From NCBI RefSeq assembly GCF_004138125.1, contig NZ_RXHS01000007.1, positions 124,001-188,000 of the forward strand: 64,000 nt of DNA, written 5' to 3'. Of the stretch, positions 1 to 64,000 are shown one piece after another. The translations under genes and the position numbers were made by a program. Under the pieces are notes generated by a model. The model did no database searches, was not told where the DNA came from, and was given only the letters and a program-made list of their open reading frames with translations. This stretch comes from Seramator thermalis. Lineage in GTDB: Bacteria > Bacteroidota > Bacteroidia > Bacteroidales > Dysgonomonadaceae. Within the stretch, counting starts at the first letter, position 1, and each line of letters starts with the position of its first letter.

Positions 1-442
1 GGATAGCGTTTGCATCCGGTACACCACCGGTGTTCACCGAAATGTAACCTCCGGCCTGAATGATTTTATCGAAAGCTGAACGATCAACCATCAAGTCTTT
101 GATTACGGGAAATCCTGCCGATCGCCAAGGTTCAACGGTGATCGTATCGCCATCGTTGAATTTGCGCATATGGAGCTGGCAGGTTGTAACGTCTTCATCG
201 GGCCCATGTGGATGCCCGTTGATATAAAGACTGCACATTCCGCAAATTCCCTCTCGACAGTCGTGATCAAACACTACCGGATCTTTTCCTTCGTTGATGA
301 GCTTTTCGTTGAGAATGTCGAGCATTTCGAGAAACGAACTTCCTTGTGATACGTTTTGTAGCTCGTAATTCTCAAATCCTCCTTTTTCTTTCGGCCCTTT
401 CTGACGCCAAATTCTCAGTTTGATATTTATATTTTTATCCAT
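1..442 (-). CDS. sdhB: Succinate dehydrogenase/fumarate reductase iron-sulfur subunit, 3' part missing
   Basis: This is the N-terminal 147 residues of the iron-sulfur subunit of complex II; the gene runs off the left edge of the window. It carries electrons between the flavoprotein and the membrane quinone site. The plant-type [2Fe-2S] cysteines are visible as C62, C67 and C70 in [10 protein letters not shown], with C88 as the fourth. The [4Fe-4S] and [3Fe-4S] domain lies outside the window. The start is the ATG at 440-442, 22 bases after the sdhA stop, so it is the last gene of a sdhC-sdhA-sdhB operon. In anaerobic Bacteroidales this enzyme usually acts as a fumarate reductase; the direction of the reaction cannot be read from the sequence. 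Confidence 0.93.
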
Positions 443-464
443 GAGATGATCGTTTTTTTTTGAG

Positions 465-2408
465 TTAAGACTTGTAATTACGTTGTTGACGAACTACGAA
501 TTCGTAATCGAGTGGTTCTTTATACATTACAGGGGCTTTGTCTTCACCCTGATATTCCCAGCACGAAACGTAAGCATATTCGTCATCATTGCGCAGTGCC
601 TCACCATCCGGTGTTTGAAATTCGGTTCGGAAGTGACCTCCGCACGATTCGTTACGATCCAGTGCATCGTGAGCCATCAGTTCTCCCAACTCGATGAAAT
701 CCTGCAATCGAAGGGCTTTTTCCAATTCCACGTTCAGCGAATCTTTGTCGCCCGGGATACGTAAGTTGGTGAGAAAATCCTTTTTCAATTGCTGTAATTT
801 TTCGATCGCAACTTTTAAGCCTTCGGCATCGCGAGCCATTCCGACATATTCCCACATAATATGACCCAATTCCTTATGAATGTGGTCAACAGAATGTTTA
901 CCCTTGATACTCATCAATCGGTCGATGCGTTCGTTGATTCCTTTTTCCGCTTCGTCGAATTCCGGACGATCGGTTTTGAATCTCGGTACCTGAATCTGGT
1001 CGGCCAAATAATTTTGGATGGTATAGGGCAGAATAAAATACCCGTCGGCTAATCCCTGCATTAAAGCCGATGCCCCAAGTCGATTTGCGCCATGATCGGA
1101 GAAATTGGCTTCGCCAATAGCGAAAAGGCCGGGAATGGAAGTCATCAGTTCATAATCCACCCAAATGCCTCCCATCGTGTAGTGGATGGCCGGATATATC
1201 ATCATTGGCGTTTCATAGGGATTTTCGTCCACAATCTTCTCGTACATTTGGAAGAGATTGCCGTATTTTTGTTCCACTACATCTTTTCCCAATCGCTCGA
1301 TTGCTTCTTTGAAATCGAGATAAACGGCGAGCCCGGTTGGCCCTACGCCATAACCTGCATCGCACCGTTCTTTTGCTGCGCGCGAAGCAACGTCTCTCGG
1401 AACCAAGTTGCCAAAAGCAGGATAACGACGCTCGAGGTAATAATCGCGATCCTCTTCTTTGATGTCGTTAGCTTTCAATTTTCCTTCCCGTATGGCTTGA
1501 GCATCTTCTTTCTTTTTGGGTACCCATATACGACCGTCGTTGCGAAGTGATTCGGACATGAGCGTCAGTTTCGATTGAAATTCGCCGTGAACCGGAATGC
1601 AGGTCGGGTGAATCTGTGTCATACACGGATTGGCAAAATAGGCGCCTTTTTTGTAGCATTGCCATGCTGCCGAAGCGTTCGAGTTCATTGCATTTGTAGA
1701 AAGGAAAAACGTGTTGCCATATCCGCCGGTGGCTATCACTACCGCATGGGCTGCGAAGCGTTCGAGTTTTCCTGTAACAAGATTCCTGGTGATGATTCCC
1801 CTGGCGCGACCATCGATAATCACAAGATCAAGCATTTCGTGACGAGTGTAAAGCTTTACTTGTTTTTTCTGAATGGCACGGCTCAAAGCAGAATAAGCAC
1901 CCAATAGCAATTGCTGCCCCGTCTGACCGCGAGCATAGAATGTGCGCGAAACTTGTGCGCCTCCAAAGGAGCGATTATCAAGCAATCCGCCATATTCGCG
2001 AGCGAAAGGAACACCCTGTGCCACACATTGGTCGATGATATTGTTGGAAACTTCTGCAAGACGATAAACATTCGCTTCGCGGGCACGGTAGTCGCCACCT
2101 TTTATGGTATCGTAGAAAAGACGATATACCGAATCGCCATCGTTGGGATAATTTTTTGCGGCATTTATTCCACCTTGAGCCGCAATAGAATGGGCGCGGC
2201 GCGGCGAGTCCTGAATGCAGAAATTTAGGACGTTAAAACCTTGTTCGCCAAGTGTTGCAGCGGCTGAAGCTCCTGCAAGACCTGTGCCGACTACGATGAT
2301 ATCGAGTCGTCGTTTATTGGCAGGATTGACCAGTTTTTGATGGTCTTTGTAGTTCGTCCATTTTTTGGCAAGTGGCCCTTGAGGAATTTTTGAATTTATT
2401 TTATTCAT
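465..2408 (-). CDS. sdhA: Succinate dehydrogenase/fumarate reductase flavoprotein subunit
   Basis: The 647-residue catalytic subunit of complex II interconverts succinate and fumarate. The FAD-binding motif [16 protein letters not shown] starts near residue 39. H73 in [15 protein letters not shown] is the expected site of covalent FAD attachment. The C-terminal FAD motif [17 protein letters not shown] is intact. The length fits the Bacteroidota/epsilonproteobacterial type (about 640-660 residues), longer than the E. coli enzymes. It sits between the cytochrome b subunit (18-base gap) and the iron-sulfur subunit (22-base gap). Fumarate reduction to succinate is the likely role in a fermenting member of the order, which is an inference from relatives. 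Confidence 0.96.
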
Positions 2409-2426
2409 AACATCTAATTTCTTTTG

Positions 2427-3101
2427 TTATCCTAACAAATTTGAGAAACCGAAGTGAACGGCAATTGCCACGATCATAAATCCGAGACAAATGATGGTAG
2501 CAAAAATATTTCCAATAACTTTTATACGTTTCATCCATTTAGTGTTGTTCCAGCCAACGGTTTGAAGTGCACTCCAAAATCCGTGAGTCAAATGCAGCCA
2601 CAACGCTGCAAATGCTACGATATATATAGCAAGCACCCATCCGTTCGAGAGAACTTCGGTTACGAGCTGAGCACTATCTTCACGTGCTCCGGGTAATTGT
2701 AGCAATTCCTTGAATTGCATATTATACCAAAATTGGTATAAATGAACGATAAGGAATAACAGAATGAAAACCCCGAGAACAAACATGTTTTTCGACGACC
2801 ATGCAACCGGTGTTTTGCTTGCCGAAGCGTATCTGTCCGAACCCCGTGCTTTCCGGTTTTGCAGCGTCAGAATGATGGCGTAAATAATATGAACTACGAA
2901 ACCGAGTGCTATTACCCCCGTTCCGATGATTGCCCACCAATTGGCTCCTAATATTTCGTTTGCAATGAAATTATAGGCATCATAGCTGAAGATGAGCACG
3001 AGATTCATCGACATGTGAAACAGTAAGAACAATACCAAAAAAAGTCCGGAAATGCTTTGTACAAATTTCCGCCCGATAGAGGATTTTATTAACCAACTCA
3101 T
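2427..3101 (-). CDS. sdhC: Succinate dehydrogenase/fumarate reductase cytochrome b subunit
   Basis: This 224-residue membrane protein is the only membrane subunit visible in the operon, as expected for type B complex II, which has one five-helix diheme cytochrome b and no SdhD. Five hydrophobic segments can be seen, roughly at residues 15-35, 58-78, 103-122, 153-173 and 195-218. Histidines within or beside them (for example H29, H68, H120 and H168) are candidates for heme ligation. It is the first gene of the operon. The start ATG at 3099-3101 is followed by a short positively charged N-terminus. Confidence 0.93.
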   Translation of the reverse strand: MSWLIKSSIGRKFVQSISGLFLVLFLLFHMSMNLVLIFSYDAYNFIANEILGANWWAIIGTGVIALGFVVHIIYAIILTLQNRKARGSDRYASASKTPVAWSSKNMFVLGVFILLFLIVHLYQFWYNMQFKELLQLPGAREDSAQLVTEVLSNGWVLAIYIVAFAALWLHLTHGFWSALQTVGWNNTKWMKRIKVIGNIFATIICLGFMIVAIAVHFGFSNLLG

Positions 3102-3428
3102 AACATTCTTTTATTTTCAGTGATTTAATTGTTTGTTGTGATACAGCGCAAATATTTGAAAATGAATTTATTTATAAGTAAAAAGAAATTTTCTCCGAAT
3201 AGCACTAAAACGGATTGCAAAAATACTACTTTTGACCATTAAAAAGAATTATTTACGGAAATTTTTCCGTAATGCTGTTTTTTTAGAATGAATATAATTT
3301 AACCTCAGAATCATTGTTTACACAAACATAATGAAAAGTTATTGATTATACAAAAAAGATCTGCCTTCGTTTTCTTTTGTTATCTTTGCACTCTCAAAAA
3401 AATATTGTTTCTTTTTGCATCAGAAATC
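3102..3428. other. Divergent intergenic region between sdhC and trpS
   Basis: This 327-base AT-rich spacer separates two divergent transcription units. Apart from the trpS -7 element I see no gene in it. A TATTTG-like word lies upstream of sdhC (around 3150-3175 on the minus strand) but does not match the full TAnnTTTG consensus, so the sdh promoter is left uncalled. Confidence 0.5.
3381..3388 (+). promoter_or_regulatory. Candidate -7 element of trpS
   Basis: TATCTTTG matches the Bacteroidota -7 consensus TAnnTTTG and is 40 bases upstream of the trpS ATG. No TTTG is seen at the usual -33 distance, so the call rests on the -7 word alone. Confidence 0.5.
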
Positions 3429-4418
3429 ATGGACATAGTTTTAAGTGGTATTCGTTCTACCGGCAATTTGCATTTGGGAAATTATTATGGGGCATTGCGC
3501 AACTTCATCCGCATGCAGGATGAGAATCAATGTTATTTCTTTGTTGCCGATGTGCATTCGCTTACGACACACCCTGATCCGCGATATTTGCATGAAAATG
3601 TGAAAAACGTTTTAGTCAATTATCTTGCTGCCGGCATCGATCCCGAAAAATCGGTAATTTATGTGCAGAGTGATGTCCGCGAAACGTTTGAGTTATATTT
3701 GTTTTTGAATATGCATGCCTATATGGGTGAACTTGCAAAGACTACGTCCTTCAAGGAAAAAGCGCGGAAACAGCCCGAAAACGTGAATGCCGGACTTTTG
3801 ACCTATCCCACGCTGATGGCTGCCGATATTCTGGTTCACAATGCCGACAAGGTGCCTGTCGGGAAAGATCAGGAACAGCATCTCGAAATGACACGACGTT
3901 TTGCCCGCCGATTCAATAATTTTTATGGGGTGGAGTTTTTCAAAGAACCTGTAGCGTATAACTTTGGGCAAGAACTTATCAAAATACCCGGATTGGATGG
4001 AAGCGGAAAAATGGGCAAGTCTGAAGGCAATGCCATTTATTTGGCAGACAGTCCCAAAGAAATTGAGAAAAAAGTGAAAAAAGCACTTACCGATTCCGGA
4101 CCCACTGAATTTAATTCTCCCAAACCCGAATATATCGAAAATCTTTTCACTATTCTTCGCGTTGTTTCTGCTCCCGAGGTAGTGCAACATTTTGAAGATT
4201 TGTGGAACAGATGTGAAATTAAATATGGCGATCTGAAAAAGCAATTGGCAGAAGATATTATTAAGGTTACTGCACCTATCAGGGAGCGAATTATCGAAAT
4301 AGAAAACGACGAATCCTATTTGAGGAAAGTTACTACCGAAGGTGCCGAAAAAGCTCGCGAAAGCGCTTCGAAAACTATCCGGCAGGTGCGTGAAATCATG
4401 GGATTCAAACCGTTCTGA
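3429..4418 (+). CDS. trpS: Tryptophan--tRNA ligase
   Basis: This class I aminoacyl-tRNA synthetase charges tRNA-Trp. The HIGH-like motif appears as GNLHLGNYYG near residue 14 and the KMSKS-like motif as KMGKSEGN near residue 195. With the start at 3429 the protein has 329 residues, normal for bacterial TrpRS (about 325-350), and it begins with the typical MDIVLSGIRSTG. The reading frame stays open to 3342 but the extra N-terminus would lie over the promoter and matches no family feature. The gene stands alone and is followed by a strong hairpin. Confidence 0.96.
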   Translation: MDIVLSGIRSTGNLHLGNYYGALRNFIRMQDENQCYFFVADVHSLTTHPDPRYLHENVKNVLVNYLAAGIDPEKSVIYVQSDVRETFELYLFLNMHAYMGELAKTTSFKEKARKQPENVNAGLLTYPTLMAADILVHNADKVPVGKDQEQHLEMTRRFARRFNNFYGVEFFKEPVAYNFGQELIKIPGLDGSGKMGKSEGNAIYLADSPKEIEKKVKKALTDSGPTEFNSPKPEYIENLFTILRVVSAPEVVQHFEDLWNRCEIKYGDLKKQLAEDIIKVTAPIRERIIEIENDESYLRKVTTEGAEKARESASKTIRQVREIMGFKPF

Positions 4419-4434
4419 CTATTTATTCACTAAA

Positions 4435-4493
4435 CATGCACGACGATTCATGTATCCTTGAATTGTTGTGCATGCAGAATCAGCTTTTTTTTT
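4435..4493 (+). terminator. Terminator of trpS
   Basis: A 16-bp stem (4435-4450 pairing with 4459-4474, two G-U pairs in RNA) with an 8-base loop is followed ten bases later by nine T residues. The distance to the T-run is longer than usual, so efficiency is uncertain. Confidence 0.7.
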
Positions 4494-4639
4494 GCTTCCA
4501 TTCAAGTGTGTATCTTAGCTGGTGATTGTTCACTATATAAAAGGATATAGTTTTTTTCAATCCGAAATGATACCATTTCCAAAATATATTCTCCAATATT
4601 TTTTTTGCACTTGCCAATTTTTTCCCGGCAAAACCCCAC

Positions 4640-5300
4640 TCGTCATTTTGCCGAACAACCATTTCACCGTCACATGATGTATTTCCCCTTTTGCGGAACG
4701 ACCAATCACTAATCGAAAAGGTTACCGGACTGTTAAAGGAACGATAATTTGATGTGTGAAATTACCGTTTGTTATCACGCGGAACGACTTTTGTGCAGAC
4801 ACAAAACCTACTTTCCATTTTGCGGAACAGGTTTTTATCGGTAAATCACCCCTTCCGCAGGATGCGGAGCACCCTGTTTTTGCCGAATTGCCCGCTCTTC
4901 ATCACGCGGAACGACCAATGTCTGTTTGAATTGTTCACTCCGCAAAATGAGGAACGACCTTTTTCACCCGAAAAAGGTTGTTCGGCGTTAAAAGCAACGA
5001 CCTTTGTTCGCAGACAAAACTCACTCGTCGTCGCGAGGAACGGCTTTTGTGTCTGCACAAAAGCCACTCCCCCTTAAAAATAGTTATCGAAAACGGCACA
5101 ACATCCCATAATTTGTTAACGGAGTGGGTCATGTAAATCGTAAAAGGTCGGTCGTCAAAGTGAAAAGCGACCATTTTGGGTTCACAAATGCCATTCCGCA
5201 TTTTGGAAAGTACGTTTTGTGTGAACACAAAGGTCACTCGTCAAAATGGAAAGGGACCAATGTTATGACACAAAACCCACTCGTCGCGTTAGAAAGTGTA
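4640..5300. repeat. Island of degenerate intergenic repeats with small hairpins
   Basis: The stretch is built from diverged copies of a unit with the words ACTCGTC, ATTTTGCGGAACGACC and TTTTGTG-tetraloop-CACAAAA. The GCGGAACGAC core or a close variant occurs near 4651, 4693, 4779, 4822, 4906, 4949 and 5034, and an inverted copy of the ATTTTGCGG word near 4938 and 5192. Three hairpins have four-base loops: 4789-4806, 5042-5065 (perfect 10-bp stem) and 5216-5231. Unit spacing is irregular. Open frames crossing it are short and only echo the repeats, so I do not call a gene. Its function is unknown. Confidence 0.7.
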
Positions 5301-5340
5301 AAAAGTGATATAAAACTGCCGTTTCAACTTAACGACTATA

Positions 5341-5790
5341 TCTAAATGTAAATGAACGTAAACATATTTACGAATCAAAATAAATGTAATATTAAATAAA
5401 TATTGATATTAAATTTCATAAATTAATAATTTATTTTGAAGATAAAAGCCGATGTAAGGAAACGAGTATCTAACAGTTTTCGAAACTTGTTAGATACTCT
5501 GAAATTTCATCATCTTTAAGTAAGAATTTACGATTTGAGAAAATGAATTTACGATTTGAGACATTCTCCATTTTCTGATTTCATACTTTTACATCCAAAA
5601 TTGAATTGATTGAACGTATTTGGAACGCAGAAAGATGCTGATATATATATTTTATTGTGAGAATTTTTTTCCGATTGCCAAGTATTCATCATTGTTTGTT
5701 CGTACGATAATTTATTCTTCATTAAAACTTAAAACAATTACAGAAGACAAATACAAATTCTATTTTAAACCCATTAAAAATTAAACGGTT
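5341..5790 (+). promoter_or_regulatory. AT-rich upstream region of the peptide-modification locus
   Basis: This 450-base gene-free stretch precedes the small peptide gene at 5791. It holds the 17-bp direct repeat listed separately and a weak -7-like word TACTTTTA at 5584-5591, one mismatch from TAnnTTTG. If that word is used, the leader would be about 200 nt. No perfect Bacteroidota promoter was found here, so expression may depend on an activator or another sigma factor. Confidence 0.4.
5524..5561 (+). repeat. 17-bp direct repeat with 21-bp period
   Basis: GAATTTACGATTTGAGA occurs exactly twice, at 5524-5540 and 5545-5561. The 21-bp period places both copies on the same face of the helix, as expected for a dimeric activator. 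LytTR-family regulators bind 9-bp direct repeats about 21 bp apart, but the match to their consensus is only partial. Confidence 0.6.
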
Positions 5791-5928
5791 ATGGAGAACA
5801 GTCAAGAATTTCCCAAAACGGTTGAGCTCTATGAAGCTCCCGCCATTGAAGTAACGGATATCGAAACCGAGCAAAACATCCTCGGAGGAAGTGGAACACC
5901 ACCTGATTTTGATGGAGGTGATTGGTAA
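5791..5928 (+). CDS. Short RiPP precursor-like peptide, 45 residues
   Basis: This 45-codon gene is the first of the 5791-12407 locus. The peptide is acidic, with a leader-like first half and a Gly/Asp/Pro-rich end. Visible features are Y14-E-A-P17-A-I19, which fits the YxxPx(L/I) motif read by PqqD-like proteins in lasso-peptide leaders, a G32-G33 pair after an I-L, and the tail SGTPPDFDGGDW. Counting from G32, D39 is position 8, the spacing of a lasso macrolactam; cleavage after G33 would free a 12-residue core. Short Bacteroidales peptides of the form YxxPxIEVxxIE are, from memory, common and uncharacterised. No Cys is present, so lanthipeptide or sactipeptide chemistry is unlikely. Upstream AAAATTAAACGGTT is a typical A-rich Bacteroidota start context. 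The function as a precursor is inferred from the neighbours. Confidence 0.7.
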   Translation: MENSQEFPKTVELYEAPAIEVTDIETEQNILGGSGTPPDFDGGDW

Positions 5929-5975
5929 ATTTCGATTTAAATAGTGAGTTTTATCATTTTAATAACAGAATAATT

Positions 5976-7961
5976 ATGAAGAAAATACTAATTTTATCCG
6001 TAGTGCTGACCGCTTTAATCGCAGGTTGCGCTGACAATAAAGAAATCGTCGAAGAGCAACAGACGGGGAAGGGGCGCACCATCACTCTTACGGCATCCAT
6101 GCCCGATGAGGGATCGGAAACTGCACCGGCTACGGGCGCAGAAACCCGAATTGCTCTTACGCCCGATGGGAAAAACATCAAACTTACCTGGCAAGCCAGT
6201 GATCAACTTCAACTCTGCTTTGTACAGGGCAGCACAAAGGTGAAACAAACGGTTGCGGTAAGTGATATTTCTGTCGATGGGAAACGGGCTACGTTCGATA
6301 TTACTATTCCGACAGAAATAACAACCGGAACATTCGATTTATACGGAATGTATGGTGGAGGAGGTTTATCCGACACTGACCCGACGATTGCCATTCTTCC
6401 TACGGGACTATCATTGGCCGGAGACTTGACGGGTGTGCAAAACCAAAAACACGTAATGCTCAAGTTTAGCCAAACAGGTATCGATGTCAATAATCCTTCA
6501 ATATCCGTTACATTTTCGCACCTCGGTTCTCTTTTTTCGGTACGTTTAAAAAACACATCAGCTTCATCCTGGGATGGCATCTCCAAAATAAAAATTATAG
6601 CTGACACAGGGCAATGGTTGTATGGAGACGAGAATGGCGGAGTTCAATATAATCTTGTATCGGGAACGTTTGTTTCGGGACCTGTATCTAACAATTATAT
6701 GGCCTTCAATTTGTCTTCACCCATTAATTTGCCGGCAGGGGAAGAAAAACAATTTTGGGGCTGGTACCCGCCCGTTTCTGATGTTCCTTCATTGAGGTTG
6801 GAAGTATTGAACAGTAGTGATGCAATCCTTGCCCAAAGCTCCAATAGCAGACCCTCTCGAGATGCTTCCTCCGGAAAGAGTTACTACTTCTATGCAGTAT
6901 GGGATGGTACATTGCTGAAGTTTGCAGACGATGCTTTTTCACCCCGTTCGATGATGGAAGATTTGTCCCTTACAGGAGATATCATGCATGCTGCAGAAGG
7001 GACCGATTTCATTGGAATCGTTTATTCCAAATCGGGATCTGTTTACTATAATGCCGCAAAATTTGACGGCACATGGACCGGCGAAACTTTGTTGGGTGAA
7101 GGAACAGAAGCTCGAATAGCCATCGATGGCGGCAATCATCCTCATGTGGTCTATACCTCCGGCGGGCAAATTATTTACCGTACAACTTCCGATGGCACAA
7201 ACTGGAATACAGAAAATATTACTTCCAACTATGGAGGAACTTGTTCCAGGCCCGATATTTCCGTCGATGCAGAAGGGTATGCCGACATCAGTTATACAGA
7301 TAGTAACGGAGATGGAGATGGATACAGAGATATTATGTATGCAGAAAACAGCTCGGGAACATTTGTGAAAACTTTATTCTTTAATGGATATTATTACTAT
7401 TCGAGTGGATCAAAATCGGCTGCTTATTATGATAAACATTCCTACATTGCATTAGATGGAGACGATCAATTTAGTATAATCACTTGGGCGCACTCATTTT
7501 ATGGAGGAATAGGGTTTACAGATCATTCTTATTCCGTTGTCATAAAATCATCAACTAGCGCAAGTGGCGGAACAGCCGGAACATCAGGGGACACTCATGA
7601 TGTATATGATATAGCCTTTAATGGCACCGATGTGGTGGCTCTTTTTAAAGATAATAATGTGAACAAGACCGCTGTTTTGCAGACAAGCGGAACGACCATC
7701 AACTTTACCAACTCTTCGGATATTGCTACTACGGGTGTTACCCCCACTTCGTTGTCGGTCAATGCTTCTCATACGGTAGTGAGCGGCTATGTCGGTTCAA
7801 CTCTTTTTACAAAATACGATACGTATGAAAATACGTATTCCGAAATAACCATAAAATCGGGAACGAAGCCGGCAGTAGCTAATGTTTACGGAATTTTTTA
7901 TGTAGTATACACCGACAATGCCGGGAGTGTGAAAATTGTGAGGGTGAAAACATCCGCCTGA
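5976..7961 (+). CDS. Surface lipoprotein with fimbrillin-like N-terminus and propeller-like C-terminus
   Basis: The 661-residue protein starts at 5976 with a lipoprotein signal peptide and lipobox LIAGC (Cys18). Residues about 30-310 resemble the Bacteroidota fimbrillin-like family: a TRIALTPDGK segment, LTWQASDQLQL, then a long beta-rich part with the GWYPP segment. From about residue 330 onward there are repeats of the type DGGNHPHVVYTSGGQIIYRT and DAEGYADISYTDSNGD, which suggests a BNR/Asp-box-like beta-propeller. It lies 47 bases after the peptide gene and 63 bases before the kinase gene, same strand. Possible roles are receptor, target or self-protection factor for the peptide product, or an unrelated surface protein caught in the operon. 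Family assignment is by eye. Confidence 0.7.
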   Translation: MKKILILSVVLTALIAGCADNKEIVEEQQTGKGRTITLTASMPDEGSETAPATGAETRIALTPDGKNIKLTWQASDQLQLCFVQGSTKVKQTVAVSDISVDGKRATFDITIPTEITTGTFDLYGMYGGGGLSDTDPTIAILPTGLSLAGDLTGVQNQKHVMLKFSQTGIDVNNPSISVTFSHLGSLFSVRLKNTSASSWDGISKIKIIADTGQWLYGDENGGVQYNLVSGTFVSGPVSNNYMAFNLSSPINLPAGEEKQFWGWYPPVSDVPSLRLEVLNSSDAILAQSSNSRPSRDASSGKSYYFYAVWDGTLLKFADDAFSPRSMMEDLSLTGDIMHAAEGTDFIGIVYSKSGSVYYNAAKFDGTWTGETLLGEGTEARIAIDGGNHPHVVYTSGGQIIYRTTSDGTNWNTENITSNYGGTCSRPDISVDAEGYADISYTDSNGDGDGYRDIMYAENSSGTFVKTLFFNGYYYYSSGSKSAAYYDKHSYIALDGDDQFSIITWAHSFYGGIGFTDHSYSVVIKSSTSASGGTAGTSGDTHDVYDIAFNGTDVVALFKDNNVNKTAVLQTSGTTINFTNSSDIATTGVTPTSLSVNASHTVVSGYVGSTLFTKYDTYENTYSEITIKSGTKPAVANVYGIFYVVYTDNAGSVKIVRVKTSA

Positions 7962-8024
7962 TTTCGCATTCTGAAGGAAGAAATATACATAAATGAATTT
8001 CGAAAAAAAAGCGTATCCATATCG

Positions 8025-8918
8025 GTGAAACAGCGGGTTTATTATCGTATTGCGGGTTTTTTGATTGCCGTTGAATCGGACGATGCGAAAAAAACGGAAC
8101 GTTTGTTGCCCAATTTTGCTCCCTTCCGGGTAAAAAACGAAGAGGCGACGTGCAAAGGCGGGGAGAATCTGCTGTTCTGCTTATCGTGCAACGAATCGGT
8201 TTACGTTATGAAAGACATGACGATTGCAGACGATTTCCGATGGAACGGCATTCGCTATGAGGTATATCGCAACGTTGAGGGTGAACAGCTTATCCGAATG
8301 CGTAAGAACGATAACTGCCGTTTACTTCATGCCGACAAAGGTTGGAAATTGCCGGTGACGGATGTGACGTTGAAGGGGGAGACCGAAAACGAATTTTTGA
8401 ACAATTTTCTCATTGTGAGTTTCGGAATGGCTTCGGCACTGTTTTCCACGTTGAAGCTGCATGCTTCGGTAATCGAAAAAGAGGGGAGAGCGTTGCTTTT
8501 TTTGGGGAAAAGCGGTACAGGGAAAAGTACGCACAGCCGTCTTTGGCAACAATATGTACCCGGTTGTTCGCTGCTGAACGACGATGAGCCGGTGGTGCGT
8601 GTAAACGAAAGAGACGAGGTGACAGTTTACGGCACACCGTGGAGCGGCAAAACGCCGTGCTATCGGAACGAAAAAGCCCGCGTGGCCGCTTTTGTTTTGC
8701 TTCATCAATCTCCGGAAAACCGCCTCACGAAATTGAGCGCGAAGGAAGCCTTTTTCACGTTGTTTGCCTCAAGCAGTATGATGCGCTCGGATGTTCATCA
8801 TAAAAATGCCGTTTTCGCTACCCTTGCCGCAATACTTGAACATGTACCGGTTTACAGACTCGATTGTCGTCCCGACCGTGAAGCAGTAAGTTTGACAGAA
8901 TCGTTGCTCTTTTTGTGA
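8025..8918 (+). CDS. HPr kinase-like (HprK C-terminal type) protein kinase
   Basis: This 297-residue protein has a P-loop GKSGTGKST near residue 160, then LLNDDEPVV, matching the second acidic motif of HprK, and YGTPWSGK with NEKARVAAFVLL, typical of the small HprK-like proteins in RiPP clusters. The N-terminal half is not the HprK regulatory domain. Related kinases in some lasso-peptide clusters phosphorylate a C-terminal Ser of the precursor; here the precursor ends in Trp, so S34, T36 or another target would be needed. The start is GTG at 8025, which fits the YYRIAGFLIAV beginning of this family. The next gene follows after 3 bases. The substrate is not known. Confidence 0.75.
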   Translation: MKQRVYYRIAGFLIAVESDDAKKTERLLPNFAPFRVKNEEATCKGGENLLFCLSCNESVYVMKDMTIADDFRWNGIRYEVYRNVEGEQLIRMRKNDNCRLLHADKGWKLPVTDVTLKGETENEFLNNFLIVSFGMASALFSTLKLHASVIEKEGRALLFLGKSGTGKSTHSRLWQQYVPGCSLLNDDEPVVRVNERDEVTVYGTPWSGKTPCYRNEKARVAAFVLLHQSPENRLTKLSAKEAFFTLFASSSMMRSDVHHKNAVFATLAAILEHVPVYRLDCRPDREAVSLTESLLFL

Positions 8919-8921
8919 AAG

Positions 8922-9419
8922 ATGAAGGAAAAAACGAAAATCGTACGCAACGACATTTTTTTTGATGAAATTGCCGATCGAGTTGCTGCAGGAGAAAAGG
9001 TAATCATCAAAGCTAAAGGTGAGAGCATGAGACCTTTCATCCGAAACGGGTGTGACAAAATTATACTGGAAAAACTCGAGAGTGAGGATTTAAAAAAAGG
9101 AAATATCGTTTTGGTACGGTTGAGTGACGGTCGTTTTGTTGTTCACCGCATCGAAAAGGTCGAAAAAGAGGGTCTTGTTTTACGTGGTGACGGAAACCTT
9201 GCTACCCTTGAAGTTTGTCGATTCCAAGATGTTGTAGCTCAGGCAACGGCAGTTGTCCACAACGGTAAAATGATTACTAAAGGGAGTATTCGATGGAAAT
9301 GGCAAGGTTGGTTATGGCCTTCCGGCGTTTTTTTACGCCGGCTATTGTTGGGATTGGACAGGCGTTGGAGTCGAAAAACGGGAATAGAACTTGAGACATT
9401 AACCGCAGAAAAACGATGA
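8922..9419 (+). CDS. S24/S26-type signal peptidase-like protease (Ser/His type)
   Basis: The 165-residue protein has KGESMRPF with Ser35, the nucleophile motif of signal peptidase I. Where bacterial enzymes have the catalytic Lys there is VVHRIEKV with His75, as in the SipW/Sec11 type, followed by RGDGN with D90. A hydrophobic, Trp-rich stretch at about residues 127-148 could associate with the membrane, but there is no N-terminal anchor. It overlaps the PqqD gene by four bases and follows the kinase by three, so the genes are translationally coupled. I infer that it cuts the leader of the peptide at 5791, since the ABC exporter has no C39 peptidase domain. Its site of action is not certain. 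Confidence 0.72.
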   Translation: MKEKTKIVRNDIFFDEIADRVAAGEKVIIKAKGESMRPFIRNGCDKIILEKLESEDLKKGNIVLVRLSDGRFVVHRIEKVEKEGLVLRGDGNLATLEVCRFQDVVAQATAVVHNGKMITKGSIRWKWQGWLWPSGVFLRRLLLGLDRRWSRKTGIELETLTAEKR

Positions 9420-9682
9420 AAATAAAGAAAAATATCAGCATAAGAAAGATAGGGGATGAATATTTATTAATCCTTAATGACGGCAAAAATGCGGATTATA
9501 CGCGAGTAGTGAGCATGAACGGGTCTGCTGCCTTTCTGTTGCAGCAAACGGCAAACGAAGAATTTACCGTTGACCAATGGGCTGCACTGCTTGTGGAAAA
9601 ATACGAAATCGATTACGGACAGGCATCCGTCGATGCCGAAGCATTAGCTGAAAAATTGTGCCGGGCAGGCGTAGTTGCATGA
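9416..9682 (+). CDS. PqqD-like peptide recognition protein
   Basis: This 88-residue protein matches the PqqD family in length and pattern: an N-terminal beta hairpin with DGKNADYTRVVSMNGSAAFLL, followed by a helical half with FTVDQWAALLVEKYEID and AEALAEKLCRAGVV. PqqD-like domains form the winged-helix element that binds the leader of RiPP precursors and presents it to modifying enzymes. It is the strongest single sign that the locus handles a ribosomal peptide. The ATG overlaps the end of the protease gene (ATGA-type), and the stop overlaps the start of the nucleotidyltransferase gene. The partner enzyme it would deliver the peptide to is not obvious here. Confidence 0.85.
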   Translation: MKIKKNISIRKIGDEYLLILNDGKNADYTRVVSMNGSAAFLLQQTANEEFTVDQWAALLVEKYEIDYGQASVDAEALAEKLCRAGVVA

Positions 9683-10803
9683 ACAGGTCGGACATTTATC
9701 CACTTTTTCTGGAACTGTTGGTTTCGGCTATTCGGAACCGACCGGTAAAGGAATCCCTATTTGAGAATGTAAGCGAGGAAACCTGGAGTTTATTGGTGCG
9801 TTATGCGGGCATTCAACGAGTGAATGCCCTGATTGCCGACGGCGTGGCCAAACTTCCGGAGGTATATGCTCCGCCCCGTTCATTAGCTGTTTTGCTTTTG
9901 TTGCATGCCGAAAAAATAGAAGCAGCAAACAGGGAGTTGAACCGGGTTTTAACGGAAATTGTTCATGAGCACGAAGCGGCCGATTTGCCTTTCGTATTGT
10001 TGAAAGGACAAGGGAATGCGCTTTATTATCCCAACCCTCTGCATCGCACTCCGGGTGATCTGGACCTGTATTTTTACCGGCAAGGCGATTATGAGCGGGC
10101 AAAAAAACAGGTTATCGAAAAAAGATATCCTTTGGAAGAGGAAAGCATAAAGCATCAAGGATACAACCGGGGTGCAGTTCATATTGAAAATCACAAGACT
10201 GTTGAGGTGGTTCACCTTAAAAAAATCGACAAAAAGCTGCAACGGAAAGTAAAGGAGATAACGGATAAGGAAAATTTTGAAATCATCCGTATAAACGAAA
10301 CGCCTATACGTGTTCTACCTATAGAATTCAATGCTTTATACCTTTTTATACATCTTTTTCATCATTTTGTTTATTTTGGAGTAGGCATGCGCCAGATATG
10401 CGACTGGGTGTTGTATCTTTCTGCCCGCCATGCCGAAATCGACAAAAAAAAGTTTACGGAAACAGCTCTGGAATTTCATCTGCTTCGTCCGATGCGTGTT
10501 TTTGCACATGCCACCGTGAAATATTTGGAAATGCCACCCGAAATTTTTCCTTTCGAGTTGGGAGAATATACGCCTTATTCCGATTTGGTGATGAACGATA
10601 TTTTGGATGGGGGTCATTTCGGATTTTATCATTCCGGCAAAAAACGTCCTGCAGGAAAATGGAGTGGTAGGTGGTTTTCTTTCAGACATGCCGTACAAAG
10701 AAGTTGGGTATATGCTTCCATAGCGCCGTCCTATATTTTTACCATGCCCATTTACAAATTTTCTACGCGATTGAAATTGACATTAAAGGATTTTCGATGC
10801 TGA
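9679..10803 (+). CDS. Nucleotidyltransferase family protein (NTP_transf_5 type)
   Basis: The 374-residue protein shows VLLKGQGNALYYPNP near residue 106 and TPGDLDLYFY near residue 124, the KG and DxD metal-binding pattern of the uncharacterised nucleotidyltransferase family PF14907. Such genes are frequent in lasso-peptide and other RiPP clusters, where their role is mostly unknown. The helical C-terminal half (PIEFNALYLFIHLFHHF and following) fits the family. The ATG at 9679 overlaps the PqqD stop as ATGA and the end overlaps the ABC gene by seven bases. It could add a nucleotidyl group to the peptide or to another protein; no substrate can be read from the sequence. Confidence 0.78.
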   Translation: MNRSDIYPLFLELLVSAIRNRPVKESLFENVSEETWSLLVRYAGIQRVNALIADGVAKLPEVYAPPRSLAVLLLLHAEKIEAANRELNRVLTEIVHEHEAADLPFVLLKGQGNALYYPNPLHRTPGDLDLYFYRQGDYERAKKQVIEKRYPLEEESIKHQGYNRGAVHIENHKTVEVVHLKKIDKKLQRKVKEITDKENFEIIRINETPIRVLPIEFNALYLFIHLFHHFVYFGVGMRQICDWVLYLSARHAEIDKKKFTETALEFHLLRPMRVFAHATVKYLEMPPEIFPFELGEYTPYSDLVMNDILDGGHFGFYHSGKKRPAGKWSGRWFSFRHAVQRSWVYASIAPSYIFTMPIYKFSTRLKLTLKDFRC

Positions 10804-12407
10804 AGTTTTTGCGGCATATTGTCAAAGGTTTTCGTTGGCATTTAACGGCAATTGTGTTGATAGGCATTGCCGAAGTGGGATTGTCATTGCTCTTTGTGTG
10901 GTTTTCGAAAATCATCATCGACATAGCCACAGGTGCACGAACAGGCGTATTGCTACAATATGCCGTTTTTCTTATTTTATTGATCGCAACACAGATTATG
11001 TTACGGATGTTGGATGTTCGTTTGCGGAACATCACCGAAGTCCGGTTGGGAAATACCATCAGACATACTGTTTTTTCGCATATTCTTTATACAAGGTGGA
11101 AAGAATTACCCACATTGCATAGTGGAGATATGCTTACCCGTATTATTCGGGATACGGACGACGTGGTAAATGTGCTTGTTACGGCTTTTCCGTTGACAAT
11201 TTCCGCATTGGTCCAATTTATCGGTGCAGTGGTTTTATTGTTTGTTTTAGATCCTGTACTGGCCATAATTCTGGGAGTTGCAATGCCGCTGATTGCCTTG
11301 TTCGGAAGGGTTTACTACCATAAGATGCGGAAGTATTCGCATGAAGTAAAAAAAGGAGAAAGCCGTATTACGGAATGGATCGAGGAAAGTTTGCTGAATC
11401 AATTGGTGATACGTACTTTTGAAAAGCAGGATGACCGTCTTGCCAAATTGAAAACGCTGCAAAATGATCTGGAACAGAGCGTAAGCAAAAAAACAAACGT
11501 ATCTGTATTGGCCAACACATTAATGAGTGTGGCATTTAACGGAGGGTATATTGCGGCATTTCTGTGGAGTGCATACGGACTGGCGAAAAAAACAATTACT
11601 TTTGGTACGGTTACTGCATACTTGCAATTGGTTTCGCGCATACAGCGTCCTGTCTACGATTTGATACGCCTGCTGCCCGGAATAATTGCGGCAAAAGCAG
11701 CTTACGATCGGTTACACGAATTGATGAAGTTTGAATTGGAAAATCATGAGGACAAGATTTTTTCGCCGGGTGCTTTGAGGCTAACGATAGAAAATCTTTC
11801 CTATGCATATTCATCTGATTATCCTGCTGTTCTGCAAAATTTCTCTTTAGATGTTGCTCCGGGAACAATGGTTGCTGTGGTAGGTAAAACCGGGGCAGGA
11901 AAAACAACTCTTTTGCGTTTGCTGCTCGGCTTATTGAAACCGGACAAAGGGTCGATTCTTGTTGGAAACGAAACCCAACTGCTTGAAGTTTCTGAAGTTA
12001 CACGCCCCAATTTCGTTTATGTTCCGCAACGCAATTTGCTTTTCAGTGGGACAATTCGCGATAATTTATTGATTGGGAATGAAAAGGCCGATGACGGAAT
12101 GCTGCGAGAGGCATTGATGGCTGCTTCCGCATCATTTGTTTTCGATTTTCCCGATGAGTTGGATGCCTATTTGAGCGAAAATGGATCAAGTTTATCCGAA
12201 GGTCAAGCACAACGCATAGCTATCGCCCGTTCGTTACTTAGGCCGGGAAAAATTCTTTTGTTGGATGAAGCAACTTCGGCTTTGGATATCGAAACAGAAA
12301 AGAATTTCCTGCATCACCTGAAGCAGGGTATCGGGGACAGAATCGTGATTTTTGTTACGCATCATGTGGAGGTGGTGAAGTGCTGCGATATTGTGGTAAG
12401 GATTTAA
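10797..12407 (+). CDS. ABC exporter, fused membrane and ATPase domains
   Basis: This 536-residue half transporter has six predicted membrane helices within residues 1-300 and an ATPase domain after about residue 330. Walker A is GKTGAGKTT near residue 363, the signature is LSEGQAQRIAIARS near 467 (LSEGQ in place of LSGGQ), and Walker B is ILLLDEATSALD near 486. It has no N-terminal C39 peptidase domain, so any leader removal must be done by another protein. The ATG at 10797 lies inside the end of the nucleotidyltransferase gene. Its position as last gene of the locus suggests export of, or resistance to, the peptide product. A longer open frame to 10671 overlaps the preceding gene and is not supported. 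Confidence 0.85.
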   Translation: MLKFLRHIVKGFRWHLTAIVLIGIAEVGLSLLFVWFSKIIIDIATGARTGVLLQYAVFLILLIATQIMLRMLDVRLRNITEVRLGNTIRHTVFSHILYTRWKELPTLHSGDMLTRIIRDTDDVVNVLVTAFPLTISALVQFIGAVVLLFVLDPVLAIILGVAMPLIALFGRVYYHKMRKYSHEVKKGESRITEWIEESLLNQLVIRTFEKQDDRLAKLKTLQNDLEQSVSKKTNVSVLANTLMSVAFNGGYIAAFLWSAYGLAKKTITFGTVTAYLQLVSRIQRPVYDLIRLLPGIIAAKAAYDRLHELMKFELENHEDKIFSPGALRLTIENLSYAYSSDYPAVLQNFSLDVAPGTMVAVVGKTGAGKTTLLRLLLGLLKPDKGSILVGNETQLLEVSEVTRPNFVYVPQRNLLFSGTIRDNLLIGNEKADDGMLREALMAASASFVFDFPDELDAYLSENGSSLSEGQAQRIAIARSLLRPGKILLLDEATSALDIETEKNFLHHLKQGIGDRIVIFVTHHVEVVKCCDIVVRI

Positions 12408-12619
12408 CCGAATCCGTTTGGATTTATCAATTTGACTTGTAGGTCACCCAAAAATTAGATAGCTATGACTCTTTGTTTAATACCAAGGAATAAGTTTTCT
12501 TTAAATTAAAAGGTAAATGAAATGGTGATACATAATAACTATACATTTCAAATCTATTCCTAGTAAACAATTTCATGACATGGTTGTTGTTTTTAGTAAA
12601 CAATCATCAAAACGAATAC

Positions 12620-13525
12620 ATGTTAGCATTTCGAAAGATTGAGCTTTCCGATAAACAACTTATCGATTCCTATCTGAAGGGAAATAATTACCGTTCATCC
12701 GATTTGTGCTTTTGTAATTTATATTGCTGGCAGGAGAAATTTAAAACCGAGTTTACAACCACCCCCGAATGGCTTCTGATCAGGTTTCGAGACAATGTCG
12801 ATGGCAATTCGTATCTGTTGCCCATCGGCAAAGGCGATTTGAAAGAGGTTGTCAATCTGCTGAAACAAGATTCGGAGAAATTGGGTACAAGGTTTCAAAT
12901 AAGAGGACTCACGCAGCAAATGTGCAGCGAATTGCAGGCCGTCGAGCCGGACAGATTCACCTTCAATCTCAATCGAAGCGTTTCGGATTATATTTACACG
13001 TCTGAAAAATTGATCCATCTGAAAGGGAAAAAGTTGCAGAGCAAACGCAATCATATCAACCGATTCACGAAAGAAAACAATTGGTCGTACAAGTCGCTGA
13101 CGAACAATCCCGATCTTGTGAAAGAATGTCACCGTATGTTGCAGCAATGGATGATTGACAATGCAGAGGACAAAGATCCTTCACTGGTTTACGATAACAT
13201 TGCCACTAAACTGATGCTCGAAAATTTCGAATATTTCGGACTTCGCGGCGGAGTGATTTGTGTTGAAGGGCGGATGGTTGCGTTTTCGCTGGGCGAACCT
13301 TTGACGCAGGATACTTTCATCGTACATGTAGAAAAAGCCATGACTGAGAATGTTCATGGTGCTTACGCCATCATCAATCAGCAATTTGTCCTTCACGAAG
13401 CGGCAGAATTTACCTACATCAACCGTGAAGAAGATATGGGCATAGAGTCGCTTCGAAAAGCCAAATTGTCATACCAACCCGATATTTTGCTCGAAAAATT
13501 TGTGGCTCGCGAAAAAGAGCAGTAG
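12620..13525 (+). CDS. DUF2156 (phosphatidylglycerol lysyltransferase-like, GNAT fold) protein
   Basis: The 301-residue protein matches DUF2156 proteins of Bacteroidota: FCNLYCWQ near the N-terminus, the RNHINRFTKEN segment near residue 155, GGVICVEGRMVAFSLGEPL, then YAIINQQFV and YINREEDMGIESLRKAKLSYQP near the end. The fold is that of aminoacyl-tRNA-dependent acyltransferases, but this form lacks the membrane domain of MprF. The start at 12620 is preferred over an upstream frame because MLAFRKIELSD is the family-like beginning. It is followed after three bases by a GNAT gene, so the two probably act together. Its substrate is unknown; it could be unlinked to the lysyltransferase-membrane-like protein at 16386. 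Confidence 0.75.
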   Translation: MLAFRKIELSDKQLIDSYLKGNNYRSSDLCFCNLYCWQEKFKTEFTTTPEWLLIRFRDNVDGNSYLLPIGKGDLKEVVNLLKQDSEKLGTRFQIRGLTQQMCSELQAVEPDRFTFNLNRSVSDYIYTSEKLIHLKGKKLQSKRNHINRFTKENNWSYKSLTNNPDLVKECHRMLQQWMIDNAEDKDPSLVYDNIATKLMLENFEYFGLRGGVICVEGRMVAFSLGEPLTQDTFIVHVEKAMTENVHGAYAIINQQFVLHEAAEFTYINREEDMGIESLRKAKLSYQPDILLEKFVAREKEQ

Positions 13526-13528
13526 CTT

Positions 13529-14404
13529 ATGATAACGTTTGCAACGGAACATACGAGATCGCTCGTTAGGAAAATGTGGAAAACCTGCTTTGGCGACAGC
13601 GACGAGTATTTGGAAATTTATTTCCGCGAAAAATACCGCAACGAAAACACACTCGTCTATTTTGATGACAATCAGGCTGTGGCTTCGTTGCAAATGCTTC
13701 CGTATATTTTCACATTCCATCAGACTGAAATTCCGATTGCTTATTTTTCGGGATTGTGCACGTTGCCCGAAGCACGAAAAAAGGGATTTATGGCAGCTCT
13801 CATCCGAAAAGCATTCGAGGTGCTTCAGCAACGACAGATTCCGCTTGCCGTGCTTGTTCCTCAAGAGAAGTGGTTGTTGGAATTTTACGAGAAATTTGGT
13901 TTTGCTCAAACTTTTGATGCGGGGAACAAAGAAATCTTTTCGCTCAGACAACTATGGGAGAAATATCCGGATAATTTGCCTGCTGCTTATCGTGAGTTCG
14001 ACAACTATTTTCGCGTGCAGGACATGACTGTGCAGAAAACGTTCGACGATTTTCGGGCAATTATGGACGAAGCCAAACTTTTCGATTTCCCTCCGAAAAC
14101 GAATCTGACAGGAATGTCGAGAATCATCGATGTCGAAAAACTTTTGACCGTTTTTGCCCGACGTTATCCCGAAAAAACGTTTTCTTTTTTCTTGTCAGAC
14201 GCAGAAATACCTAAAAACCGATCAAACTTCAGTTTCCGAAACGGATTGGTTGAATCTGATCATAATAATCAAACCACAGAGCATTCATTGGATATCCGTC
14301 AACTGTCGCAGTTGCTGCTTGGATACCACACTTCACAAACGGAAGAACCTTTTCGTTCATTGTTTCCCGAAAAGGCTCCTCAAATCAACTTTATGCTGGA
14401 GTAG
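13529..14404 (+). CDS. GNAT family N-acetyltransferase
   Basis: This 291-residue protein has an N-terminal GNAT domain with GLCTLPEARKKGFMAALI around residues 77-94, the acetyl-CoA binding segment with the R/Q-x-x-G-x-A-like loop, and EFYEKFGF near residue 118, a common GNAT ending. The C-terminal part resembles the extra sterol-carrier-like domain of Eis-type acetyltransferases, with reduced certainty. It starts 3 bases after the DUF2156 gene. The acceptor is unknown. Confidence 0.75.
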   Translation: MITFATEHTRSLVRKMWKTCFGDSDEYLEIYFREKYRNENTLVYFDDNQAVASLQMLPYIFTFHQTEIPIAYFSGLCTLPEARKKGFMAALIRKAFEVLQQRQIPLAVLVPQEKWLLEFYEKFGFAQTFDAGNKEIFSLRQLWEKYPDNLPAAYREFDNYFRVQDMTVQKTFDDFRAIMDEAKLFDFPPKTNLTGMSRIIDVEKLLTVFARRYPEKTFSFFLSDAEIPKNRSNFSFRNGLVESDHNNQTTEHSLDIRQLSQLLLGYHTSQTEEPFRSLFPEKAPQINFMLE

Positions 14405-14410
14405 ATCCGA

Positions 14411-15355
14411 TTACAGCCATTTCCTTTTTCGGAAGTAATATAAGATGATGGCTACGGATAATACCATTAATCCGATTGCAGCCGGATATCCCCATTTTTC
14501 GTCCAATTCAGGCATAAAGCGAAAATTCATTCCATAAATGCTTGCAATGAGCGTTGGAGGCATAAAAATAACCGATACGATAGTGAAAATTTTGATGATT
14601 TTGTTTTGATCGATATTTACATAACCCAAAAAGGTATCCTGTAAGTAGTCCAGTCGGTCAAAACTGAATTTGATGTGTTCTACCAGCGAATTTATATCCT
14701 TGATAATCATCGACAGTTTGGGTTGCAGTTCCTGTGAAATGAAGTCGCTGCGTAGCATGCTCGAAACGGTGCGCTGTTTATCGATAATGTTTTCGCGCAA
14801 CATCATCGTTTTTTCCTGCAGGTTTTTGATTTCCGACAGCAAATCTTCATCAGCTTCTTGCAGACTGAGACTGTTACTGAGCTGAGTAATTTTTTGAGTC
14901 ATGTCCTCAATCATATCGGCGTCGAATTCCACGCGAGTTTCGAATAATGCGACAAGAACATCGGCTCCGGTTTTGTAGTTTTTGGGGTTGGCCGATATTT
15001 TTTTTACCGTTTCGTGGAACGAAATAAGTTCCTGACTGCGTACGGTAACCAGAATATTATTTTTGAGGATGAAAGATACCGGATCTACTTCAAAATTCGA
15101 CAGCAAAAAATTGGAATTGACGACCAGTGTATCAGCGGTTTCAATATACCGAGACGACATCTCTATTTCAATCATTTCTTCTTCTTCCTGAATATAAATC
15201 TTGAGGAAATCTTCGAGTTCGTTTTCAATTTCTTCATCCACGTCCATAAGATCGATCCAGAGGAAGTTTTGGATTGGATTGGATTTTAAAAAATCAAGGC
15301 TTCGACTTAACCTGATAATGCCGTCCTTCTGATAAAAGAGTTTGATTTCGGCCAT
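14411..15355 (-). CDS. corA: Magnesium/cobalt transporter CorA
   Basis: The 314-residue protein has a long cytoplasmic N-terminal domain rich in coiled helices and two membrane helices at the C-terminus. The pore motif YGMNF ends the first helix, followed by the short loop with MPEL and the second helix, with a basic tail RKRKW. This is the standard CorA arrangement for a pentameric Mg2+ channel. The gene lies 28 bases downstream of rsmA on the same strand, so the two may share a transcript. The gene end is close to the converging GNAT gene. Confidence 0.93.
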   Translation of the reverse strand: MAEIKLFYQKDGIIRLSRSLDFLKSNPIQNFLWIDLMDVDEEIENELEDFLKIYIQEEEEMIEIEMSSRYIETADTLVVNSNFLLSNFEVDPVSFILKNNILVTVRSQELISFHETVKKISANPKNYKTGADVLVALFETRVEFDADMIEDMTQKITQLSNSLSLQEADEDLLSEIKNLQEKTMMLRENIIDKQRTVSSMLRSDFISQELQPKLSMIIKDINSLVEHIKFSFDRLDYLQDTFLGYVNIDQNKIIKIFTIVSVIFMPPTLIASIYGMNFRFMPELDEKWGYPAAIGLMVLSVAIILYYFRKRKWL

Positions 15356-15383
15356 GTCAATCAGTTTTTAATCGGTGAATAAA

Positions 15384-16193
15384 TCAGTTCTTTTTCTCTG
15401 TGGAGAAAACATCCTTTACCAAAGGTGTCAAGAGGTTGGTGAGCGTTTCGAATTGAGTTATCGAAAGTTGTTCGGGACGCATGTCGAGCATCGGGTGGTC
15501 GGGTAAAGGTGTTTCTTCGGGCAGCAATGATTTGATGGAGTTGCGCAGCATTTTGCGCCGCTGATTGAAACTCGTCTTTACTACCAATTTGAACAGCTTT
15601 TCGTCGCAGTCGAGTTTTCGTCGCTTGTTTCGAGTGAGCCTGACTACAGCCGATTTGACTTTAGGTGGAGGAATAAAGGCATTTTCGTCAACCGTAAAAA
15701 GATATTCGATGTCGTACCACGCCTGAAGCAAAACGCTTAAAATGCCGTAAGTTTTGTTGCCCGGCGAAGCTGTCATGCGTTCGGCCACTTCTTTCTGTAT
15801 CATTCCTGAACAACAAGGAATCCTATTTTTGTTGTCCAAAACCTTGAAAAATATTTGAGAAGAAATGTTGTAAGGATAGTTTCCGATGATGCAGAACGAA
15901 CGATCGCCGTAAAATTTCGTAAAATCGAGTTTAAGAAAATCGGCTTCGACGATTCGTTCCTTTAACGAAGGGAAATGTTGGTGCAGATAGGCTATGGATT
16001 CGCGATCGATTTCAACGACCGTCAGATCACGTCCTTTCTCGATCAGAAATTGGGTAAGCATACCTGTTCCCGGTCCCACTTCCATCACCGGAAGCAGGGG
16101 AAATTCGTCGAGTGTTGCAGCTATTCGGCGTGCAACTTCAGCATCTTTCAGAAAGTGCTGCCCGAGATTTTTTTTCGGTTTTACCCAATCCAT
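15384..16193 (-). CDS. rsmA: 16S rRNA dimethyladenosine transferase (KsgA)
   Basis: RsmA dimethylates the two adjacent adenosines in the 3' terminal helix of 16S rRNA. The N-terminal KKNLGQHFLKD, the SAM loop EVGPGTGMLTQFL near residue 39, and the catalytic motif GNYPYNISSQ (N-x-P-Y) near residue 104 are clear. The length of 269 residues is normal. It is the first gene of a likely rsmA-corA pair, with a TACCTTTG -7 element upstream. Confidence 0.95.
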   Translation of the reverse strand: MDWVKPKKNLGQHFLKDAEVARRIAATLDEFPLLPVMEVGPGTGMLTQFLIEKGRDLTVVEIDRESIAYLHQHFPSLKERIVEADFLKLDFTKFYGDRSFCIIGNYPYNISSQIFFKVLDNKNRIPCCSGMIQKEVAERMTASPGNKTYGILSVLLQAWYDIEYLFTVDENAFIPPPKVKSAVVRLTRNKRRKLDCDEKLFKLVVKTSFNQRRKMLRNSIKSLLPEETPLPDHPMLDMRPEQLSITQFETLTNLLTPLVKDVFSTEKKN

Positions 16194-16229
16194 TCGTTAT
16201 TTGATGAATAATCCGTATCTTTATGGCCG

Positions 16230-16237
16230 CAAAGGTA
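16230..16237 (-). promoter_or_regulatory. Candidate -7 element of rsmA
   Basis: On the minus strand TACCTTTG matches TAnnTTTG and lies 37 bases upstream of the rsmA start. No clear -33 TTTG is seen. Confidence 0.5.
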
Positions 16238-16385
16238 GCGATTTTATTAAAAAAACTGCCTAAACCTCATTTAAAAAAGCAGATAGTTTGTTTTCATTCC
16301 TATGCAAGCTAATGTTGAAAAAAGAATGTCTGCTCAATATTATTTTGTTTCTTGATATTGGGAACAGGAATATCTAAATAATTTT

Positions 16386-17417
16386 ATGACGAAATCGCTT
16401 CAGAACTTTTTGAAGATAGCCATATCGTTGGCATTAGGAATGGCTATTATCTGGTTGCTTTATCGCAAAACAGATTTTAATGAATTAATGTCGATTGTAA
16501 GAGAATCGAACTTGTCGGTCATTCTCTTTTCGCTTGTTTTTGGCCTTTTCGGGCATATTTTTCGCTCGCTACGCTGGGGCGTTTTTCTAAATTCTCTCGG
16601 ATATCAGCCTAATAAAGTGAGGTTGGTATTGGCAATGTTGGGTAATTATGCGGTCAATTTTTTGATTCCTCGTGGAGGCGATATCTGGCGGTGTGCTGCC
16701 GTCTCCAGATACGAAAAAATACCATTCTCCAAAACGCTCGAAACGTTTTTGGTGGATAAAATGGTCGATTTTGTGACATCGGCCTTTTTGGTGCTTTTGA
16801 GTGTCATTTTGTATATCGATTTTTTTATTTCCTATTTTCACGAAAATCCCGATTATGGCAATCAAATTATTCGGTTACTGAATTCCCCGTGGTTGTATGT
16901 GGCAATTGTTGTTATTATAATTGGATTGGTGCTTATGTTCACGGTTTTTAAAAATACGCGTCCGGTTCGGAAAATTTACAAATTTCTGAACGAAATTTTG
17001 CAGGATATGAAAATTATTGTTCGCATGAAAGAGAAAAAGCAAATCCTACTCTACACCATACTTGGATGGATATGTTTTTATCTGTTCTTCTATGTGTGCT
17101 TCTATGCTTTCGATTTCACCAAAAATCTTGGTCCGATTGCGGGACTGGTTGTATTTTCGATGTGTAATGTGGGGATTTTAATCCCTACCCAAGGCGGAAT
17201 GGGCCCTTGGCATTTCATGGCAATTTCGTCGCTCGTGATATTGGGTGTAGCGTATAATCAGGCAAGTGCTTTTGCCGGAGCGGTTTTCACCATTCAATCG
17301 ATATGGATTATCGTGTTTGGCGCGCTGGCAATTTTGGCATTGCCGTATGTCAAACGCGATGTTCGACAAGTTCCTGAATCTTCAGAAAATTATGAATCTA
17401 TAAATTTATCAAAATAA
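16386..17417 (+). CDS. Lysylphosphatidylglycerol synthase membrane-domain (UPF0104) protein
   Basis: This 343-residue integral membrane protein has about eight hydrophobic helices and the family features FGHIFRSLRWGVFL near residue 55, GNYAVNFLIPRGGDIWR near 88 and PTQGGMGPWHF near 263. It belongs to the MprF membrane-domain superfamily (flippase-like). No lysyltransferase domain is attached. In this superfamily the domain moves or binds lipids or polyprenyl carriers; the cargo here is unknown. It starts alone on the plus strand and is followed by pepD after 7 bases. Confidence 0.8.
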   Translation: MTKSLQNFLKIAISLALGMAIIWLLYRKTDFNELMSIVRESNLSVILFSLVFGLFGHIFRSLRWGVFLNSLGYQPNKVRLVLAMLGNYAVNFLIPRGGDIWRCAAVSRYEKIPFSKTLETFLVDKMVDFVTSAFLVLLSVILYIDFFISYFHENPDYGNQIIRLLNSPWLYVAIVVIIIGLVLMFTVFKNTRPVRKIYKFLNEILQDMKIIVRMKEKKQILLYTILGWICFYLFFYVCFYAFDFTKNLGPIAGLVVFSMCNVGILIPTQGGMGPWHFMAISSLVILGVAYNQASAFAGAVFTIQSIWIIVFGALAILALPYVKRDVRQVPESSENYESINLSK

Positions 17418-17424
17418 TACAATT

Positions 17425-18888
17425 ATGGCTAATGCAGAAATTTTAAATCTGAAACCGCAACGTGTTTGGGCTCATTTTTATGAACTCACCCAAATTCCCC
17501 GACCTACCGGTCATATGAAAGAGGTTACCCAATTCATTGCCGATTTTGGCAAATCTCTCGATCTGGAAACTGAACAGGATAAAGTTGGCAATGTGCTTAT
17601 CCGCAAACCTGCAGCCAAAGGTTTCGAATCGAAACAAACCGTGATTTTGCAGTCGCATCTCGATATGGTTCCACAAAAAAATTCGGATATCAAGCATGAC
17701 TTTACCAAAGATCCGATCGAAACGTATGTAGATGGTGATAAAGTAAAAGCGCGTTCCACAACTTTGGGAGCCGATAACGGCATCGGTGTGGCAATGATGA
17801 TGGCTGTTCTTGAAGATAATACGTTGAACCATCCTGCTATTGAAGCTCTTTTTACGGTTGACGAAGAAGTGGGAATGAATGGTGCTTTCGGTTTGCAAAA
17901 GGGGGTGTTGAAAGGTACGCTTATGCTCAATCTCGACACGGAAGAAGAAGGAGAATTGTGCGTTGGATGCGCCGGAGGAACCGATGTCAACGTAACATTC
18001 CGCTACAAGGAAGATGTCGAAATAGATAAAGGTGACGTAGCTTTTAAGATTAGTCTTCGCGGGTTGAAAGGCGGACATTCCGGTACGCAAATTCACTTGG
18101 GCCGAGCTAATGCCAACAAGCTGATGAATCGTTTCTTGAAAGATATTGTTCGCAACTACGAAGCTCGTTTGGCCGGCATTCAAGGCGGAACGCTCCGAAA
18201 CGCTATTCCACGCGAATCATTTGCTATTATCACTATTCCCGAACAATTATCCGACGATTTGATGGATTTGGTGCAGGAATACGAAGATTTGTTCAACGAA
18301 GAGTTTGCCGGTATCGAACAAGGAATTACGTTTGAAGCCGAAAAAACCGAATTGCCAAAATCATTAATTCCTTCCGAAATTCAGGATGATCTCATCAATG
18401 CTGTCGAAGGTTGCCCCAACGGCGTAATCAGCATGTTGGCTGATTTTCCGGGTGTGGTGGAAAGTTCGCTTAATCTGGCCATTGTTGAATCGTCGAAAGG
18501 TAAAATCGAAGTCAAACTGCTTGTTCGCAGTTCTTCCGAAAGTCGCAAGGAATGGGTTTGCTCGTCCGTCGAGAGCGTTTTCCTGTTGGCCGGAGCCAAA
18601 GTGGAATTCGATGGTGCATATCCGGGCTGGCAGCCTAATGCTTCATCGGAGTTGCTGCTTACAATGGAAAAGGTGTATATGGACAAATTCGGGAAACGGC
18701 CATCGGTTGTTGTCGTTCATGCAGGATTGGAGTGTGGAATCATTCAATCGAATGTAGATCATCCGCTCGATATCGTTTCCTTTGGACCGACTATCATCGG
18801 AGCTCATTCTCCCGACGAATATGTGGAGATAGAAAGTGTTTCAAACACGTATGATTATTTGATTTCTGTTCTCGAGGAAATAGGGTAG
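17425..18888 (+). CDS. pepD: Aminoacyl-histidine dipeptidase (Xaa-His dipeptidase)
   Basis: This M20-family metallopeptidase of 487 residues splits dipeptides such as carnosine. Metal-binding and catalytic motifs are visible as LQSHLDMVPQ near residue 75, TLGADNGIGVAM near 112, TVDEEVGMNGAFGL near 144 and NLDTEEEG near 169. The length fits the PepD family (about 485). It follows the membrane protein gene by 7 bases and ends before a perfect 14-bp inverted repeat. Confidence 0.94.
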   Translation: MANAEILNLKPQRVWAHFYELTQIPRPTGHMKEVTQFIADFGKSLDLETEQDKVGNVLIRKPAAKGFESKQTVILQSHLDMVPQKNSDIKHDFTKDPIETYVDGDKVKARSTTLGADNGIGVAMMMAVLEDNTLNHPAIEALFTVDEEVGMNGAFGLQKGVLKGTLMLNLDTEEEGELCVGCAGGTDVNVTFRYKEDVEIDKGDVAFKISLRGLKGGHSGTQIHLGRANANKLMNRFLKDIVRNYEARLAGIQGGTLRNAIPRESFAIITIPEQLSDDLMDLVQEYEDLFNEEFAGIEQGITFEAEKTELPKSLIPSEIQDDLINAVEGCPNGVISMLADFPGVVESSLNLAIVESSKGKIEVKLLVRSSSESRKEWVCSSVESVFLLAGAKVEFDGAYPGWQPNASSELLLTMEKVYMDKFGKRPSVVVVHAGLECGIIQSNVDHPLDIVSFGPTIIGAHSPDEYVEIESVSNTYDYLISVLEEIG

Positions 18889-18923
18889 ATTTTTATCGGT
18901 TTATCGCAAATAAAATTTCTTTT

Positions 18924-18955
18924 CATTTCCGGTGATTTTTTAATCACCGGAAATG
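18924..18955 (+). terminator. Perfect 14-bp inverted repeat after pepD
   Basis: Arms at 18924-18937 and 18942-18955 are perfect complements with a TTTT loop. No T-run follows on the plus strand, so it is an imperfect terminator, or a stabilising or pausing hairpin for the pepD transcript. Confidence 0.55.
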
Positions 18956-18992
18956 TCACAACAAAAGCCTTCGTTTTTTATCTTAAAAACTT

Positions 18993-19208
18993 ATGAAGCA
19001 GAGTGTTCGCAGCAAATTATTTCTGGTTGTACCTCTAATTATTTTTATTTATATCGCCACTATGGCTATCATCAGCTATCCTCGTTACAGTCAGTCGGGG
19101 AAAATGGAGGAGTTTTATTTTGTCATCGTAACTTCGTTGATGGTATGTGTGCTCTTGTTTTTTGTCTTGAGAAAAAGACAGAAATTGCGAGAGCGAAGAC
19201 GGAAGTAG
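18993..19208 (+). CDS. Small two-helix membrane protein, 71 residues
   Basis: The peptide has a short basic N-terminus, a hydrophobic segment at about residues 9-28, a short loop with a YSQSGKMEE stretch, a second helix at about 41-58, and a strongly basic tail ending RKRQKLRERRRK. The pattern is that of a small inner membrane protein with both ends in the cytoplasm, but I recognise no family. It lies about 100 bases after pepD, behind the 14-bp inverted repeat, on the same strand. Coding potential is plausible but not proven. Confidence 0.5.
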   Translation: MKQSVRSKLFLVVPLIIFIYIATMAIISYPRYSQSGKMEEFYFVIVTSLMVCVLLFFVLRKRQKLRERRRK

Positions 19209-19307
19209 TCATTTCTTTTTTCAATAGTATGTTCCCACTTCAAAAGGGAAAATGTTAGACTTTCCCGACAACAAAACAGGAAGGGGTATATTTCGATTAT
19301 GCATCTA

Positions 19308-20171
19308 TTATACATCTATTCCGAGTGCATTTTTGAGTAGAAATCCGATTACGAAAGAAAAGGCGGCAACACCCAGACTGATTGATGTCATTTCCCAAAA
19401 GCGAGATTTAAAATCTAAATCTTTCGCTGTGGCGATGTAGTAATTGAACAGATAAATGATGAGTACCACCGTCGCAATTGTTATTGCCAAAGCCTGTAGT
19501 TTATTAGTCAACAGTAAAAAGGGTAAGATCAGCAGTATTACGGTAATGAGATATGCTACTCCGGTATAAACAGCCGATTTACGTGCAGTAACATCTCCTT
19601 TTGCTTTTGACGAAAGATAATCGGAGGCAGCCATAGAGAGTGCCGCTGAAATTCCGGTTACAAGTCCTGCCAACGAGATGATTTTTGTACTTCCGAGGGC
19701 TAGCGTAAATCCTGCAAGCGAGCCGGTAAGTTCAACCAGCGCATCGTTTAGTCCCAATACCATCGAACCGACATACTGCAGCCGTTCCTCGTTGAGCATA
19801 CTCAAGACTTGTTGTTCGTGGCTTTTTTCTTCTTCCGAAAAAAGTTTAGTTTCCGGATAAAATTCCGACAAAGTGTCATAAAGCTTCGAACCGGTTCCTT
19901 CTCGTTTTTCCATTTGTTTCAGCACGAACGACAAACCCAATATTTTTACCAGAAATGTCGTCATCCAGATTCGTTTTTTGTCGGGACCGACGTCTATTCC
20001 GGTTTTGGCCTTCCAGAAATTGTAGTGACCCTTCTCCTGATCGCCTATTTTGCGTAATATTTTCGCATTATCGGTATCTTTACAATTTTGAGCAAGTTTG
20101 TAATAAATGTAGTGCTCGGTTATTTCGGTACGTTGGGCCTCGATCGCTAATCGTTTAATTTTCTCTTCCAT
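19308..20171 (-). CDS. Rubrerythrin-VIT1 fusion, metal transporter of the CCC1/VIT family
   Basis: The 287-residue protein joins an N-terminal ferritin-like four-helix segment (residues about 1-125; E16, E47 with H50, and further E/H pairs as in ITEHYIYY and GDQEKGHYNFW) to a C-terminal VIT1 domain with five membrane helices starting at VGSMVLGLNDALVELTGSLAGF. This arrangement matches the MbfA-like iron/manganese exporters, where the ferritin-like part senses or binds the metal. A role in metal detoxification fits the nearby peroxide-defence genes gpx and ohrR. Confidence 0.85.
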   Translation of the reverse strand: MEEKIKRLAIEAQRTEITEHYIYYKLAQNCKDTDNAKILRKIGDQEKGHYNFWKAKTGIDVGPDKKRIWMTTFLVKILGLSFVLKQMEKREGTGSKLYDTLSEFYPETKLFSEEEKSHEQQVLSMLNEERLQYVGSMVLGLNDALVELTGSLAGFTLALGSTKIISLAGLVTGISAALSMAASDYLSSKAKGDVTARKSAVYTGVAYLITVILLILPFLLLTNKLQALAITIATVVLIIYLFNYYIATAKDLDFKSRFWEMTSISLGVAAFSFVIGFLLKNALGIDV

Positions 20172-20208
20172 TGTCGAGTTTTATTCTGCTTTAATTACTT
20201 TCAAAAAT

Positions 20209-20670
20209 TTATGGCTGAACTTGGCCTTCAGTTTTCAATAATTCCATCAGATCCTTTATTTGATATTTCAATCGTTTTAACTCCTCTATTTTCTCTTCGT
20301 CTTGATCGATGTGTAATCTTTTTAGTAAATTGTACGGTATTTGCGCAGCTTCCTTTTGCATAGCTTTTCCCTTTTCCGATAATCCGATCATCATTTTTCG
20401 TTGGTCTTTCGAGGATGGTGAGCGTATGATCAACCCTTGTTGTTCCATTCTCTTCAACAGCGGGGTTATGGTATTGGTGTTGAGGATAAGTTTTTCGCCA
20501 ATTTTAATTACCGATAAATTTTCTTCTTCCCATAATACCATCAACACCAAATATTGCGGATAGGTGATTCCCAAAGTGTCCAAATCCTTCTGATAGGCCC
20601 TGATGATGAGTCTCGAAGCCGCATAAAAAGGGAAGCAGATCTGATTTTCAAGTTTTAGTTGTTCATACAT
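20209..20670 (-). CDS. ohrR: MarR/OhrR-type peroxide-sensing repressor
   Basis: The 153-residue protein has a winged-helix DNA-binding region (LSVIKIGEKLILNTNTITPLL, then the wing RSPSSKDQRKMMIGLSEKG). The N-terminal LENQICFPFYAASR closely resembles the OhrR sequence around its reactive Cys, so Cys12 is expected to sense organic peroxide. It follows the glutathione peroxidase gene by 38 bases on the same strand. Two palindromes upstream of gpx are the likely operators, so the pair would be autoregulated. The symbol is by resemblance only. Confidence 0.82.
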   Translation of the reverse strand: MYEQLKLENQICFPFYAASRLIIRAYQKDLDTLGITYPQYLVLMVLWEEENLSVIKIGEKLILNTNTITPLLKRMEQQGLIIRSPSSKDQRKMMIGLSEKGKAMQKEAAQIPYNLLKRLHIDQDEEKIEELKRLKYQIKDLMELLKTEGQVQP

Positions 20671-20708
20671 TTTGCAAATATAAGAATATTCTATTCCGTT
20701 ATGGATAA

Positions 20709-21188
20709 TTATAACAGTTTCTCGATATGTTTCCTGATTTCTTCAGGTTTCACGAAAGGTGCAAATCGTTTGACGGGTTTCCCGTTTCTGTCTATTAAGA
20801 ATTTTGTGAAATTCCATTTTATGTTGCTGTTAGGGAATCCTTTTAGTTCTTTTTTCAGATATTTGAAAATGGGATGCGCATTGTTGCCGTTTACTTCTAT
20901 TTTCGAGAACATAGGAAAAGTGACGCCATAGTTGACTAAACATCCTTCGCTAATTTCTTTTTCTGTTCCGGGTTCTTGATGGCCGAACTGGTTGCACGGA
21001 AAGCCCAGTATTACCAATCCTCTGTCCTTGTATTCTCTATAAAGTTTTTCGAGACCCTCATACTGTGGCGTTAGGCCGCATTTGCTGGCTGTGTTTACTA
21101 TCAGCACAACTTTCCCTTTGTAGCTGTCCATTCCAATCTCTTTGCCTTGCAATGAGATTGCTTTCATATCATAAAATTTCGATTCCAT
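20709..21188 (-). CDS. Glutathione peroxidase family protein
   Basis: This 159-residue thiol peroxidase has Cys37 in [13 protein letters not shown], the second motif [13 protein letters not shown], and KWNFTKFLI for the catalytic Trp-Asn. The enzyme is probably thioredoxin-dependent, as in most bacteria without glutathione. The start at 21188 gives the family-typical N-terminus; a frame open to 21257 would run over the operators. It forms an operon with the ohrR-like gene. Confidence 0.92.
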
Positions 21189-21214
21189 ATAAATTTTGTT
21201 TTTTACGTTTTTAA

Positions 21215-21232
21215 TGTATCGTTCGCGATACA
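21215..21232 (-). promoter_or_regulatory. Operator palindrome 1 of gpx-ohrR
   Basis: TGTATCG and CGATACA flank TTCG. It shares the core TATCGTTCRCGATA with the second site, 31 bp away centre to centre. Confidence 0.6.
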
Positions 21233-21238
21233 AATATA
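21231..21238 (-). promoter_or_regulatory. Candidate -7 element of gpx-ohrR
   Basis: On the minus strand TATATTTG matches TAnnTTTG. It sits between the two palindromes and touches the first, which suits repression. Confidence 0.5.
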
Positions 21239-21241
21239 ATG

Positions 21242-21267
21242 TAAATATATCGTTCACGATATATTTA
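21242..21267 (-). promoter_or_regulatory. Operator palindrome 2 of gpx-ohrR
   Basis: Perfect 11-bp arms around TTCA, with the same TATCGTTCRCGATA core as site 1. Confidence 0.65.
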
Positions 21268-21508
21268 GTTGGAAATATTATAGTTTTTCGTGAAAGATTA
21301 AATATTTTTTCATTTAAATGTGCTGATGTTTTCCCTTCGATAGGTTACTTGAAAAGTAATGCGGATCCGGATGCAAAGGTTGACAATTTATTGAATCTGA
21401 ATCGCATCAAAAACATACGTGCAATCGTGAGAATGTGTTTTTGAAATAAATTGAAAAATTCAAACGCTCGTAGATTTTTGCATATGAATTCACAAGAAAG
21501 ACTATGGT

Positions 21509-21552
21509 CGTATTTGCGCCGTATTTGCGTCGTACTTGGTTCGAATCAAGTC
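21509..21552. repeat. Degenerate 11-bp tandem repeat, four units
   Basis: Units CGTATTTGCGC, CGTATTTGCGT, CGTACTTGGTT and CGAATCAAGTC follow one another at exactly 11 bp. The region lies between the end of pyrG and the gpx promoter. The same period and words recur at 33886-33929 and 63942-64000. Confidence 0.6.
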
Positions 21553-21582
21553 CATGCGATCATGGCATCCTATTGTTTTGAT

Positions 21583-23256
<1,674 letters not shown>

Positions 23257-24921
23257 CTAAAAACCGTCGATATGTACATCTTTTACGGAACGGCCCGAGG
23301 GGTCAGCATTATTTTTGAAAGCAGCATCCCATTCGAGGGCAACAGATGTGCTGCATGCAACGGAGGCTTCTGAAGGGACGCATCGTGCCGCACTGTCCGA
23401 GGGGAAGAGTTCGCTATAGATGGAACGATACACGTATTCCTCTTTGGTCATTGGCGGATTGATGGGAAAACGATATTGTACGTTTTCCATTTGTTCGTCC
23501 GAAACTTTCTCGTTGGCTATAGCTTTGAGAGAATCGATCCAGCTATAGCCGACTCCATCGGAAAATTGTTCTTTTTGTCGCCAGGCAATTTCTTTGGGCA
23601 GATAATCCTGAAAAGCTTCACGTAGAATATGTTTCTCTATTTTGCCGTTGCATGCCATCTTATCGCGAGGGTTGAGGCGCATGGCAACATCCAGAAATTC
23701 CTTGTCGAGAAAAGGTACGCGTCCTTCCACACCCCATGCTGCAAGCGACTTGTTGGCACGCAGACAATCGTAGAGATGCAGCTTGCCGAGTTTACGCACT
23801 GTTTCTTCGTGAAACTCTCGTGCATTTGGCGCTTTGTGAAAGTAGAGATAGCCTCCAAAAATTTCGTCGGCGCCTTCGCCTGAAAGTACCATTTTTACGC
23901 CCATCGATTTGATATAACGTGCCAACAGATACATGGGAGTGCTGGCCCGTACGGTGGTAACATCGTAGGTTTCGATGTGGTAAATGACATCGCGAATAGC
24001 GTCGAGCCCTTCCTGTACGGTGTAATGAATTTCGTGATGAATGGAACCGATGTGTTCGGCCACCTTGCGCGCAGCAGCCAAGTCGGGTGATCCTTCAAGT
24101 CCAATAGCAAACGAATGAAGGCGAGGCCACCAAGCTTCTTCTTTGTTGCCACTTTCGATGCGTCGTGCAGCAAATTTTTTTGCAACAGCGGAAATGATAG
24201 AGCTGTCCAATCCTCCGGAAAGGAGGACTCCGTAGGGTACGTCGGACATCAGCTGACGTTCTACGGCATCTTCGAGAGCTTTACGAAGCGTTTCAACGTT
24301 GGAGGTATTGTCCTTCACATTGTCATATTCCATCCAGTCCCGATGATACCATTGTGTGGGTTGACTGTCACAACTGTAGAAATACTGTCCGGGTAAAAAT
24401 TCTTCGATTTTGTTGCAATAGCCCTCAAGCGCTTTCAACTCCGAAGCCACGTAGTAGGCTCCATCTTTGTCCCATCCCTGATAGAGGGGAATAATGCCGA
24501 TGTGGTCGCGTCCGATCAGAAAGCGATTGTTTTCGATGTCATAGAGAGCAAAGGCAAAAATTCCATTGAGATCCTCAAGAAAGTTCGGTCCCTTTTCGCG
24601 ATAGAGTGCGAGGATGACTTCGCAGTCCGATTGGGTGAGGAATTCGTACTTCCCTTCGAAATGTTTGCGTATTTCGCGATGATTGTATATTTCGCCATTT
24701 ACTGCCAGCACCAATTTTCTATCCTTGCTATAGAGTGGTTGTCCTCCCGATTCTGGATCTACGATTGAGAGGCGTTCGTGAGCCATAATGGCTTTATCGT
24801 TCGAAAAAATTCCCGACCAGTCCGGCCCGCGATGACGGATGGTTTTCGACATTTTGAGGATTTGCGGACGCAATGATTCTTCCGGCCGTTTTATATTGAA
24901 GGTACAGACTATTCCACACAT
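23257..24921 (-). CDS. asnB: Asparagine synthase B, glutamine-hydrolysing
   Basis: This 554-residue enzyme makes asparagine from aspartate, ATP and glutamine. Cys2 in MCGIV is the amidotransferase nucleophile, and the PP-loop SGGLDSSIIS lies near residue 235. The glutaminase domain spans about residues 2-190 and the synthetase domain the rest, as in E. coli AsnB. It follows gltD by 49 bases. Although AsnB homologues serve as cyclases in lasso clusters, the intact glutaminase domain and the setting point to primary metabolism. Confidence 0.96.
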   Translation of the reverse strand: MCGIVCTFNIKRPEESLRPQILKMSKTIRHRGPDWSGIFSNDKAIMAHERLSIVDPESGGQPLYSKDRKLVLAVNGEIYNHREIRKHFEGKYEFLTQSDCEVILALYREKGPNFLEDLNGIFAFALYDIENNRFLIGRDHIGIIPLYQGWDKDGAYYVASELKALEGYCNKIEEFLPGQYFYSCDSQPTQWYHRDWMEYDNVKDNTSNVETLRKALEDAVERQLMSDVPYGVLLSGGLDSSIISAVAKKFAARRIESGNKEEAWWPRLHSFAIGLEGSPDLAAARKVAEHIGSIHHEIHYTVQEGLDAIRDVIYHIETYDVTTVRASTPMYLLARYIKSMGVKMVLSGEGADEIFGGYLYFHKAPNAREFHEETVRKLGKLHLYDCLRANKSLAAWGVEGRVPFLDKEFLDVAMRLNPRDKMACNGKIEKHILREAFQDYLPKEIAWRQKEQFSDGVGYSWIDSLKAIANEKVSDEQMENVQYRFPINPPMTKEEYVYRSIYSELFPSDSAARCVPSEASVACSTSVALEWDAAFKNNADPSGRSVKDVHIDGF

Positions 24922-24970
24922 AAGAAAGTAGTTTTTGTTTGAATATTTTATAAACCGAGATTGAAGAAAA

Positions 24971-26392
24971 TCATTCTTTCATCAGAAATTGATGAATGCC
25001 TTCGGCAACTTTCCGCCCCGAGGCAATGGCTCGTACCACCAAACTTGCGCCGGAGGCGGCGTCACCGGCAGCAAAAACTTTATCGACGCTGCTGCGATTT
25101 TTCGAGTCGATGGCAACGTTTCCTCTTCCGTCATATTTTACACCCAGCTCTTCAAGCAAGCCTTCGTGCACGGGATGAACGAATCCTAAAGCCAGAAACA
25201 CGATATCTGCCCTTATTGTACGAGTTTTGCCGGTTGACAACATTTGCATCCGTCCATTTTCGTCCTTTTTCCATTCAACTTCTTCCACCACAACCTCTTT
25301 TACCATGCCTTCTTCTCCTCTAAATTCGAGCGTATTGAGCGACCAGTATCTTTCGCAGCCTTCTTCATGAGAGCTCGATGTCTTCAAAACATTTGGATAG
25401 AAGGGCCACGGCGTGTCCGGATTTTTGCCGACCGGAGGTTGGGGCATGATTTCGATCTGAGTAACTTTTTTTGCTCCCTGACGTATGGAGGTTCCCACAC
25501 AGTCCGATCCCGTATCGCCACCTCCAATCACCAATACATACTTGTCTTTTGCAGTAATTGTTTCCGGATTCGTTATCTCATCGCCCATGATTTTCCGGTT
25601 TTGTTGCGAAAGGAAATCCATGGCGAAGTAAATCCCTTTCAGTTCCCGCCCCTTCGGATTAATGTCGCGTGGATGTCCTGCGCCAATGGCAATGCACACT
25701 GCCTCAAATTGGTCGATTATTTCATTTCCCGATATGGTTTTTCCGATTTCTACATCAGGCTTAAAGATGATACCTTCTTCTTCCAACAATGACAGACGTC
25801 GATCGATAATGTTTTTATTCAGTTTGAAATTGGGGATACCATAACGCATCAATCCCCCGATTCGGTGATCTTTTTCGAAAACGGTTACCCAATGGCCTTT
25901 CTTATTGAGTTGATCGGCGGCGGCCAAGCCTGCCGGCCCCGATCCAATTACGGCTACCTTTCGTCCTGTTCTGTATTTAGGCGGATTTGCCTTAATCATT
26001 CCTTCGTTGAAAGCTACTTCGGTAACGGCTGCTTCGTTTTCGCGAATGGTTACCGGTGCATCATGCAGATTGAGTACGCAAGCTTTTTCGCAAGGTGCAG
26101 GACAAACTCTTCCGGTGAAATCGGGGAAATTGTTTGTTTGGTGGAGCACATCGATGGCTTTTTTCCACTCGTTTTTGTAGATCAGGTCTTGCCATTCGGG
26201 CATAATATTCCCCAGCGGACAGCCCCAGTGACAAAAAGGTATGCCGCAGTCCATACAGCGCGATGCCTGCAACTTTCGGTCTTCGCGATTGAGTGTTTGT
26301 TCTACTTCGCCGAAGTCGTATATTCTTTCATAGACGGGACGATAGCCCGCTTCTTTGCGAGGAATCGTCTTGAATGCCTTAGGATTTCCCAT
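24971..26392 (-). CDS. gltD: Glutamate synthase small subunit
   Basis: The 473-residue subunit feeds electrons from NADPH to the large subunit. N-terminal cysteines CMDCGIPFCHWGCP and CPAPCEKAC hold iron-sulfur clusters. The FAD motif GSGPAGLAAADQL follows near residue 150, and the NADPH motif GGGDTGSDCVG near 293. The C-terminal FAD contact is AAGDAASGASLVVRAI. It lies 199 bases downstream of gltB. Confidence 0.95.
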   Translation of the reverse strand: MGNPKAFKTIPRKEAGYRPVYERIYDFGEVEQTLNREDRKLQASRCMDCGIPFCHWGCPLGNIMPEWQDLIYKNEWKKAIDVLHQTNNFPDFTGRVCPAPCEKACVLNLHDAPVTIRENEAAVTEVAFNEGMIKANPPKYRTGRKVAVIGSGPAGLAAADQLNKKGHWVTVFEKDHRIGGLMRYGIPNFKLNKNIIDRRLSLLEEEGIIFKPDVEIGKTISGNEIIDQFEAVCIAIGAGHPRDINPKGRELKGIYFAMDFLSQQNRKIMGDEITNPETITAKDKYVLVIGGGDTGSDCVGTSIRQGAKKVTQIEIMPQPPVGKNPDTPWPFYPNVLKTSSSHEEGCERYWSLNTLEFRGEEGMVKEVVVEEVEWKKDENGRMQMLSTGKTRTIRADIVFLALGFVHPVHEGLLEELGVKYDGRGNVAIDSKNRSSVDKVFAAGDAASGASLVVRAIASGRKVAEGIHQFLMKE

Positions 26393-26591
26393 TTTTTGTT
26401 GAATTTATATCTTGATTGCGCCAATGGCTGTAGTTTTAACCAGTCTATCGGCCTTATCGAGAATTGTTTATTTTTATTTTCTATCGGATAATTATCGATG
26501 AGATTTCTTTCTACTATTCTCGAAAGCATGATTTCTATTTTATAATAGTGAATGCTGCAATCACGAGAATCGTTGGATGTCAATCGATTTC

Positions 26592-29500
26592 TTAATAATC
26601 TCTTTCAACTGTTGCTATTTTTTTGTTGAGTTCCATCATTCGCTCTTCCTGCAACACTTTCTTGTATTCGATAGGAATTACTTTGATGAATTTTTCTACG
26701 TATTCGTCCCAATTGTCGAGAATTTTTTTGGCCAATGGACTACCGGTGTAGCGGTGATGCTTTTGGATGAGCGATTTCAATTCTTTGTTGTCGGCCATTT
26801 CTTCGATGAGCGAAAGTTCCACCATCTGCATGTTGCAATAGTAGTCGAAATCGCCCTCTTCGTCAAGCACATAGGCAATGCCTCCACTCATGCCCGCAGC
26901 AAAGTTTCGTCCGGTACGGCCAAGCACAACCGTCCGGCCGCCGGTCATATATTCGCAGCAATGATCACCGGCTCCTTCCACAACGGCTATGGCTCCCGAA
27001 TTGCGTACGCAAAAACGTTCGCCTACAACGCCGTTGATAAATACTTCTCCACTTGTTGCCCCGTAAAGCAGGGTGTTGCCGCAAATAATGTTTTCTTCGG
27101 GCTTAAATCGGCTGCCCATAGGGGGTGCGACAATGATGCGTCCACCGGAAAGACCTTTTCCCAAATAATCGTTGGAGTCGCCGTAAAGTCGGAAGGTAAC
27201 GCCTTTTGCTAAAAAAGCGCCAAAACTTTGTCCGGCCGACCCGTTGAAGATGGCGGTGATGGTGTCGTCGGGCAATCCGTCGTTGCCATACCGAAGGGCG
27301 ATTTCGCCTGATAACATGGCTCCTGTGGCACGATCGGTGTTTCTGATTGGTGAAACAATGCTGACCGGTTGCTTGAATTCGATGGCTGATATCGATTGAC
27401 GGATGAGATTGCGATCAAGAACGTCATCTATTTTGTGCTGTTGCGGGGTCGTTTTCCGAATGGAAACTTTGGTCGCTTCCTCCGGGAAAAACATAATGCG
27501 CGACAAATCGATTTTTTCGGATTTCTCCGATTCAGGATAATGACGGCGCACGAGCAGGTCCGAACGTCCAATAATTTCGTCCAACGAACGAAAGCCTAAT
27601 TCGGCCAAATGTTCGCGTACATTTTGTGCCATAAAACGGAAGAAATTAACCAGATATTCATAGCGTCCTACAAATTTCTTACGAAGTTCTTCATCTTGTG
27701 TGGCAACACCTACCGGACAGGTATTCATGTGGCATTTGCGCATCATCACACATCCGAGCACAATGAGCGCACTTGTCGCAAAACCGTATTCTTCGGCTCC
27801 CAACATGGCGGCGATAACTATGTCGCGGCCCGTTTTCAGTTGACCGTCGGTTTGCAATTTCACAACACTGCGCAGATTGTTGATGACCAATGTCTGTTGT
27901 GTTTCGGCAAGGCCTATTTCGAGAGGAAGTCCGGCATGTTTGATGGAACTGGCAGGGCTGGCACCGGTTCCGCCTTCCGAACCACTGATTACAATCAAAT
28001 CGGCTTTTGCTTTTGCCACACCGGCAGCAATAGTTCCGACGCCACTTTCCGAAACGAGTTTTACACTGATTACGGCTCGCGGATTTACATTCTTTAAATC
28101 GAAAATGAGTTGTGCCAAATCTTCGATTGAATAGATATCGTGATGAGGTGGAGGAGAAATGAGCGAGATGCCCGGAATGGAGTGCCGTGTTTTTGCAATG
28201 ATTTTGTCCACTTTATAGCCCGGTAATTGTCCTCCTTCACCCGGTTTCGCGCCTTGTGCAATTTTAATTTGCAATTCGTCGGCATTGACGAGATATTCTG
28301 TTGTGACGCCGAATCTGCCAGACGCAATTTGTTTGATGGCGCTTCGGGTACTTAATCCGTCGGCACGTGGTTTGAAACGTTCAGGGTCTTCTCCCCCTTC
28401 CCCCGTATTACTGCGTCCGCCGATGATGTTCATGGCCTTCGCCATTGCTTCGTGAGCTTCGATGCTGATCGATCCATAGGACATGGCGCCTGTGCAAAAT
28501 CTCTTCATGATGTTTTCTATTGGCTCCACTTCCGAGATGTCGATAGGGTTGCGTTTATAGCCGAGCAAATCGCGTATGAAAGCAGGGGAAGATTTTTCGT
28601 CCGACAGGCGCGTAAATTCTTTGAATTTGCCATAATCGTTTGTTCGGGTCGATATTTGTAGTAAAGCTATGGTTTCGGGATTCCAAGCGTGATAAACGCC
28701 GTCAATGCGATAGGCATAAAACCCCAAATTTTTGAGAACGAGAGGTTCGTTGTTAAGTGCAAAAGCTCTATTATAAGGTTCCAGCACTTCCCGAGCAATA
28801 TCCGAAAGATCGATTCCTTCTATTTTGGAAGAAATATCTCTAAAGTATTTGTTCAGGACTTCCGAAGAAATGCCGAGAGCTTCAAAAATGTGAGCCCCAC
28901 GATAACTTCGCAAAGTGGAATTACCCATTTTGGAAAGGACCTTTAGCAATCCCTTGTTGACTGCATGAATATAGTTCTGCTTTGCCGATTTGAAATCCAT
29001 AGGAAGTTCACCCGATTTTACTTTGTCGCTCAAAAGGGCAAATACCAGATAAGGATTAATGGCATTTGCTCCAAATCCGAATAAAAGGGCAAAGTGCATT
29101 ACCTCACGTGGTTCGGCACTCTCGACAACAATATCGATTTGCATGCGCTTGCGCTTTTCTACCAGATAAAGGTGAACGGCCGATGTGGCCAGGAGCGACG
29201 GGATCGGCGCATGATTGGCATCAACGCCTCGATCGCTAAGAACAATGTAGTTTTTGCCTTCATCTACAGCTTTTTCAACGGCAACGCAAAGTTCATCAAT
29301 GGCCTTGCGAAGTCCTTCTTCTCCTTTTTTGGGATCGAAAAGCATGGGCAGTATGGCCGTTTGAAAACCTTTGTATCGCAGGTTCGAAAGAATGTCGAAA
29401 TGGGTATTGGTCAGAATTGGGCTTTTTATCTTGACTATTTTAGAGAGTTCGGGTATATTCCCCAATAGATTTTGATGGATGGCTCCGATATAACCGGTAA

Positions 29501-31121
29501 GCGACATGACAAGCTCTTCTCGGATAGGATCGATTGGCGGATTGGTTACCTGTGCGAATTGTTGTCGAAAATAGTTGAATAGTCGTTGTGGCTTATCCGA
29601 AAAAGCGGCCAATTCCACATCATTGCCCATCGACGAGGTAGGTTCCTTGCCTTCCTGAGCCATTGGCAATATCAGTTTATCCACATCTTCCACCGTGTAA
29701 CCGAATGCTACCAATTGTCGGTCGAGATCTTTCATATCGTTGTTTACCATACGTCCGGAAGAAAGGTCATCCAGATTGACGCAATTTTTGTTGAGCCATT
29801 CTCGATAAGGGAAAGCATTCGCCAGTTCGTCCTTCAATTCTTTATCCGAATGAATCTGTCCTGTGAGAGTATCTACCAGAAGCATCTTGCCGGGCTTCAA
29901 CCGTCCACGAGCTTTGATGTTTTCCGGTTCTATGTCGATAGTTCCTGTTTCGGAAGCAATGATAATTGTGTGATCGTTGGTTATGGTATAGCGGGCAGGT
30001 CGCAATCCATTGCGGTCGAGCATTCCGCCTGCATATCTTCCGTCGCTGAAAAGTAAAGTTGCCGGACCATCCCAAGGCTCCATCAACATGCTGTGATATT
30101 CGAAGAATGCCTTGACGCTGTCCGAAATGGGATTTTTGTCGTTGAAGCTTTCAGGAACGAGCATGGCCATGGCGTGAGGCAAAGTTTTGCCGGACATTAC
30201 GAGAAATTCGAGGACATTGTCGAGCGAAGCACTGTCGCTCATGCCTGGTTGAACAATGGGATATAGCTCGTTGAGATCGCCCAAAACGTCTGATTTGAGA
30301 ACGCTTTCGCGGCTTTCCATCCATTGGCGGTTGCCTCGAATGGTATTGATCTCGCCATTGTGTGCCAACATACGGAACGGTTGTGCCAAATCCCAAGTTG
30401 GGAATGTATTGGTGCTGAATCGTGAGTGTACGAGCGCCAATCGCGAAGTGAAATTCGGGTTCGTCAAATCGGGAAAATATTCTCGCAGTTGTAGAGAAGT
30501 GAGCATCCCTTTGTAAACCATTTGCCGTGCAGACAGACTTACGATGTAAAACGAACGTTGTTTGCCGATTGCGGTATGTGCAATGGCGTTTTCTATTTTT
30601 TTACGAACAATATATAGTTTTCTTTCGAGCTCTTCGAGTGAAAAAAATCCGGTAACGAATAACTGTTTGATATCTGGTTCATTGGAAGCAGAAATTTCGC
30701 CCAAACAGTTGCTGTTGACAGGAACATCGCGCAGATGAAGCAGTTTTAGACCTTCTTCCTCAAGCTTTTCGGAAATGATGTTGAGACAGAGATCTTGATC
30801 TTCGGCCTTTTTGGGTAAAAATACAAGTCCCGTTCCGTAACGACCTTCCGCAGGAACTGCAATACCCTGCAGAAGAATAAATTCGTGCGGGATTTGAACT
30901 AAAATCCCGGCTCCGTCGCCGGTTTTGTTATCGGCACTTTCTGCGCCGCGATGTACCATGTTTTCAAGTACGCATAATCCTTTTTCGACGATGTCATGCG
31001 ATTTTTCGCCATCAAGTGTAATAACCAAACCTACACCGCACGCATCATGTTCGTTTTGGGAGGAATAAAGCGTATTTTGTTCAAATTGAAAAATTTGTTG
31101 GAAGGGATTATCTTCGTTCAT
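26592..31121 (-). CDS. gltB: Glutamate synthase large subunit
   Basis: This 1509-residue protein transfers the glutamine amide to 2-oxoglutarate. A short propeptide ends before Cys28 in EHDACGVG, the amidotransferase nucleophile. The central FMN/iron-sulfur region includes SGSEGGTGASPASS and the cysteines of CVMMRKCHMNTCPVG near residue 1145. The C-terminal glycine-rich domain shows repeats such as GYGLSGGRIIV-type segments. The length is normal for the NADPH enzyme. Two hairpins separate it from glnN, and no -7 element is visible in that gap. Confidence 0.96.
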   Translation of the reverse strand: MNEDNPFQQIFQFEQNTLYSSQNEHDACGVGLVITLDGEKSHDIVEKGLCVLENMVHRGAESADNKTGDGAGILVQIPHEFILLQGIAVPAEGRYGTGLVFLPKKAEDQDLCLNIISEKLEEEGLKLLHLRDVPVNSNCLGEISASNEPDIKQLFVTGFFSLEELERKLYIVRKKIENAIAHTAIGKQRSFYIVSLSARQMVYKGMLTSLQLREYFPDLTNPNFTSRLALVHSRFSTNTFPTWDLAQPFRMLAHNGEINTIRGNRQWMESRESVLKSDVLGDLNELYPIVQPGMSDSASLDNVLEFLVMSGKTLPHAMAMLVPESFNDKNPISDSVKAFFEYHSMLMEPWDGPATLLFSDGRYAGGMLDRNGLRPARYTITNDHTIIIASETGTIDIEPENIKARGRLKPGKMLLVDTLTGQIHSDKELKDELANAFPYREWLNKNCVNLDDLSSGRMVNNDMKDLDRQLVAFGYTVEDVDKLILPMAQEGKEPTSSMGNDVELAAFSDKPQRLFNYFRQQFAQVTNPPIDPIREELVMSLTGYIGAIHQNLLGNIPELSKIVKIKSPILTNTHFDILSNLRYKGFQTAILPMLFDPKKGEEGLRKAIDELCVAVEKAVDEGKNYIVLSDRGVDANHAPIPSLLATSAVHLYLVEKRKRMQIDIVVESAEPREVMHFALLFGFGANAINPYLVFALLSDKVKSGELPMDFKSAKQNYIHAVNKGLLKVLSKMGNSTLRSYRGAHIFEALGISSEVLNKYFRDISSKIEGIDLSDIAREVLEPYNRAFALNNEPLVLKNLGFYAYRIDGVYHAWNPETIALLQISTRTNDYGKFKEFTRLSDEKSSPAFIRDLLGYKRNPIDISEVEPIENIMKRFCTGAMSYGSISIEAHEAMAKAMNIIGGRSNTGEGGEDPERFKPRADGLSTRSAIKQIASGRFGVTTEYLVNADELQIKIAQGAKPGEGGQLPGYKVDKIIAKTRHSIPGISLISPPPHHDIYSIEDLAQLIFDLKNVNPRAVISVKLVSESGVGTIAAGVAKAKADLIVISGSEGGTGASPASSIKHAGLPLEIGLAETQQTLVINNLRSVVKLQTDGQLKTGRDIVIAAMLGAEEYGFATSALIVLGCVMMRKCHMNTCPVGVATQDEELRKKFVGRYEYLVNFFRFMAQNVREHLAELGFRSLDEIIGRSDLLVRRHYPESEKSEKIDLSRIMFFPEEATKVSIRKTTPQQHKIDDVLDRNLIRQSISAIEFKQPVSIVSPIRNTDRATGAMLSGEIALRYGNDGLPDDTITAIFNGSAGQSFGAFLAKGVTFRLYGDSNDYLGKGLSGGRIIVAPPMGSRFKPEENIICGNTLLYGATSGEVFINGVVGERFCVRNSGAIAVVEGAGDHCCEYMTGGRTVVLGRTGRNFAAGMSGGIAYVLDEEGDFDYYCNMQMVELSLIEEMADNKELKSLIQKHHRYTGSPLAKKILDNWDEYVEKFIKVIPIEYKKVLQEERMMELNKKIATVERDY

Positions 31122-31145
31122 AGTGGAATTTGTAGATTTTATTAA

Positions 31146-31174
31146 AATAGTGGATAAATCACTTATCCACTATT
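31146..31174 (-). terminator. Hairpin in the glnN-gltB gap
   Basis: Perfect 12-bp arms (31146-31157, 31163-31174) with a 5-base loop, followed on the minus strand by TTTT. It lies only 24 bases ahead of gltB, so it may act as an attenuator for gltB as much as a terminator of glnN. Confidence 0.6.
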
Positions 31175-31205
31175 CCTCATTATTAAACTGAAAAAAATAA
31201 AAAAA

Positions 31206-31220
31206 TTGAGGTTTTCTCAA
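31206..31220 (-). terminator. Terminator overlapping the glnN stop codon
   Basis: TTGAG-AAAAC-CTCAA on the minus strand is followed by a T-rich tract of two runs of seven T. The stem includes the TGA stop of glnN. The stem is short and AT-rich. Confidence 0.5.
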
Positions 31221-33412
31221 CTTATAAAGAGCAGTTCGCGATATTTCGGCAGTGGCCACATTTCGTTGTCAACTATAAGTTCGAGCTTGTCCACATGATA
31301 CCGAATCGTGTTGAAAAACGGTTCTACGGTATCATGATATGCTATAGCTTTTTCGCGGGCATCTTCTATTTTGTTTGCAACCTTGCGCGCTTCCACCATG
31401 GCATCTACGCTGTTTTTGATCACCGAAATATGCGAAGCAATCTGTTCGATGAGAGAGGCATCTTCCTTAGACAGTTCTTCCGCTTTTTTTGCATCGAAAA
31501 CCGCCCTCATTTTATAAAGATTGTCGAGCAATACCGATTGATATTGAGTGGCAACAGGAATGATATGATTGATCGACAGGTCTCCAAGAACACGCGCCTC
31601 AATCTGGATTTTCTTAGTATAGGTTTCCCATTTCACTTCGTTGCGAGCATGAAGTTCTTTTTTGGACATGACATTGATGCTTTCGAACATGTGTACCGAC
31701 TGTTCGGAGGTATATGCATCGTAGATAAGCGGAACACTTGTTTCACAATCGAGGCCACGTTGCTTGGCTTCTTCTTTCCATTCGTCGCTATAACCATTCC
31801 CGTCAAAGCGTATGGGTTTGCATTCCTTGATGTAGATGCGCAGTGTATCGAAAATCGCCTGTTCTTTTTTCATTCCTTGCTTCATCTTTGCATCGATTAT
31901 TTTTTTGAAATCGATGAGTTGCGCTGCAACGGCGGAATTGAGTGCTATCATTGCCGATGCACAATTGGCCGAAGATCCTACGGCACGAAACTCGAACCGA
32001 TTCCCGGTAAAAGCGAAAGGAGAGGTCCGGTTTCTGTCTGTATTGTCAATCAAAACTTCGGGAATGTGAGTAATTCCCAACTTCATTTTTTTTAATTCGT
32101 CCACCGTAATATCGTCGTCTTCCGAACTGTATTCAATTTTGTCGAGAACAGCAGAGATTTGAGTTCCCAAGAAAACCGAAATAATGGCCGGAGGTGCTTC
32201 ATTGGCCCCCAATCGGTGTGCATTATTTGCTGACATGATAGACGCCTTGATTAATGCATTGTGCTTATAAACCGCCATAAGCGTGTTTACGAGAAAGGTG
32301 ACAAATTGCAGATTTTCGTTGGCGGTTTTTCCCGGTGTGAAAAGTCCGACACCCGTGTCTGTTCCTAATGACCAGTTATTGTGTTTCCCCGATCCATTAA
32401 TACCCGCAAAAGGCTTTTCGTGCAACAAAAGTTTGAAGTTGTGTTTCGAGGCTATTTTTTCCATCAACGACATTACGAGCAGGTTTTGATCGACTGCGAG
32501 ATTAGTTTCTCCAAAAATGGGGGCTAACTCGAACTGGTTTGGAGCCACTTCGTTATGTCGAGTTTTCAACGGAATGCCGTATTTGTAGGCTTCAAATTCA
32601 ACTTCGCGCATAAATGCAGCCACACGAGGAGGGATAGATCCAAAATAGTGATCTTCCAATTGTTGGTTTTTTGCACTTTCGTGACCCATCAAAGTGCGGC
32701 CGGTTAGGCTTAAATCAGGACGGGCATCGTATAACGCCTGATCTACCAGGAAGTATTCCTGTTCCCACCCAAGATACGAAAATACTTTTTTGACCGAAGG
32801 GTCGAATAATTTGCAGACTTCGGTAGCCGCTTTGTCGACAGCCGAAAGACTCTTGAGCAGCGGAGCTTTGTAATCGAGCGCTTCGCCGGTATATGAAATA
32901 AAAACCGTAGGAATGCATAACGTGTCGTCAACGATAAATGCCGGAGATGATGGGTCCCAAGCTGTGTAACCACGAGCTTCGAAAGTATTGCGAATACCTC
33001 CACTCGGAAAACTCGAGGCATCAGGTTCTTGTTGCGCCAGCAGTTTTCCCGAAAAACGTTCGATGATATCTCCACCCGCAACATCCTCGTAATCGATAAA
33101 CGAATCGTGTTTTTCGGCTGTTCCCTCTGTCAGTGGTTGAAACCAGTGTGTATAATGAGTAGCGCCCATTTCCATTGCCCACATTTTCATTCCTGCAGCC
33201 ACGTGATCGGCTATTTCGCGTTGAAGGGTTGCTCCTTTGTCAATAGCCTCCAATACTGTTTTCATCGTCTCTTTCGAGAGATATTTAGCCATTCGTTTAC
33301 GGTTGAAAACGTATTTTCCGTAATACTCCGATGGAAGCCCATCAGGTGCTGCAATTTCTACGGGAGTGTGCTTGCTCGCTTCCTCCACAGCTTTAAATCT
33401 TAATCTTGACAT
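31217..33412 (-). CDS. glnN: Glutamine synthetase type III
   Basis: GSIII of 731 residues makes glutamine from glutamate, ammonium and ATP. The family-specific N-terminus MSRLRFKAVEEA supports the start at 33412 rather than the open frame to 33469. Motifs such as HNEVAPNQFELAPIF, GSGKHNNWSLGT and RTSPFAFTGNRFEFRAVGSS form the active site. GSIII is typical of Bacteroidota and is unrelated in length to GSI (about 470 residues). It heads the nitrogen block with a full consensus promoter. Confidence 0.96.
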   Translation of the reverse strand: MSRLRFKAVEEASKHTPVEIAAPDGLPSEYYGKYVFNRKRMAKYLSKETMKTVLEAIDKGATLQREIADHVAAGMKMWAMEMGATHYTHWFQPLTEGTAEKHDSFIDYEDVAGGDIIERFSGKLLAQQEPDASSFPSGGIRNTFEARGYTAWDPSSPAFIVDDTLCIPTVFISYTGEALDYKAPLLKSLSAVDKAATEVCKLFDPSVKKVFSYLGWEQEYFLVDQALYDARPDLSLTGRTLMGHESAKNQQLEDHYFGSIPPRVAAFMREVEFEAYKYGIPLKTRHNEVAPNQFELAPIFGETNLAVDQNLLVMSLMEKIASKHNFKLLLHEKPFAGINGSGKHNNWSLGTDTGVGLFTPGKTANENLQFVTFLVNTLMAVYKHNALIKASIMSANNAHRLGANEAPPAIISVFLGTQISAVLDKIEYSSEDDDITVDELKKMKLGITHIPEVLIDNTDRNRTSPFAFTGNRFEFRAVGSSANCASAMIALNSAVAAQLIDFKKIIDAKMKQGMKKEQAIFDTLRIYIKECKPIRFDGNGYSDEWKEEAKQRGLDCETSVPLIYDAYTSEQSVHMFESINVMSKKELHARNEVKWETYTKKIQIEARVLGDLSINHIIPVATQYQSVLLDNLYKMRAVFDAKKAEELSKEDASLIEQIASHISVIKNSVDAMVEARKVANKIEDAREKAIAYHDTVEPFFNTIRYHVDKLELIVDNEMWPLPKYRELLFIS

Positions 33413-33536
33413 AGGTTGTGATATGAATAAATGTGATAAAATATTATCGTTTTTTGTTTGCTTTGCCAAATTTCATTGCTTTATTTTTGATTCAAATCTT
33501 TTGACTAAAAATATCGGTTCGAAATCTTTTATGCTA

Positions 33537-33568
33537 CAAAAGTAATACAATATTTTTTTTTCGACAAA
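33537..33568 (-). promoter_or_regulatory. Promoter of glnN with full Bacteroidota consensus
   Basis: On the minus strand TTTG (33565-33568), 20 bases, then TACTTTTG (33537-33544) match the -33/-7 consensus with ideal spacing. The leader is about 120 nt. Confidence 0.65.
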
Positions 33569-34034
33569 ATAAATATCCATTTGTTTGTTGAAAAAGATAA
33601 TATTTAACATTATGATAGGGAAAATTGAAATATTGTGTCAATATGTATGGTTTGGAGAAAGTGATAAATCATATTGATGTGTTTTTGGGGATATGGGTGA
33701 AGAATTAGAATGAAAGAAGAATTCAAGATGCTCGTTCGGTTCTATGAGTTGATGTTTTTTCTTTACAAGTTCTTCTTACTTTGGGTATTATCTTGCATGG
33801 AAAATACGTTTTGTTATTTTATACGAGTGATAGGAATTTTGATGATAGTCGTGTACTGAAAATTGATCGAATAGTAGTGAATAGCGTACACGGACAACTT
33901 AGTTCGATCTAAATACGACGGAAGTACGAAGCTAAGATGGTATTCGAAAAATGGTGGGGAAAAGGGGTAAACTTCTCCTTGAAAATCGATTAACGATATC
34001 GTTGATATTGTTTTAATGCTCAAAATCTGCAAAA
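33569..34034. other. Gene-free stretch between glnN promoter and tRNA-Leu terminator
   Basis: About 465 bases hold no gene I can support; a 72-codon minus-strand frame at 33814-34032 has no family resemblance. The only structure seen is the 11-bp periodic repeat at 33886-33929. Confidence 0.5.
33886..33929. repeat. Degenerate 11-bp tandem repeat, about four units
   Basis: Units GTACACGGACA, ACTTAGTTCGA, TCTAAATACGA and CGGAAGTACGA follow at 11-bp steps. On the opposite strand TTCGTACTTCCGTCGTA differs by two bases from a word in the repeat at 63942-64000. Confidence 0.5.
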
Positions 34035-34068
34035 GGACAGCCTGTAATTATTTAATTACAGGCTGTCC
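34035..34068 (-). terminator. Terminator of tRNA-Leu
   Basis: Perfect 16-bp arms (34035-34050, 34053-34068) around a 2-base centre, then TTTT on the minus strand, 17 bases after the tRNA 3' end. Confidence 0.8.
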
Positions 34069-34084
34069 GGAAAAATATTGAATG

Positions 34085-34168
34085 TACCCAGAGCCGGGAT
34101 CGAACCGGCATGGAAGTGAATCCACTGGTGTTTGAGACCAGCGCGTCTACCAATTCCGCCATCTGGGC
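34085..34168 (-). tRNA. tRNA-Leu (anticodon CAA)
   Basis: The 84-nt gene folds as a class II tRNA. The acceptor stem pairs GCCCAGA with TCTGGGT, the anticodon stem CTGGT/ACCAG carries loop CTCAAAC with anticodon CAA at 34132-34134 (reads UUG), a variable arm TGGA..TCCA is present, and the T arm is GCCGG-TTCGATC-CCGGC. The 3' CCA is not encoded. It is followed by its own terminator. Confidence 0.95.
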
Positions 34169-34407
34169 AACATTGCTTCACAAAGTGTGTGCAAAAGTAC
34201 GCATATTTTTGAAAATAGAAAAAAGTTGACTTGTTTTTTTATTTTCTCGAAGCAAAAAACCACAGATGGCGGTTTTTTTTCGTATTTTTATTTCCGAAAC
34301 ACAATGTTAAAACAATCGGTAGCGAATGACTGTTATAATTAGATGAAACATATTTGCAATGCTATTATAAACATACATTTATTAACTGACAAAATAAGAA
34401 ATTCATA

Positions 34408-35487
34408 ATGAGGAATGACAATTATTGCGTTATTATGAGCGGCGGCGTAGGAAGCCGTTTTTGGCCTTTCAGTACCGAGGAAAAGCCCAAGCAGTTTCTT
34501 GATTTCTTTGGCATCGGAAGATCTCTTTTACAAAGCACATATGATCGTTTCAGGAAAATAGTGCCGGCTGAAAATATCTTTATCGTCACCAACGATGCCT
34601 ATGCCTCAATGACAAAAAAACAACTTCCGGAATTGGCCGACAATCAAATTCTACTTGAGCCAATGCGTCGCAATACAGCGCCGGCTATCGCTTACGCCAC
34701 ATATCGCATACGTGCGGTGAACCCCCGGGCAAATATTATTGTGGCACCATCGGATCATCTCATTCTCAGAGAAGAGCAATTTATATCCGATATCAACAAA
34801 GGTCTCGATTTTGTTGCAAAACATCCTGTATTATTTACTTTAGGCATCAAGCCCAATCGTCCCGAAACCGGATATGGCTACATTCAAATTAGTGGGGAAA
34901 AACTCGATGGGGTCAGAAAAGTGAAAACGTTTACCGAGAAGCCAAATATCGAGCTGGCCATGAAATTTTTGAGCAGTGGCGAATTTGTTTGGAATTCCGG
35001 TATTTTTCTTTGGAACGTAAACAGTATTCTGGATGCTTTCAACAAGTACTTACCCGACATTGTTCTTAAATTTAATGAAGGATTGGAGTTATTTAATACG
35101 CCTCACGAAAAGAAGTTTATAGACGATTCGTTCCCTTTTTGTCCGAATATATCGATAGATTACGGCATTCTTGAAAAGGCAGACAATGTTTATGTCAATG
35201 TATCTGATTTTGGATGGAGCGACTTGGGAACGTGGGGGTCGTTGCACGAAATTGCCCAAAAAGACGAGTTTGACAATGCAAATCTCAATTGCAAGTCATT
35301 ATTCATCGAAAGCTACAATAATATTGTTACGATGAGTGATGGAAAACTTGTGGTTGTTCAGGGGCTCGAAGATTTTATCGTGGCCGAATCGGATAAAGTG
35401 CTCCTGATTTGCAAAAAAAGTGAAGAACAGCGGATCAAACATTTCGTGATGGATGTGAAATTCCGTTTTGGAGAAGAATTTGTCTGA
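34408..35487 (+). CDS. manC: Mannose-1-phosphate guanylyltransferase
   Basis: This 359-residue enzyme makes GDP-mannose from mannose 1-phosphate and GTP for surface polysaccharides. The signature SGGVGSRFWPFSTEEKPKQFL-like stretch lies at residues 11-31, and FTEKPN and WNSGIFLW follow as expected. It lacks the C-terminal phosphomannose isomerase domain of the two-domain form. It stands alone between tRNA-Leu and a strong terminator. Confidence 0.93.
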   Translation: MRNDNYCVIMSGGVGSRFWPFSTEEKPKQFLDFFGIGRSLLQSTYDRFRKIVPAENIFIVTNDAYASMTKKQLPELADNQILLEPMRRNTAPAIAYATYRIRAVNPRANIIVAPSDHLILREEQFISDINKGLDFVAKHPVLFTLGIKPNRPETGYGYIQISGEKLDGVRKVKTFTEKPNIELAMKFLSSGEFVWNSGIFLWNVNSILDAFNKYLPDIVLKFNEGLELFNTPHEKKFIDDSFPFCPNISIDYGILEKADNVYVNVSDFGWSDLGTWGSLHEIAQKDEFDNANLNCKSLFIESYNNIVTMSDGKLVVVQGLEDFIVAESDKVLLICKKSEEQRIKHFVMDVKFRFGEEFV

Positions 35488-35513
35488 ATATACTCAGCCT
35501 ATTCTTTCATGCA

Positions 35514-35562
35514 AAAACAGACACGACATAACGGGAAAATCTCGTTTTGTCGTGTCTGTTTT
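35514..35562 (+). terminator. Terminator of manC
   Basis: Perfect 15-bp arms AAAACAGACACGACA and TGTCGTGTCTGTTTT at 35514-35528 and 35548-35562, ending in four T residues. The A- and T-flanks let it work in both directions. Confidence 0.75.
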
Positions 35563-35746
35563 CATCAAGGAACGAGTGTTTCGTTTTTCACTCACTACCG
35601 CCAGCTCTTCTTATTTGTAAACCGCAATACTTCTTCCTCCAAAATGACGCAAGGTTTACCCAAAAAGCGCTAAAAGAATAAGAAATTCTGTTCAACCCTA
35701 CTTTTTTGTTGCTGTTTTTTGCAAAACAATAATTGGGTAATGATTT

Positions 35747-36973
35747 TTAATTGTATGCTTTTTCGCCGTGTTCGAAGAAATCAAGCCCAATTTCTTCTTC
35801 TTTAGCAGTTACTCTGATTCCGATCGTGTATTTTAATAGAGAGAATAAAATAACAGCACACAGAATTGCCCATCCTCCTACTGTTACAACTCCGATTAAC
35901 TGACTAAGCAATACCTGGGCGTTGCCGCCATACAGAATGCCTAACGAATCAGGATTATTTGAAAAGAATCCTACCATTAATGTTCCAAAAGCGCCGCAGA
36001 CCCCATGAACGGAAATAGCCCCTACAGGATCGTCTATTTTTACGGTCTTATCGAAGAACTCTACCGCAAAAACAACCAGCACGCCTGCTATCAATCCGAT
36101 AATGATTGCTCCTCCGGGCGTAACCACGTCGCATCCTGCCGTGATCGCTACAAGTCCGGCAAGAACTCCGTTCAATGTCATACTGAATGTGGGTTTTCCA
36201 TACCTCAACCATGTTGTAGCAAGAGTGGCTATACCCCCTGCGGCAGCTGCACCATTGGTAGTTACAAAAATATTGGCGACCAAATCGGGATTGGATAAAC
36301 CGAGGGTCGATCCCGGATTGAATCCAAACCATCCCACCCAAAGAATAAAAACTCCTAAGGCCGCTAAAGTGAGGCTATGACCTGGAATGGCCATTGCTTT
36401 TCCGTTTTTGTATTTACCTCTTCGAGGTCCCAGAAATGCAGCGCCAATTAACGCGATCCATCCCCCGACAGAATGAACAACAGTAGAACCTGCAAAATCG
36501 TGAAACGGAGTTTCCATCGCCGAAAGCCATCCTCCTCCCCATACCCAGTGTCCGGAAACGGGATAAATGATTGCCGAAATTACCAAACTATAAATTAAAT
36601 AAGCTTTAAATTTTGTTCGTTCGGCCATAGCGCCCGAGACGATGGTTGAAGCCGTAGCTGCAAAAACAAGTTGGAAAAAGAAAAAGGCCATATTCGGGAG
36701 ACCAACAGAAGCCCCATGATCAATTTTTGAAAACCACTCGAACTTTCCGATAAATCCGCTTCCGTTTCCATACATGAGTCCATATCCTATAATCCAGAAA
36801 ACGACGCTTCCGATGCAAAAATCTATTAGGTTTTTGAACAAAATGTTGGTCGTATTTTTTGTACGAGTGAATCCCGTTTCTACCAGAGCAAAGCCTGTTT
36901 GCATAAAAAATACTAAAACGGCCGTTATCAATACCCAGACTGTATTTAATGCAGATAATGTTGATGTGTCCAT
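35747..36973 (-). CDS. amt: Ammonium transporter
   Basis: This 408-residue protein has eleven hydrophobic helices. Conserved Amt features are FVETGFTRTKN-type N-terminal stretch, FHDFAGSTVVHSVGGW with the first pore His, and ISVHGVCGAFGTLMVG with the second pore His. It has no cleavable signal that I can see. It is the last gene of the porin-glnK-amt operon (21-base gap after glnK), the usual link with its P-II regulator. Confidence 0.95.
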   Translation of the reverse strand: MDTSTLSALNTVWVLITAVLVFFMQTGFALVETGFTRTKNTTNILFKNLIDFCIGSVVFWIIGYGLMYGNGSGFIGKFEWFSKIDHGASVGLPNMAFFFFQLVFAATASTIVSGAMAERTKFKAYLIYSLVISAIIYPVSGHWVWGGGWLSAMETPFHDFAGSTVVHSVGGWIALIGAAFLGPRRGKYKNGKAMAIPGHSLTLAALGVFILWVGWFGFNPGSTLGLSNPDLVANIFVTTNGAAAAGGIATLATTWLRYGKPTFSMTLNGVLAGLVAITAGCDVVTPGGAIIIGLIAGVLVVFAVEFFDKTVKIDDPVGAISVHGVCGAFGTLMVGFFSNNPDSLGILYGGNAQVLLSQLIGVVTVGGWAILCAVILFSLLKYTIGIRVTAKEEEIGLDFFEHGEKAYN

Positions 36974-36994
36974 AAGTGTAAGTATTATTTATTT

Positions 36995-37342
36995 TTATTC
37001 TTTGATGTATAATGATTCGGGACCCATTTCGCCGGTCCTGATTCGAATGGATTCCTCGATGGGTGAAATGAATATTTTTCCATCACCCAAGTCCCCTGTC
37101 CGCGCTGCTTTTATTATTGCATTGCAAGCAGGCTCAACGAATTGTTCGCGGCAAACGAAAGAAATGACAATTCGTTCAATCATCCTCGTTTCGTAAACGG
37201 TAGCACGGTAAATCGAACTCGATTTTTCGTTGCCTACGCCGGTAACTTCCCAATATGTCAAGAAGTCTATTCCTATGTTATGAAGTTCTTCAATTACTTC
37301 GTCATAACACGATCTGCGTACGATTGCTTCAATTCTTTTCAT
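36995..37342 (-). CDS. glnK: P-II family nitrogen regulator
   Basis: This 115-residue P-II protein probably gates Amt. The ends match P-II (MKRIEAIVRRSCYDEV; TGDLGDGKIFISPIEESIRIRTGE). The T-loop part differs: GVGNEKSSSIYRATVYETRMIERIVISF instead of a GRQKG-type loop, with Tyr45 in the place of the tyrosine that GlnD modifies in proteobacteria. It lies between the porin gene (29 bases) and amt (21 bases). Confidence 0.9.
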   Translation of the reverse strand: MKRIEAIVRRSCYDEVIEELHNIGIDFLTYWEVTGVGNEKSSSIYRATVYETRMIERIVISFVCREQFVEPACNAIIKAARTGDLGDGKIFISPIEESIRIRTGEMGPESLYIKE

Positions 37343-37371
37343 ATTTTTATTTTGAAATTAATTTGTCTTCT

Positions 37372-38040
37372 TTAAAGAGTAATGCCTGCTACCACATGAA
37401 ATTTCCGGGTGTTGGGATTTAAAATGACGCTTCCCTTAAGCGGGAAAGAAAATGTGGTTGATACGGGAATGTTTTTTGTTATGCCAACTCCGATATTGCT
37501 TATGTTGAAATTGCCGCTGACGGAATGCCAACCATCGCCACCACCCACGAAAATTCGGAAGTTTTTGTACGTATAGTCTGCCTCGAAATATACATCACTT
37601 CCCTGTGAACCTGCCCCGCCGGCTTTGTTTATAACGTAGTTAGCCGCAATGTTAAACCCTGAAATCCCGTAACCTCCGTTTATTTCAAAGGCGTGAGATC
37701 CTGTTTCCTCACTCGCGTCAAAATAGTCGTTCCCGTTTTCTATACTTGGAAAGTAGTAATCGGTCAAGCCCAGCCAAAGACCGAAATTAAATTGATATTT
37801 GGCGAATAAATCGGCTTCGAGGTAGCCGTCCACTCCTGCTGAACCCCAGCCACCGATCGAAAATCCATTCGTCGAAAAGGTTACTGTCGGCTGGATGGAA
37901 GAATTTGACAAGTAAAGTCCTCGCCACACATAGGAACTTACGATATCGGCACTCGCCGACCAATTCGAGGTCGTTTCCTGAGCATAAGAGCCTACCGTTA
38001 AAACGGCCAATGCTACAATCAATGAAATTTTCTTTTTCAT
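37372..38040 (-). CDS. TorF-like outer membrane porin of the ammonium operon
   Basis: The 222-residue protein has a signal peptide (MKKKISLIVALAVLTVGSYA) and then alternating beta strands with aromatic girdles. WSASADIVSSYVWRGLYLS at the start and the closing VTAGITL-like strand resemble the Gcw_chp/TorF putative porin family. It opens the operon with glnK and amt, so it may pass ammonium or amines through the outer membrane. The specificity is an inference from context only. Confidence 0.78.
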   Translation of the reverse strand: MKKKISLIVALAVLTVGSYAQETTSNWSASADIVSSYVWRGLYLSNSSIQPTVTFSTNGFSIGGWGSAGVDGYLEADLFAKYQFNFGLWLGLTDYYFPSIENGNDYFDASEETGSHAFEINGGYGISGFNIAANYVINKAGGAGSQGSDVYFEADYTYKNFRIFVGGGDGWHSVSGNFNISNIGVGITKNIPVSTTFSFPLKGSVILNPNTRKFHVVAGITL

Positions 38041-38083
38041 AACCTATAAACAATTGAAATTACATAATGAAATAATATCGGTG

Positions 38084-38116
38084 CAAATATAAATAAAATG
38101 ATAGATATAATCCAAA
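38084..38116 (-). promoter_or_regulatory. Promoter of the porin-glnK-amt operon
   Basis: On the minus strand TTTG (38113-38116), 21 bases, then TATATTTG (38084-38091). Both elements and spacing match the Bacteroidota consensus. Confidence 0.65.
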
Positions 38117-38448
38117 TTTATAATCAAAAAATATTTTTATACTGTTTATATGATATCATAATGTAAGAATGTACATTAAGGTTGAGGTTTAATAACTTTG
38201 TTGAAAATAAGGGTTTTAGGGACAATGAAAATAAAAGATGTTTGAAGAAAAAAAAGTATGCCCGAAAGCATACTTTTTTTCGATTGAGATGCGTTTGAGG
38301 CGCATTATTCTATTTTCAATGTGTTGAGACAGATAATTTTCGAAAAAATGTCTATGGTAATAAATTTTGAGTAAAAACCTGATCGAACCTGAATAATATT
38401 GACAATCTGTCAAATATCAATTTGATGATCAATTGAACGGAGATGCGG
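38117..38448. other. Gene-free stretch between porin promoter and psd
   Basis: About 330 AT-rich bases contain the hairpin at 38249-38280 and nothing else I can identify. A 65-codon minus-strand frame overlapping it has no supporting features. Confidence 0.5.
38249..38280 (-). terminator. Bidirectional-type terminator after the murI-cvpA-psd genes
   Basis: Thirteen-bp arms AAAAAAAGTATGC and GCATACTTTTTTT with loop CCGAAA. It lies about 170 bases beyond the psd stop. Confidence 0.7.
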
Positions 38449-39138
38449 TTATTTCTTCATCTGCTCCAATTTTTTTGCCGAAGGCAAGTGAGCCAGAAAT
38501 GTTTTGTTGGCATGAACTTCCTGTTTCATTTTAACTAAAATCTCACTTTCGATCGGGAGAAAAATATCCATACGCGATCCGAGTTTTATAAATCCGAGAG
38601 GATCGCCTATTGTGTAGCAATTTCCTTCTTTCACGTAAGTAACAATACGTTTTGCCATTGCTCCGGCTATTTGACGTGTAAGGATGCGATACCCGTCGGG
38701 AGTTTCGATAACGATATTGGTACGTTCGTTTTCACTACTCGATTTGGGTAGATATGCAGCATGGAAATGTCCCATCTCATGCGAAAGATGAATTATTTTG
38801 CCGGTCACGGGCATCCAATTTGAATGGGCATTAAAAAAGGACATAAAGATGGAGATCTGGATGCATTCTTTATTTAGAAAATCTTTTTCAAAGACTTTTT
38901 CTATGACAACGATTCGCCCATCGGTCGGAGCATTTACCTCTCCGAGCAGCATTCCGTTGTATATCCGTTTCGGTTTCTTAAAAAAATTGAGCATCATTCC
39001 ATAATAAAAAGCCGAAATCGCAAATATCAGATAGGGAATGACTGTGTGCCGAAATATAAAATGACTCGCGACATTGATGGCAAGCAAAATCAGCAACCAC
39101 TGCATCAGTATTTTTTTCCCTTCTTTATGTATCAGCAT
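38449..39138 (-). CDS. psd: Phosphatidylserine decarboxylase family protein
   Basis: The 229-residue proenzyme decarboxylates phosphatidylserine to phosphatidylethanolamine. The cleavage site is G187-S188 in KLGSRMD, giving a pyruvoyl group on the small chain. NAPTDGRIVVI and IFMSFFNAHSNW are family motifs of the short archaeal-like form. The N-terminus has a hydrophobic hairpin for membrane binding. No phosphatidylserine synthase gene is seen nearby. It is 15 bases after the cvpA gene. Confidence 0.93.
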   Translation of the reverse strand: MLIHKEGKKILMQWLLILLAINVASHFIFRHTVIPYLIFAISAFYYGMMLNFFKKPKRIYNGMLLGEVNAPTDGRIVVIEKVFEKDFLNKECIQISIFMSFFNAHSNWMPVTGKIIHLSHEMGHFHAAYLPKSSSENERTNIVIETPDGYRILTRQIAGAMAKRIVTYVKEGNCYTIGDPLGFIKLGSRMDIFLPIESEILVKMKQEVHANKTFLAHLPSAKKLEQMKK

Positions 39139-39153
39139 CGAGTTTTTCTTGTT

Positions 39154-39744
39154 TTATGTGGTTATAGTTGTGGCCGTTGAATCGAGAACATCGCTTTTCC
39201 CTTTCGGGACAGATTTTTTCAGTTGTTTTCGATAAGTGTCGGGAACGTACTGCATCCATACTTCTTGGTTGAGATACGGTACTATTGCCGGAACAACGAC
39301 GCGTACTCTTTCGAAAAAAAAAGAATTTGTTTTTGTTTCCGGTCGAACTATTTTTTCGTTCGTATCGAGCATCAAAACGAGGTTTAACAGCAAACTCAAA
39401 AAAGTCATCGATATCCCGATTGAAATGACTCCCCCTAATGTCTTGTTGAAAAAACTCAGATGAACAATTTCGATGAGTTTTTCGATTGCTCTTCCCAAAA
39501 AATGAGCTGCCGCCATAATCGCGACGAATGCTAATATATACGACAGCGCCGATGCGACATTGGGCGATATGTCGTGAACATTTTCGACTATCAGGGGTAA
39601 AATGTTTTTAGCGACATATCCCGCAAAAACGAGTGCAACCATCAATCCAACCAGGCTGACTAACTGCATTATCATTCCTTTGCGAAACCCCGCAACAAAA
39701 GCTATAGAAAGAATAATCAAAACTATCAGGTCGAATGTGTTCAT
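39154..39744 (-). CDS. cvpA: CvpA family membrane protein
   Basis: This 196-residue protein begins MNTFDLIVLIILSIAFVAGFRKG, a clear CvpA beginning, with four hydrophobic helices within residues 1-125 and a soluble tail. CvpA proteins support membrane and envelope stress tolerance, with an unknown molecular role. The start at 39744 is preferred over an open frame to 39867 that overlaps murI. It begins a few bases after the murI stop. Confidence 0.85.
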   Translation of the reverse strand: MNTFDLIVLIILSIAFVAGFRKGMIMQLVSLVGLMVALVFAGYVAKNILPLIVENVHDISPNVASALSYILAFVAIMAAAHFLGRAIEKLIEIVHLSFFNKTLGGVISIGISMTFLSLLLNLVLMLDTNEKIVRPETKTNSFFFERVRVVVPAIVPYLNQEVWMQYVPDTYRKQLKKSVPKGKSDVLDSTATTITT

Positions 39745-39749
39745 CTTCT

Positions 39750-40592
39750 TCAATCGATGATCGCTTTTTCCGCATACACTGTTTCTTGCAGAAATAGTGA
39801 TGCTTGTTGTGAAAATTTTTCGGGTGATTCGGTTGTGAAATATTTGACCGTTCCTCCCAGAGTGCATTTCATTGCTATTTCGGGATGCCTTGATAGATAG
39901 TTTTTCAAACTTTCGGCTACATATTTCCCTTGAGCGATTATTTCGGCACTTTTAGGCAAAAATTGCTTTATTTTATCCAAGAGAAGAGGATAGTGTGTGC
40001 ACCCAAGAATAATGGTATCTATTTCGGGATCTTTATTGAGCAAATTGAAGATATGTTGCTTGACAAAATAATCGGCACCGGGTTTATCGTATTCCCGATT
40101 TTCTATCAATGGAACCCACATCGGACAGGCTTCGCCGGTGATTATGAGTTGAGGATGAAGTTTTTTTAATTCGATATCGTACGATTCCGACTGAATGGTT
40201 CCTTCCGTTCCAAGTACGCCCAAATGGCCTGTTTTTGTCATCTCCGCTGCAATTTCGGCCGTGGGTCGGATGATTCCCAACACGCGTCGATCGGGGTAAG
40301 CTTCCGGTAGATTTATTTGTTGGATGGACCGCAACGCCTTTGCTGAAGCCGTATTGCACGCGAGAATGACAAGTTGGCATCCACGTTCAAAGAACCATCG
40401 AACTGCTTGCCAAGTAAATTGATATACGACCTCAAAAGAGCGATTGCCATAGGGCGCACGCGCATTATCACCCAAATAAAGATAATCGTATTGTGGCAAA
40501 AGTGCTCGAATTTCGGATAGGACTGTCAATCCTCCGTAACCTGAATCGAAAATTCCGATGGGCCCCAATTGGTGGTTAAGGTCATTCTTCAC
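39750..40592 (-). CDS. murI: Glutamate racemase
   Basis: MurI of 280 residues supplies D-glutamate for peptidoglycan. FDSGYGGLTVL near residue 15, ACNTASAKALR near 80 with one catalytic Cys, and GCTHYPLL near 191 with the other are clear. It lies 28 bases after the ompH-like gene and is followed closely by cvpA. Confidence 0.96.
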   Translation of the reverse strand: MKNDLNHQLGPIGIFDSGYGGLTVLSEIRALLPQYDYLYLGDNARAPYGNRSFEVVYQFTWQAVRWFFERGCQLVILACNTASAKALRSIQQINLPEAYPDRRVLGIIRPTAEIAAEMTKTGHLGVLGTEGTIQSESYDIELKKLHPQLIITGEACPMWVPLIENREYDKPGADYFVKQHIFNLLNKDPEIDTIILGCTHYPLLLDKIKQFLPKSAEIIAQGKYVAESLKNYLSRHPEIAMKCTLGGTVKYFTTESPEKFSQQASLFLQETVYAEKAIID

Positions 40593-40620
40593 GTTTGTGT
40601 GGTTTGTTGCTACCGTTGTT

Positions 40621-41142
40621 TTATCTGATTCTGAGTTTGGCTTTCACCAGCGGATTGGCATCAACGGCAGAAGGTGTAATAAAAGCAATAGATGGGTCGG
40701 AAATGTCGTATATAACGGTGAAATTTTGTTCGATCCCGACAGCATTGATTGCCTCTTTTATCCTTTGCCGAATAGGTTCGAGCAGTATCTTCTCTTGTTC
40801 CTCGATGTCTTTTTGCGCTATTTTTATGAATTCCTGCATCTGGTTCTCGAGATTAGTGAGTTCTTGCATTCGCCGGAGTTTGATGTTTTCGGCAAGTGAG
40901 GTTTGATAGGTTATGAAGTCAGAATATTTTTTATTATATTCGTTCTGAAGAAGTTGCAATTCCGCCTTGTAACTTTCGCTCAGCGAAGTGAGTTTTTCGG
41001 TAGCTTGAGCTTTTTCCGGAACGGCATCTATTAATTCGGCCGTGTTTACGTAAGCAATTACGGGAGTATTTTGAGCTGCAACGGCAGTACAAAACAGAAG
41101 AAAGAGTGCGCTTAAGCTATAAAAAAATTTCTTAGTCATCAT
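40621..41142 (-). CDS. OmpH/Skp family periplasmic chaperone
   Basis: The 173-residue protein has a signal peptide (about 23 residues, ending near AVAAQ) followed by VIAYVNTAELIDAVPEKAQA, the usual OmpH beginning, and a long coiled-coil region with EEQEKILLEPIRQRIKEAI. It probably holds unfolded outer membrane proteins. It heads the murI-cvpA-psd group. In many Bacteroidota two such genes follow bamA; here only one is in view. Confidence 0.88.
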   Translation of the reverse strand: MMTKKFFYSLSALFLLFCTAVAAQNTPVIAYVNTAELIDAVPEKAQATEKLTSLSESYKAELQLLQNEYNKKYSDFITYQTSLAENIKLRRMQELTNLENQMQEFIKIAQKDIEEQEKILLEPIRQRIKEAINAVGIEQNFTVIYDISDPSIAFITPSAVDANPLVKAKLRIR

Positions 41143-41233
41143 TCTTGCGGTTTTATGGTTCGAGTATAAAAAATCACTATCCGATTAAAAAAGTGTATGA
41201 GACTGTTTGTAATTTTTTATTCTCTGTGTGTTG

Positions 41234-41268
41234 CGGCAGCATCTGTCGAGGATTGGCAGATGCTGCCG
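41234..41268 (-). terminator. Hairpin after infB
   Basis: Perfect 12-bp arms CGGCAGCATCTG and CAGATGCTGCCG with an 11-base loop. No T-run follows on either strand, so it is a weak terminator call. Confidence 0.5.
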
Positions 41269-41338
41269 GCAATCAAGGTAGAGAATTTTAAATTTACAAT
41301 GTCAACTGGTTTTCAAAGATAATAAAACTTCGTTGATT

Positions 41339-44299
41339 TTACAACGTTTTCTTTACTTGCACTTCTTCATATGCTTCGATGATGTCGCCAACTTTTATAT
41401 CGTTAAAGTTTTTAATATTCAATCCACACTCGTATCCGGCGGTTACTTCTCTGACATCTTCCTTGAAACGTTTCAAAGAATCGAGTTCACCGGTATAAAT
41501 TACAATACCATCTCGTATGAGTCGGATTTTATTGCTGCGCTTAATTTTCCCGTCTTTCACCATACAACCCGCAACAGTGCCAACTTTTGTGATTTTAAAT
41601 ACATCCAGGACTTCGAGGTTTGCTGTAATTTCTTCCTTTATATCCGGTGAAAGCATTCCTTCCATAGCGGCTTTTACTTCTTCGATTGCGTCATAAATAA
41701 TGGAATAAAGACGAATTTCAACTCCTTCGCGTTCGGCAATTTTGCGGGCGGCAAGTGACGGCCTTACCTGAAATCCGATGATTACGGCATTGGATGCGGC
41801 AGCAAGCGTAACGTCCGATTCGGAAATTTGACCTACGGCTTTATGGATGACATTCACTTGAATTTCAGGTGTCGATAAACGGATAAGCGAATCGGAGAGC
41901 GCTTCTACCGAACCGTCCACATCTCCTTTGACGATTATATTCAATTCTTGGAAATTGCCGATTGCAATTCTGCGGCCAATATCGTCGAGCGTTAGCATTT
42001 TTTGTGTGCGAAGCGATTGTTCGCGCTGCAATTGTTCACGCCGATTGGCAATCGAACGAGCTTCCTGTTCGTTTTCCATCACGTTGAACGTGTCTCCGGC
42101 CTGTGGCGCGCCATTCAGCCCCAGAATGAGTGCAGGTTCCGAAGGACCAGCCTGTTCTATTCGTTGGTTGCGTTCGTTAAACATGGCTTTCACGCGGCCA
42201 TAATAAGAACCAGCGAGGACGATGTCTCCTTGCTTGAGTGTTCCGTTTGCAACAAGTACTGTGGCAACGTATCCGCGACCTTTGTCGAGCGACGATTCGA
42301 TGATAGATCCGGTAGCTCTGCGTTTCGGATTGGCCTTGAGGTCGAGTAAATCGGCCTCAAGTAATACTTTTTCCAAGAGTTCTTTTACACCGATGCCTTT
42401 TTTTGCGGAAATGTCTTGCGATTGATATTTGCCTCCCCATTCTTCTACGAGATAGTTCATTTCGGCCAGTCGCTCCTTGATTTTATCGGGATTTGCTCCG
42501 GGCTTGTCTATCTTGTTAATGGCGAATACGATGGGAACTCCGGCAGCACTTGCGTGATTGATTGCTTCGATAGTTTGGGGCATAACGTTGTCGTCGGCTG
42601 CCACGATAATGATAGCTATGTCGGTAACTTTTGCCCCACGAGCGCGCATTGCCGTAAATGCTTCGTGACCCGGTGTATCGAGAAAAGTGATTTTTCGCCC
42701 GTCTTCCAATTGAACATTATAGGCTCCGATGTGCTGGGTAATTCCTCCGGCCTCACCTGCTATTACGTTGGTGTTTCGGATGTTATCGAGAAGCGACGTT
42801 TTTCCGTGATCAACATGACCCATTACGGTAACTATTGGAGGACGTGGGACTAAATCTTCAGGATTATCCTGCTCTTCGTTTATGGCCTCTATTACATCTG
42901 CGCTTACGAATTGGGTTTTGAAACCATATTCGTCCGCAACGATGTTGATGGTTTCGGCATCGAGCCGTTGGTTGATGGCAACCATAACGCCGAGATTCAT
43001 ACAGGTTGATATGACGTCGGTTACGGGAACATTCATCATGTTGGCTAAATCGTTAGCCGTTACGAATTCGGTAAGTTTGAGAATGCGGCTTTCGCGTTCC
43101 TGTAAAAGGGTTTCTTCTTCGTGACGCTGTGAAAAAGCTTCTCGCTTTTCGCGACGATACTTAGCTCCACTTTTTCCGCTTCTTTTTTCTGTTAAACGTG
43201 CGAGGGTCTCCTTGATCTGTTTCTGTACATCTTCCTCATTTACTTCAGCTTTGTTGGGCTTTTTGAGAAGTGGACGACGCTTAGCAGAGTGATCTCTTAC
43301 TGTTTCAGGCGTGGTTGCCCGGTCTATGTTCACTTTACCTTGACGGATGCGTTTACGTTTCTTCTTTTTATCATCGTCTTCCTCTTTTCTGATGGCAGGC
43401 TTTTTTTCTTCAACCGCTTCTTTTTTAGTCTGTTTCAGCTGTTCTTCTTTTAGTTTTTTGCTGTCAAGTGCTTTTTGTTGTTCGCGTTCTATTCTTTCTT
43501 TTTTTCGCTGTGCTTTTGATTTGCGAGGGGGACGTGTTTTATCGTTTATCGAGTCTAAATCAATTGTACCTTTGACAACTATATTGGGTTCGATGAGATT
43601 TTTGTGAATACGAAACACGCCATCTTCGGTTTTCCCCTTCTCCGAAGAATCGATTTCAATCTCTGGCTCTGGCTCTGACTCTGACTCTATTTCTATTTTT
43701 TCTTCATTTTGGCCGGGCGCGTCTTCACTTGTCTCGATCTCGATTTCATCTTTCCCCGTTTCATTATAATCTTTTCCTTGAGGAATATTTTCGATTTCTG
43801 TTTCTGTCTTCTCCAATGGAAGTTCTATGTTTGGTTGTTCTGTGTCCAATACTTCCAGAGCAGGTTCTTTTTCGTCGATTATTTCCTGTTTGGTTTCGAT
43901 TTGTTCTTCCGAGGGTTCTTGGACTTTTTTGTTATTTTTGTTCAGGTCGATGTTGCCAATCACGTTCAAATGTGGCTTTAACTCTTCCGGAATTTCTATC
44001 TTGATGGATTCCTTTTCAGATTTTTTCTTTGCTGCAGTCTCCTCCTTCGGAAGATCATAGCCTTCGATAGCAATGGTTTCCTTGTTTTCGTGGTGATGCA
44101 GTTTTTCGCGTGAACGCTCGATTTCCTCCTTGGTTTTTTTGTCTTTAACAAATTCGGCAATCAATAAATCATACTGTTCATCATCAATTTTTGTATTTGG
44201 GTTATTTTCCACCTTGATGCCTTTCTTTTCGAGAAAGTCGACCAGGCTGCTGATCCCTACGTTTAACGTTGTAGCTACTTTACTTAACCTTATTGCCAT
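41339..44299 (-). CDS. infB: Translation initiation factor IF-2
   Basis: IF-2 of 986 residues brings initiator tRNA to the ribosome. The N-terminal part to about residue 390 is long, charged and repetitive (acidic up to 240, then very basic [10 protein letters not shown]). The G domain carries [12 protein letters not shown] near 494, DTPGHE and NKIDKP. Domains II-IV follow as usual. It is the third gene after rimP and nusA, the same order as in other bacteria. Confidence 0.97.
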
Positions 44300-44376
44300 A
44301 TAATTTTACGAGTCCTTTCTTTTATTATTTATTATGAACAGTATTATTCCGTTTTTGAAATGAGCGGGCGATTTTT

Positions 44377-45627
44377 TTATTCGAATTCGGCTGCCAGTAT
44401 TTTCAATACTTCATCAACGGTATTCTCTTCCAGATCGGCCTCTTTGATCAGCCGTTCGCGATCCATAGAAAGCACATTTTTGGCAGTTGAACAGCCAATT
44501 CGTTTGAGCTGGTCAATCACCCATCCGTCGATTTCGTCACGGAATTCATCCAAATATATGTCTTCTTCGTCAACTCCCTCAATGTCGCGGAACACTTCTA
44601 TGTTGTACCCGGTGAGCATGGAGGCCAGTTTGATGTTGGCGCCCCCTTTGCCGATGGCAAGTGATACTTCTTCCGGATTAAGAAAAACCTCTGCACGATG
44701 TTCTTCTTCCTTAACTACGATTGAGTTGATTTTGGCGGGACTGAGCGCACGCTGTATATACAGACTGATATTGTTGGTATAATTGATCACATCAATATTT
44801 TCGTTTCGCAATTCGCGCACGATACCATGTATTCGAAAACCTTTCATTCCAACGCATGCTCCCACCGGATCGATACGGTCATCGTAGGCTTCCACTGCAA
44901 CTTTGGCGCGCTCACCCGGTATGCGGGCAATGCCTTTGATGGTGATGAGCCCGTCTGCAATTTCGGGGATTTCCTGTTCGAAAAGTCTTTCGAGGAAAAC
45001 CGTAGAAGTGCGGGAAAGAATAATGCGGGGATTGTTGTTTTTGTTTTCTACGCGGGCCACTACCGCACGAACCTGTTCGCCCTTGCGGAAAAAGTCGCTG
45101 GGGATTTGTTCTGTCTTGGGCAAAATCAGTTCATTGTGCTCGTCATCGAGCAGCAATAATTCTTTTTTCCAAATTTGATAAACTTCGCCGGAAACGATTT
45201 GTCCAACTTTTTCTTTGTATTTGTTGTAAAGATTATCTTTTTCGAGTTCAAGAATTTTGGAAGCGAGGGTTTGACGCAGATTCAATATCGTGCGACGACC
45301 AAAATCCTCGAGATGCATCTCGTCTGTAACTTCTTCGCCAACTTCAAAGTCTTCGTCAATTTTGCGAGCCTCCGACAAGGTGATTTCCATGTTGGGATCT
45401 TCTAGTTGGTCGTCTTCAACTACAGTGCGATTACGCCAAATTTCAAGGTCGCCTTTGTCGGGATTGATGATGATGTCGAAGTTTTCGTCGGTTCCGTTCA
45501 TTTTTGCAATCACGCTGCGAAAAGACTCTTCGAGCACACTGATCATCGTAGCTTTGTCTATATTTTTCAGTTCGTTGAATTCTGAAAAGGTGTCTGTCAG
45601 GCTTATGGATTCTTTTTTCTTGCCCAT
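44377..45627 (-). CDS. nusA: Transcription termination/antitermination factor NusA
   Basis: NusA of 416 residues has an N-terminal RNA polymerase binding domain, an S1 domain around residues 130-205 and KH domains with IAIGKGGANIKLAS-type loops (LAIGKGGANIKLA near residue 325). The C-terminal part after 345 is short and has no acidic repeats, as is usual outside proteobacteria. It follows rimP by 3 bases and precedes infB by 77. Confidence 0.95.
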   Translation of the reverse strand: MGKKKESISLTDTFSEFNELKNIDKATMISVLEESFRSVIAKMNGTDENFDIIINPDKGDLEIWRNRTVVEDDQLEDPNMEITLSEARKIDEDFEVGEEVTDEMHLEDFGRRTILNLRQTLASKILELEKDNLYNKYKEKVGQIVSGEVYQIWKKELLLLDDEHNELILPKTEQIPSDFFRKGEQVRAVVARVENKNNNPRIILSRTSTVFLERLFEQEIPEIADGLITIKGIARIPGERAKVAVEAYDDRIDPVGACVGMKGFRIHGIVRELRNENIDVINYTNNISLYIQRALSPAKINSIVVKEEEHRAEVFLNPEEVSLAIGKGGANIKLASMLTGYNIEVFRDIEGVDEEDIYLDEFRDEIDGWVIDQLKRIGCSTAKNVLSMDRERLIKEADLEENTVDEVLKILAAEFE

Positions 45628-45630
45628 TGT

Positions 45631-46098
45631 TTATTTAAAACTGATTAAGTATTTTGTGTATTTTGTTTCCTCATACGAAAGGCGGATATTTTCACTAACT
45701 TCAATTTTGCGCTTTTCACCTTCATTTCTTATTCTTTTCGTTGTCGTGAGTATGAATCCTGTATCATCAGCCTCTTTGAGTGTGCCTTTTAGTTTTTCGC
45801 CTTTCTTGGTGAGAGTTTCTATTTCTTTTCCGATATATTTTTTGTATTGTCGAGTGGTTTTAAAGGGTGACGTTAATCCTGCAGAGGAAATCGTCAAATC
45901 GAAATCTTCAATCTCTCGGTCCAGATTTGATTCGATATAACGACTCAGAGCTTCACAATCGTTGATAGCAACACCCTCGTCATTGTCTATTTCTACCATG
46001 ATAGAGTTTCCCGGATTGACGATTATGTCAACCAAATAGTTGTTGCTTTCTTTCAAAAATGCTTCAACCAATTCCCTTATCACGTCCCTATTAATCAT
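45631..46098 (-). CDS. rimP: Ribosome maturation factor RimP
   Basis: RimP of 155 residues helps assemble the 30S subunit. The pattern VEIDNDEGVAINDCEALSRYIES and LTISSAGLTSPFK is the family signature. It opens the rimP-nusA-infB operon, with a full consensus promoter and a hairpin in the leader. Confidence 0.92.
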   Translation of the reverse strand: MINRDVIRELVEAFLKESNNYLVDIIVNPGNSIMVEIDNDEGVAINDCEALSRYIESNLDREIEDFDLTISSAGLTSPFKTTRQYKKYIGKEIETLTKKGEKLKGTLKEADDTGFILTTTKRIRNEGEKRKIEVSENIRLSYEETKYTKYLISFK

Positions 46099-46119
46099 TT
46101 TTGGCCTACCTATATGAAT

Positions 46120-46146
46120 AAAAAAGGAAGCCGTGTTTCTGCTTCC
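46120..46146 (-). terminator. Attenuator-like hairpin in the rimP-nusA-infB leader
   Basis: GGAAGC and GCTTCC (46141-46146, 46126-46131) pair around 9 bases and are followed on the minus strand by six T residues, 22 bases ahead of the rimP ATG. It lies between the promoter and the first gene, so it can only act on this transcript. Confidence 0.6.
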
Positions 46147-46161
46147 CTCCTAATTACGCTG

Positions 46162-46193
46162 CAAAGATATAATTTTCAATCGAATTGACCAAA
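46162..46193 (-). promoter_or_regulatory. Promoter of rimP-nusA-infB with full consensus
   Basis: On the minus strand TTTG (46190-46193), 20 bases, TATCTTTG (46162-46169). Confidence 0.65.
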
Positions 46194-46275
46194 TATTTGC
46201 AACTTTTTTTGTCTAAAAGGATTTTGTCTTTTCAATTACGATCGAACGAATGAAGAAAGAACGATTGTGTTTACT

Positions 46276-47490
46276 TTATACAATGGGAAAATCTTCTTGT
46301 ATGTTCGACTGATAAATTGTTTTCTTCCCCTTTTTCGCGATTTTGTCTATAATCACAGCAAGTGCTCCGTCGCAAGTCACGTTGCAAGCAGTTCCAAAGC
46401 TATCTACGGCCAGATATATCGTGATCATTAACCCGATAAGCTCTTCGTCGAATCCCAATATGCTTTGTATTACTCCTACTGCAGCCATTATTGCACCTCC
46501 GGGGACTCCGGGAGCCGCAATCATCGTAATGCCCAGAATGAAGATGAATTGGATGAAGATTCCAAATTCAATCGGCAAATGACCAAAGTACATAAATGCG
46601 AGAGAGAATGCAACGATTTTCATCGTGCTACCGGGTAGGTGAATGGTGGCAAACAGTGGCACAGAAAAGGATGCTATGGATTCCCTGACTTTATTGGATA
46701 TTGTGCATTGAAGTGTAACCGGAATGGTTGCGGCAGAAGAGGATGTTCCCAAGGCCGTTGCATAAGCGGGGAGCATGTTTTTGAGTAGTTTTAGCGGATT
46801 TCTCTTTGCAATTGCTCCGGCTATCGAAAATAGTATAAGTGGGATAATGATGTGTAATGCAACTACCACGACAATCACTTTCAAGAAAAGCAAAATTACT
46901 GAATAAACCTGACCGCTTACGGACATGCTGAGAAACATACCGAAAATATAAACAGGCAGTAAGGGTATTATAACCGATGAAATGATGAGCATAATGATTT
47001 GGCGAAAATCATTAAAGGTGTTTTGAAGGGTTTGTCCTTTGATAAGAGATAATCCGATACCGATACAAAAAGAAAGAATGAGTGCTGACATCACATCGAC
47101 GATCGCCGGCATGTTGATCGTGAAATAAGGCTCGAGGACGACGCTCAAACTTTCGTTATGTGTTTGAGGTATAGCTTCAAAACCAATGATGGATGGGTAT
47201 ATTGCCTGACATGAAAAATAGGTGAAAAAGCCCGAGAAGAGAGTCGATCCATAAGCAATTAGTGTACTGACGAGGAGTAGTTTTCCTGCTCCTTTCCCCA
47301 GCTCTCCTATAGCCGGGGCAACTAGCCCTATGATGATAAGAGGAATAATGAAGGTCAAAAAATTGCCGAAAAGCCCATTGAAAGTTATGAAAATTCGAGT
47401 TGCCCGGATTGGCATAAATTGCCCGAAAAGAATTCCACAAACAATAGCTATGGCTACGCGAGCAAGTAATGGCATTTTATGTCGTTGCAT
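46276..47490 (-). CDS. Dicarboxylate/amino acid:cation symporter
   Basis: This 404-residue protein of the DAACS (GltP-like) family moves dicarboxylates or acidic amino acids with Na+ or H+. The serine-rich motif GTSSSAATIPVTL near residue 249 and the NVTCDGALAVII motif near 368 line the substrate site. Hydrophobic helices fill the chain from the N-terminus. Aspartate, glutamate and succinate are possible substrates; the sequence does not separate them. Confidence 0.88.
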   Translation of the reverse strand: MQRHKMPLLARVAIAIVCGILFGQFMPIRATRIFITFNGLFGNFLTFIIPLIIIGLVAPAIGELGKGAGKLLLVSTLIAYGSTLFSGFFTYFSCQAIYPSIIGFEAIPQTHNESLSVVLEPYFTINMPAIVDVMSALILSFCIGIGLSLIKGQTLQNTFNDFRQIIMLIISSVIIPLLPVYIFGMFLSMSVSGQVYSVILLFLKVIVVVVALHIIIPLILFSIAGAIAKRNPLKLLKNMLPAYATALGTSSSAATIPVTLQCTISNKVRESIASFSVPLFATIHLPGSTMKIVAFSLAFMYFGHLPIEFGIFIQFIFILGITMIAAPGVPGGAIMAAVGVIQSILGFDEELIGLMITIYLAVDSFGTACNVTCDGALAVIIDKIAKKGKKTIYQSNIQEDFPIV

Positions 47491-47732
47491 TGTAGGGCGA
47501 GATTGTTAAAGTGCGTAAAAATACAACTTTTTTCTAATCTTTTCCGCATTCCGGGTGTGGAATATTGTTTTTTGCTTGTCATGTTTTATGCACGGATACT
47601 TCTATTCTTATTGTTAAGTGATCTGCTTTTCGATTGAAATGTGGGACGATTTTTGAGTAATATATGCACTCAATCTCATGTTTTTTTATCGGATACAACC
47701 GCACAAGTGTGCGCTGATAGCAAAATATTAAG

Positions 47733-47740
47733 TATTTTTG
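47733..47740 (+). promoter_or_regulatory. Candidate -7 element of the DUF5063 gene
   Basis: TATTTTTG matches TAnnTTTG, 24 bases before the ATG. Confidence 0.5.
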
Positions 47741-47764
47741 CGTGTGCAATTTAAGATATACAAA

Positions 47765-48340
47765 ATGGCTCGAAAAAAAACCAATGAAATAATTTATTCT
47801 CCTCCCGTAATTGACTTTGTTACGGTAGCTGTAGAGTTTTGTGCTTTTCTCGAAAATGAAGAGGAACGACCTCGTCAAGAATGGTTAGAGACAATCGTTC
47901 GTCTCCTCCCGCTTATCTACTTAAAAGCGACATTGCTTCCTGAAGTTGTTTCGATAAATGAGGAAAGTTTGCAGCCCTTCGTACGTGAAGAAGATTATGC
48001 GCGTGTTGCCGAAAAAATTACTTTGCTTTTGGGCGAGGACGATACTTATCTCGATGTATTTGTGGAAGATATGAAATACAGCGATACTCCCATCTCGGCA
48101 TTTATTTCGGAGAATATAGCCGATATTTATCAGGATGTAAGAAATTTTGTTTCGGTCTATCAATATGAACTTACCGAGCAGATGAACGATGCATTGTGTG
48201 TTTGTCGAGATAATTTCAGAACGTATTGGGGCCAAAAATTAGTGAATGTATTACGACCACTTCATTCGTTGTTATACACCAATTCCGAACAATTGGACGA
48301 TGAAGAAGAGGATATCAATTTATATGACTCGTGGGATTAA
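47765..48340 (+). CDS. DUF5063 domain protein
   Basis: This 191-residue acidic protein has PVIDFVTVAVEFCAFLE near the N-terminus, a QEWLETIVRLLPLIYLKA helix and ISAFISENIADIYQDVRNFV, as in DUF5063 proteins. It is cytoplasmic, mostly helical and of unknown function. The end overlaps the next gene by ten bases. The same gene pair with an adjacent exonuclease and a methyltransferase is, from memory, common in Bacteroidales. Confidence 0.8.
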   Translation: MARKKTNEIIYSPPVIDFVTVAVEFCAFLENEEERPRQEWLETIVRLLPLIYLKATLLPEVVSINEESLQPFVREEDYARVAEKITLLLGEDDTYLDVFVEDMKYSDTPISAFISENIADIYQDVRNFVSVYQYELTEQMNDALCVCRDNFRTYWGQKLVNVLRPLHSLLYTNSEQLDDEEEDINLYDSWD

Positions 48341-48915
48341 GTATCACTAAGGAACAGCTCAACCAACTCCCCGCAGAGACATTTAAGGGGAAAATATTCG
48401 TTATAGATAACGAAGCTGCCGCCATGAAAGCGGTGCAAAGACTAAGAAACTTTTCGCTACTGGGCTTCGATACCGAAACCCGACCTTCTTTTATGAAAGG
48501 GAAAGTTAATAAAGTGGCGCTGATGCAGCTTGCCTCCGAAGACGAATGTTATCTGTTTCGCCTCAATAAAATTGACTATCCCGATGCACTTGACGAAATC
48601 ATTTGTAATCCTGATATCAAAAAGATTGGATTGTCGCTTCGCGATGATTTTGCTGCCATTCGCAAGCGAAGCGACAAAGTGCCTGTCAATTTTGTCGATT
48701 TGCAGCAGTTTGTGCACGAATTCGGAATAGACGACAATAGTCTTCAAAAAATCTATGCCCTCGTTTTCGGAAAAAGAATTTCGAAGAGCCAACGTTTGAC
48801 CAATTGGGAGGCCGATCAGCTAACCCCTGCTCAACAAATGTATGCGGCCATTGATGCTTGGGCTTGTGTTCGAATCTACAAACATTTGGTCAATTCACAA
48901 CATCTTATTAAATAA
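48331..48915 (+). CDS. 3'-5' exonuclease domain protein (DEDD type)
   Basis: This 194-residue protein has the DEDD exonuclease motifs: LLGFDTETRPSF (D, E), LSLRDDFAAI (D) and YAAIDAWACVRIY (Y and D), as in the RNase D/WRN exonuclease family. No HRDC domain is attached. The start is GTG at 48331, inside the end of the DUF5063 gene; no in-frame ATG lies closer to the start of the domain. RNA or DNA preference cannot be told. Confidence 0.85.
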   Translation: MGLSITKEQLNQLPAETFKGKIFVIDNEAAAMKAVQRLRNFSLLGFDTETRPSFMKGKVNKVALMQLASEDECYLFRLNKIDYPDALDEIICNPDIKKIGLSLRDDFAAIRKRSDKVPVNFVDLQQFVHEFGIDDNSLQKIYALVFGKRISKSQRLTNWEADQLTPAQQMYAAIDAWACVRIYKHLVNSQHLIK

Positions 48916-48918
48916 TAT

Positions 48919-50103
48919 ATGCAGACGATCGTTTTAAAACCCAAAAAAGAAGATTCTCTGTTGCGATTCCATCCCTGGGTGTTTTCCGGTGCTATTGCAC
49001 ACAATCCCGATCCACTAACTGAAGGAGAGGTCATTCGAGTGGTTTCTGCGAAGGGTGATGTGCTTGGCGTGGGACATTATCAGCTTGGTAGCATCGCTGT
49101 GCGTATGCTTTCTTTTCGCGATGAAGCGATCGATGCCGAATTTTACCGACGACGAATTTCCGCCGCCTATACTATGCGTATTCATCTCGGTTTAATTCGT
49201 CCCGACAATAACTCATTCCGATTGATTCATGGCGAAGGTGACAATCTGCCGGGGCTGATTATCGACATGTATGCCGGTACGGCTGTCGTTCAAGCTCATT
49301 CGGTAGGAATGCATCGCGATCGCGAAATGATTGTAGATGCGCTTCGACGAGTTATTCCTGAAGACAATCTTCGTAATATTTTTTATAAATCCGAAACAAC
49401 TCTTCCTTTTAATGGAGATGTGGACCCCGAGAACGAATATTTGTACGGAGGAACGGATGTGGATTATGTGTCGGTTGAAAATGGATTGAATTTTCATATC
49501 GATTGGCTTCGCGGTCAAAAAACGGGTTTTTTCGTCGATCAACGTGAGAATCGTCGTTTACTCGAAAGTTATTCGTTTGGTAGAAATGTGCTCAATATGT
49601 TTTGTTATACCGGTGGATTTTCAGTGTATGCTTTGCGTGGAGGTGCATCAAAGGTTGTGTCGGTAGATAGCTCGTCGAAAGCGATGATGCTCACCGACGA
49701 AAACGTACGTCTCAATTTTGGCGAGGACCCGCGCCATGAATCTTTTACCGAGGATGCCTTCAAATTTTTGAAAGAAATGCCCGATGGAGTCTATGATTTA
49801 ATTGTGCTCGATCCTCCCGCTTTTGCCAAACATCGCGGTGCAATCAACAATGCTTTGCAGGGATATAAGAAACTAAATGCTTCTGCAATCGAAAAAATTG
49901 CCTCCGGAGGTATTCTTTTCACTTTTTCGTGTTCGCAGGCAATTAGCAGAGAACAATTTCGGCTTGCAGTTTTTAGTGCGGCGGCTCTTTCGCGACGAAA
50001 GGTGAGTATTCTTCATCAGTTGACGCAACCGGCTGATCATCCCATCAATATTTATCACCCCGAAGGAGAATATCTGAAAGGATTGGTTTTGTATGTGGAA
50101 TAA
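48919..50103 (+). CDS. rlmI: 23S rRNA cytosine methyltransferase RlmI-like
   Basis: This 394-residue SAM-dependent enzyme methylates C1962 of 23S rRNA in E. coli. An N-terminal PUA domain (LRFHPWVFSGAIA), the SAM site NMFCYTGGFSVYAL near residue 230 and the catalytic LDPPAFAK near 296 are seen. It follows the exonuclease by 3 bases. RlmI-like proteins vary in their target position, so the exact base is inferred. Confidence 0.88.
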   Translation: MQTIVLKPKKEDSLLRFHPWVFSGAIAHNPDPLTEGEVIRVVSAKGDVLGVGHYQLGSIAVRMLSFRDEAIDAEFYRRRISAAYTMRIHLGLIRPDNNSFRLIHGEGDNLPGLIIDMYAGTAVVQAHSVGMHRDREMIVDALRRVIPEDNLRNIFYKSETTLPFNGDVDPENEYLYGGTDVDYVSVENGLNFHIDWLRGQKTGFFVDQRENRRLLESYSFGRNVLNMFCYTGGFSVYALRGGASKVVSVDSSSKAMMLTDENVRLNFGEDPRHESFTEDAFKFLKEMPDGVYDLIVLDPPAFAKHRGAINNALQGYKKLNASAIEKIASGGILFTFSCSQAISREQFRLAVFSAAALSRRKVSILHQLTQPADHPINIYHPEGEYLKGLVLYVE

Positions 50104-50214
50104 ATACCCCATTCCTTTTGTTAATATAGCTCCTAATCTTGGCGTAAAATACTAAAAAAAGCAAAATTATTGACTTTTGTGCTCCAAAGTTATGTTTTAT
50201 AACATGAAAAGGCG

Positions 50215-50222
50215 TATATTTG
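50215..50222 (+). promoter_or_regulatory. Candidate upstream -7 element before the GSCFA gene
   Basis: TATATTTG matches TAnnTTTG but lies 213 bases before the ATG; it would give a long leader. Confidence 0.35.
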
Positions 50223-50404
50223 CAACGTGTTTTTCATGGTATTAGATTTAAGGTTAACAATGAAGATTGGTTGTCGTGAGACAACCTTTCCTTTTTTATG
50301 GCCATAAGACTTTCTTCTCCAAAAATTTCCGTGATTTACTTGCGCTTTTCAATGCTTTCACAAAATATAAATCTTTATGTGTTCCTTATTGGCTTGTTTT
50401 GTGC

Positions 50405-50412
50405 TATTTTTG
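50405..50412 (+). promoter_or_regulatory. Candidate -7 element of the GSCFA gene
   Basis: TATTTTTG, 22 bases before the ATG. Confidence 0.45.
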
Positions 50413-50434
50413 TGTTAAATATTGGGAGAATAAC

Positions 50435-51430
50435 ATGACAATGGAATTTCGAACAAAAGTTCCGATATCCCGGTCGGATTTTCAGGTCGATCATCACTCG
50501 CGACTGATGATTTTCGGATCGTGCTTTTCCGAGAATATTGGGAATCTGTTGCTTGCCAACAAATTCGATGTCGATCTCAATCCCTTTGGGATACTCTACA
50601 ATCCTTTGTCTATTTCCATCGCATTTGATCGCCTTTTGAGCGGTGAAGCTTTTAATGAATCCGATTTGACAATACGCGAAGGAATATATCACAGCTTTCT
50701 GCACCACGGAGCGTTTTCGTCAGCCGATCCCCAGGTTTGTTTACGTCGAATCAACGATCGCTTTGAGACTGCATCTGCAAGAGTTGCACAGACGGATGTG
50801 TTTTTTGTGACGTTTGGCACTGCGTATGTTTTTCGTTCGAAAACAACGGGCAATGTTGTTGGCAATTGTCATAAGTTCCCATCCGATTTCTTCAGCAGAA
50901 ATATGCTATCGGTAGAGTTGATCGTTGCAGAGTGGTCGAAATTGATTGGAGAAATTCTGCAACTTCAACCCGATTCGAAGTTTGTTTTCACGGTGAGTCC
51001 CATTCGCCATTGGAAAGATGGTGCACATCAAAATCAAGTAAGCAAGTCGATCCTTCATTTGTCGATTGACGAACTTATGAAAATACATTCTGATTCGGTT
51101 CGATATTTTCCTGCTTATGAGTTGATGATGGACGATCTGCGCGATTATCGATTTTATGCTTCAGATATGATGCATCCCTCAGAAATCGCTATTGAATATA
51201 TTTGGGAACGATTTCGTGAGACTTATTTTTCGGATGAAACCGAAAAAATTCTTTCGGAGTGGCACCCACTGTTGTTGGCATTAAAGCATCGTCCTGTTGA
51301 TGCAGATTCCGTCATTTACCAATCTTTTTTGAAGAATACCCTTTCTAAGATTCTTCAATTTCAAAATAAATATCCTTTTATTTCGCTTTTTGAAGAAATT
51401 AAACAATTGCAAAATTCTGAATCATGTTGA
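50435..51430 (+). CDS. GSCFA domain protein
   Basis: The 331-residue protein has the eponymous motif as GSCFSENIGN near residue 26, followed by NPFGILYNPLSI and VSPIRHWKDG near residue 188. GSCFA proteins have an SGNH-hydrolase-like fold with probable esterase activity; the substrate is unknown. The start at 50435 fits the family; a frame open to 50267 runs through the promoter. Its end lies one base before the ATG of murF-alr, so the two are likely cotranscribed. Confidence 0.85.
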   Translation: MTMEFRTKVPISRSDFQVDHHSRLMIFGSCFSENIGNLLLANKFDVDLNPFGILYNPLSISIAFDRLLSGEAFNESDLTIREGIYHSFLHHGAFSSADPQVCLRRINDRFETASARVAQTDVFFVTFGTAYVFRSKTTGNVVGNCHKFPSDFFSRNMLSVELIVAEWSKLIGEILQLQPDSKFVFTVSPIRHWKDGAHQNQVSKSILHLSIDELMKIHSDSVRYFPAYELMMDDLRDYRFYASDMMHPSEIAIEYIWERFRETYFSDETEKILSEWHPLLLALKHRPVDADSVIYQSFLKNTLSKILQFQNKYPFISLFEEIKQLQNSESC

Positions 51431-51431
51431 T

Positions 51432-53897
51432 ATGAAATATCTTATTTCGAAAATAGTTTCTATTTTGGGTCTGAAAAATTACGATTGGATTGAAGCCGAA
51501 ATATCGATTCTCCTTACCGACAGTCGGCAACTCTCCAATCCCTCCGAAACACTTTTTTTTGCATTCGAAACCAAAAATAATGACGGCCATCGTTACATAG
51601 CGGATTTGTATGCAGCCGGTGTTCGCAATTTTGTGGTGTCCAAAATGATGCCCGAGTGGAAAAACTTTTCGGGATGTAATTTCCTGTTCGTAAAAAGTCC
51701 CCTGAGGGCCTTGCAAAAAATAGCGGCTTATCACCGTCGTCGTTTCGATATTCCGGTTATCGGGATTACCGGCAGTAATGGCAAAACAATTGTGAAAGAA
51801 TGGCTCTATCAGCTTTTACAGGAGGATTTCAATATCGTCCGATCTCCTCGAAGTTACAATTCGCAGATTGGTGTGCCATTATCGGTTTGGCAATTGGACG
51901 ACAACGCTACGCTTGGAATTTTTGAAGCCGGCATTTCAATGCCCGATGAAATGGATCATCTCGAACCAATAATCCACCCGACGATCGGAATTCTTACAAA
52001 AATAGGAGAGGCTCATCAGGAAAATTTTACTTCGCTCCAGCAGAAATGTCTCGAAAAAATGAGGCTGTTTCTTAATTGCAATGTGGTAATTTACGACGAA
52101 GATAATCCAATCATTCGCGAAGCTGCCGATCAGATGCTTATTTCACAAAAAGCTTTCACTTGGTCACGCAAACAAACGGATGCTCCGCTTTATATTTCGA
52201 AGATTGAAAAAGGGCCGTGTTCAACTTTCATTTATTATTCTTTTCTTAGTTTGGATTATTCGATAGAAATTCCTTTTACCGATGAGGCTTCTATTGAGAA
52301 TGCCATTCATTGCCTTGCTACTATGCTTTTTCTGAATGTTGCGCCATCGGTTATTTCGGAGAGAATGAAGAAACTCGAACCTGTGGCTATGCGTCTTGAG
52401 GTTTTGCAAGGCAAAAACAATTGCATTCTTATCAATGATGCCTATAATTCTGATATCAACTCGGTGAAAATTGCACTCGATTTCATGAATCAACGTAGTG
52501 CCGAAAAATCATTGAGAAAGACAATTATTCTATCGGATATCCTGCAAAGCGGAATATTACCCAAAACTCTTTATCATCGTGTATCCGACATGATGATAGA
52601 AAACGGAATCGAAAAAATTATCGGCATCGGACACGATATTTCGCAAAACAGTGATGTGTTTGCTATCGAGAAATATTTTTTCCCTTCTACCGAGTCATTC
52701 ATTCAGTCCGGAATATGGCGAAAATTCGATAGCGAAATTATTTTGTTGAAAGGTGCCCGAAAATATCATTTTGAGCAAATTATAGCGCTTATACAAGAAC
52801 GCATTCACGAAACTGTTCTCGAAGTAGATTTGGACGCCGTCGTACATAATTACAATTTTTATAAATCGAAATTGCAGCCCGGTGTAAAAATGATTTGCAT
52901 GGTGAAAGCTAATGCTTATGGCGCGGGTGCAGTAGAGATTGCCAAAACGCTGCAATATCATCGTTGCGATTATCTGGCGGTTGCCGTTACCGAAGAGGGT
53001 ATTGCGCTTCGTTCGGAGGGTATTTCTTTGCCAATTATTATTCTCAATCCCGAAGTCAACGGATTTGAAGAATTGTTTTCAAACCGATTGGAACCGGAGG
53101 TATATAATTTCAGAATTTTGGATGCTTTCATTAAAGAAGCAGATCGACGGGGGATTACCGATTATCCTGTTCATCTGAAAATTGATACGGGAATGCATCG
53201 ACTGGGTTTTTTACCCGATCAGATTCCTTCATTGATCGAACGTTTGCGTTCGCAAAAAGGGTTGAAAGCAATATCCGTATTTTCTCATTTGGCAGCTAGC
53301 GAGAGTTGGGCGTTTGACGAGTTCACCGAAAAACAGATCGAAACCTTACGGAGTAGCGCATCTCAAATCGAAAAGGGAATTGGCTATTCTATATACAAAC
53401 ACATTTTAAATTCGGCCGGAATTGAGCGATTTCCGGAAGCTCAATGGGATATGGTTCGTTTGGGGATTGGTTTGTACGGAGTCAGTGCAAGCGGATTGAA
53501 AGGATTGAAAAACGTGAGCACTCTCAAAACCACGATTTTGCAAATTAAGGATATACCCGGTCGCGAAACTGTTGGTTACGGTCGTAAAGAATCTTTAGAT
53601 CGTGATGCCCGCATTGCGACGATTAGGATCGGCTATGCTGATGGATTAGACCGTAAGTTTGGCAATAGGGTAGGGAAAGTTCTCATAAACGGCCAAATCG
53701 CGCCTATTGTCGGAAATGTTTGCATGGATCTTTGTATGGTGGATGTTACGGATATCGATGCCAAAGAGGGTGATGAGGTGATTTTATTTGGAAACGATCT
53801 TTCGGTAATCGATCTGGCAGAATCTATCGGCACTATTCCCTATGAAGTTTTAACCTCAGTTTCGCCTCGAGTAAAGCGGGTGTATATTACCGAGTAG
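51432..53897 (+). CDS. murF-alr: Fused UDP-MurNAc-tripeptide--D-Ala-D-Ala ligase / alanine racemase
   Basis: The 821-residue protein joins MurF (about 1-455) and Alr (about 463-821). MurF has the P-loop GITGSNGKT near residue 112. Alr has the PLP lysine K492 in MVKANAYGAG and the second-half VGYGRKESLDRDAR-type motif with catalytic Tyr. The fusion makes D-Ala next to the enzyme that consumes D-Ala-D-Ala. It is known in Bacteroidota; Ddl is not in this window. The MurF half contains the Mur ligase motifs in slightly divergent form. Confidence 0.95.
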   Translation: MKYLISKIVSILGLKNYDWIEAEISILLTDSRQLSNPSETLFFAFETKNNDGHRYIADLYAAGVRNFVVSKMMPEWKNFSGCNFLFVKSPLRALQKIAAYHRRRFDIPVIGITGSNGKTIVKEWLYQLLQEDFNIVRSPRSYNSQIGVPLSVWQLDDNATLGIFEAGISMPDEMDHLEPIIHPTIGILTKIGEAHQENFTSLQQKCLEKMRLFLNCNVVIYDEDNPIIREAADQMLISQKAFTWSRKQTDAPLYISKIEKGPCSTFIYYSFLSLDYSIEIPFTDEASIENAIHCLATMLFLNVAPSVISERMKKLEPVAMRLEVLQGKNNCILINDAYNSDINSVKIALDFMNQRSAEKSLRKTIILSDILQSGILPKTLYHRVSDMMIENGIEKIIGIGHDISQNSDVFAIEKYFFPSTESFIQSGIWRKFDSEIILLKGARKYHFEQIIALIQERIHETVLEVDLDAVVHNYNFYKSKLQPGVKMICMVKANAYGAGAVEIAKTLQYHRCDYLAVAVTEEGIALRSEGISLPIIILNPEVNGFEELFSNRLEPEVYNFRILDAFIKEADRRGITDYPVHLKIDTGMHRLGFLPDQIPSLIERLRSQKGLKAISVFSHLAASESWAFDEFTEKQIETLRSSASQIEKGIGYSIYKHILNSAGIERFPEAQWDMVRLGIGLYGVSASGLKGLKNVSTLKTTILQIKDIPGRETVGYGRKESLDRDARIATIRIGYADGLDRKFGNRVGKVLINGQIAPIVGNVCMDLCMVDVTDIDAKEGDEVILFGNDLSVIDLAESIGTIPYEVLTSVSPRVKRVYITE

Positions 53898-54027
53898 CAT
53901 TTTTCATTTTTCTCATTCAATTCCTCTGCATTCCGAGTGTATCATAAAGATGGGTATTCTTTTCCGTCTAATTCATCCACTCTTCTTTTTTCAATCAAGG
54001 ATGTAAGCTTGTTTTGCATCGTACAAT

Positions 54028-54059
54028 AAAAAAAGCGTCCCAAATGAGACGCTTTTTTT
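54028..54059. terminator. Bidirectional terminator between murF-alr and ompA
   Basis: Twelve-bp arms AAAAAAAGCGTC and GACGCTTTTTTT with an 8-base loop sit between two converging genes. Confidence 0.85.
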
Positions 54060-54086
54060 GTATGTAAATTTCTCTATTCCCGAAGC

Positions 54087-55250
54087 TTATTCAGTGAAGA
54101 AAATAGCAACGCGGTTCCATTCATTCACTTCATAAGGTTGCTCAGTGTCACCCTTCCAGTCAACGCTTACGCGACTGCTGTCAATTCCGTATTCGTTGAT
54201 TAACGCATCAGCAACAGCTTTTGCACGTTTTTCAGAAAGTGCCATGTTGTATTCCGGTGTACCGGTCAAGCGGTCGGCATAGGCTGTAATCTTAACTTTA
54301 GCATTCGGATTTTCTTTCAGATATTGAGCCGTGTTGTAGATGCTTACTTGTTGACCTTTGTCGATTTTTGCTGAATTCAGACGGAAGAATACAACATTCG
54401 GAACATAAACAGTTTCTTCCTGTACTACAGGAGGTTGAATCTCAGGACATTCAGGGCAAGAAGCCGGTCGTTTGCTGAGTTCTTCGTTTTCACCACGAAG
54501 TCTGTTGATTTGGCTGTTCAGATCGTTGATCAGGTTGTAGTCCATAAGTTCGGCAGGAGTGAATTCTTGTTTTCCAAGACCAAACTTTACTCCCAATACG
54601 CCGGACACCATACTGTCCCATTCGTAATCTCCTCCGCGAGCAAAATCAAATGTTTCTTGCATCACGCGGTAACCCAAATCGATGAAAATGCTGAAGTTTT
54701 TTGCTACCTGGAAATTGTTGATTAAACCTGCATTCCAAGTAAGCGATTGGTTCTGACCCTTGAAGGTGTCTCCATCTTCATTCGGTTTTTTCCAGTCGAC
54801 CATTCCATACATATAACCCATTCCCAAATAAGGAATAAGATTCCATACGCGATCCGGATTATAGCCAAACCATGCATTGTTGATGTTGTACATCACATCA
54901 AGATGAGCTCCGATCCAATTGTGATCCTTTCCGTTAGGACCGACATTAGGTACATCTGCCACATGTTTGATCAACCCACCATCAATAACACCACGAACAC
55001 CCCATATTGGAGAAACCCATTTTCCGACTTCAATTTGTCCCATCCATCCGAGGCGATCTCCAAAATCTGCGTCAGCATCGTTTTCACCCTTCGTTATATA
55101 CAGGTTAGTACCTCCACTAAGCCCGATATACCAATGGTCACTTGCTTTGTCCTTCAGGTACACGGTACCGTTCGATACATTTTGCACGTCTTGAGCACTC
55201 ATCCCGATTGCTACAAGAGCTGACATTAAAAGTAAACTAAACTTTTTCAT
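54087..55250 (-). CDS. OmpA family outer membrane protein
   Basis: The 387-residue protein has a signal peptide (about 19-20 residues, ending near GMSAQ), a beta-barrel-like N-terminal part to about residue 215, a linker with Cys and Pro (SCPECPEIQPP) and a C-terminal OmpA peptidoglycan-binding domain. The domain has VVFFRLNSAKID, ITAYADRLTGTPEYNMALSEKRA and NRVAIFF. It is probably one of the abundant outer membrane proteins of the cell. The long leader suits strong expression. Confidence 0.92.
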   Translation of the reverse strand: MKKFSLLLMSALVAIGMSAQDVQNVSNGTVYLKDKASDHWYIGLSGGTNLYITKGENDADADFGDRLGWMGQIEVGKWVSPIWGVRGVIDGGLIKHVADVPNVGPNGKDHNWIGAHLDVMYNINNAWFGYNPDRVWNLIPYLGMGYMYGMVDWKKPNEDGDTFKGQNQSLTWNAGLINNFQVAKNFSIFIDLGYRVMQETFDFARGGDYEWDSMVSGVLGVKFGLGKQEFTPAELMDYNLINDLNSQINRLRGENEELSKRPASCPECPEIQPPVVQEETVYVPNVVFFRLNSAKIDKGQQVSIYNTAQYLKENPNAKVKITAYADRLTGTPEYNMALSEKRAKAVADALINEYGIDSSRVSVDWKGDTEQPYEVNEWNRVAIFFTE

Positions 55251-55608
55251 AAATTTAAATTCTAATTAAACATTCTATTTACAATAACTCGATAATTTAT
55301 TTCTCTCATTATATGCATGCACTATATTTTTAGTACGTTTTTTACACTAACTTTTAAAGAATAAACATTTCTCGCGTTAAAATGTTCGTGCGATAATATC
55401 GAAAAAATAAAATTTAATTTCTACCTCGCGTCCAACATTTTCTGTTCATTTTTACGGGAAACTCTATTCCAATAAAAAATGAACTACAAATATAACGCTT
55501 AATTTTATATAAAGAAAGATTTTAATAAAAAAATCGATAAAAAATTGCTTCTTATAGTCAAATTCTTCCTGATTCTTTTATTTATACATGTTTTTATACA
55601 AGAAATCG
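55251..55608 (-). other. Long ompA upstream region
   Basis: The 358-base AT-rich spacer between rpoD and ompA holds a -7-like word at 55487-55494 and no gene. If used, the ompA leader would be about 230 nt. Confidence 0.45.
55487..55494 (-). promoter_or_regulatory. Candidate -7 element of ompA
   Basis: TATATTTG on the minus strand; no -33 TTTG at the expected distance. Confidence 0.4.
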
Positions 55609-56469
55609 TTATCCTAAGTAACTTTTCAAAAGTTTACTTCGCGAGTCCTGACGAAGTCTGCGAATTGCTTTTTCTTTGATTTGACGAACTCTTTCCCGTG
55701 TCAACTGAAATTTATCGCCTATTTCTTCAAGTGTCATTTCTTGGCAACCAATTCCAAAAAACATTTTTATAATATCGCTTTCTCGTTCGGTGAGCGTGGA
55801 TAATGCTCTGTCTATTTCTTTTTGCAACGACTCGTTTATCAAGGTACGGTCGGCCACAGGTGCATCCTCGTTAACCAGGACATCCAACAAACTGTTATCT
55901 TCTCCTTCGACAAAGGGTGCATCTACCGAAATATGCCTTCCGGATACTTTCAGCGAATCAGAAACTTTATCTACCGATATGTCCAATTCGTCAGCTAATT
56001 CTTCTGCCGAAGGTCGTCGTTCATTTTCTTGTTCAAATTTTTGGAATGCTTTACTTATTTTGTTCAACGATCCAACCTGATTGAGCGGAAGCCGAACGAT
56101 TCGTGATTGTTCAGCCAATGCCTGAAGGATTGATTGACGTATCCACCAAACGGCATAGCTGATGAATTTGAAACCTCTGGTTTCGTCAAATTTTTCTGCT
56201 GCCTTAATCAATCCCAAATTTCCTTCGTTGATCAAATCCGGCAGACTGAGGCCCTGGTTTTGGTATTGTTTCGCAACCGATACGACGAAACGAAGATTGG
56301 CACGGGTAAGTTTTTCCAATGCTTGTCTGTCGCCTCTTTTAATTGCTTGCGCCAATTCCACTTCTTCTTCTACGGTAATTAAGTCTTCGCGACCTATTTC
56401 CTGTAGATATTTGTCCAGAGAGGCGCTTTCGCGATTTGTGATCGATTTTGTAATTTTTAGCTGTCTCAT
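55609..56469 (-). CDS. rpoD: Primary sigma factor RpoD, short Bacteroidota type
   Basis: This 286-residue sigma-70 has regions 1.2 to 4 without region 1.1 and without the long non-conserved insert. Region 2 shows [17 protein letters not shown] and [10 protein letters not shown], region 3 [11 protein letters not shown] and region 4 [16 protein letters not shown] with [17 protein letters not shown]. The length is that of the primary sigma factor in Bacteroidota, which reads the TAnnTTTG promoters seen here. Confidence 0.94.
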
Positions 56470-56523
56470 TCTCTATTATCTCTATTCTAATTTATTTTTT
56501 TCTCCTCGTTTTATAAGGGGATG

Positions 56524-56531
56524 CAAAATTA
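56524..56531 (-). promoter_or_regulatory. Candidate -7 element of rpoD
   Basis: TAATTTTG on the minus strand, 55 bases ahead of the ATG. Confidence 0.45.
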
Positions 56532-56684
56532 CTATTTATTTCTCAGAATTTCCATCAATCCATTATGGGATTTCTATAAACCAACAACAAAGGATAAAGT
56601 TGAATTTCTTGACCCTTTGTTGTTAAAAACAAGCTATTTGCTTTTTTGTTATCTCAAAAGTTTAAATTAACACTAATTAATGTG

Positions 56685-58223
56685 TTATTTTTTTGTTGAA
56701 AGATCAATTGCAATATATTGCGTTCTTCCGTTAGGAGGATAAAATCCGGCAACTAATATGACTTTGTCCTGGCTGGTTGCATTTACCGTAGCCACTATTT
56801 TGGCAATATCGTTTTGACTGTTCACCGGCATGTTATTGATACGCATGATGATAAATCCCTTATTAATACCATTTTTACGAAATAGTCCGTCATTGGTTAC
56901 GCTGGCTACTTCAACCCCGCTACTTATGCCAAGTTCACTTTTTTTGCTATCGGGAATTTCTTTGAAGGTAGCCCCAAGCTTTTGCATAGAATCGGTGCTT
57001 CGCGTAATTTCCGTATTACCTTGCGTATTTATCAATACTACACTATATGTTTTCTTCGTTCCATTACGATCAACCGTAACATTCACTTTGTCTCCCGGTC
57101 GATAGCGATTGAGCTGATTTTGCAATTCGGCAAAATTATGTATTTCCACATTGTTAATGGATTTAATCACATCGCCTTTTTCGATTCCTGCTGCCTTGGC
57201 GGGACTTCTGTCCGAAAAGTCCTCCACGAGAACGCCTTGTATTTTGGCTAATTCGCTTGCCCTTTTAGGATCTTGACGGCGGATGTTTTCGATATTTGGA
57301 ACTTGAATTCCCAGCATTGCACGTTGTACGCTGCCGTATTCTTTCAAATCGGCTGCAACTTTTCCGGCCGTTGAGATAGGGATGGCAAAGGCATATCCTG
57401 TGAAGTTACCCGTTTGAGAATATATGGCGGTATTAATTCCTACCAGTTCACCTTTCGTATTCACCAATGCACCGCCACTATTGCCGGGATTTACGGCAGC
57501 ATCTATTTGAATGAAAGATTGGATACCTTGATCCTGCCCTACGATGTTGCCACGATTTTTGGCACTAACGATTCCGGCTGTAACCGTCGAAGTGAGATTA
57601 AACGGATTACCGACGGCAAGTACCCATTCGCCAACTTTCAGCGCATCTGAATTACCAAAAGTAATGTAAGGGAAATCGTCCCCATCAATTTTAAGCAGAG
57701 CTATGTCGGTCTGTGGATCTGTGCCCACTACTTTGGCTGTAAATTCACGATTGTCGTTGAGTGTAACGGACACTTCGTTGGCATCTTCGATTACGTGATT
57801 GTTGGTGATGATGTAACCATCCTTTGATATGATGACACCCGACCCGAATCCTACTTGTTCTCTTGGTCTCGAATATTGAGGATCACCGAACCCGAAAAAG
57901 AAATCGAATGGGCTTATAAACTGCTCTTGGCGAATCGATTTTGTTTTTACGTGGACAACCGCGTGAACAGATTTTTCGGCTGCCACGGTGAAGTCGGGAT
58001 AACCATCTTCTGTTGTCAAATTGGTAAGGGTCAATCCCTTGTCTTGTCCGAATGTGTTGGCAAATTGCAACATGTTGTCAGACGTTGTATTACCTCCGTT
58101 GGCGGTTGCGATGGACTTTTCGAAATTTTTTTTCACGATGACATTATATCCGAATAATGTCATTGCGGAACTAAGTATGGCAACCAAAAGGATGCCCAAT
58201 ACATTTTTTGTGCGTGTGTTCAT
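56685..58223 (-). CDS. degP: DegP/HtrA family serine protease
   Basis: The 512-residue protein has an N-terminal membrane or signal segment (residues 8-29), a trypsin-like domain with H143 (NNHV), D173 (TDIALLK) and S249 (GNSGG), and two PDZ domains from about residue 295. It degrades or refolds misfolded envelope proteins in the periplasm. The gene stands alone between rpoD and the GT2 gene. Confidence 0.94.
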   Translation of the reverse strand: MNTRTKNVLGILLVAILSSAMTLFGYNVIVKKNFEKSIATANGGNTTSDNMLQFANTFGQDKGLTLTNLTTEDGYPDFTVAAEKSVHAVVHVKTKSIRQEQFISPFDFFFGFGDPQYSRPREQVGFGSGVIISKDGYIITNNHVIEDANEVSVTLNDNREFTAKVVGTDPQTDIALLKIDGDDFPYITFGNSDALKVGEWVLAVGNPFNLTSTVTAGIVSAKNRGNIVGQDQGIQSFIQIDAAVNPGNSGGALVNTKGELVGINTAIYSQTGNFTGYAFAIPISTAGKVAADLKEYGSVQRAMLGIQVPNIENIRRQDPKRASELAKIQGVLVEDFSDRSPAKAAGIEKGDVIKSINNVEIHNFAELQNQLNRYRPGDKVNVTVDRNGTKKTYSVVLINTQGNTEITRSTDSMQKLGATFKEIPDSKKSELGISSGVEVASVTNDGLFRKNGINKGFIIMRINNMPVNSQNDIAKIVATVNATSQDKVILVAGFYPPNGRTQYIAIDLSTKK

Positions 58224-58268
58224 ATTTGAGTTTGTTATAAAAGTTACGGTTTTAACATTTTAATTTTC

Positions 58269-58276
58269 CAAATATA
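58269..58276 (-). promoter_or_regulatory. Candidate -7 element of degP
   Basis: TATATTTG on the minus strand, 46 bases upstream of the start. Confidence 0.45.
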
Positions 58277-58435
58277 GTAACAAAAAATATACTCTTTGAT
58301 CATCTTTTTCTTCGGTTTTAACACTTTTAACTAAATCAAAATCGGATTAACCCGTATTAACCCAAATGCCTCTATTTTAGGACGTTTTTAAGTATGACAC
58401 GTTGTCATTCCAAAAAAAGTTGATGCCGAAAAATG

Positions 58436-59608
58436 TCATCTGTGCCGATAATTGTTTCGTCTGTCCGCGTAGCGTTTGAATCTGAAATTGTTTAAGGGTT
58501 GGAGAATGTCGAACAAGCTTGTGGACAGGTAAAATTTTCCGCTCTCGGTGAGTTTTGCATTTTTGTGGATGATGATATTCTGCACGATGGCTCTCACAAT
58601 CCACAAGATAATTCCGGAAATGAGCAGGAAATAGTTCTGAGATGAAAGCCCCATGACTATCGAAGTGATTACCAGGAGATAAAACATGTATTTGGAGAAC
58701 GTTTCCCATCCGAATATTGATGCACGAGATGTTTTGTAAAATTTCTTAGTATAAAGATATTTCGATTTTAGCTGACGCCAGGTATGAAAATTATCCACTA
58801 CATCGCTTTCTGTCATACTTTCGGGGCTAAGTATGACGCCGGTGTTTTTGCCTGTCGCAATCCGGTTAATCATTAAGTCGTCTTCGCCTCCTTCGATGTT
58901 CAAGATTGGAGCAAAACCTTTTTGCTCGAGATAAAGATGTTTTTTATAAGCCATGTTTCTTCCAATTCCCATAAAAGGTCTGTGGATGATGGCCATCGAC
59001 AGATATTTAAGCGAATGGATGAGATTATCGTAAAGGATGAACTTGCGCAAAGGGATTTTCTTCGCAATGTGGAGCTTGCAGTAGCCGAGAACTACTTCTT
59101 TGCCTCCCACAAATTCGCGTGCGAATTCTCTGATCCATTGGTTGCTCGAAGGTCGGCAATAGGCTTCGGTAAACAACAAGATTTCATTTTTTGCTGCCTT
59201 AATACCTACCGAAAGTGCAAGTTTTTTTTCGTTGTTCGTTTCGGCTTCTTGTGGTATGTAGGTATGATAAAGTTGCTTGTATTTTTGCTCAAGTCCCTTC
59301 AACAGGATATCGGTTTCGTCTGTCGATCCGCTATTGACGACGATAACTTCATAATTCGGATAATCCTGTTCGAGAATGGACGGTAAATTTTTGGCAAGGT
59401 TTTCCGATTCGTTTTTCGAAGCTATTACTACCGAAATGCCGGGCAGCGCTTCATCGGGAATATTCGTGGATTGGTATTGGGCTGCATAAGTGTAGGGCTT
59501 TCTGAAGAGCAAAATATAAAATAGCAGTTGAACAATGAAAAACAAAATCAGTGCGCCCAAAACGATCCACTCGAGCAACGAAAACTCGAATAACGACGAT
59601 AAATCCAT
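58436..59608 (-). CDS. Membrane glycosyltransferase, family 2
   Basis: The 390-residue protein has one N-terminal helix (about residues 10-33), a GT2 domain with ISVVIASKNESENL near residue 50 and VVNSGSTDET near 83, a GGEDDLMINRI motif near 237, and C-terminal helices at about 290-345. It matches inverting GT-A enzymes of surface polysaccharide or glycolipid synthesis. The start at 59608 is preferred over an open frame to 59686 that overlaps lysA. It follows lysA by 7 bases; the link to lysine synthesis is unclear. Confidence 0.85.
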   Translation of the reverse strand: MDLSSLFEFSLLEWIVLGALILFFIVQLLFYILLFRKPYTYAAQYQSTNIPDEALPGISVVIASKNESENLAKNLPSILEQDYPNYEVIVVNSGSTDETDILLKGLEQKYKQLYHTYIPQEAETNNEKKLALSVGIKAAKNEILLFTEAYCRPSSNQWIREFAREFVGGKEVVLGYCKLHIAKKIPLRKFILYDNLIHSLKYLSMAIIHRPFMGIGRNMAYKKHLYLEQKGFAPILNIEGGEDDLMINRIATGKNTGVILSPESMTESDVVDNFHTWRQLKSKYLYTKKFYKTSRASIFGWETFSKYMFYLLVITSIVMGLSSQNYFLLISGIILWIVRAIVQNIIIHKNAKLTESGKFYLSTSLFDILQPLNNFRFKRYADRRNNYRHR

Positions 59609-59615
59609 AGTAGTT

Positions 59616-60773
59616 TTATATTTGATCCGAAAAACAGGAAGCCGGCAGGGTTCTGCAATTGTATTGCGATGCCATAGCTTCCCCATACGCGCCGGCAGAG
59701 CGAATGGCGATGAAATCGCCTCTCGAAGATTCGTTTAGCTCCACATTTTTGCCAAAAGTATCACTCGATTCGCAAATCGGCCCCACTACGTCATAGCGGG
59801 TGTAAGGCAGTTCCGAGCTGATATTTTCGATATGATGAAAGGCATGATATAATGCCGGCCGAATCAAATCGGTCATTCCGGCATCGACAATCAGAAATTT
59901 TTTACTGATTCCTTCTTTAACGTAAGTTGTACGGGTGATAAGCGAACCACACGGAGCAACTACCGATCGTCCCAGTTCGAAGTGGAGTGATTGACCTTCT
60001 TTGAGTTTCAGATATTTTGCAAATAAATGAAAATAAGATTCGAAGTCGGCTATCGGACAGTGATTGGGATGCTGATAATTGATGCCCAGACCTCCTCCCA
60101 GATTGATTATTTGCAGCCCGATGCCTCGACTGTTGAACCAGCTTTGCATTTCAAGTGCTTTGACGCAAAGATTTTCGAAAGCCGACAAGTCAGTGATTTG
60201 CGATCCGATATGGAAATGTATTCCGATTAATTCAAGGTGTAAAGAACGGGAAATTTTCTCGACGGCCTCAGACAAATCTTTTTCGTTAAGGCCAAACTTA
60301 TTTTCGTTGAGCCCCGTAGTGATATATTCGTGGGTATGAGGGTCCACATTCGGATTGATACGCAAGGCAACCCTAACTTTTTTGTTTTTTGCTGATGCAA
60401 TATGGTCGATGGCATCAAGCTCGGGAAGCGACTCTACATTGAAGCAAAAAATATCGTGGTCAATCCCGATCTCGATTTCTTTATCCGTTTTTCCCACTCC
60501 TGCAAATGCAATTTTGGATGCAGGGAAACCACATTCGATTGCTCTCAAAATTTCGTTTCCGCTTACGCAGTCGGCACCAAAGCCAAAGCTCGAGATTTCT
60601 TTCAAAATGCGAGGGTTGGCATTTGCCTTCAATGCATAATGCACAAGATAATTCTTATTTTCGGTTTGCTGCCTGATGGCGCGAAGTGTTTCGCGAAGCA
60701 AATCGATGTCGTAGTAATAAAAGGGAGTTTCGATAGCCTCGAATTTATCTATCGGAAATTTGCCTTTAATCAT
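59616..60773 (-). CDS. lysA: Diaminopimelate decarboxylase
   Basis: LysA of 385 residues makes lysine from meso-diaminopimelate with PLP. FYYYDIDLLRETL near residue 18, YALKANANPRIL near 46 with the PLP lysine, and GPICESSDTFG near 336 with the active-site Cys are seen. The length is on the short side of the family (usually about 400-420). It heads a pair with the GT2 gene. Confidence 0.93.
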   Translation of the reverse strand: MIKGKFPIDKFEAIETPFYYYDIDLLRETLRAIRQQTENKNYLVHYALKANANPRILKEISSFGFGADCVSGNEILRAIECGFPASKIAFAGVGKTDKEIEIGIDHDIFCFNVESLPELDAIDHIASAKNKKVRVALRINPNVDPHTHEYITTGLNENKFGLNEKDLSEAVEKISRSLHLELIGIHFHIGSQITDLSAFENLCVKALEMQSWFNSRGIGLQIINLGGGLGINYQHPNHCPIADFESYFHLFAKYLKLKEGQSLHFELGRSVVAPCGSLITRTTYVKEGISKKFLIVDAGMTDLIRPALYHAFHHIENISSELPYTRYDVVGPICESSDTFGKNVELNESSRGDFIAIRSAGAYGEAMASQYNCRTLPASCFSDQI

Positions 60774-60854
60774 TTTGTGTGGAAATTAGGATTGAAAAAT
60801 AAGTTCAGGTCGCAAGCGAAAATATCGTTAATATCGTTCTTACGATTTTAAGAC

Positions 60855-60862
60855 ACAAAAGT
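60855..60862 (-). promoter_or_regulatory. Candidate -7 element of lysA
   Basis: TACTTTTG on the minus strand, 82 bases upstream of the start. Confidence 0.45.
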
Positions 60863-60883
60863 ACAATCTTTTTTCGATACTTG

Positions 60884-61861
60884 CTAACCAATTTTTTTGC
60901 CTTTTGTGTAAACCGACCACAATTCGAGACACTTCCCGACCTTATCGTCCAATGGCAAAGTGGCATCAATCCAATGGATGGCAAATCCGCGTCGTTCCAT
61001 TCCTCTGAACCACGTCATCTGTCGTTTGGCAAATTGGTGAATAGCTGTTTCGAGTTGTGCGAACATTTCGTCATACGATAACGAGCCAATGACATAAAGC
61101 GTTACAAACTTGTATTCCAAACCATAATAGAGCAAATCATCTACCCGGACACCCGATTGCAGCAACTGTCTCACTTCGTCGATCAATCCTTCTTCGAGTC
61201 GTTTTTTTAGCCTCGACGAAATGTGCTGACGTCGAAGTTCGCGATCGATATCGATGCCGATGATCAGGCTGTCAATCGGGTCAAACGTAAGCTGCTCGGC
61301 TTGCTGTTTTGCCTGATAGTCGGCGATTTCTATAGCCCGGATAGCCCGTTTTTTGGTGTCGGTATCGGTTGTGTTATGCAATTTCTTGTAGGAAGCCAAT
61401 ATTTCGGTCAATTCTTCGAGGGTTTTTTCCGATAGGGATTCTCGAAGTGTCGGATTTTCGGGCACATCAATCAATCGATAACCCTTTAAAACCGATTCGA
61501 TGTACAATCCGCTTCCCCCACACAGGATGGGAATTTTTTTGCGACCGGCAATGTCCCGAAAAACTCGATGAAAATCTTGTTGATAATGAAAAAGGGTATA
61601 TTTTTCGCCCGCATCGCGTATATCGATCAAATGATAGGGAATGTGACGGTCGTTAATCTCATAATCCGAAAGATCTTTGCCTGTGCCAATATCCATTCCT
61701 CGATACACCTGTCGCGAATCGGCACTGATGATCTCTCCGTCGAGTTCATAAGCAAGATGCGCAGCCAATGTAGTTTTTCCGCTTGCCGTTGGCCCAAGTA
61801 TAGTCAATAATGGGTAGTTGTCGAGGTTAGTAGAATTTGTCGCCGTCATTTCCACAATCAT
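60884..61861 (-). CDS. miaA: tRNA dimethylallyltransferase
   Basis: MiaA of 325 residues adds the isopentenyl group to A37 of tRNAs that read U-starting codons. The P-loop GPTASGKTTLAAHL lies near residue 24, DSRQVYRGMDIGTGK near 48 and the family motif GGSGLYIESVLKG near 115. The start at 61861 abuts the stop of the TPM-domain gene, so it is cotranscribed; a second ATG at 61849 is equally possible. Confidence 0.95.
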   Translation of the reverse strand: MIVEMTATNSTNLDNYPLLTILGPTASGKTTLAAHLAYELDGEIISADSRQVYRGMDIGTGKDLSDYEINDRHIPYHLIDIRDAGEKYTLFHYQQDFHRVFRDIAGRKKIPILCGGSGLYIESVLKGYRLIDVPENPTLRESLSEKTLEELTEILASYKKLHNTTDTDTKKRAIRAIEIADYQAKQQAEQLTFDPIDSLIIGIDIDRELRRQHISSRLKKRLEEGLIDEVRQLLQSGVRVDDLLYYGLEYKFVTLYVIGSLSYDEMFAQLETAIHQFAKRQMTWFRGMERRGFAIHWIDATLPLDDKVGKCLELWSVYTKGKKIG

Positions 61862-62665
61862 TTACCAGCTTCCGCCGGCTCCACCGCCGCCAAAACTGCC
61901 GCCTCCTCCTCCGCCAAAACCGCCGCCTCCAAAGCCTCCGCCGCCGAAACCGCCGCCCCAGCTGTCACGGTTACCACTTCCACCGAAAGGCGGCATAAAA
62001 ATTATGGGGCCTCTTCCTCTATGATGACCATCGTTATCAATGTGTTGATCGCCACCTCCATTGAGAAAAATCAGAATAAAGAAAACGGCAACCACGATAA
62101 TCAGAATAAGGATTCCAAATGAAAAACCTCCGTCCTCTTCCGGCTGATCGGCATCAAACTCACCCGAAAGGCGGGAAATCATCTTATCGATGGCCGCATT
62201 CACTCCACTGAAATAGTCGTTTTCGCGAAAATGAGGAATCATGTCGTCACGAACAATGCGACCGGCGAAGGCATCGTTAATTTTGGCTTCCAGTCCATAA
62301 CCCGTAGCAATAAAAGCATCGCCACGACTTTCAGCCGTCTTGGGCTTAATGAGAATGACAGCACCATTGTTTTTGCTTTTTTGCCCGATACCCCATTCTT
62401 CCCCGAGTTTGAAAGCAAAATCGGAAGCGGGATACCCGCCCAAATCATTCACCGTTACGACGTAAATTTGCGTAGAAGTGGAATCGTTGTAAGCGCGTAA
62501 TTTTTGTTCGAGTGCGGCATTTTGTGAATCCGAAAAAATGCCGGCAAAATCGTTCACCAAACGCGGAGGATTCATTGGCTGAGGGATATTCTGGCCTAAA
62601 ACACCCGAAAAATGGCACAATAGCCAAAACATCGCAATAAAATATTTATTCCTGAACCACTTCAT
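61862..62665 (-). CDS. TPM-domain (YgcG-like) membrane protein with Gly-rich tail
   Basis: The 267-residue protein has a signal peptide (about 24 residues), a TPM domain (residues about 30-175; LVNDFAGIFSD, then IYVVTVNDLGGYPASDF), one membrane helix at about 185-205 and a tail of GGGF repeats ending GAGGSW. TPM domains occur in photosystem repair and in envelope proteins of unknown role. It overlaps the preceding gene by 20 bases and is tightly followed by miaA. Confidence 0.85.
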   Translation of the reverse strand: MKWFRNKYFIAMFWLLCHFSGVLGQNIPQPMNPPRLVNDFAGIFSDSQNAALEQKLRAYNDSTSTQIYVVTVNDLGGYPASDFAFKLGEEWGIGQKSKNNGAVILIKPKTAESRGDAFIATGYGLEAKINDAFAGRIVRDDMIPHFRENDYFSGVNAAIDKMISRLSGEFDADQPEEDGGFSFGILILIIVVAVFFILIFLNGGGDQHIDNDGHHRGRGPIIFMPPFGGSGNRDSWGGGFGGGGFGGGGFGGGGGGSFGGGGAGGSW

Positions 62666-63065
62666 CTCCTAATTCGTTTTTGTCATTTTCGAGTATGGGA
62701 TATTTGTTTTTAATCAGTTCTCCCACTTTAGCTATCGCTTTGCAAATCCCATCGACGACCTGTCCGTCCCGACAGCTTGTTAGTAGGTCATCCAATGCCT
62801 GGTTCCAAAATCCTTCATCGGCCATCTTGGCAATGCCGGAATCGCCATAAATTGCCGCTTTCCGATCATGTGGAGCTATGTAAATTAATACGCCGTTATG
62901 CAATTCGGTGTCATTCATCTTTAATGACTCGAATTTTTTTGCGGCTTCAACGAGGGGATTCCCTTTGCAACGACGAGCGACATAAACCCGTATTTCGCCG
63001 GAAGTAAAGCGTTCAGCTTCGCGAATTGCCGAGGCGATCTTTTCGAGTTCTCGATTGTTCAACAT
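62646..63065 (-). CDS. Small TPM-domain protein
   Basis: The 139-residue protein has a TPM domain without signal peptide or membrane helix: FTSGEIRVYVARRCKG and NGVLIYIAPHDRKAAIYGDSGI are typical. A longer frame to 63185 overlaps lemA and is not needed. It overlaps the next TPM gene by 20 bases. The lemA-TPM-TPM order is common in Bacteroidota; the proteins likely act together at the envelope. Confidence 0.85.
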   Translation of the reverse strand: MLNNRELEKIASAIREAERFTSGEIRVYVARRCKGNPLVEAAKKFESLKMNDTELHNGVLIYIAPHDRKAAIYGDSGIAKMADEGFWNQALDDLLTSCRDGQVVDGICKAIAKVGELIKNKYPILENDKNELGDEVVQE

Positions 63066-63102
63066 GATTCGGATTAATTTTATCAAAAGGGGATTAAGCG
63101 CT

Positions 63103-63687
63103 TCAGAATTCCACTTTAGGTGCTGTTTCTGCACCCGGAGCCGATTTAAAGTACCCTTTCGGCGTAAATTTGAACCAGCCGGCATAAATCACCTGCGGAA
63201 ATTTGCGGATGTAGGCATTGTAATCCTGAACCACCTGATTGAATTTGTTCCTTTCTACCGAAATTCGGTTTTCGGTGCCGGCAAGTTCATCCTGCAATGC
63301 AAGAAAATTTTGATTTGCTTTCAGTTCGGGATAGTTTTCCTGTATGAGCAACAAGCGTCCCAATGCCTGACTCAGCTGATCCTGTGCCTGCTGATATTGT
63401 TGGAGGCTTTCTTCGGTAAGTTGTTCGGGATTTACAGTGATTTGAGTGGCTTTAGCACGTGCTTCGGTAACTTGTCTGAATGTCTCCTGTTCGTGTTCGG
63501 CATATCCCTTGACGGTTGCAACGAGATTGGGAATAAGATCGGCACGACGCTGATAAGCATTTTCCACATTTCCCCATTGGGCTGTTACGGCTTCTTGCTT
63601 TTCCACCATGTTGTTATAACCCTGGCAACTCGATAAACTAAAAACTCCAAGGATGACAACAATTAATAAATAGCTGAAATTTTTCAT
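63103..63687 (-). CDS. lemA: LemA family lipoprotein
   Basis: The 194-residue protein begins MKNFSYLLIVVILGVFSLSSC with a lipobox at Cys21, then helical LemA core with NNMVEKQEAVTAQWGNVENAYQRRADLIPNL and LKANQNFLALQDELAGTENRI. Its function is unknown; in this phylum LemA often leads TPM genes, as here. The open frame to 63825 runs into an 11-bp repeat and is not a natural start. Confidence 0.92.
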   Translation of the reverse strand: MKNFSYLLIVVILGVFSLSSCQGYNNMVEKQEAVTAQWGNVENAYQRRADLIPNLVATVKGYAEHEQETFRQVTEARAKATQITVNPEQLTEESLQQYQQAQDQLSQALGRLLLIQENYPELKANQNFLALQDELAGTENRISVERNKFNQVVQDYNAYIRKFPQVIYAGWFKFTPKGYFKSAPGAETAPKVEF

Positions 63688-63709
63688 TTTAGTCGCTGTT
63701 AAGTTTTTG

Positions 63710-63717
63710 CAAAGATA
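63710..63717 (-). promoter_or_regulatory. Candidate -7 element of lemA-tpm-tpm-miaA
   Basis: TATCTTTG on the minus strand, 23 bases upstream of the lemA ATG. Confidence 0.5.
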
Positions 63718-63791
63718 TGAATTTTTGCCGGGAAGCCGAATTCCTATTTGTGTTTTTATCGATTCGCAGTCCGAACAAAGTGATAACAATG

Positions 63792-63857
63792 TGAGAGCAA
63801 CATGGGAGCAACATTGGAGCAACATTGGAGTTGCCTCGGAGCTATGTCGGAGCTATA
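63792..63857. repeat. Six-unit 11-bp tandem repeat
   Basis: Units TGAGAGCAACA, TGGGAGCAACA, TTGGAGCAACA, TTGGAGTTGCC, TCGGAGCTATG and TCGGAGCTATA run without gaps. The period is not a multiple of three, so it is not coding. It lies just upstream of the lemA promoter. Confidence 0.75.
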
Positions 63858-63941
63858 AACAAGTTAGGTGATAGCAAACAGAGAGTTGTCAGCGAACAAT
63901 TCGGGCTCAGGCATATTTTCAAAATCGTGTGCTCACAAACA

Positions 63942-64000
63942 ATAACCAAGTTCGAACTCTGTTCGTACTTTCGCCGTACCAAGTCCGTACCAAGTCCAAG
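63942..64000. repeat. Degenerate 11-bp tandem repeat at the right edge
   Basis: Units ATAACCAAGTT, CGAACTCTGTT, CGTACTTTCGC, CGTACCAAGTC and CGTACCAAGTC follow at 11-bp steps and the array is cut by the window edge. Words are shared with the repeats at 21509 and 33886. Confidence 0.65.

Follow-up and report, generated by a model that had tools for sequence, protein, structure and literature searches.

The operon at positions 5791-12407 of the window (the whole 64,000-nucleotide stretch analysed here) is likely to encode a maturation machine that is guided by a RiPP recognition element (RRE), uses no cyclase and is encoded together with one of its own substrates. The best reading of the sequence comparisons is that this machine would act both in cis and in trans, and a conserved Ser of its substrates is probably phosphorylated by the kinase of the operon.

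The ORF listing of the window confirmed seven collinear genes on the plus strand, in the order that the original prediction had described. A gene for a 45-aa precursor-like peptide of the YxxPxxE[VI] family (5791..5928, from the ORF call and a profile match) is followed by genes for a lipoprotein (5976..7961), a PEPCK/HprK-fold kinase (8025..8918, start codon GTG), an S24/S26-type protease (8922..9419), a PqqD-like discrete RRE (9416..9682), a PF14907 nucleotidyltransferase (NTP5, 9679..10803) and an ABC exporter (10797..12407). Inspection favoured ATG 5976 over the listed TTG 5922 as the lipoprotein start, and ATG 10797 as the start of the ABC gene, whose ORF is listed from 10671. The gaps measure 47 nt (peptide-lipoprotein), 63 nt (lipoprotein-kinase) and 3 nt (kinase-S26), and the subsequent genes overlap by 4 nt (S26-PqqD), 4 nt (PqqD-NTP5) and 7 nt (NTP5-ABC). 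The repeat island that had been said to precede the locus was found as a degenerate repeat stretch upstream of the operon, at about 4614-5286.

The proposal of RiPP-type maturation by accessory enzymes of the lasso type was supported. The kinase weakly matched HprK_rel_A (TIGR04352) and SynChlorMet ScmC (TIGR04249), its best NCBIfam relatives (E about 5e-7; 29 bits, below the cut-offs of 200 and 125), and its structure model confidently predicted a PEPCK/HprK fold. HprK_rel_A and ScmC kinases belong to PqqD-containing systems; the window operon has no radical SAM gene. Kinase residues H146, K167, D186 and D187 were invariant in 139/139 sequences and reproduce the His-Lys-Asp-Asp catalytic set of lasso-type HprK kinases given in PMC10368454 and PMC9266682. 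The protease matched Peptidase_S24 over the cut-off (E=2e-6) and archaeal-type signal peptidase I below it (E=1e-10), and S35, H75 and D90 were invariant in 128/128 sequences. The Ser-His-Asp signature of S26 signal-peptidase-like enzymes comprises the motifs S-M-x-P, H-R and G-D, and correspondingly S35-M36, H75-R76 and G89-D90 were present in all 128 sequences and P38 in 126. The RRE protein matched PF05402 over the cut-off (E=1e-8), with the lasso PqqD chaperone NF033530 as its best NCBIfam match (E=4e-6, below cut-off). Invariant residues were likewise kept by PqqD and by the nucleotidyltransferase (PF14907, E=6e-40; K109, D127, D129 and E170 in 48/48). For the ABC protein, the membrane (PF00664) and ATPase (PF00005) domains were the only ones over Pfam cut-offs. 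As in RRE-dependent RiPP systems, a PqqD-fold RRE, with predicted precursor binding, adjoins candidate modifying enzymes. Of the two options given originally, the one in which the kinase and the nucleotidyltransferase are the modifying enzymes is supported by inference.

The peptide family of the 45-aa ORF has no Pfam or NCBIfam match and follows the pattern YxxPxxE[VI]...E..[ILF], with a Ser at Tyr+19/+20 and then a variable Gly/Asp/Trp-rich tail. The window ORF was the sole profile match in its own genome (E=2.9e-20 with profile A2, 9.4e-13 with A3). A plain YxxP regular expression returned mostly noise, and profile searches worked. Tyr and Pro were invariant in the 27-row alignment A3, and YxxP was present in 89/89 peptides, Y..P itself being the anchor used. 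For the YxxPx(I/L) motif put forward originally, a hydrophobic sixth place (YxxPx[ILVFM]) was found in 65/89 peptides, with Leu in 7; YxxPxxE[VI] plus a downstream Ser describes the family better. A Ser at Tyr+19 or +20 occurred in 82/89 peptides, collected with profiles in which almost every seed already contained this Ser. The spacing is 20 in the window peptide and 19 in 53/89 peptides, and we count the coexistence of the two registers against our model. In the window, the codons for Tyr14-Glu-Ala-Pro17 (5830..5841, plus strand) form the presumed PqqD/RRE-binding motif, chosen from Y and P conservation, and the codon for Ser34 at Tyr+20 (5890..5892, plus strand) marks the predicted phosphorylation site, chosen from Ser conservation and by analogy with BsfK Ser3 (PMC10368454). 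A C-terminal Ser as the kinase target, in the fashion of paeninodin, was rejected for this family, with 0/89 peptides ending in Ser.

Because pN was below pS in 24/24 pairs of related family members (24 of 25 pairs kept, one being too short), the sequence comparisons indicate that the peptide family evolves as protein, with selection on the amino-acid sequence; the ORF is a genuine peptide gene, as predicted. A small precursor with a conserved leader, a variable tail and protein-level selection is what RRE-dependent RiPP systems present. An all-against-all comparison of small genes near kinases revealed no other precursor candidates in its 22 largest groups; these comprised PqqD, cassette genes read in other frames, sequences that look like repeat elements, and the YxxP peptides from four loci.

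The same cassette is present in many other genomes, so it is more than a chance arrangement. Among 81 kinase loci, the window included, S26 matches were found in 77 and PqqD matches in 76. The kinase, S26 protease and PqqD would form a core trio, with NTP5 and ABC being optional. In the host's family, 36 kinase loci, some on short contigs, included S26 in 30, PqqD in 26, NTP5 in 25 and the peptide in 15; for the 23 loci with at least 6 kb on both sides, the counts were 20, 21, 19 and 15, the last including the truncated remnant at L204. Four loci (L198, L199, L200 and L215) show the identical order peptide-lipoprotein-kinase-S26-PqqD-NTP5-ABC, and three loci that hold a peptide (L070, L217 and L218) gave no S26 match. 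The RiPP reading had been said to fail if homologous loci regularly lack a small peptide gene. Judged in cis alone, this objection applies in part, as the peptide lies within 9/80 kinase loci of the wider collection, 15/23 well-flanked loci of the host's family and 4/24 further kinase loci of the order. A search in trans answers it: of 50 chosen genomes with a kinase locus, 43 encode peptides, up to 17 each, and only 2/50 of those loci had a peptide in the fetched flanks. These 50 were a non-random pick from the 80 loci, comprising 37 (of 41) without an NTP5 or ABC match, 13 with ABC and none with NTP5. Peptides occurred in 4/351 kinase-negative genomes, which were taken from across the order and not from the same families as the 50.

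Co-occurrence of peptide and kinase was quantified in 393 genomes. With profile A3, the kinase (E<=1e-20) was present in 20/24 peptide genomes versus 22/369 others (p=2e-18); with profile A2, the kinase at E<=1e-60, found in 26 genomes in total, was present in 17/26 peptide genomes (Fisher p=3e-17). These p-values treat genomes as independent, with no phylogenetic correction, and overstate that independence because kinase and peptide both partly follow phylogeny; the co-occurrence may be inflated by shared ancestry. Profile A2 had six seeds, five from a separate collection, for which no overlap with the order-set kinase contigs was seen, and a sixth from G000. The kinase was present in 5 of the 6 A3 peptide genomes that supplied no seed. 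The kinase profile A1 includes L061, whose contig matches that of G078 in length (143042), so that G078 is probably a seed genome. For some genomes the A3 search scored only a subset of its candidates (17/22 in G055). No peptide was found in 7/50 kinase-locus genomes and in 8 (by A3) or 9 (by A2) of the 26 strong-kinase genomes, and G038, G166, G239 (65% complete) and G293 (89%) hold a peptide and no kinase.

We consider it unlikely that the peptide family and the trio are clade markers, co-inherited without joint function. This explanation would fit their clustering in a common set of families: 13 families have the kinase at E<=1e-60, 15 have the A3 peptide, and 11 have both. However, the sampled genomes of the host's family include two with both kinase and peptide and four with neither, the kinase is patchy in that family (32/101), cis linkage with identical gene order recurs, and the leader, with its lasso-like YxxP motif, stands beside a lasso-type RRE. 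In the family around G111, kinase (13/15) and peptide (11/15) are both near-universal, so that a control there gave no information.

The peptide genes are also linked to lipoproteins. After three of the 89 peptides were set aside for missing flanking sequence, about 41/86 peptide genes sat directly upstream of a same-strand lipoprotein gene, often a type V pilin-like one, as in the window. This pairing would suit a regulatory leader, in which the small ORF acts by attenuation or translational coupling on the lipoprotein genes and is unrelated to the trio. Such a role is quite improbable given the amino-acid-level selection, the conserved Y, P, E and Ser, the strong co-occurrence of peptide and trio, and the 28 peptide genes that have no 100-aa ORF downstream within 250 nt. 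The window lipoprotein has no Pfam match; Foldseek best matches were Bacteroides cell-adhesion proteins (E to 1e-9) and Mfa2, from a model with a mean pLDDT of only 42.8. Since confident stretches of the model are limited to about residues 34-280, with a poor model beyond about 280, the predicted type V pilin/fimbrillin-like fold (FimA, Mfa; PF13149) is assigned to the N-terminal half. Unlike in type V pilin systems, the lipoprotein pairs with a small peptide gene, and no pilus operon was recognized at the window locus. Mfa_like_1 was found in 5/39 partner lipoproteins, and some partners have lectin-like, LRR or Ig-like domains. This alignment (A5) kept 39 of 42 candidates, excluding L116, which looks spurious, L103, and L199, a near copy of L198.

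Glycosyltransferase and/or Wza/Wzc-like genes, identified by eye, adjoin the cassette at L018, L062, L206 and L120/L236. That the cassette serves chiefly exopolysaccharide synthesis, with the peptides as a side issue, is nevertheless very unlikely: no such genes were recognized beside the window cassette, and at L062, from Sphingobacterium alkalisoli Y3L14, and at L120/L236 a peptide-lipoprotein pair lies inside the same cluster as the polysaccharide-type genes.

The resemblance to phosphorylated lasso systems (BsfA/BsfK/BsfB1; paeninodin PadeK; pseudomycoidin PsmK/PsmN) is genuine. Common to both are a discrete PqqD-like RRE, an HprK-type kinase with His/Lys/Asp/Asp, a nucleotidyltransferase, an ABC exporter and a YxxP leader motif, and BsfA shares its Tyr-to-Ser spacing of 19 with the 53 peptides noted above. 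According to PMC10368454, BsfK phosphorylates Ser3, which is Tyr(-17)+19, with strong help from the RRE BsfB1, and uses H-G-G-G-K-S-D-D residues; all of these occur in the window kinase, which carries S168 next to K167. PsmK/PsmN provides the kinase/nucleotidyltransferase precedent, according to two reviews, one of them PMC9266682. Yet the locus is not a lasso cluster by its gene content. As originally noted, the operon has neither a B2 protease nor a cyclase; it has an S24/S26-type protease instead. The peptide family has no conserved ring acceptor, its motif extends to E[VI], many precursors lie away from the cassette, and there is a link to pilin-like lipoproteins. The suggestion of a cyclase elsewhere in the genome was not borne out. 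B2 (Transglut_core3, PF13471) gave no match over the cut-off in the host's own genome (best E=0.26, with two stops), and the strong Asn_synthase matches were two halves of one gene (23257-24921, minus strand), asparagine synthase B at 928 bits against a cut-off of 499, with a third match below cut-off. At 140 other loci, where B2 and cyclase genes had been proposed as a check, phmmer with AsnB (E<=1e-3) found no AsnB/cyclase homologue. For 82 of the 89 peptides with analysed cores, Asp/Glu at core positions 7-9 occurred in 42, no excess over neighbouring windows (38-47 each, up to position 15), and one core had no acidic residue. A lasso cluster that lost or relocated B2 and cyclase while still making a lasso is thus extremely improbable, even though the window operon holds lasso-type PqqD, kinase, nucleotidyltransferase and ABC genes and the window core, counted from two residues before Ser34 (GGSGTPPD...), would by itself fit with Gly1-Ser3-Asp8 as in BsfA; the missing B2, an AsnB that is only asparagine synthase B and the lack of a conserved ring acceptor led us to reject the version with a distant cyclase.

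In the preferred reading of a cyclase-free, RRE-guided machine, PqqD would bind the YxxPxxE[VI] strand of the precursor and present the precursor to the kinase and the protease. The HprK-type kinase would phosphorylate the conserved Ser 19-20 residues past the Tyr, and the S26-type protease would cut near that Ser, either after an A-x-S/x-G-S signal-peptidase-like site or, if numbered as in a lasso, two residues ahead of the Ser. In loci that have these genes, the PF14907 protein may elaborate the phosphate with a hexose or nucleotide, and the ABC protein may export the product. Many genomes of the order keep the trio at a distance from numerous precursor genes, which it would serve in trans, and in many gut bacteria these peptide genes are dispersed over the genome; here the single precursor lies in cis. 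Because precursor genes are often paired with those of adhesin-like lipoproteins, such lipoproteins are the probable partners of the product at the cell surface. A bolder proposal, which we find plausible though short of probable, is a new RiPP-like class: from dispersed precursors, numbering up to 17 or more in a genome, one chromosomal trio would make linear peptides phosphorylated on Ser (phosphoglycosylated where NTP5 is present). On the surface of Bacteroidales these peptides would regulate the paired type V pilin-like adhesins or be displayed alongside them.

In the prochlorosins, too, a single maturation machine serves many scattered precursors, whose leader is conserved and whose tail varies. 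Their chemistry is that of a lanthionine synthetase, whereas here a kinase, an S26-type protease and an RRE are present. Neither the peptide family nor a trio with dispersed precursors was described among the open-access matches listed; subscription literature lies mostly outside these, and a prior description is possible. A survey of Bacteroidales RiPPs (PMC10352776), in its available part, mentions PqqD a single time, in the reference list. If our reading is true, the lasso genome-mining rule of PF13471 plus Asn_synthase (PMC13289728) would miss this system, and precursors would often be too distant from the RRE for cluster searches. A common, unnamed family of Bacteroidales small proteins would then have its own maturation enzymes, a predicted site of modification and a partner at the surface. 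The locus also shows HprK-like, PqqD and PF14907 proteins together in a setting that lacks a cyclase.

A check for mobile elements gave no sign of a mainly mobile cassette: the one match to a viral contig was fragmentary (33 residues), and of the three records from plasmid collections one measured 1.77 Mb. Gut and rumen genomes were frequent among the 80 kinase loci of the wider collection.

The original prediction of seven collinear genes at 5791-12407 was borne out: seven open reading frames lie on the + strand in the described order. A 45-aa precursor-like peptide (5791-5928) comes first, followed by a lipoprotein (start ATG 5976), an HprK-like kinase (start GTG 8025), an S24/S26-type protease (S26), a PqqD protein, a PF14907 nucleotidyltransferase (NTP5) and an ABC exporter (probable start ATG 10797, ending at 12407); the last four matched Pfam over cut-off. 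The five genes from kinase to exporter form a coupled series, with one 3-nt gap and otherwise overlaps of 4-7 nt. Upstream of the operon lies trpS, and further downstream corA. The region separating trpS from the operon contains, at 4614-5286, six degenerate 32-nt direct repeats whose starts lie 172, 170, 43, 213 and 43 nt apart, near multiples of 43.

A kinase scan gave at least 595 pattern matches, of which 590 were confirmed relatives, and 80 loci were kept; by record title, one belonged to Sphingobacterium and the other 79 to Bacteroidales, or at any rate to Bacteroidia. Profile searches of these loci and the window found S26 in 77/81 and PqqD in 76/81, whereas NTP5 occurred in only 12/81 and ABC in 37/81, some being unrelated ABC ORFs. 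Therefore, the cassette core is kinase-S26-PqqD (hereafter the trio). In Dysgonomonadaceae, the window's own family, the kinase is patchy (32/101 genomes). The 36 loci fetched from this family included S26 in 30, PqqD in 26, NTP5 in 25 and the peptide in 15 (that of L204 being a truncated remnant); restricting the set to the 23 whose two flanks each span at least 6 kb gave 20, 21, 19 and 15, respectively. Four loci (L198, L199, L200 and L215) reproduce the exact gene order of the window; in L215, the lipoprotein is related to that in the window at 29% identity. The L204 remnant (9395-9487, - strand) overlaps the 3' end of the kinase gene, beside which neither PqqD nor S26 was found, and looks like a deletion scar. 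Four loci from one genus of the family (g212; L210, L211, L212 and L213) carry a conserved 133-139-aa lipoprotein with CS[GS]PKG[MV]VKIEP between S26 and PqqD; the peptide was not found in these loci. On a 77-kb Phocaeicola massiliensis record labelled plasmid (L258, 2446-6797), the order is PqqD-NTP5-ABC-kinase-S26, the same as in L076. Judged by eye, the cassette adjoins exopolysaccharide-type genes (glycosyltransferases and/or Wza/Wzc-like) in L062, L206, L236/L120 and L018, and in L062 and L120/L236 the same cluster holds a peptide-lipoprotein pair. A distant kinase relative (L234, on G238:C6; E=6e-28) has a YxxP peptide and PqqD adjoining, so the system may extend beyond the kinase family defined here.

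We compared 89 distinct peptides anchored on YxxP, which is hence present in all of them. Relative to the Tyr, Glu/Asp stands at +6 in 72, Val/Ile/Leu at +7 in 81, a hydrophobic residue at +16 in 88 and Ser at +19 or +20 in 82, while two-residue windows from +21/+22 on contain Ser in only 5-19 sequences each. Gly, Asp, Glu, Ser and Asn abound in the tail; 65/89 peptides have Trp among the last 12 residues, and none ends in Ser. In several peptides (among L138-L166) from the set of 50 kinase-locus genomes described below, the C terminus has a common RRG.W..LW-like ending, which makes a second conserved element within the otherwise variable tail. None of the 27 members of the peptide profile A3 matched Pfam or NCBIfam at E<=0.01. 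In all 24 comparable pairs, which overlap, exclude the window peptide and include some pS values near saturation, pN was below pS (medians 0.22 and 0.57); therefore, the peptide family is under protein-level selection.

Peptide and kinase co-occur across 393 Bacteroidales genomes. The profile A2 (six peptides, five from the 80 kinase loci) matched 26 genomes, and the kinase profile 42 at E<=1e-20, 26 of these at E<=1e-60; A2 and the stronger kinase matches coincided in 17 genomes, where 26 x 26 / 393, or roughly 1.7, would be expected (Fisher p=3e-17). A3, partly seeded from A2 matches, matched 24 genomes, 20 with a kinase at E<=1e-20 (p=2e-18), including 5/6 non-seed genomes. These p-values are inflated by shared descent, for which the figures carry no correction. 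The peptide occurred without the kinase in G038, G166, G239 and G293 (4/351 kinase-negative genomes), and a strong kinase without an A3 peptide in G078, G087, G178, G182, G245, G305, G383 and G368, the last yet having an A2 match. Some genomes hold many peptides: 17 in G055, 11 in G111, 8 in G326 and 6 each in G008 and G213, spread over several contigs in the first three and G008, and mostly far apart on one large contig in G213. In a non-random set of 50 kinase-locus genomes (37 without an NTP5/ABC match in the locus, 13 with ABC, none with NTP5), 43 had a peptide at E<=0.01, 37 of them at E<1e-3, with up to 17 (G412) and 11 (G408). However, only 2 of those 50 loci held one within the fetched flanks. 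Among the first 80 kinase loci, 9 hold a peptide. From the 43/50 genomes, the two loci and the rarity in kinase-negative genomes, we infer that the trio would act in trans on dispersed peptides.

The window kinase had no Pfam match over cut-off, and its NCBIfam relatives were all sub-threshold. Its AlphaFold2 model was confident (mean pLDDT 90.8), and Foldseek placed it in the PEPCK/HprK superfamily, with PEPCK first and HPr kinases from E=5.5e-5; VIA-align against PEPCK gave Z 14.9 over 245 residues at 4.1 A rmsd. Invariant residues are H146, S163-G164, G166, K167, S168, D186 and D187 in the kinase (139 sequences), S35-M36, H75-R76 and G89-D90 in the protease (128) and K109-G110, R123, D127, D129, E170 and D242 in the nucleotidyltransferase (48); PqqD conserves N35 in 121/122 and D73 in 122/122. 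The active residue set of the kinase equals that given for the lasso kinase BsfK in PMC10368454 (H148-G163-G166-G168-K169-S170-D186-D187). The counterpart of BsfK G163 in the window kinase, G161, hardly varies among 18 kinases and is absent from the positions conserved in >=88% of the 139.

A lasso cluster with missing parts is attractive because the window peptide, taken singly, would fit Gly1-Ser3-Asp8, but we rejected this reading. The B2 leader peptidase had no match over cut-off in the window's own genome, and the Asn_synthase matches there comprised one below cut-off and the two halves of a single gene, which at 928 bits (cut-off 499) is a genuine asparagine synthase B. No AsnB/cyclase homologue was found in 140 other loci. 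The ring acceptor is not enriched either: Asp/Glu stands at core 7-9 in 42/82 peptides, and in 38-47 for each neighbouring window from 4-6 to 13-15.

The RiPP reading of the original prediction gained strength in a changed form, as an RRE-guided machine with a dispersed peptide family in place of a lasso cluster lacking parts. We consider the locus to be, with good probability, a compact cis version of a cyclase-free, RRE-guided kinase/protease machine for this family; a plausible case exists for its own class within RRE-dependent RiPP maturation. According to PMC10368454, BsfK phosphorylates Ser3 of the precursor BsfA with strong stimulation by the PqqD-like BsfB1, and the RRE-binding Tyr at -17 gives a Tyr-to-Ser distance of 19 residues. 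That spacing is the commonest in our family (53/89), the window peptide having +20. For pseudomycoidin, reviews describe a terminal Ser phosphorylated by a kinase and hexoses added by a nucleotidyltransferase-like protein. From these precedents and the spacing we propose that PqqD would bind the leader, the kinase would phosphorylate the conserved Ser, S26 would cut in the vicinity of that Ser, the phosphate may be elaborated by PF14907 and the product would leave through ABC. The cut could fall at A-x-S or x-G-S, fitting a signal-peptidase-like -3/-1 preference, or two residues before the Ser by lasso numbering; candidate products are the tail or a Ser-ended leader. Our search of mainly open-access literature found, among the papers listed, no description of the peptide family or its machine.

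The pairing of the peptide with pilin-like lipoproteins suggests a putative surface role for the product. By a simple rule, 38 of the 86 peptides with enough flank have a lipobox gene no more than 250 nt downstream in the same orientation (L116 looks spurious), a raw count and not an enrichment over the genome-wide background; four more such neighbours are lipoproteins by eye (L051, L107, L227 and L230). An alignment of 39 partners shows the lipobox Cys in every sequence and a T...W...D pattern in many. Pfam found Mfa_like_1 in 5, Fib_succ_major in 4, LRR_5 in 3, and Laminin_G_3, Big_2, fn3 and the Sialidase N-terminal domain in 1 each, with no match for the window lipoprotein. Its model can be relied on only within parts of a region from about residue 34 to 280; in Foldseek this model best matched putative cell-adhesion proteins of Bacteroides (E to 1e-9), and P. 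gingivalis Mfa2 ranked lower.
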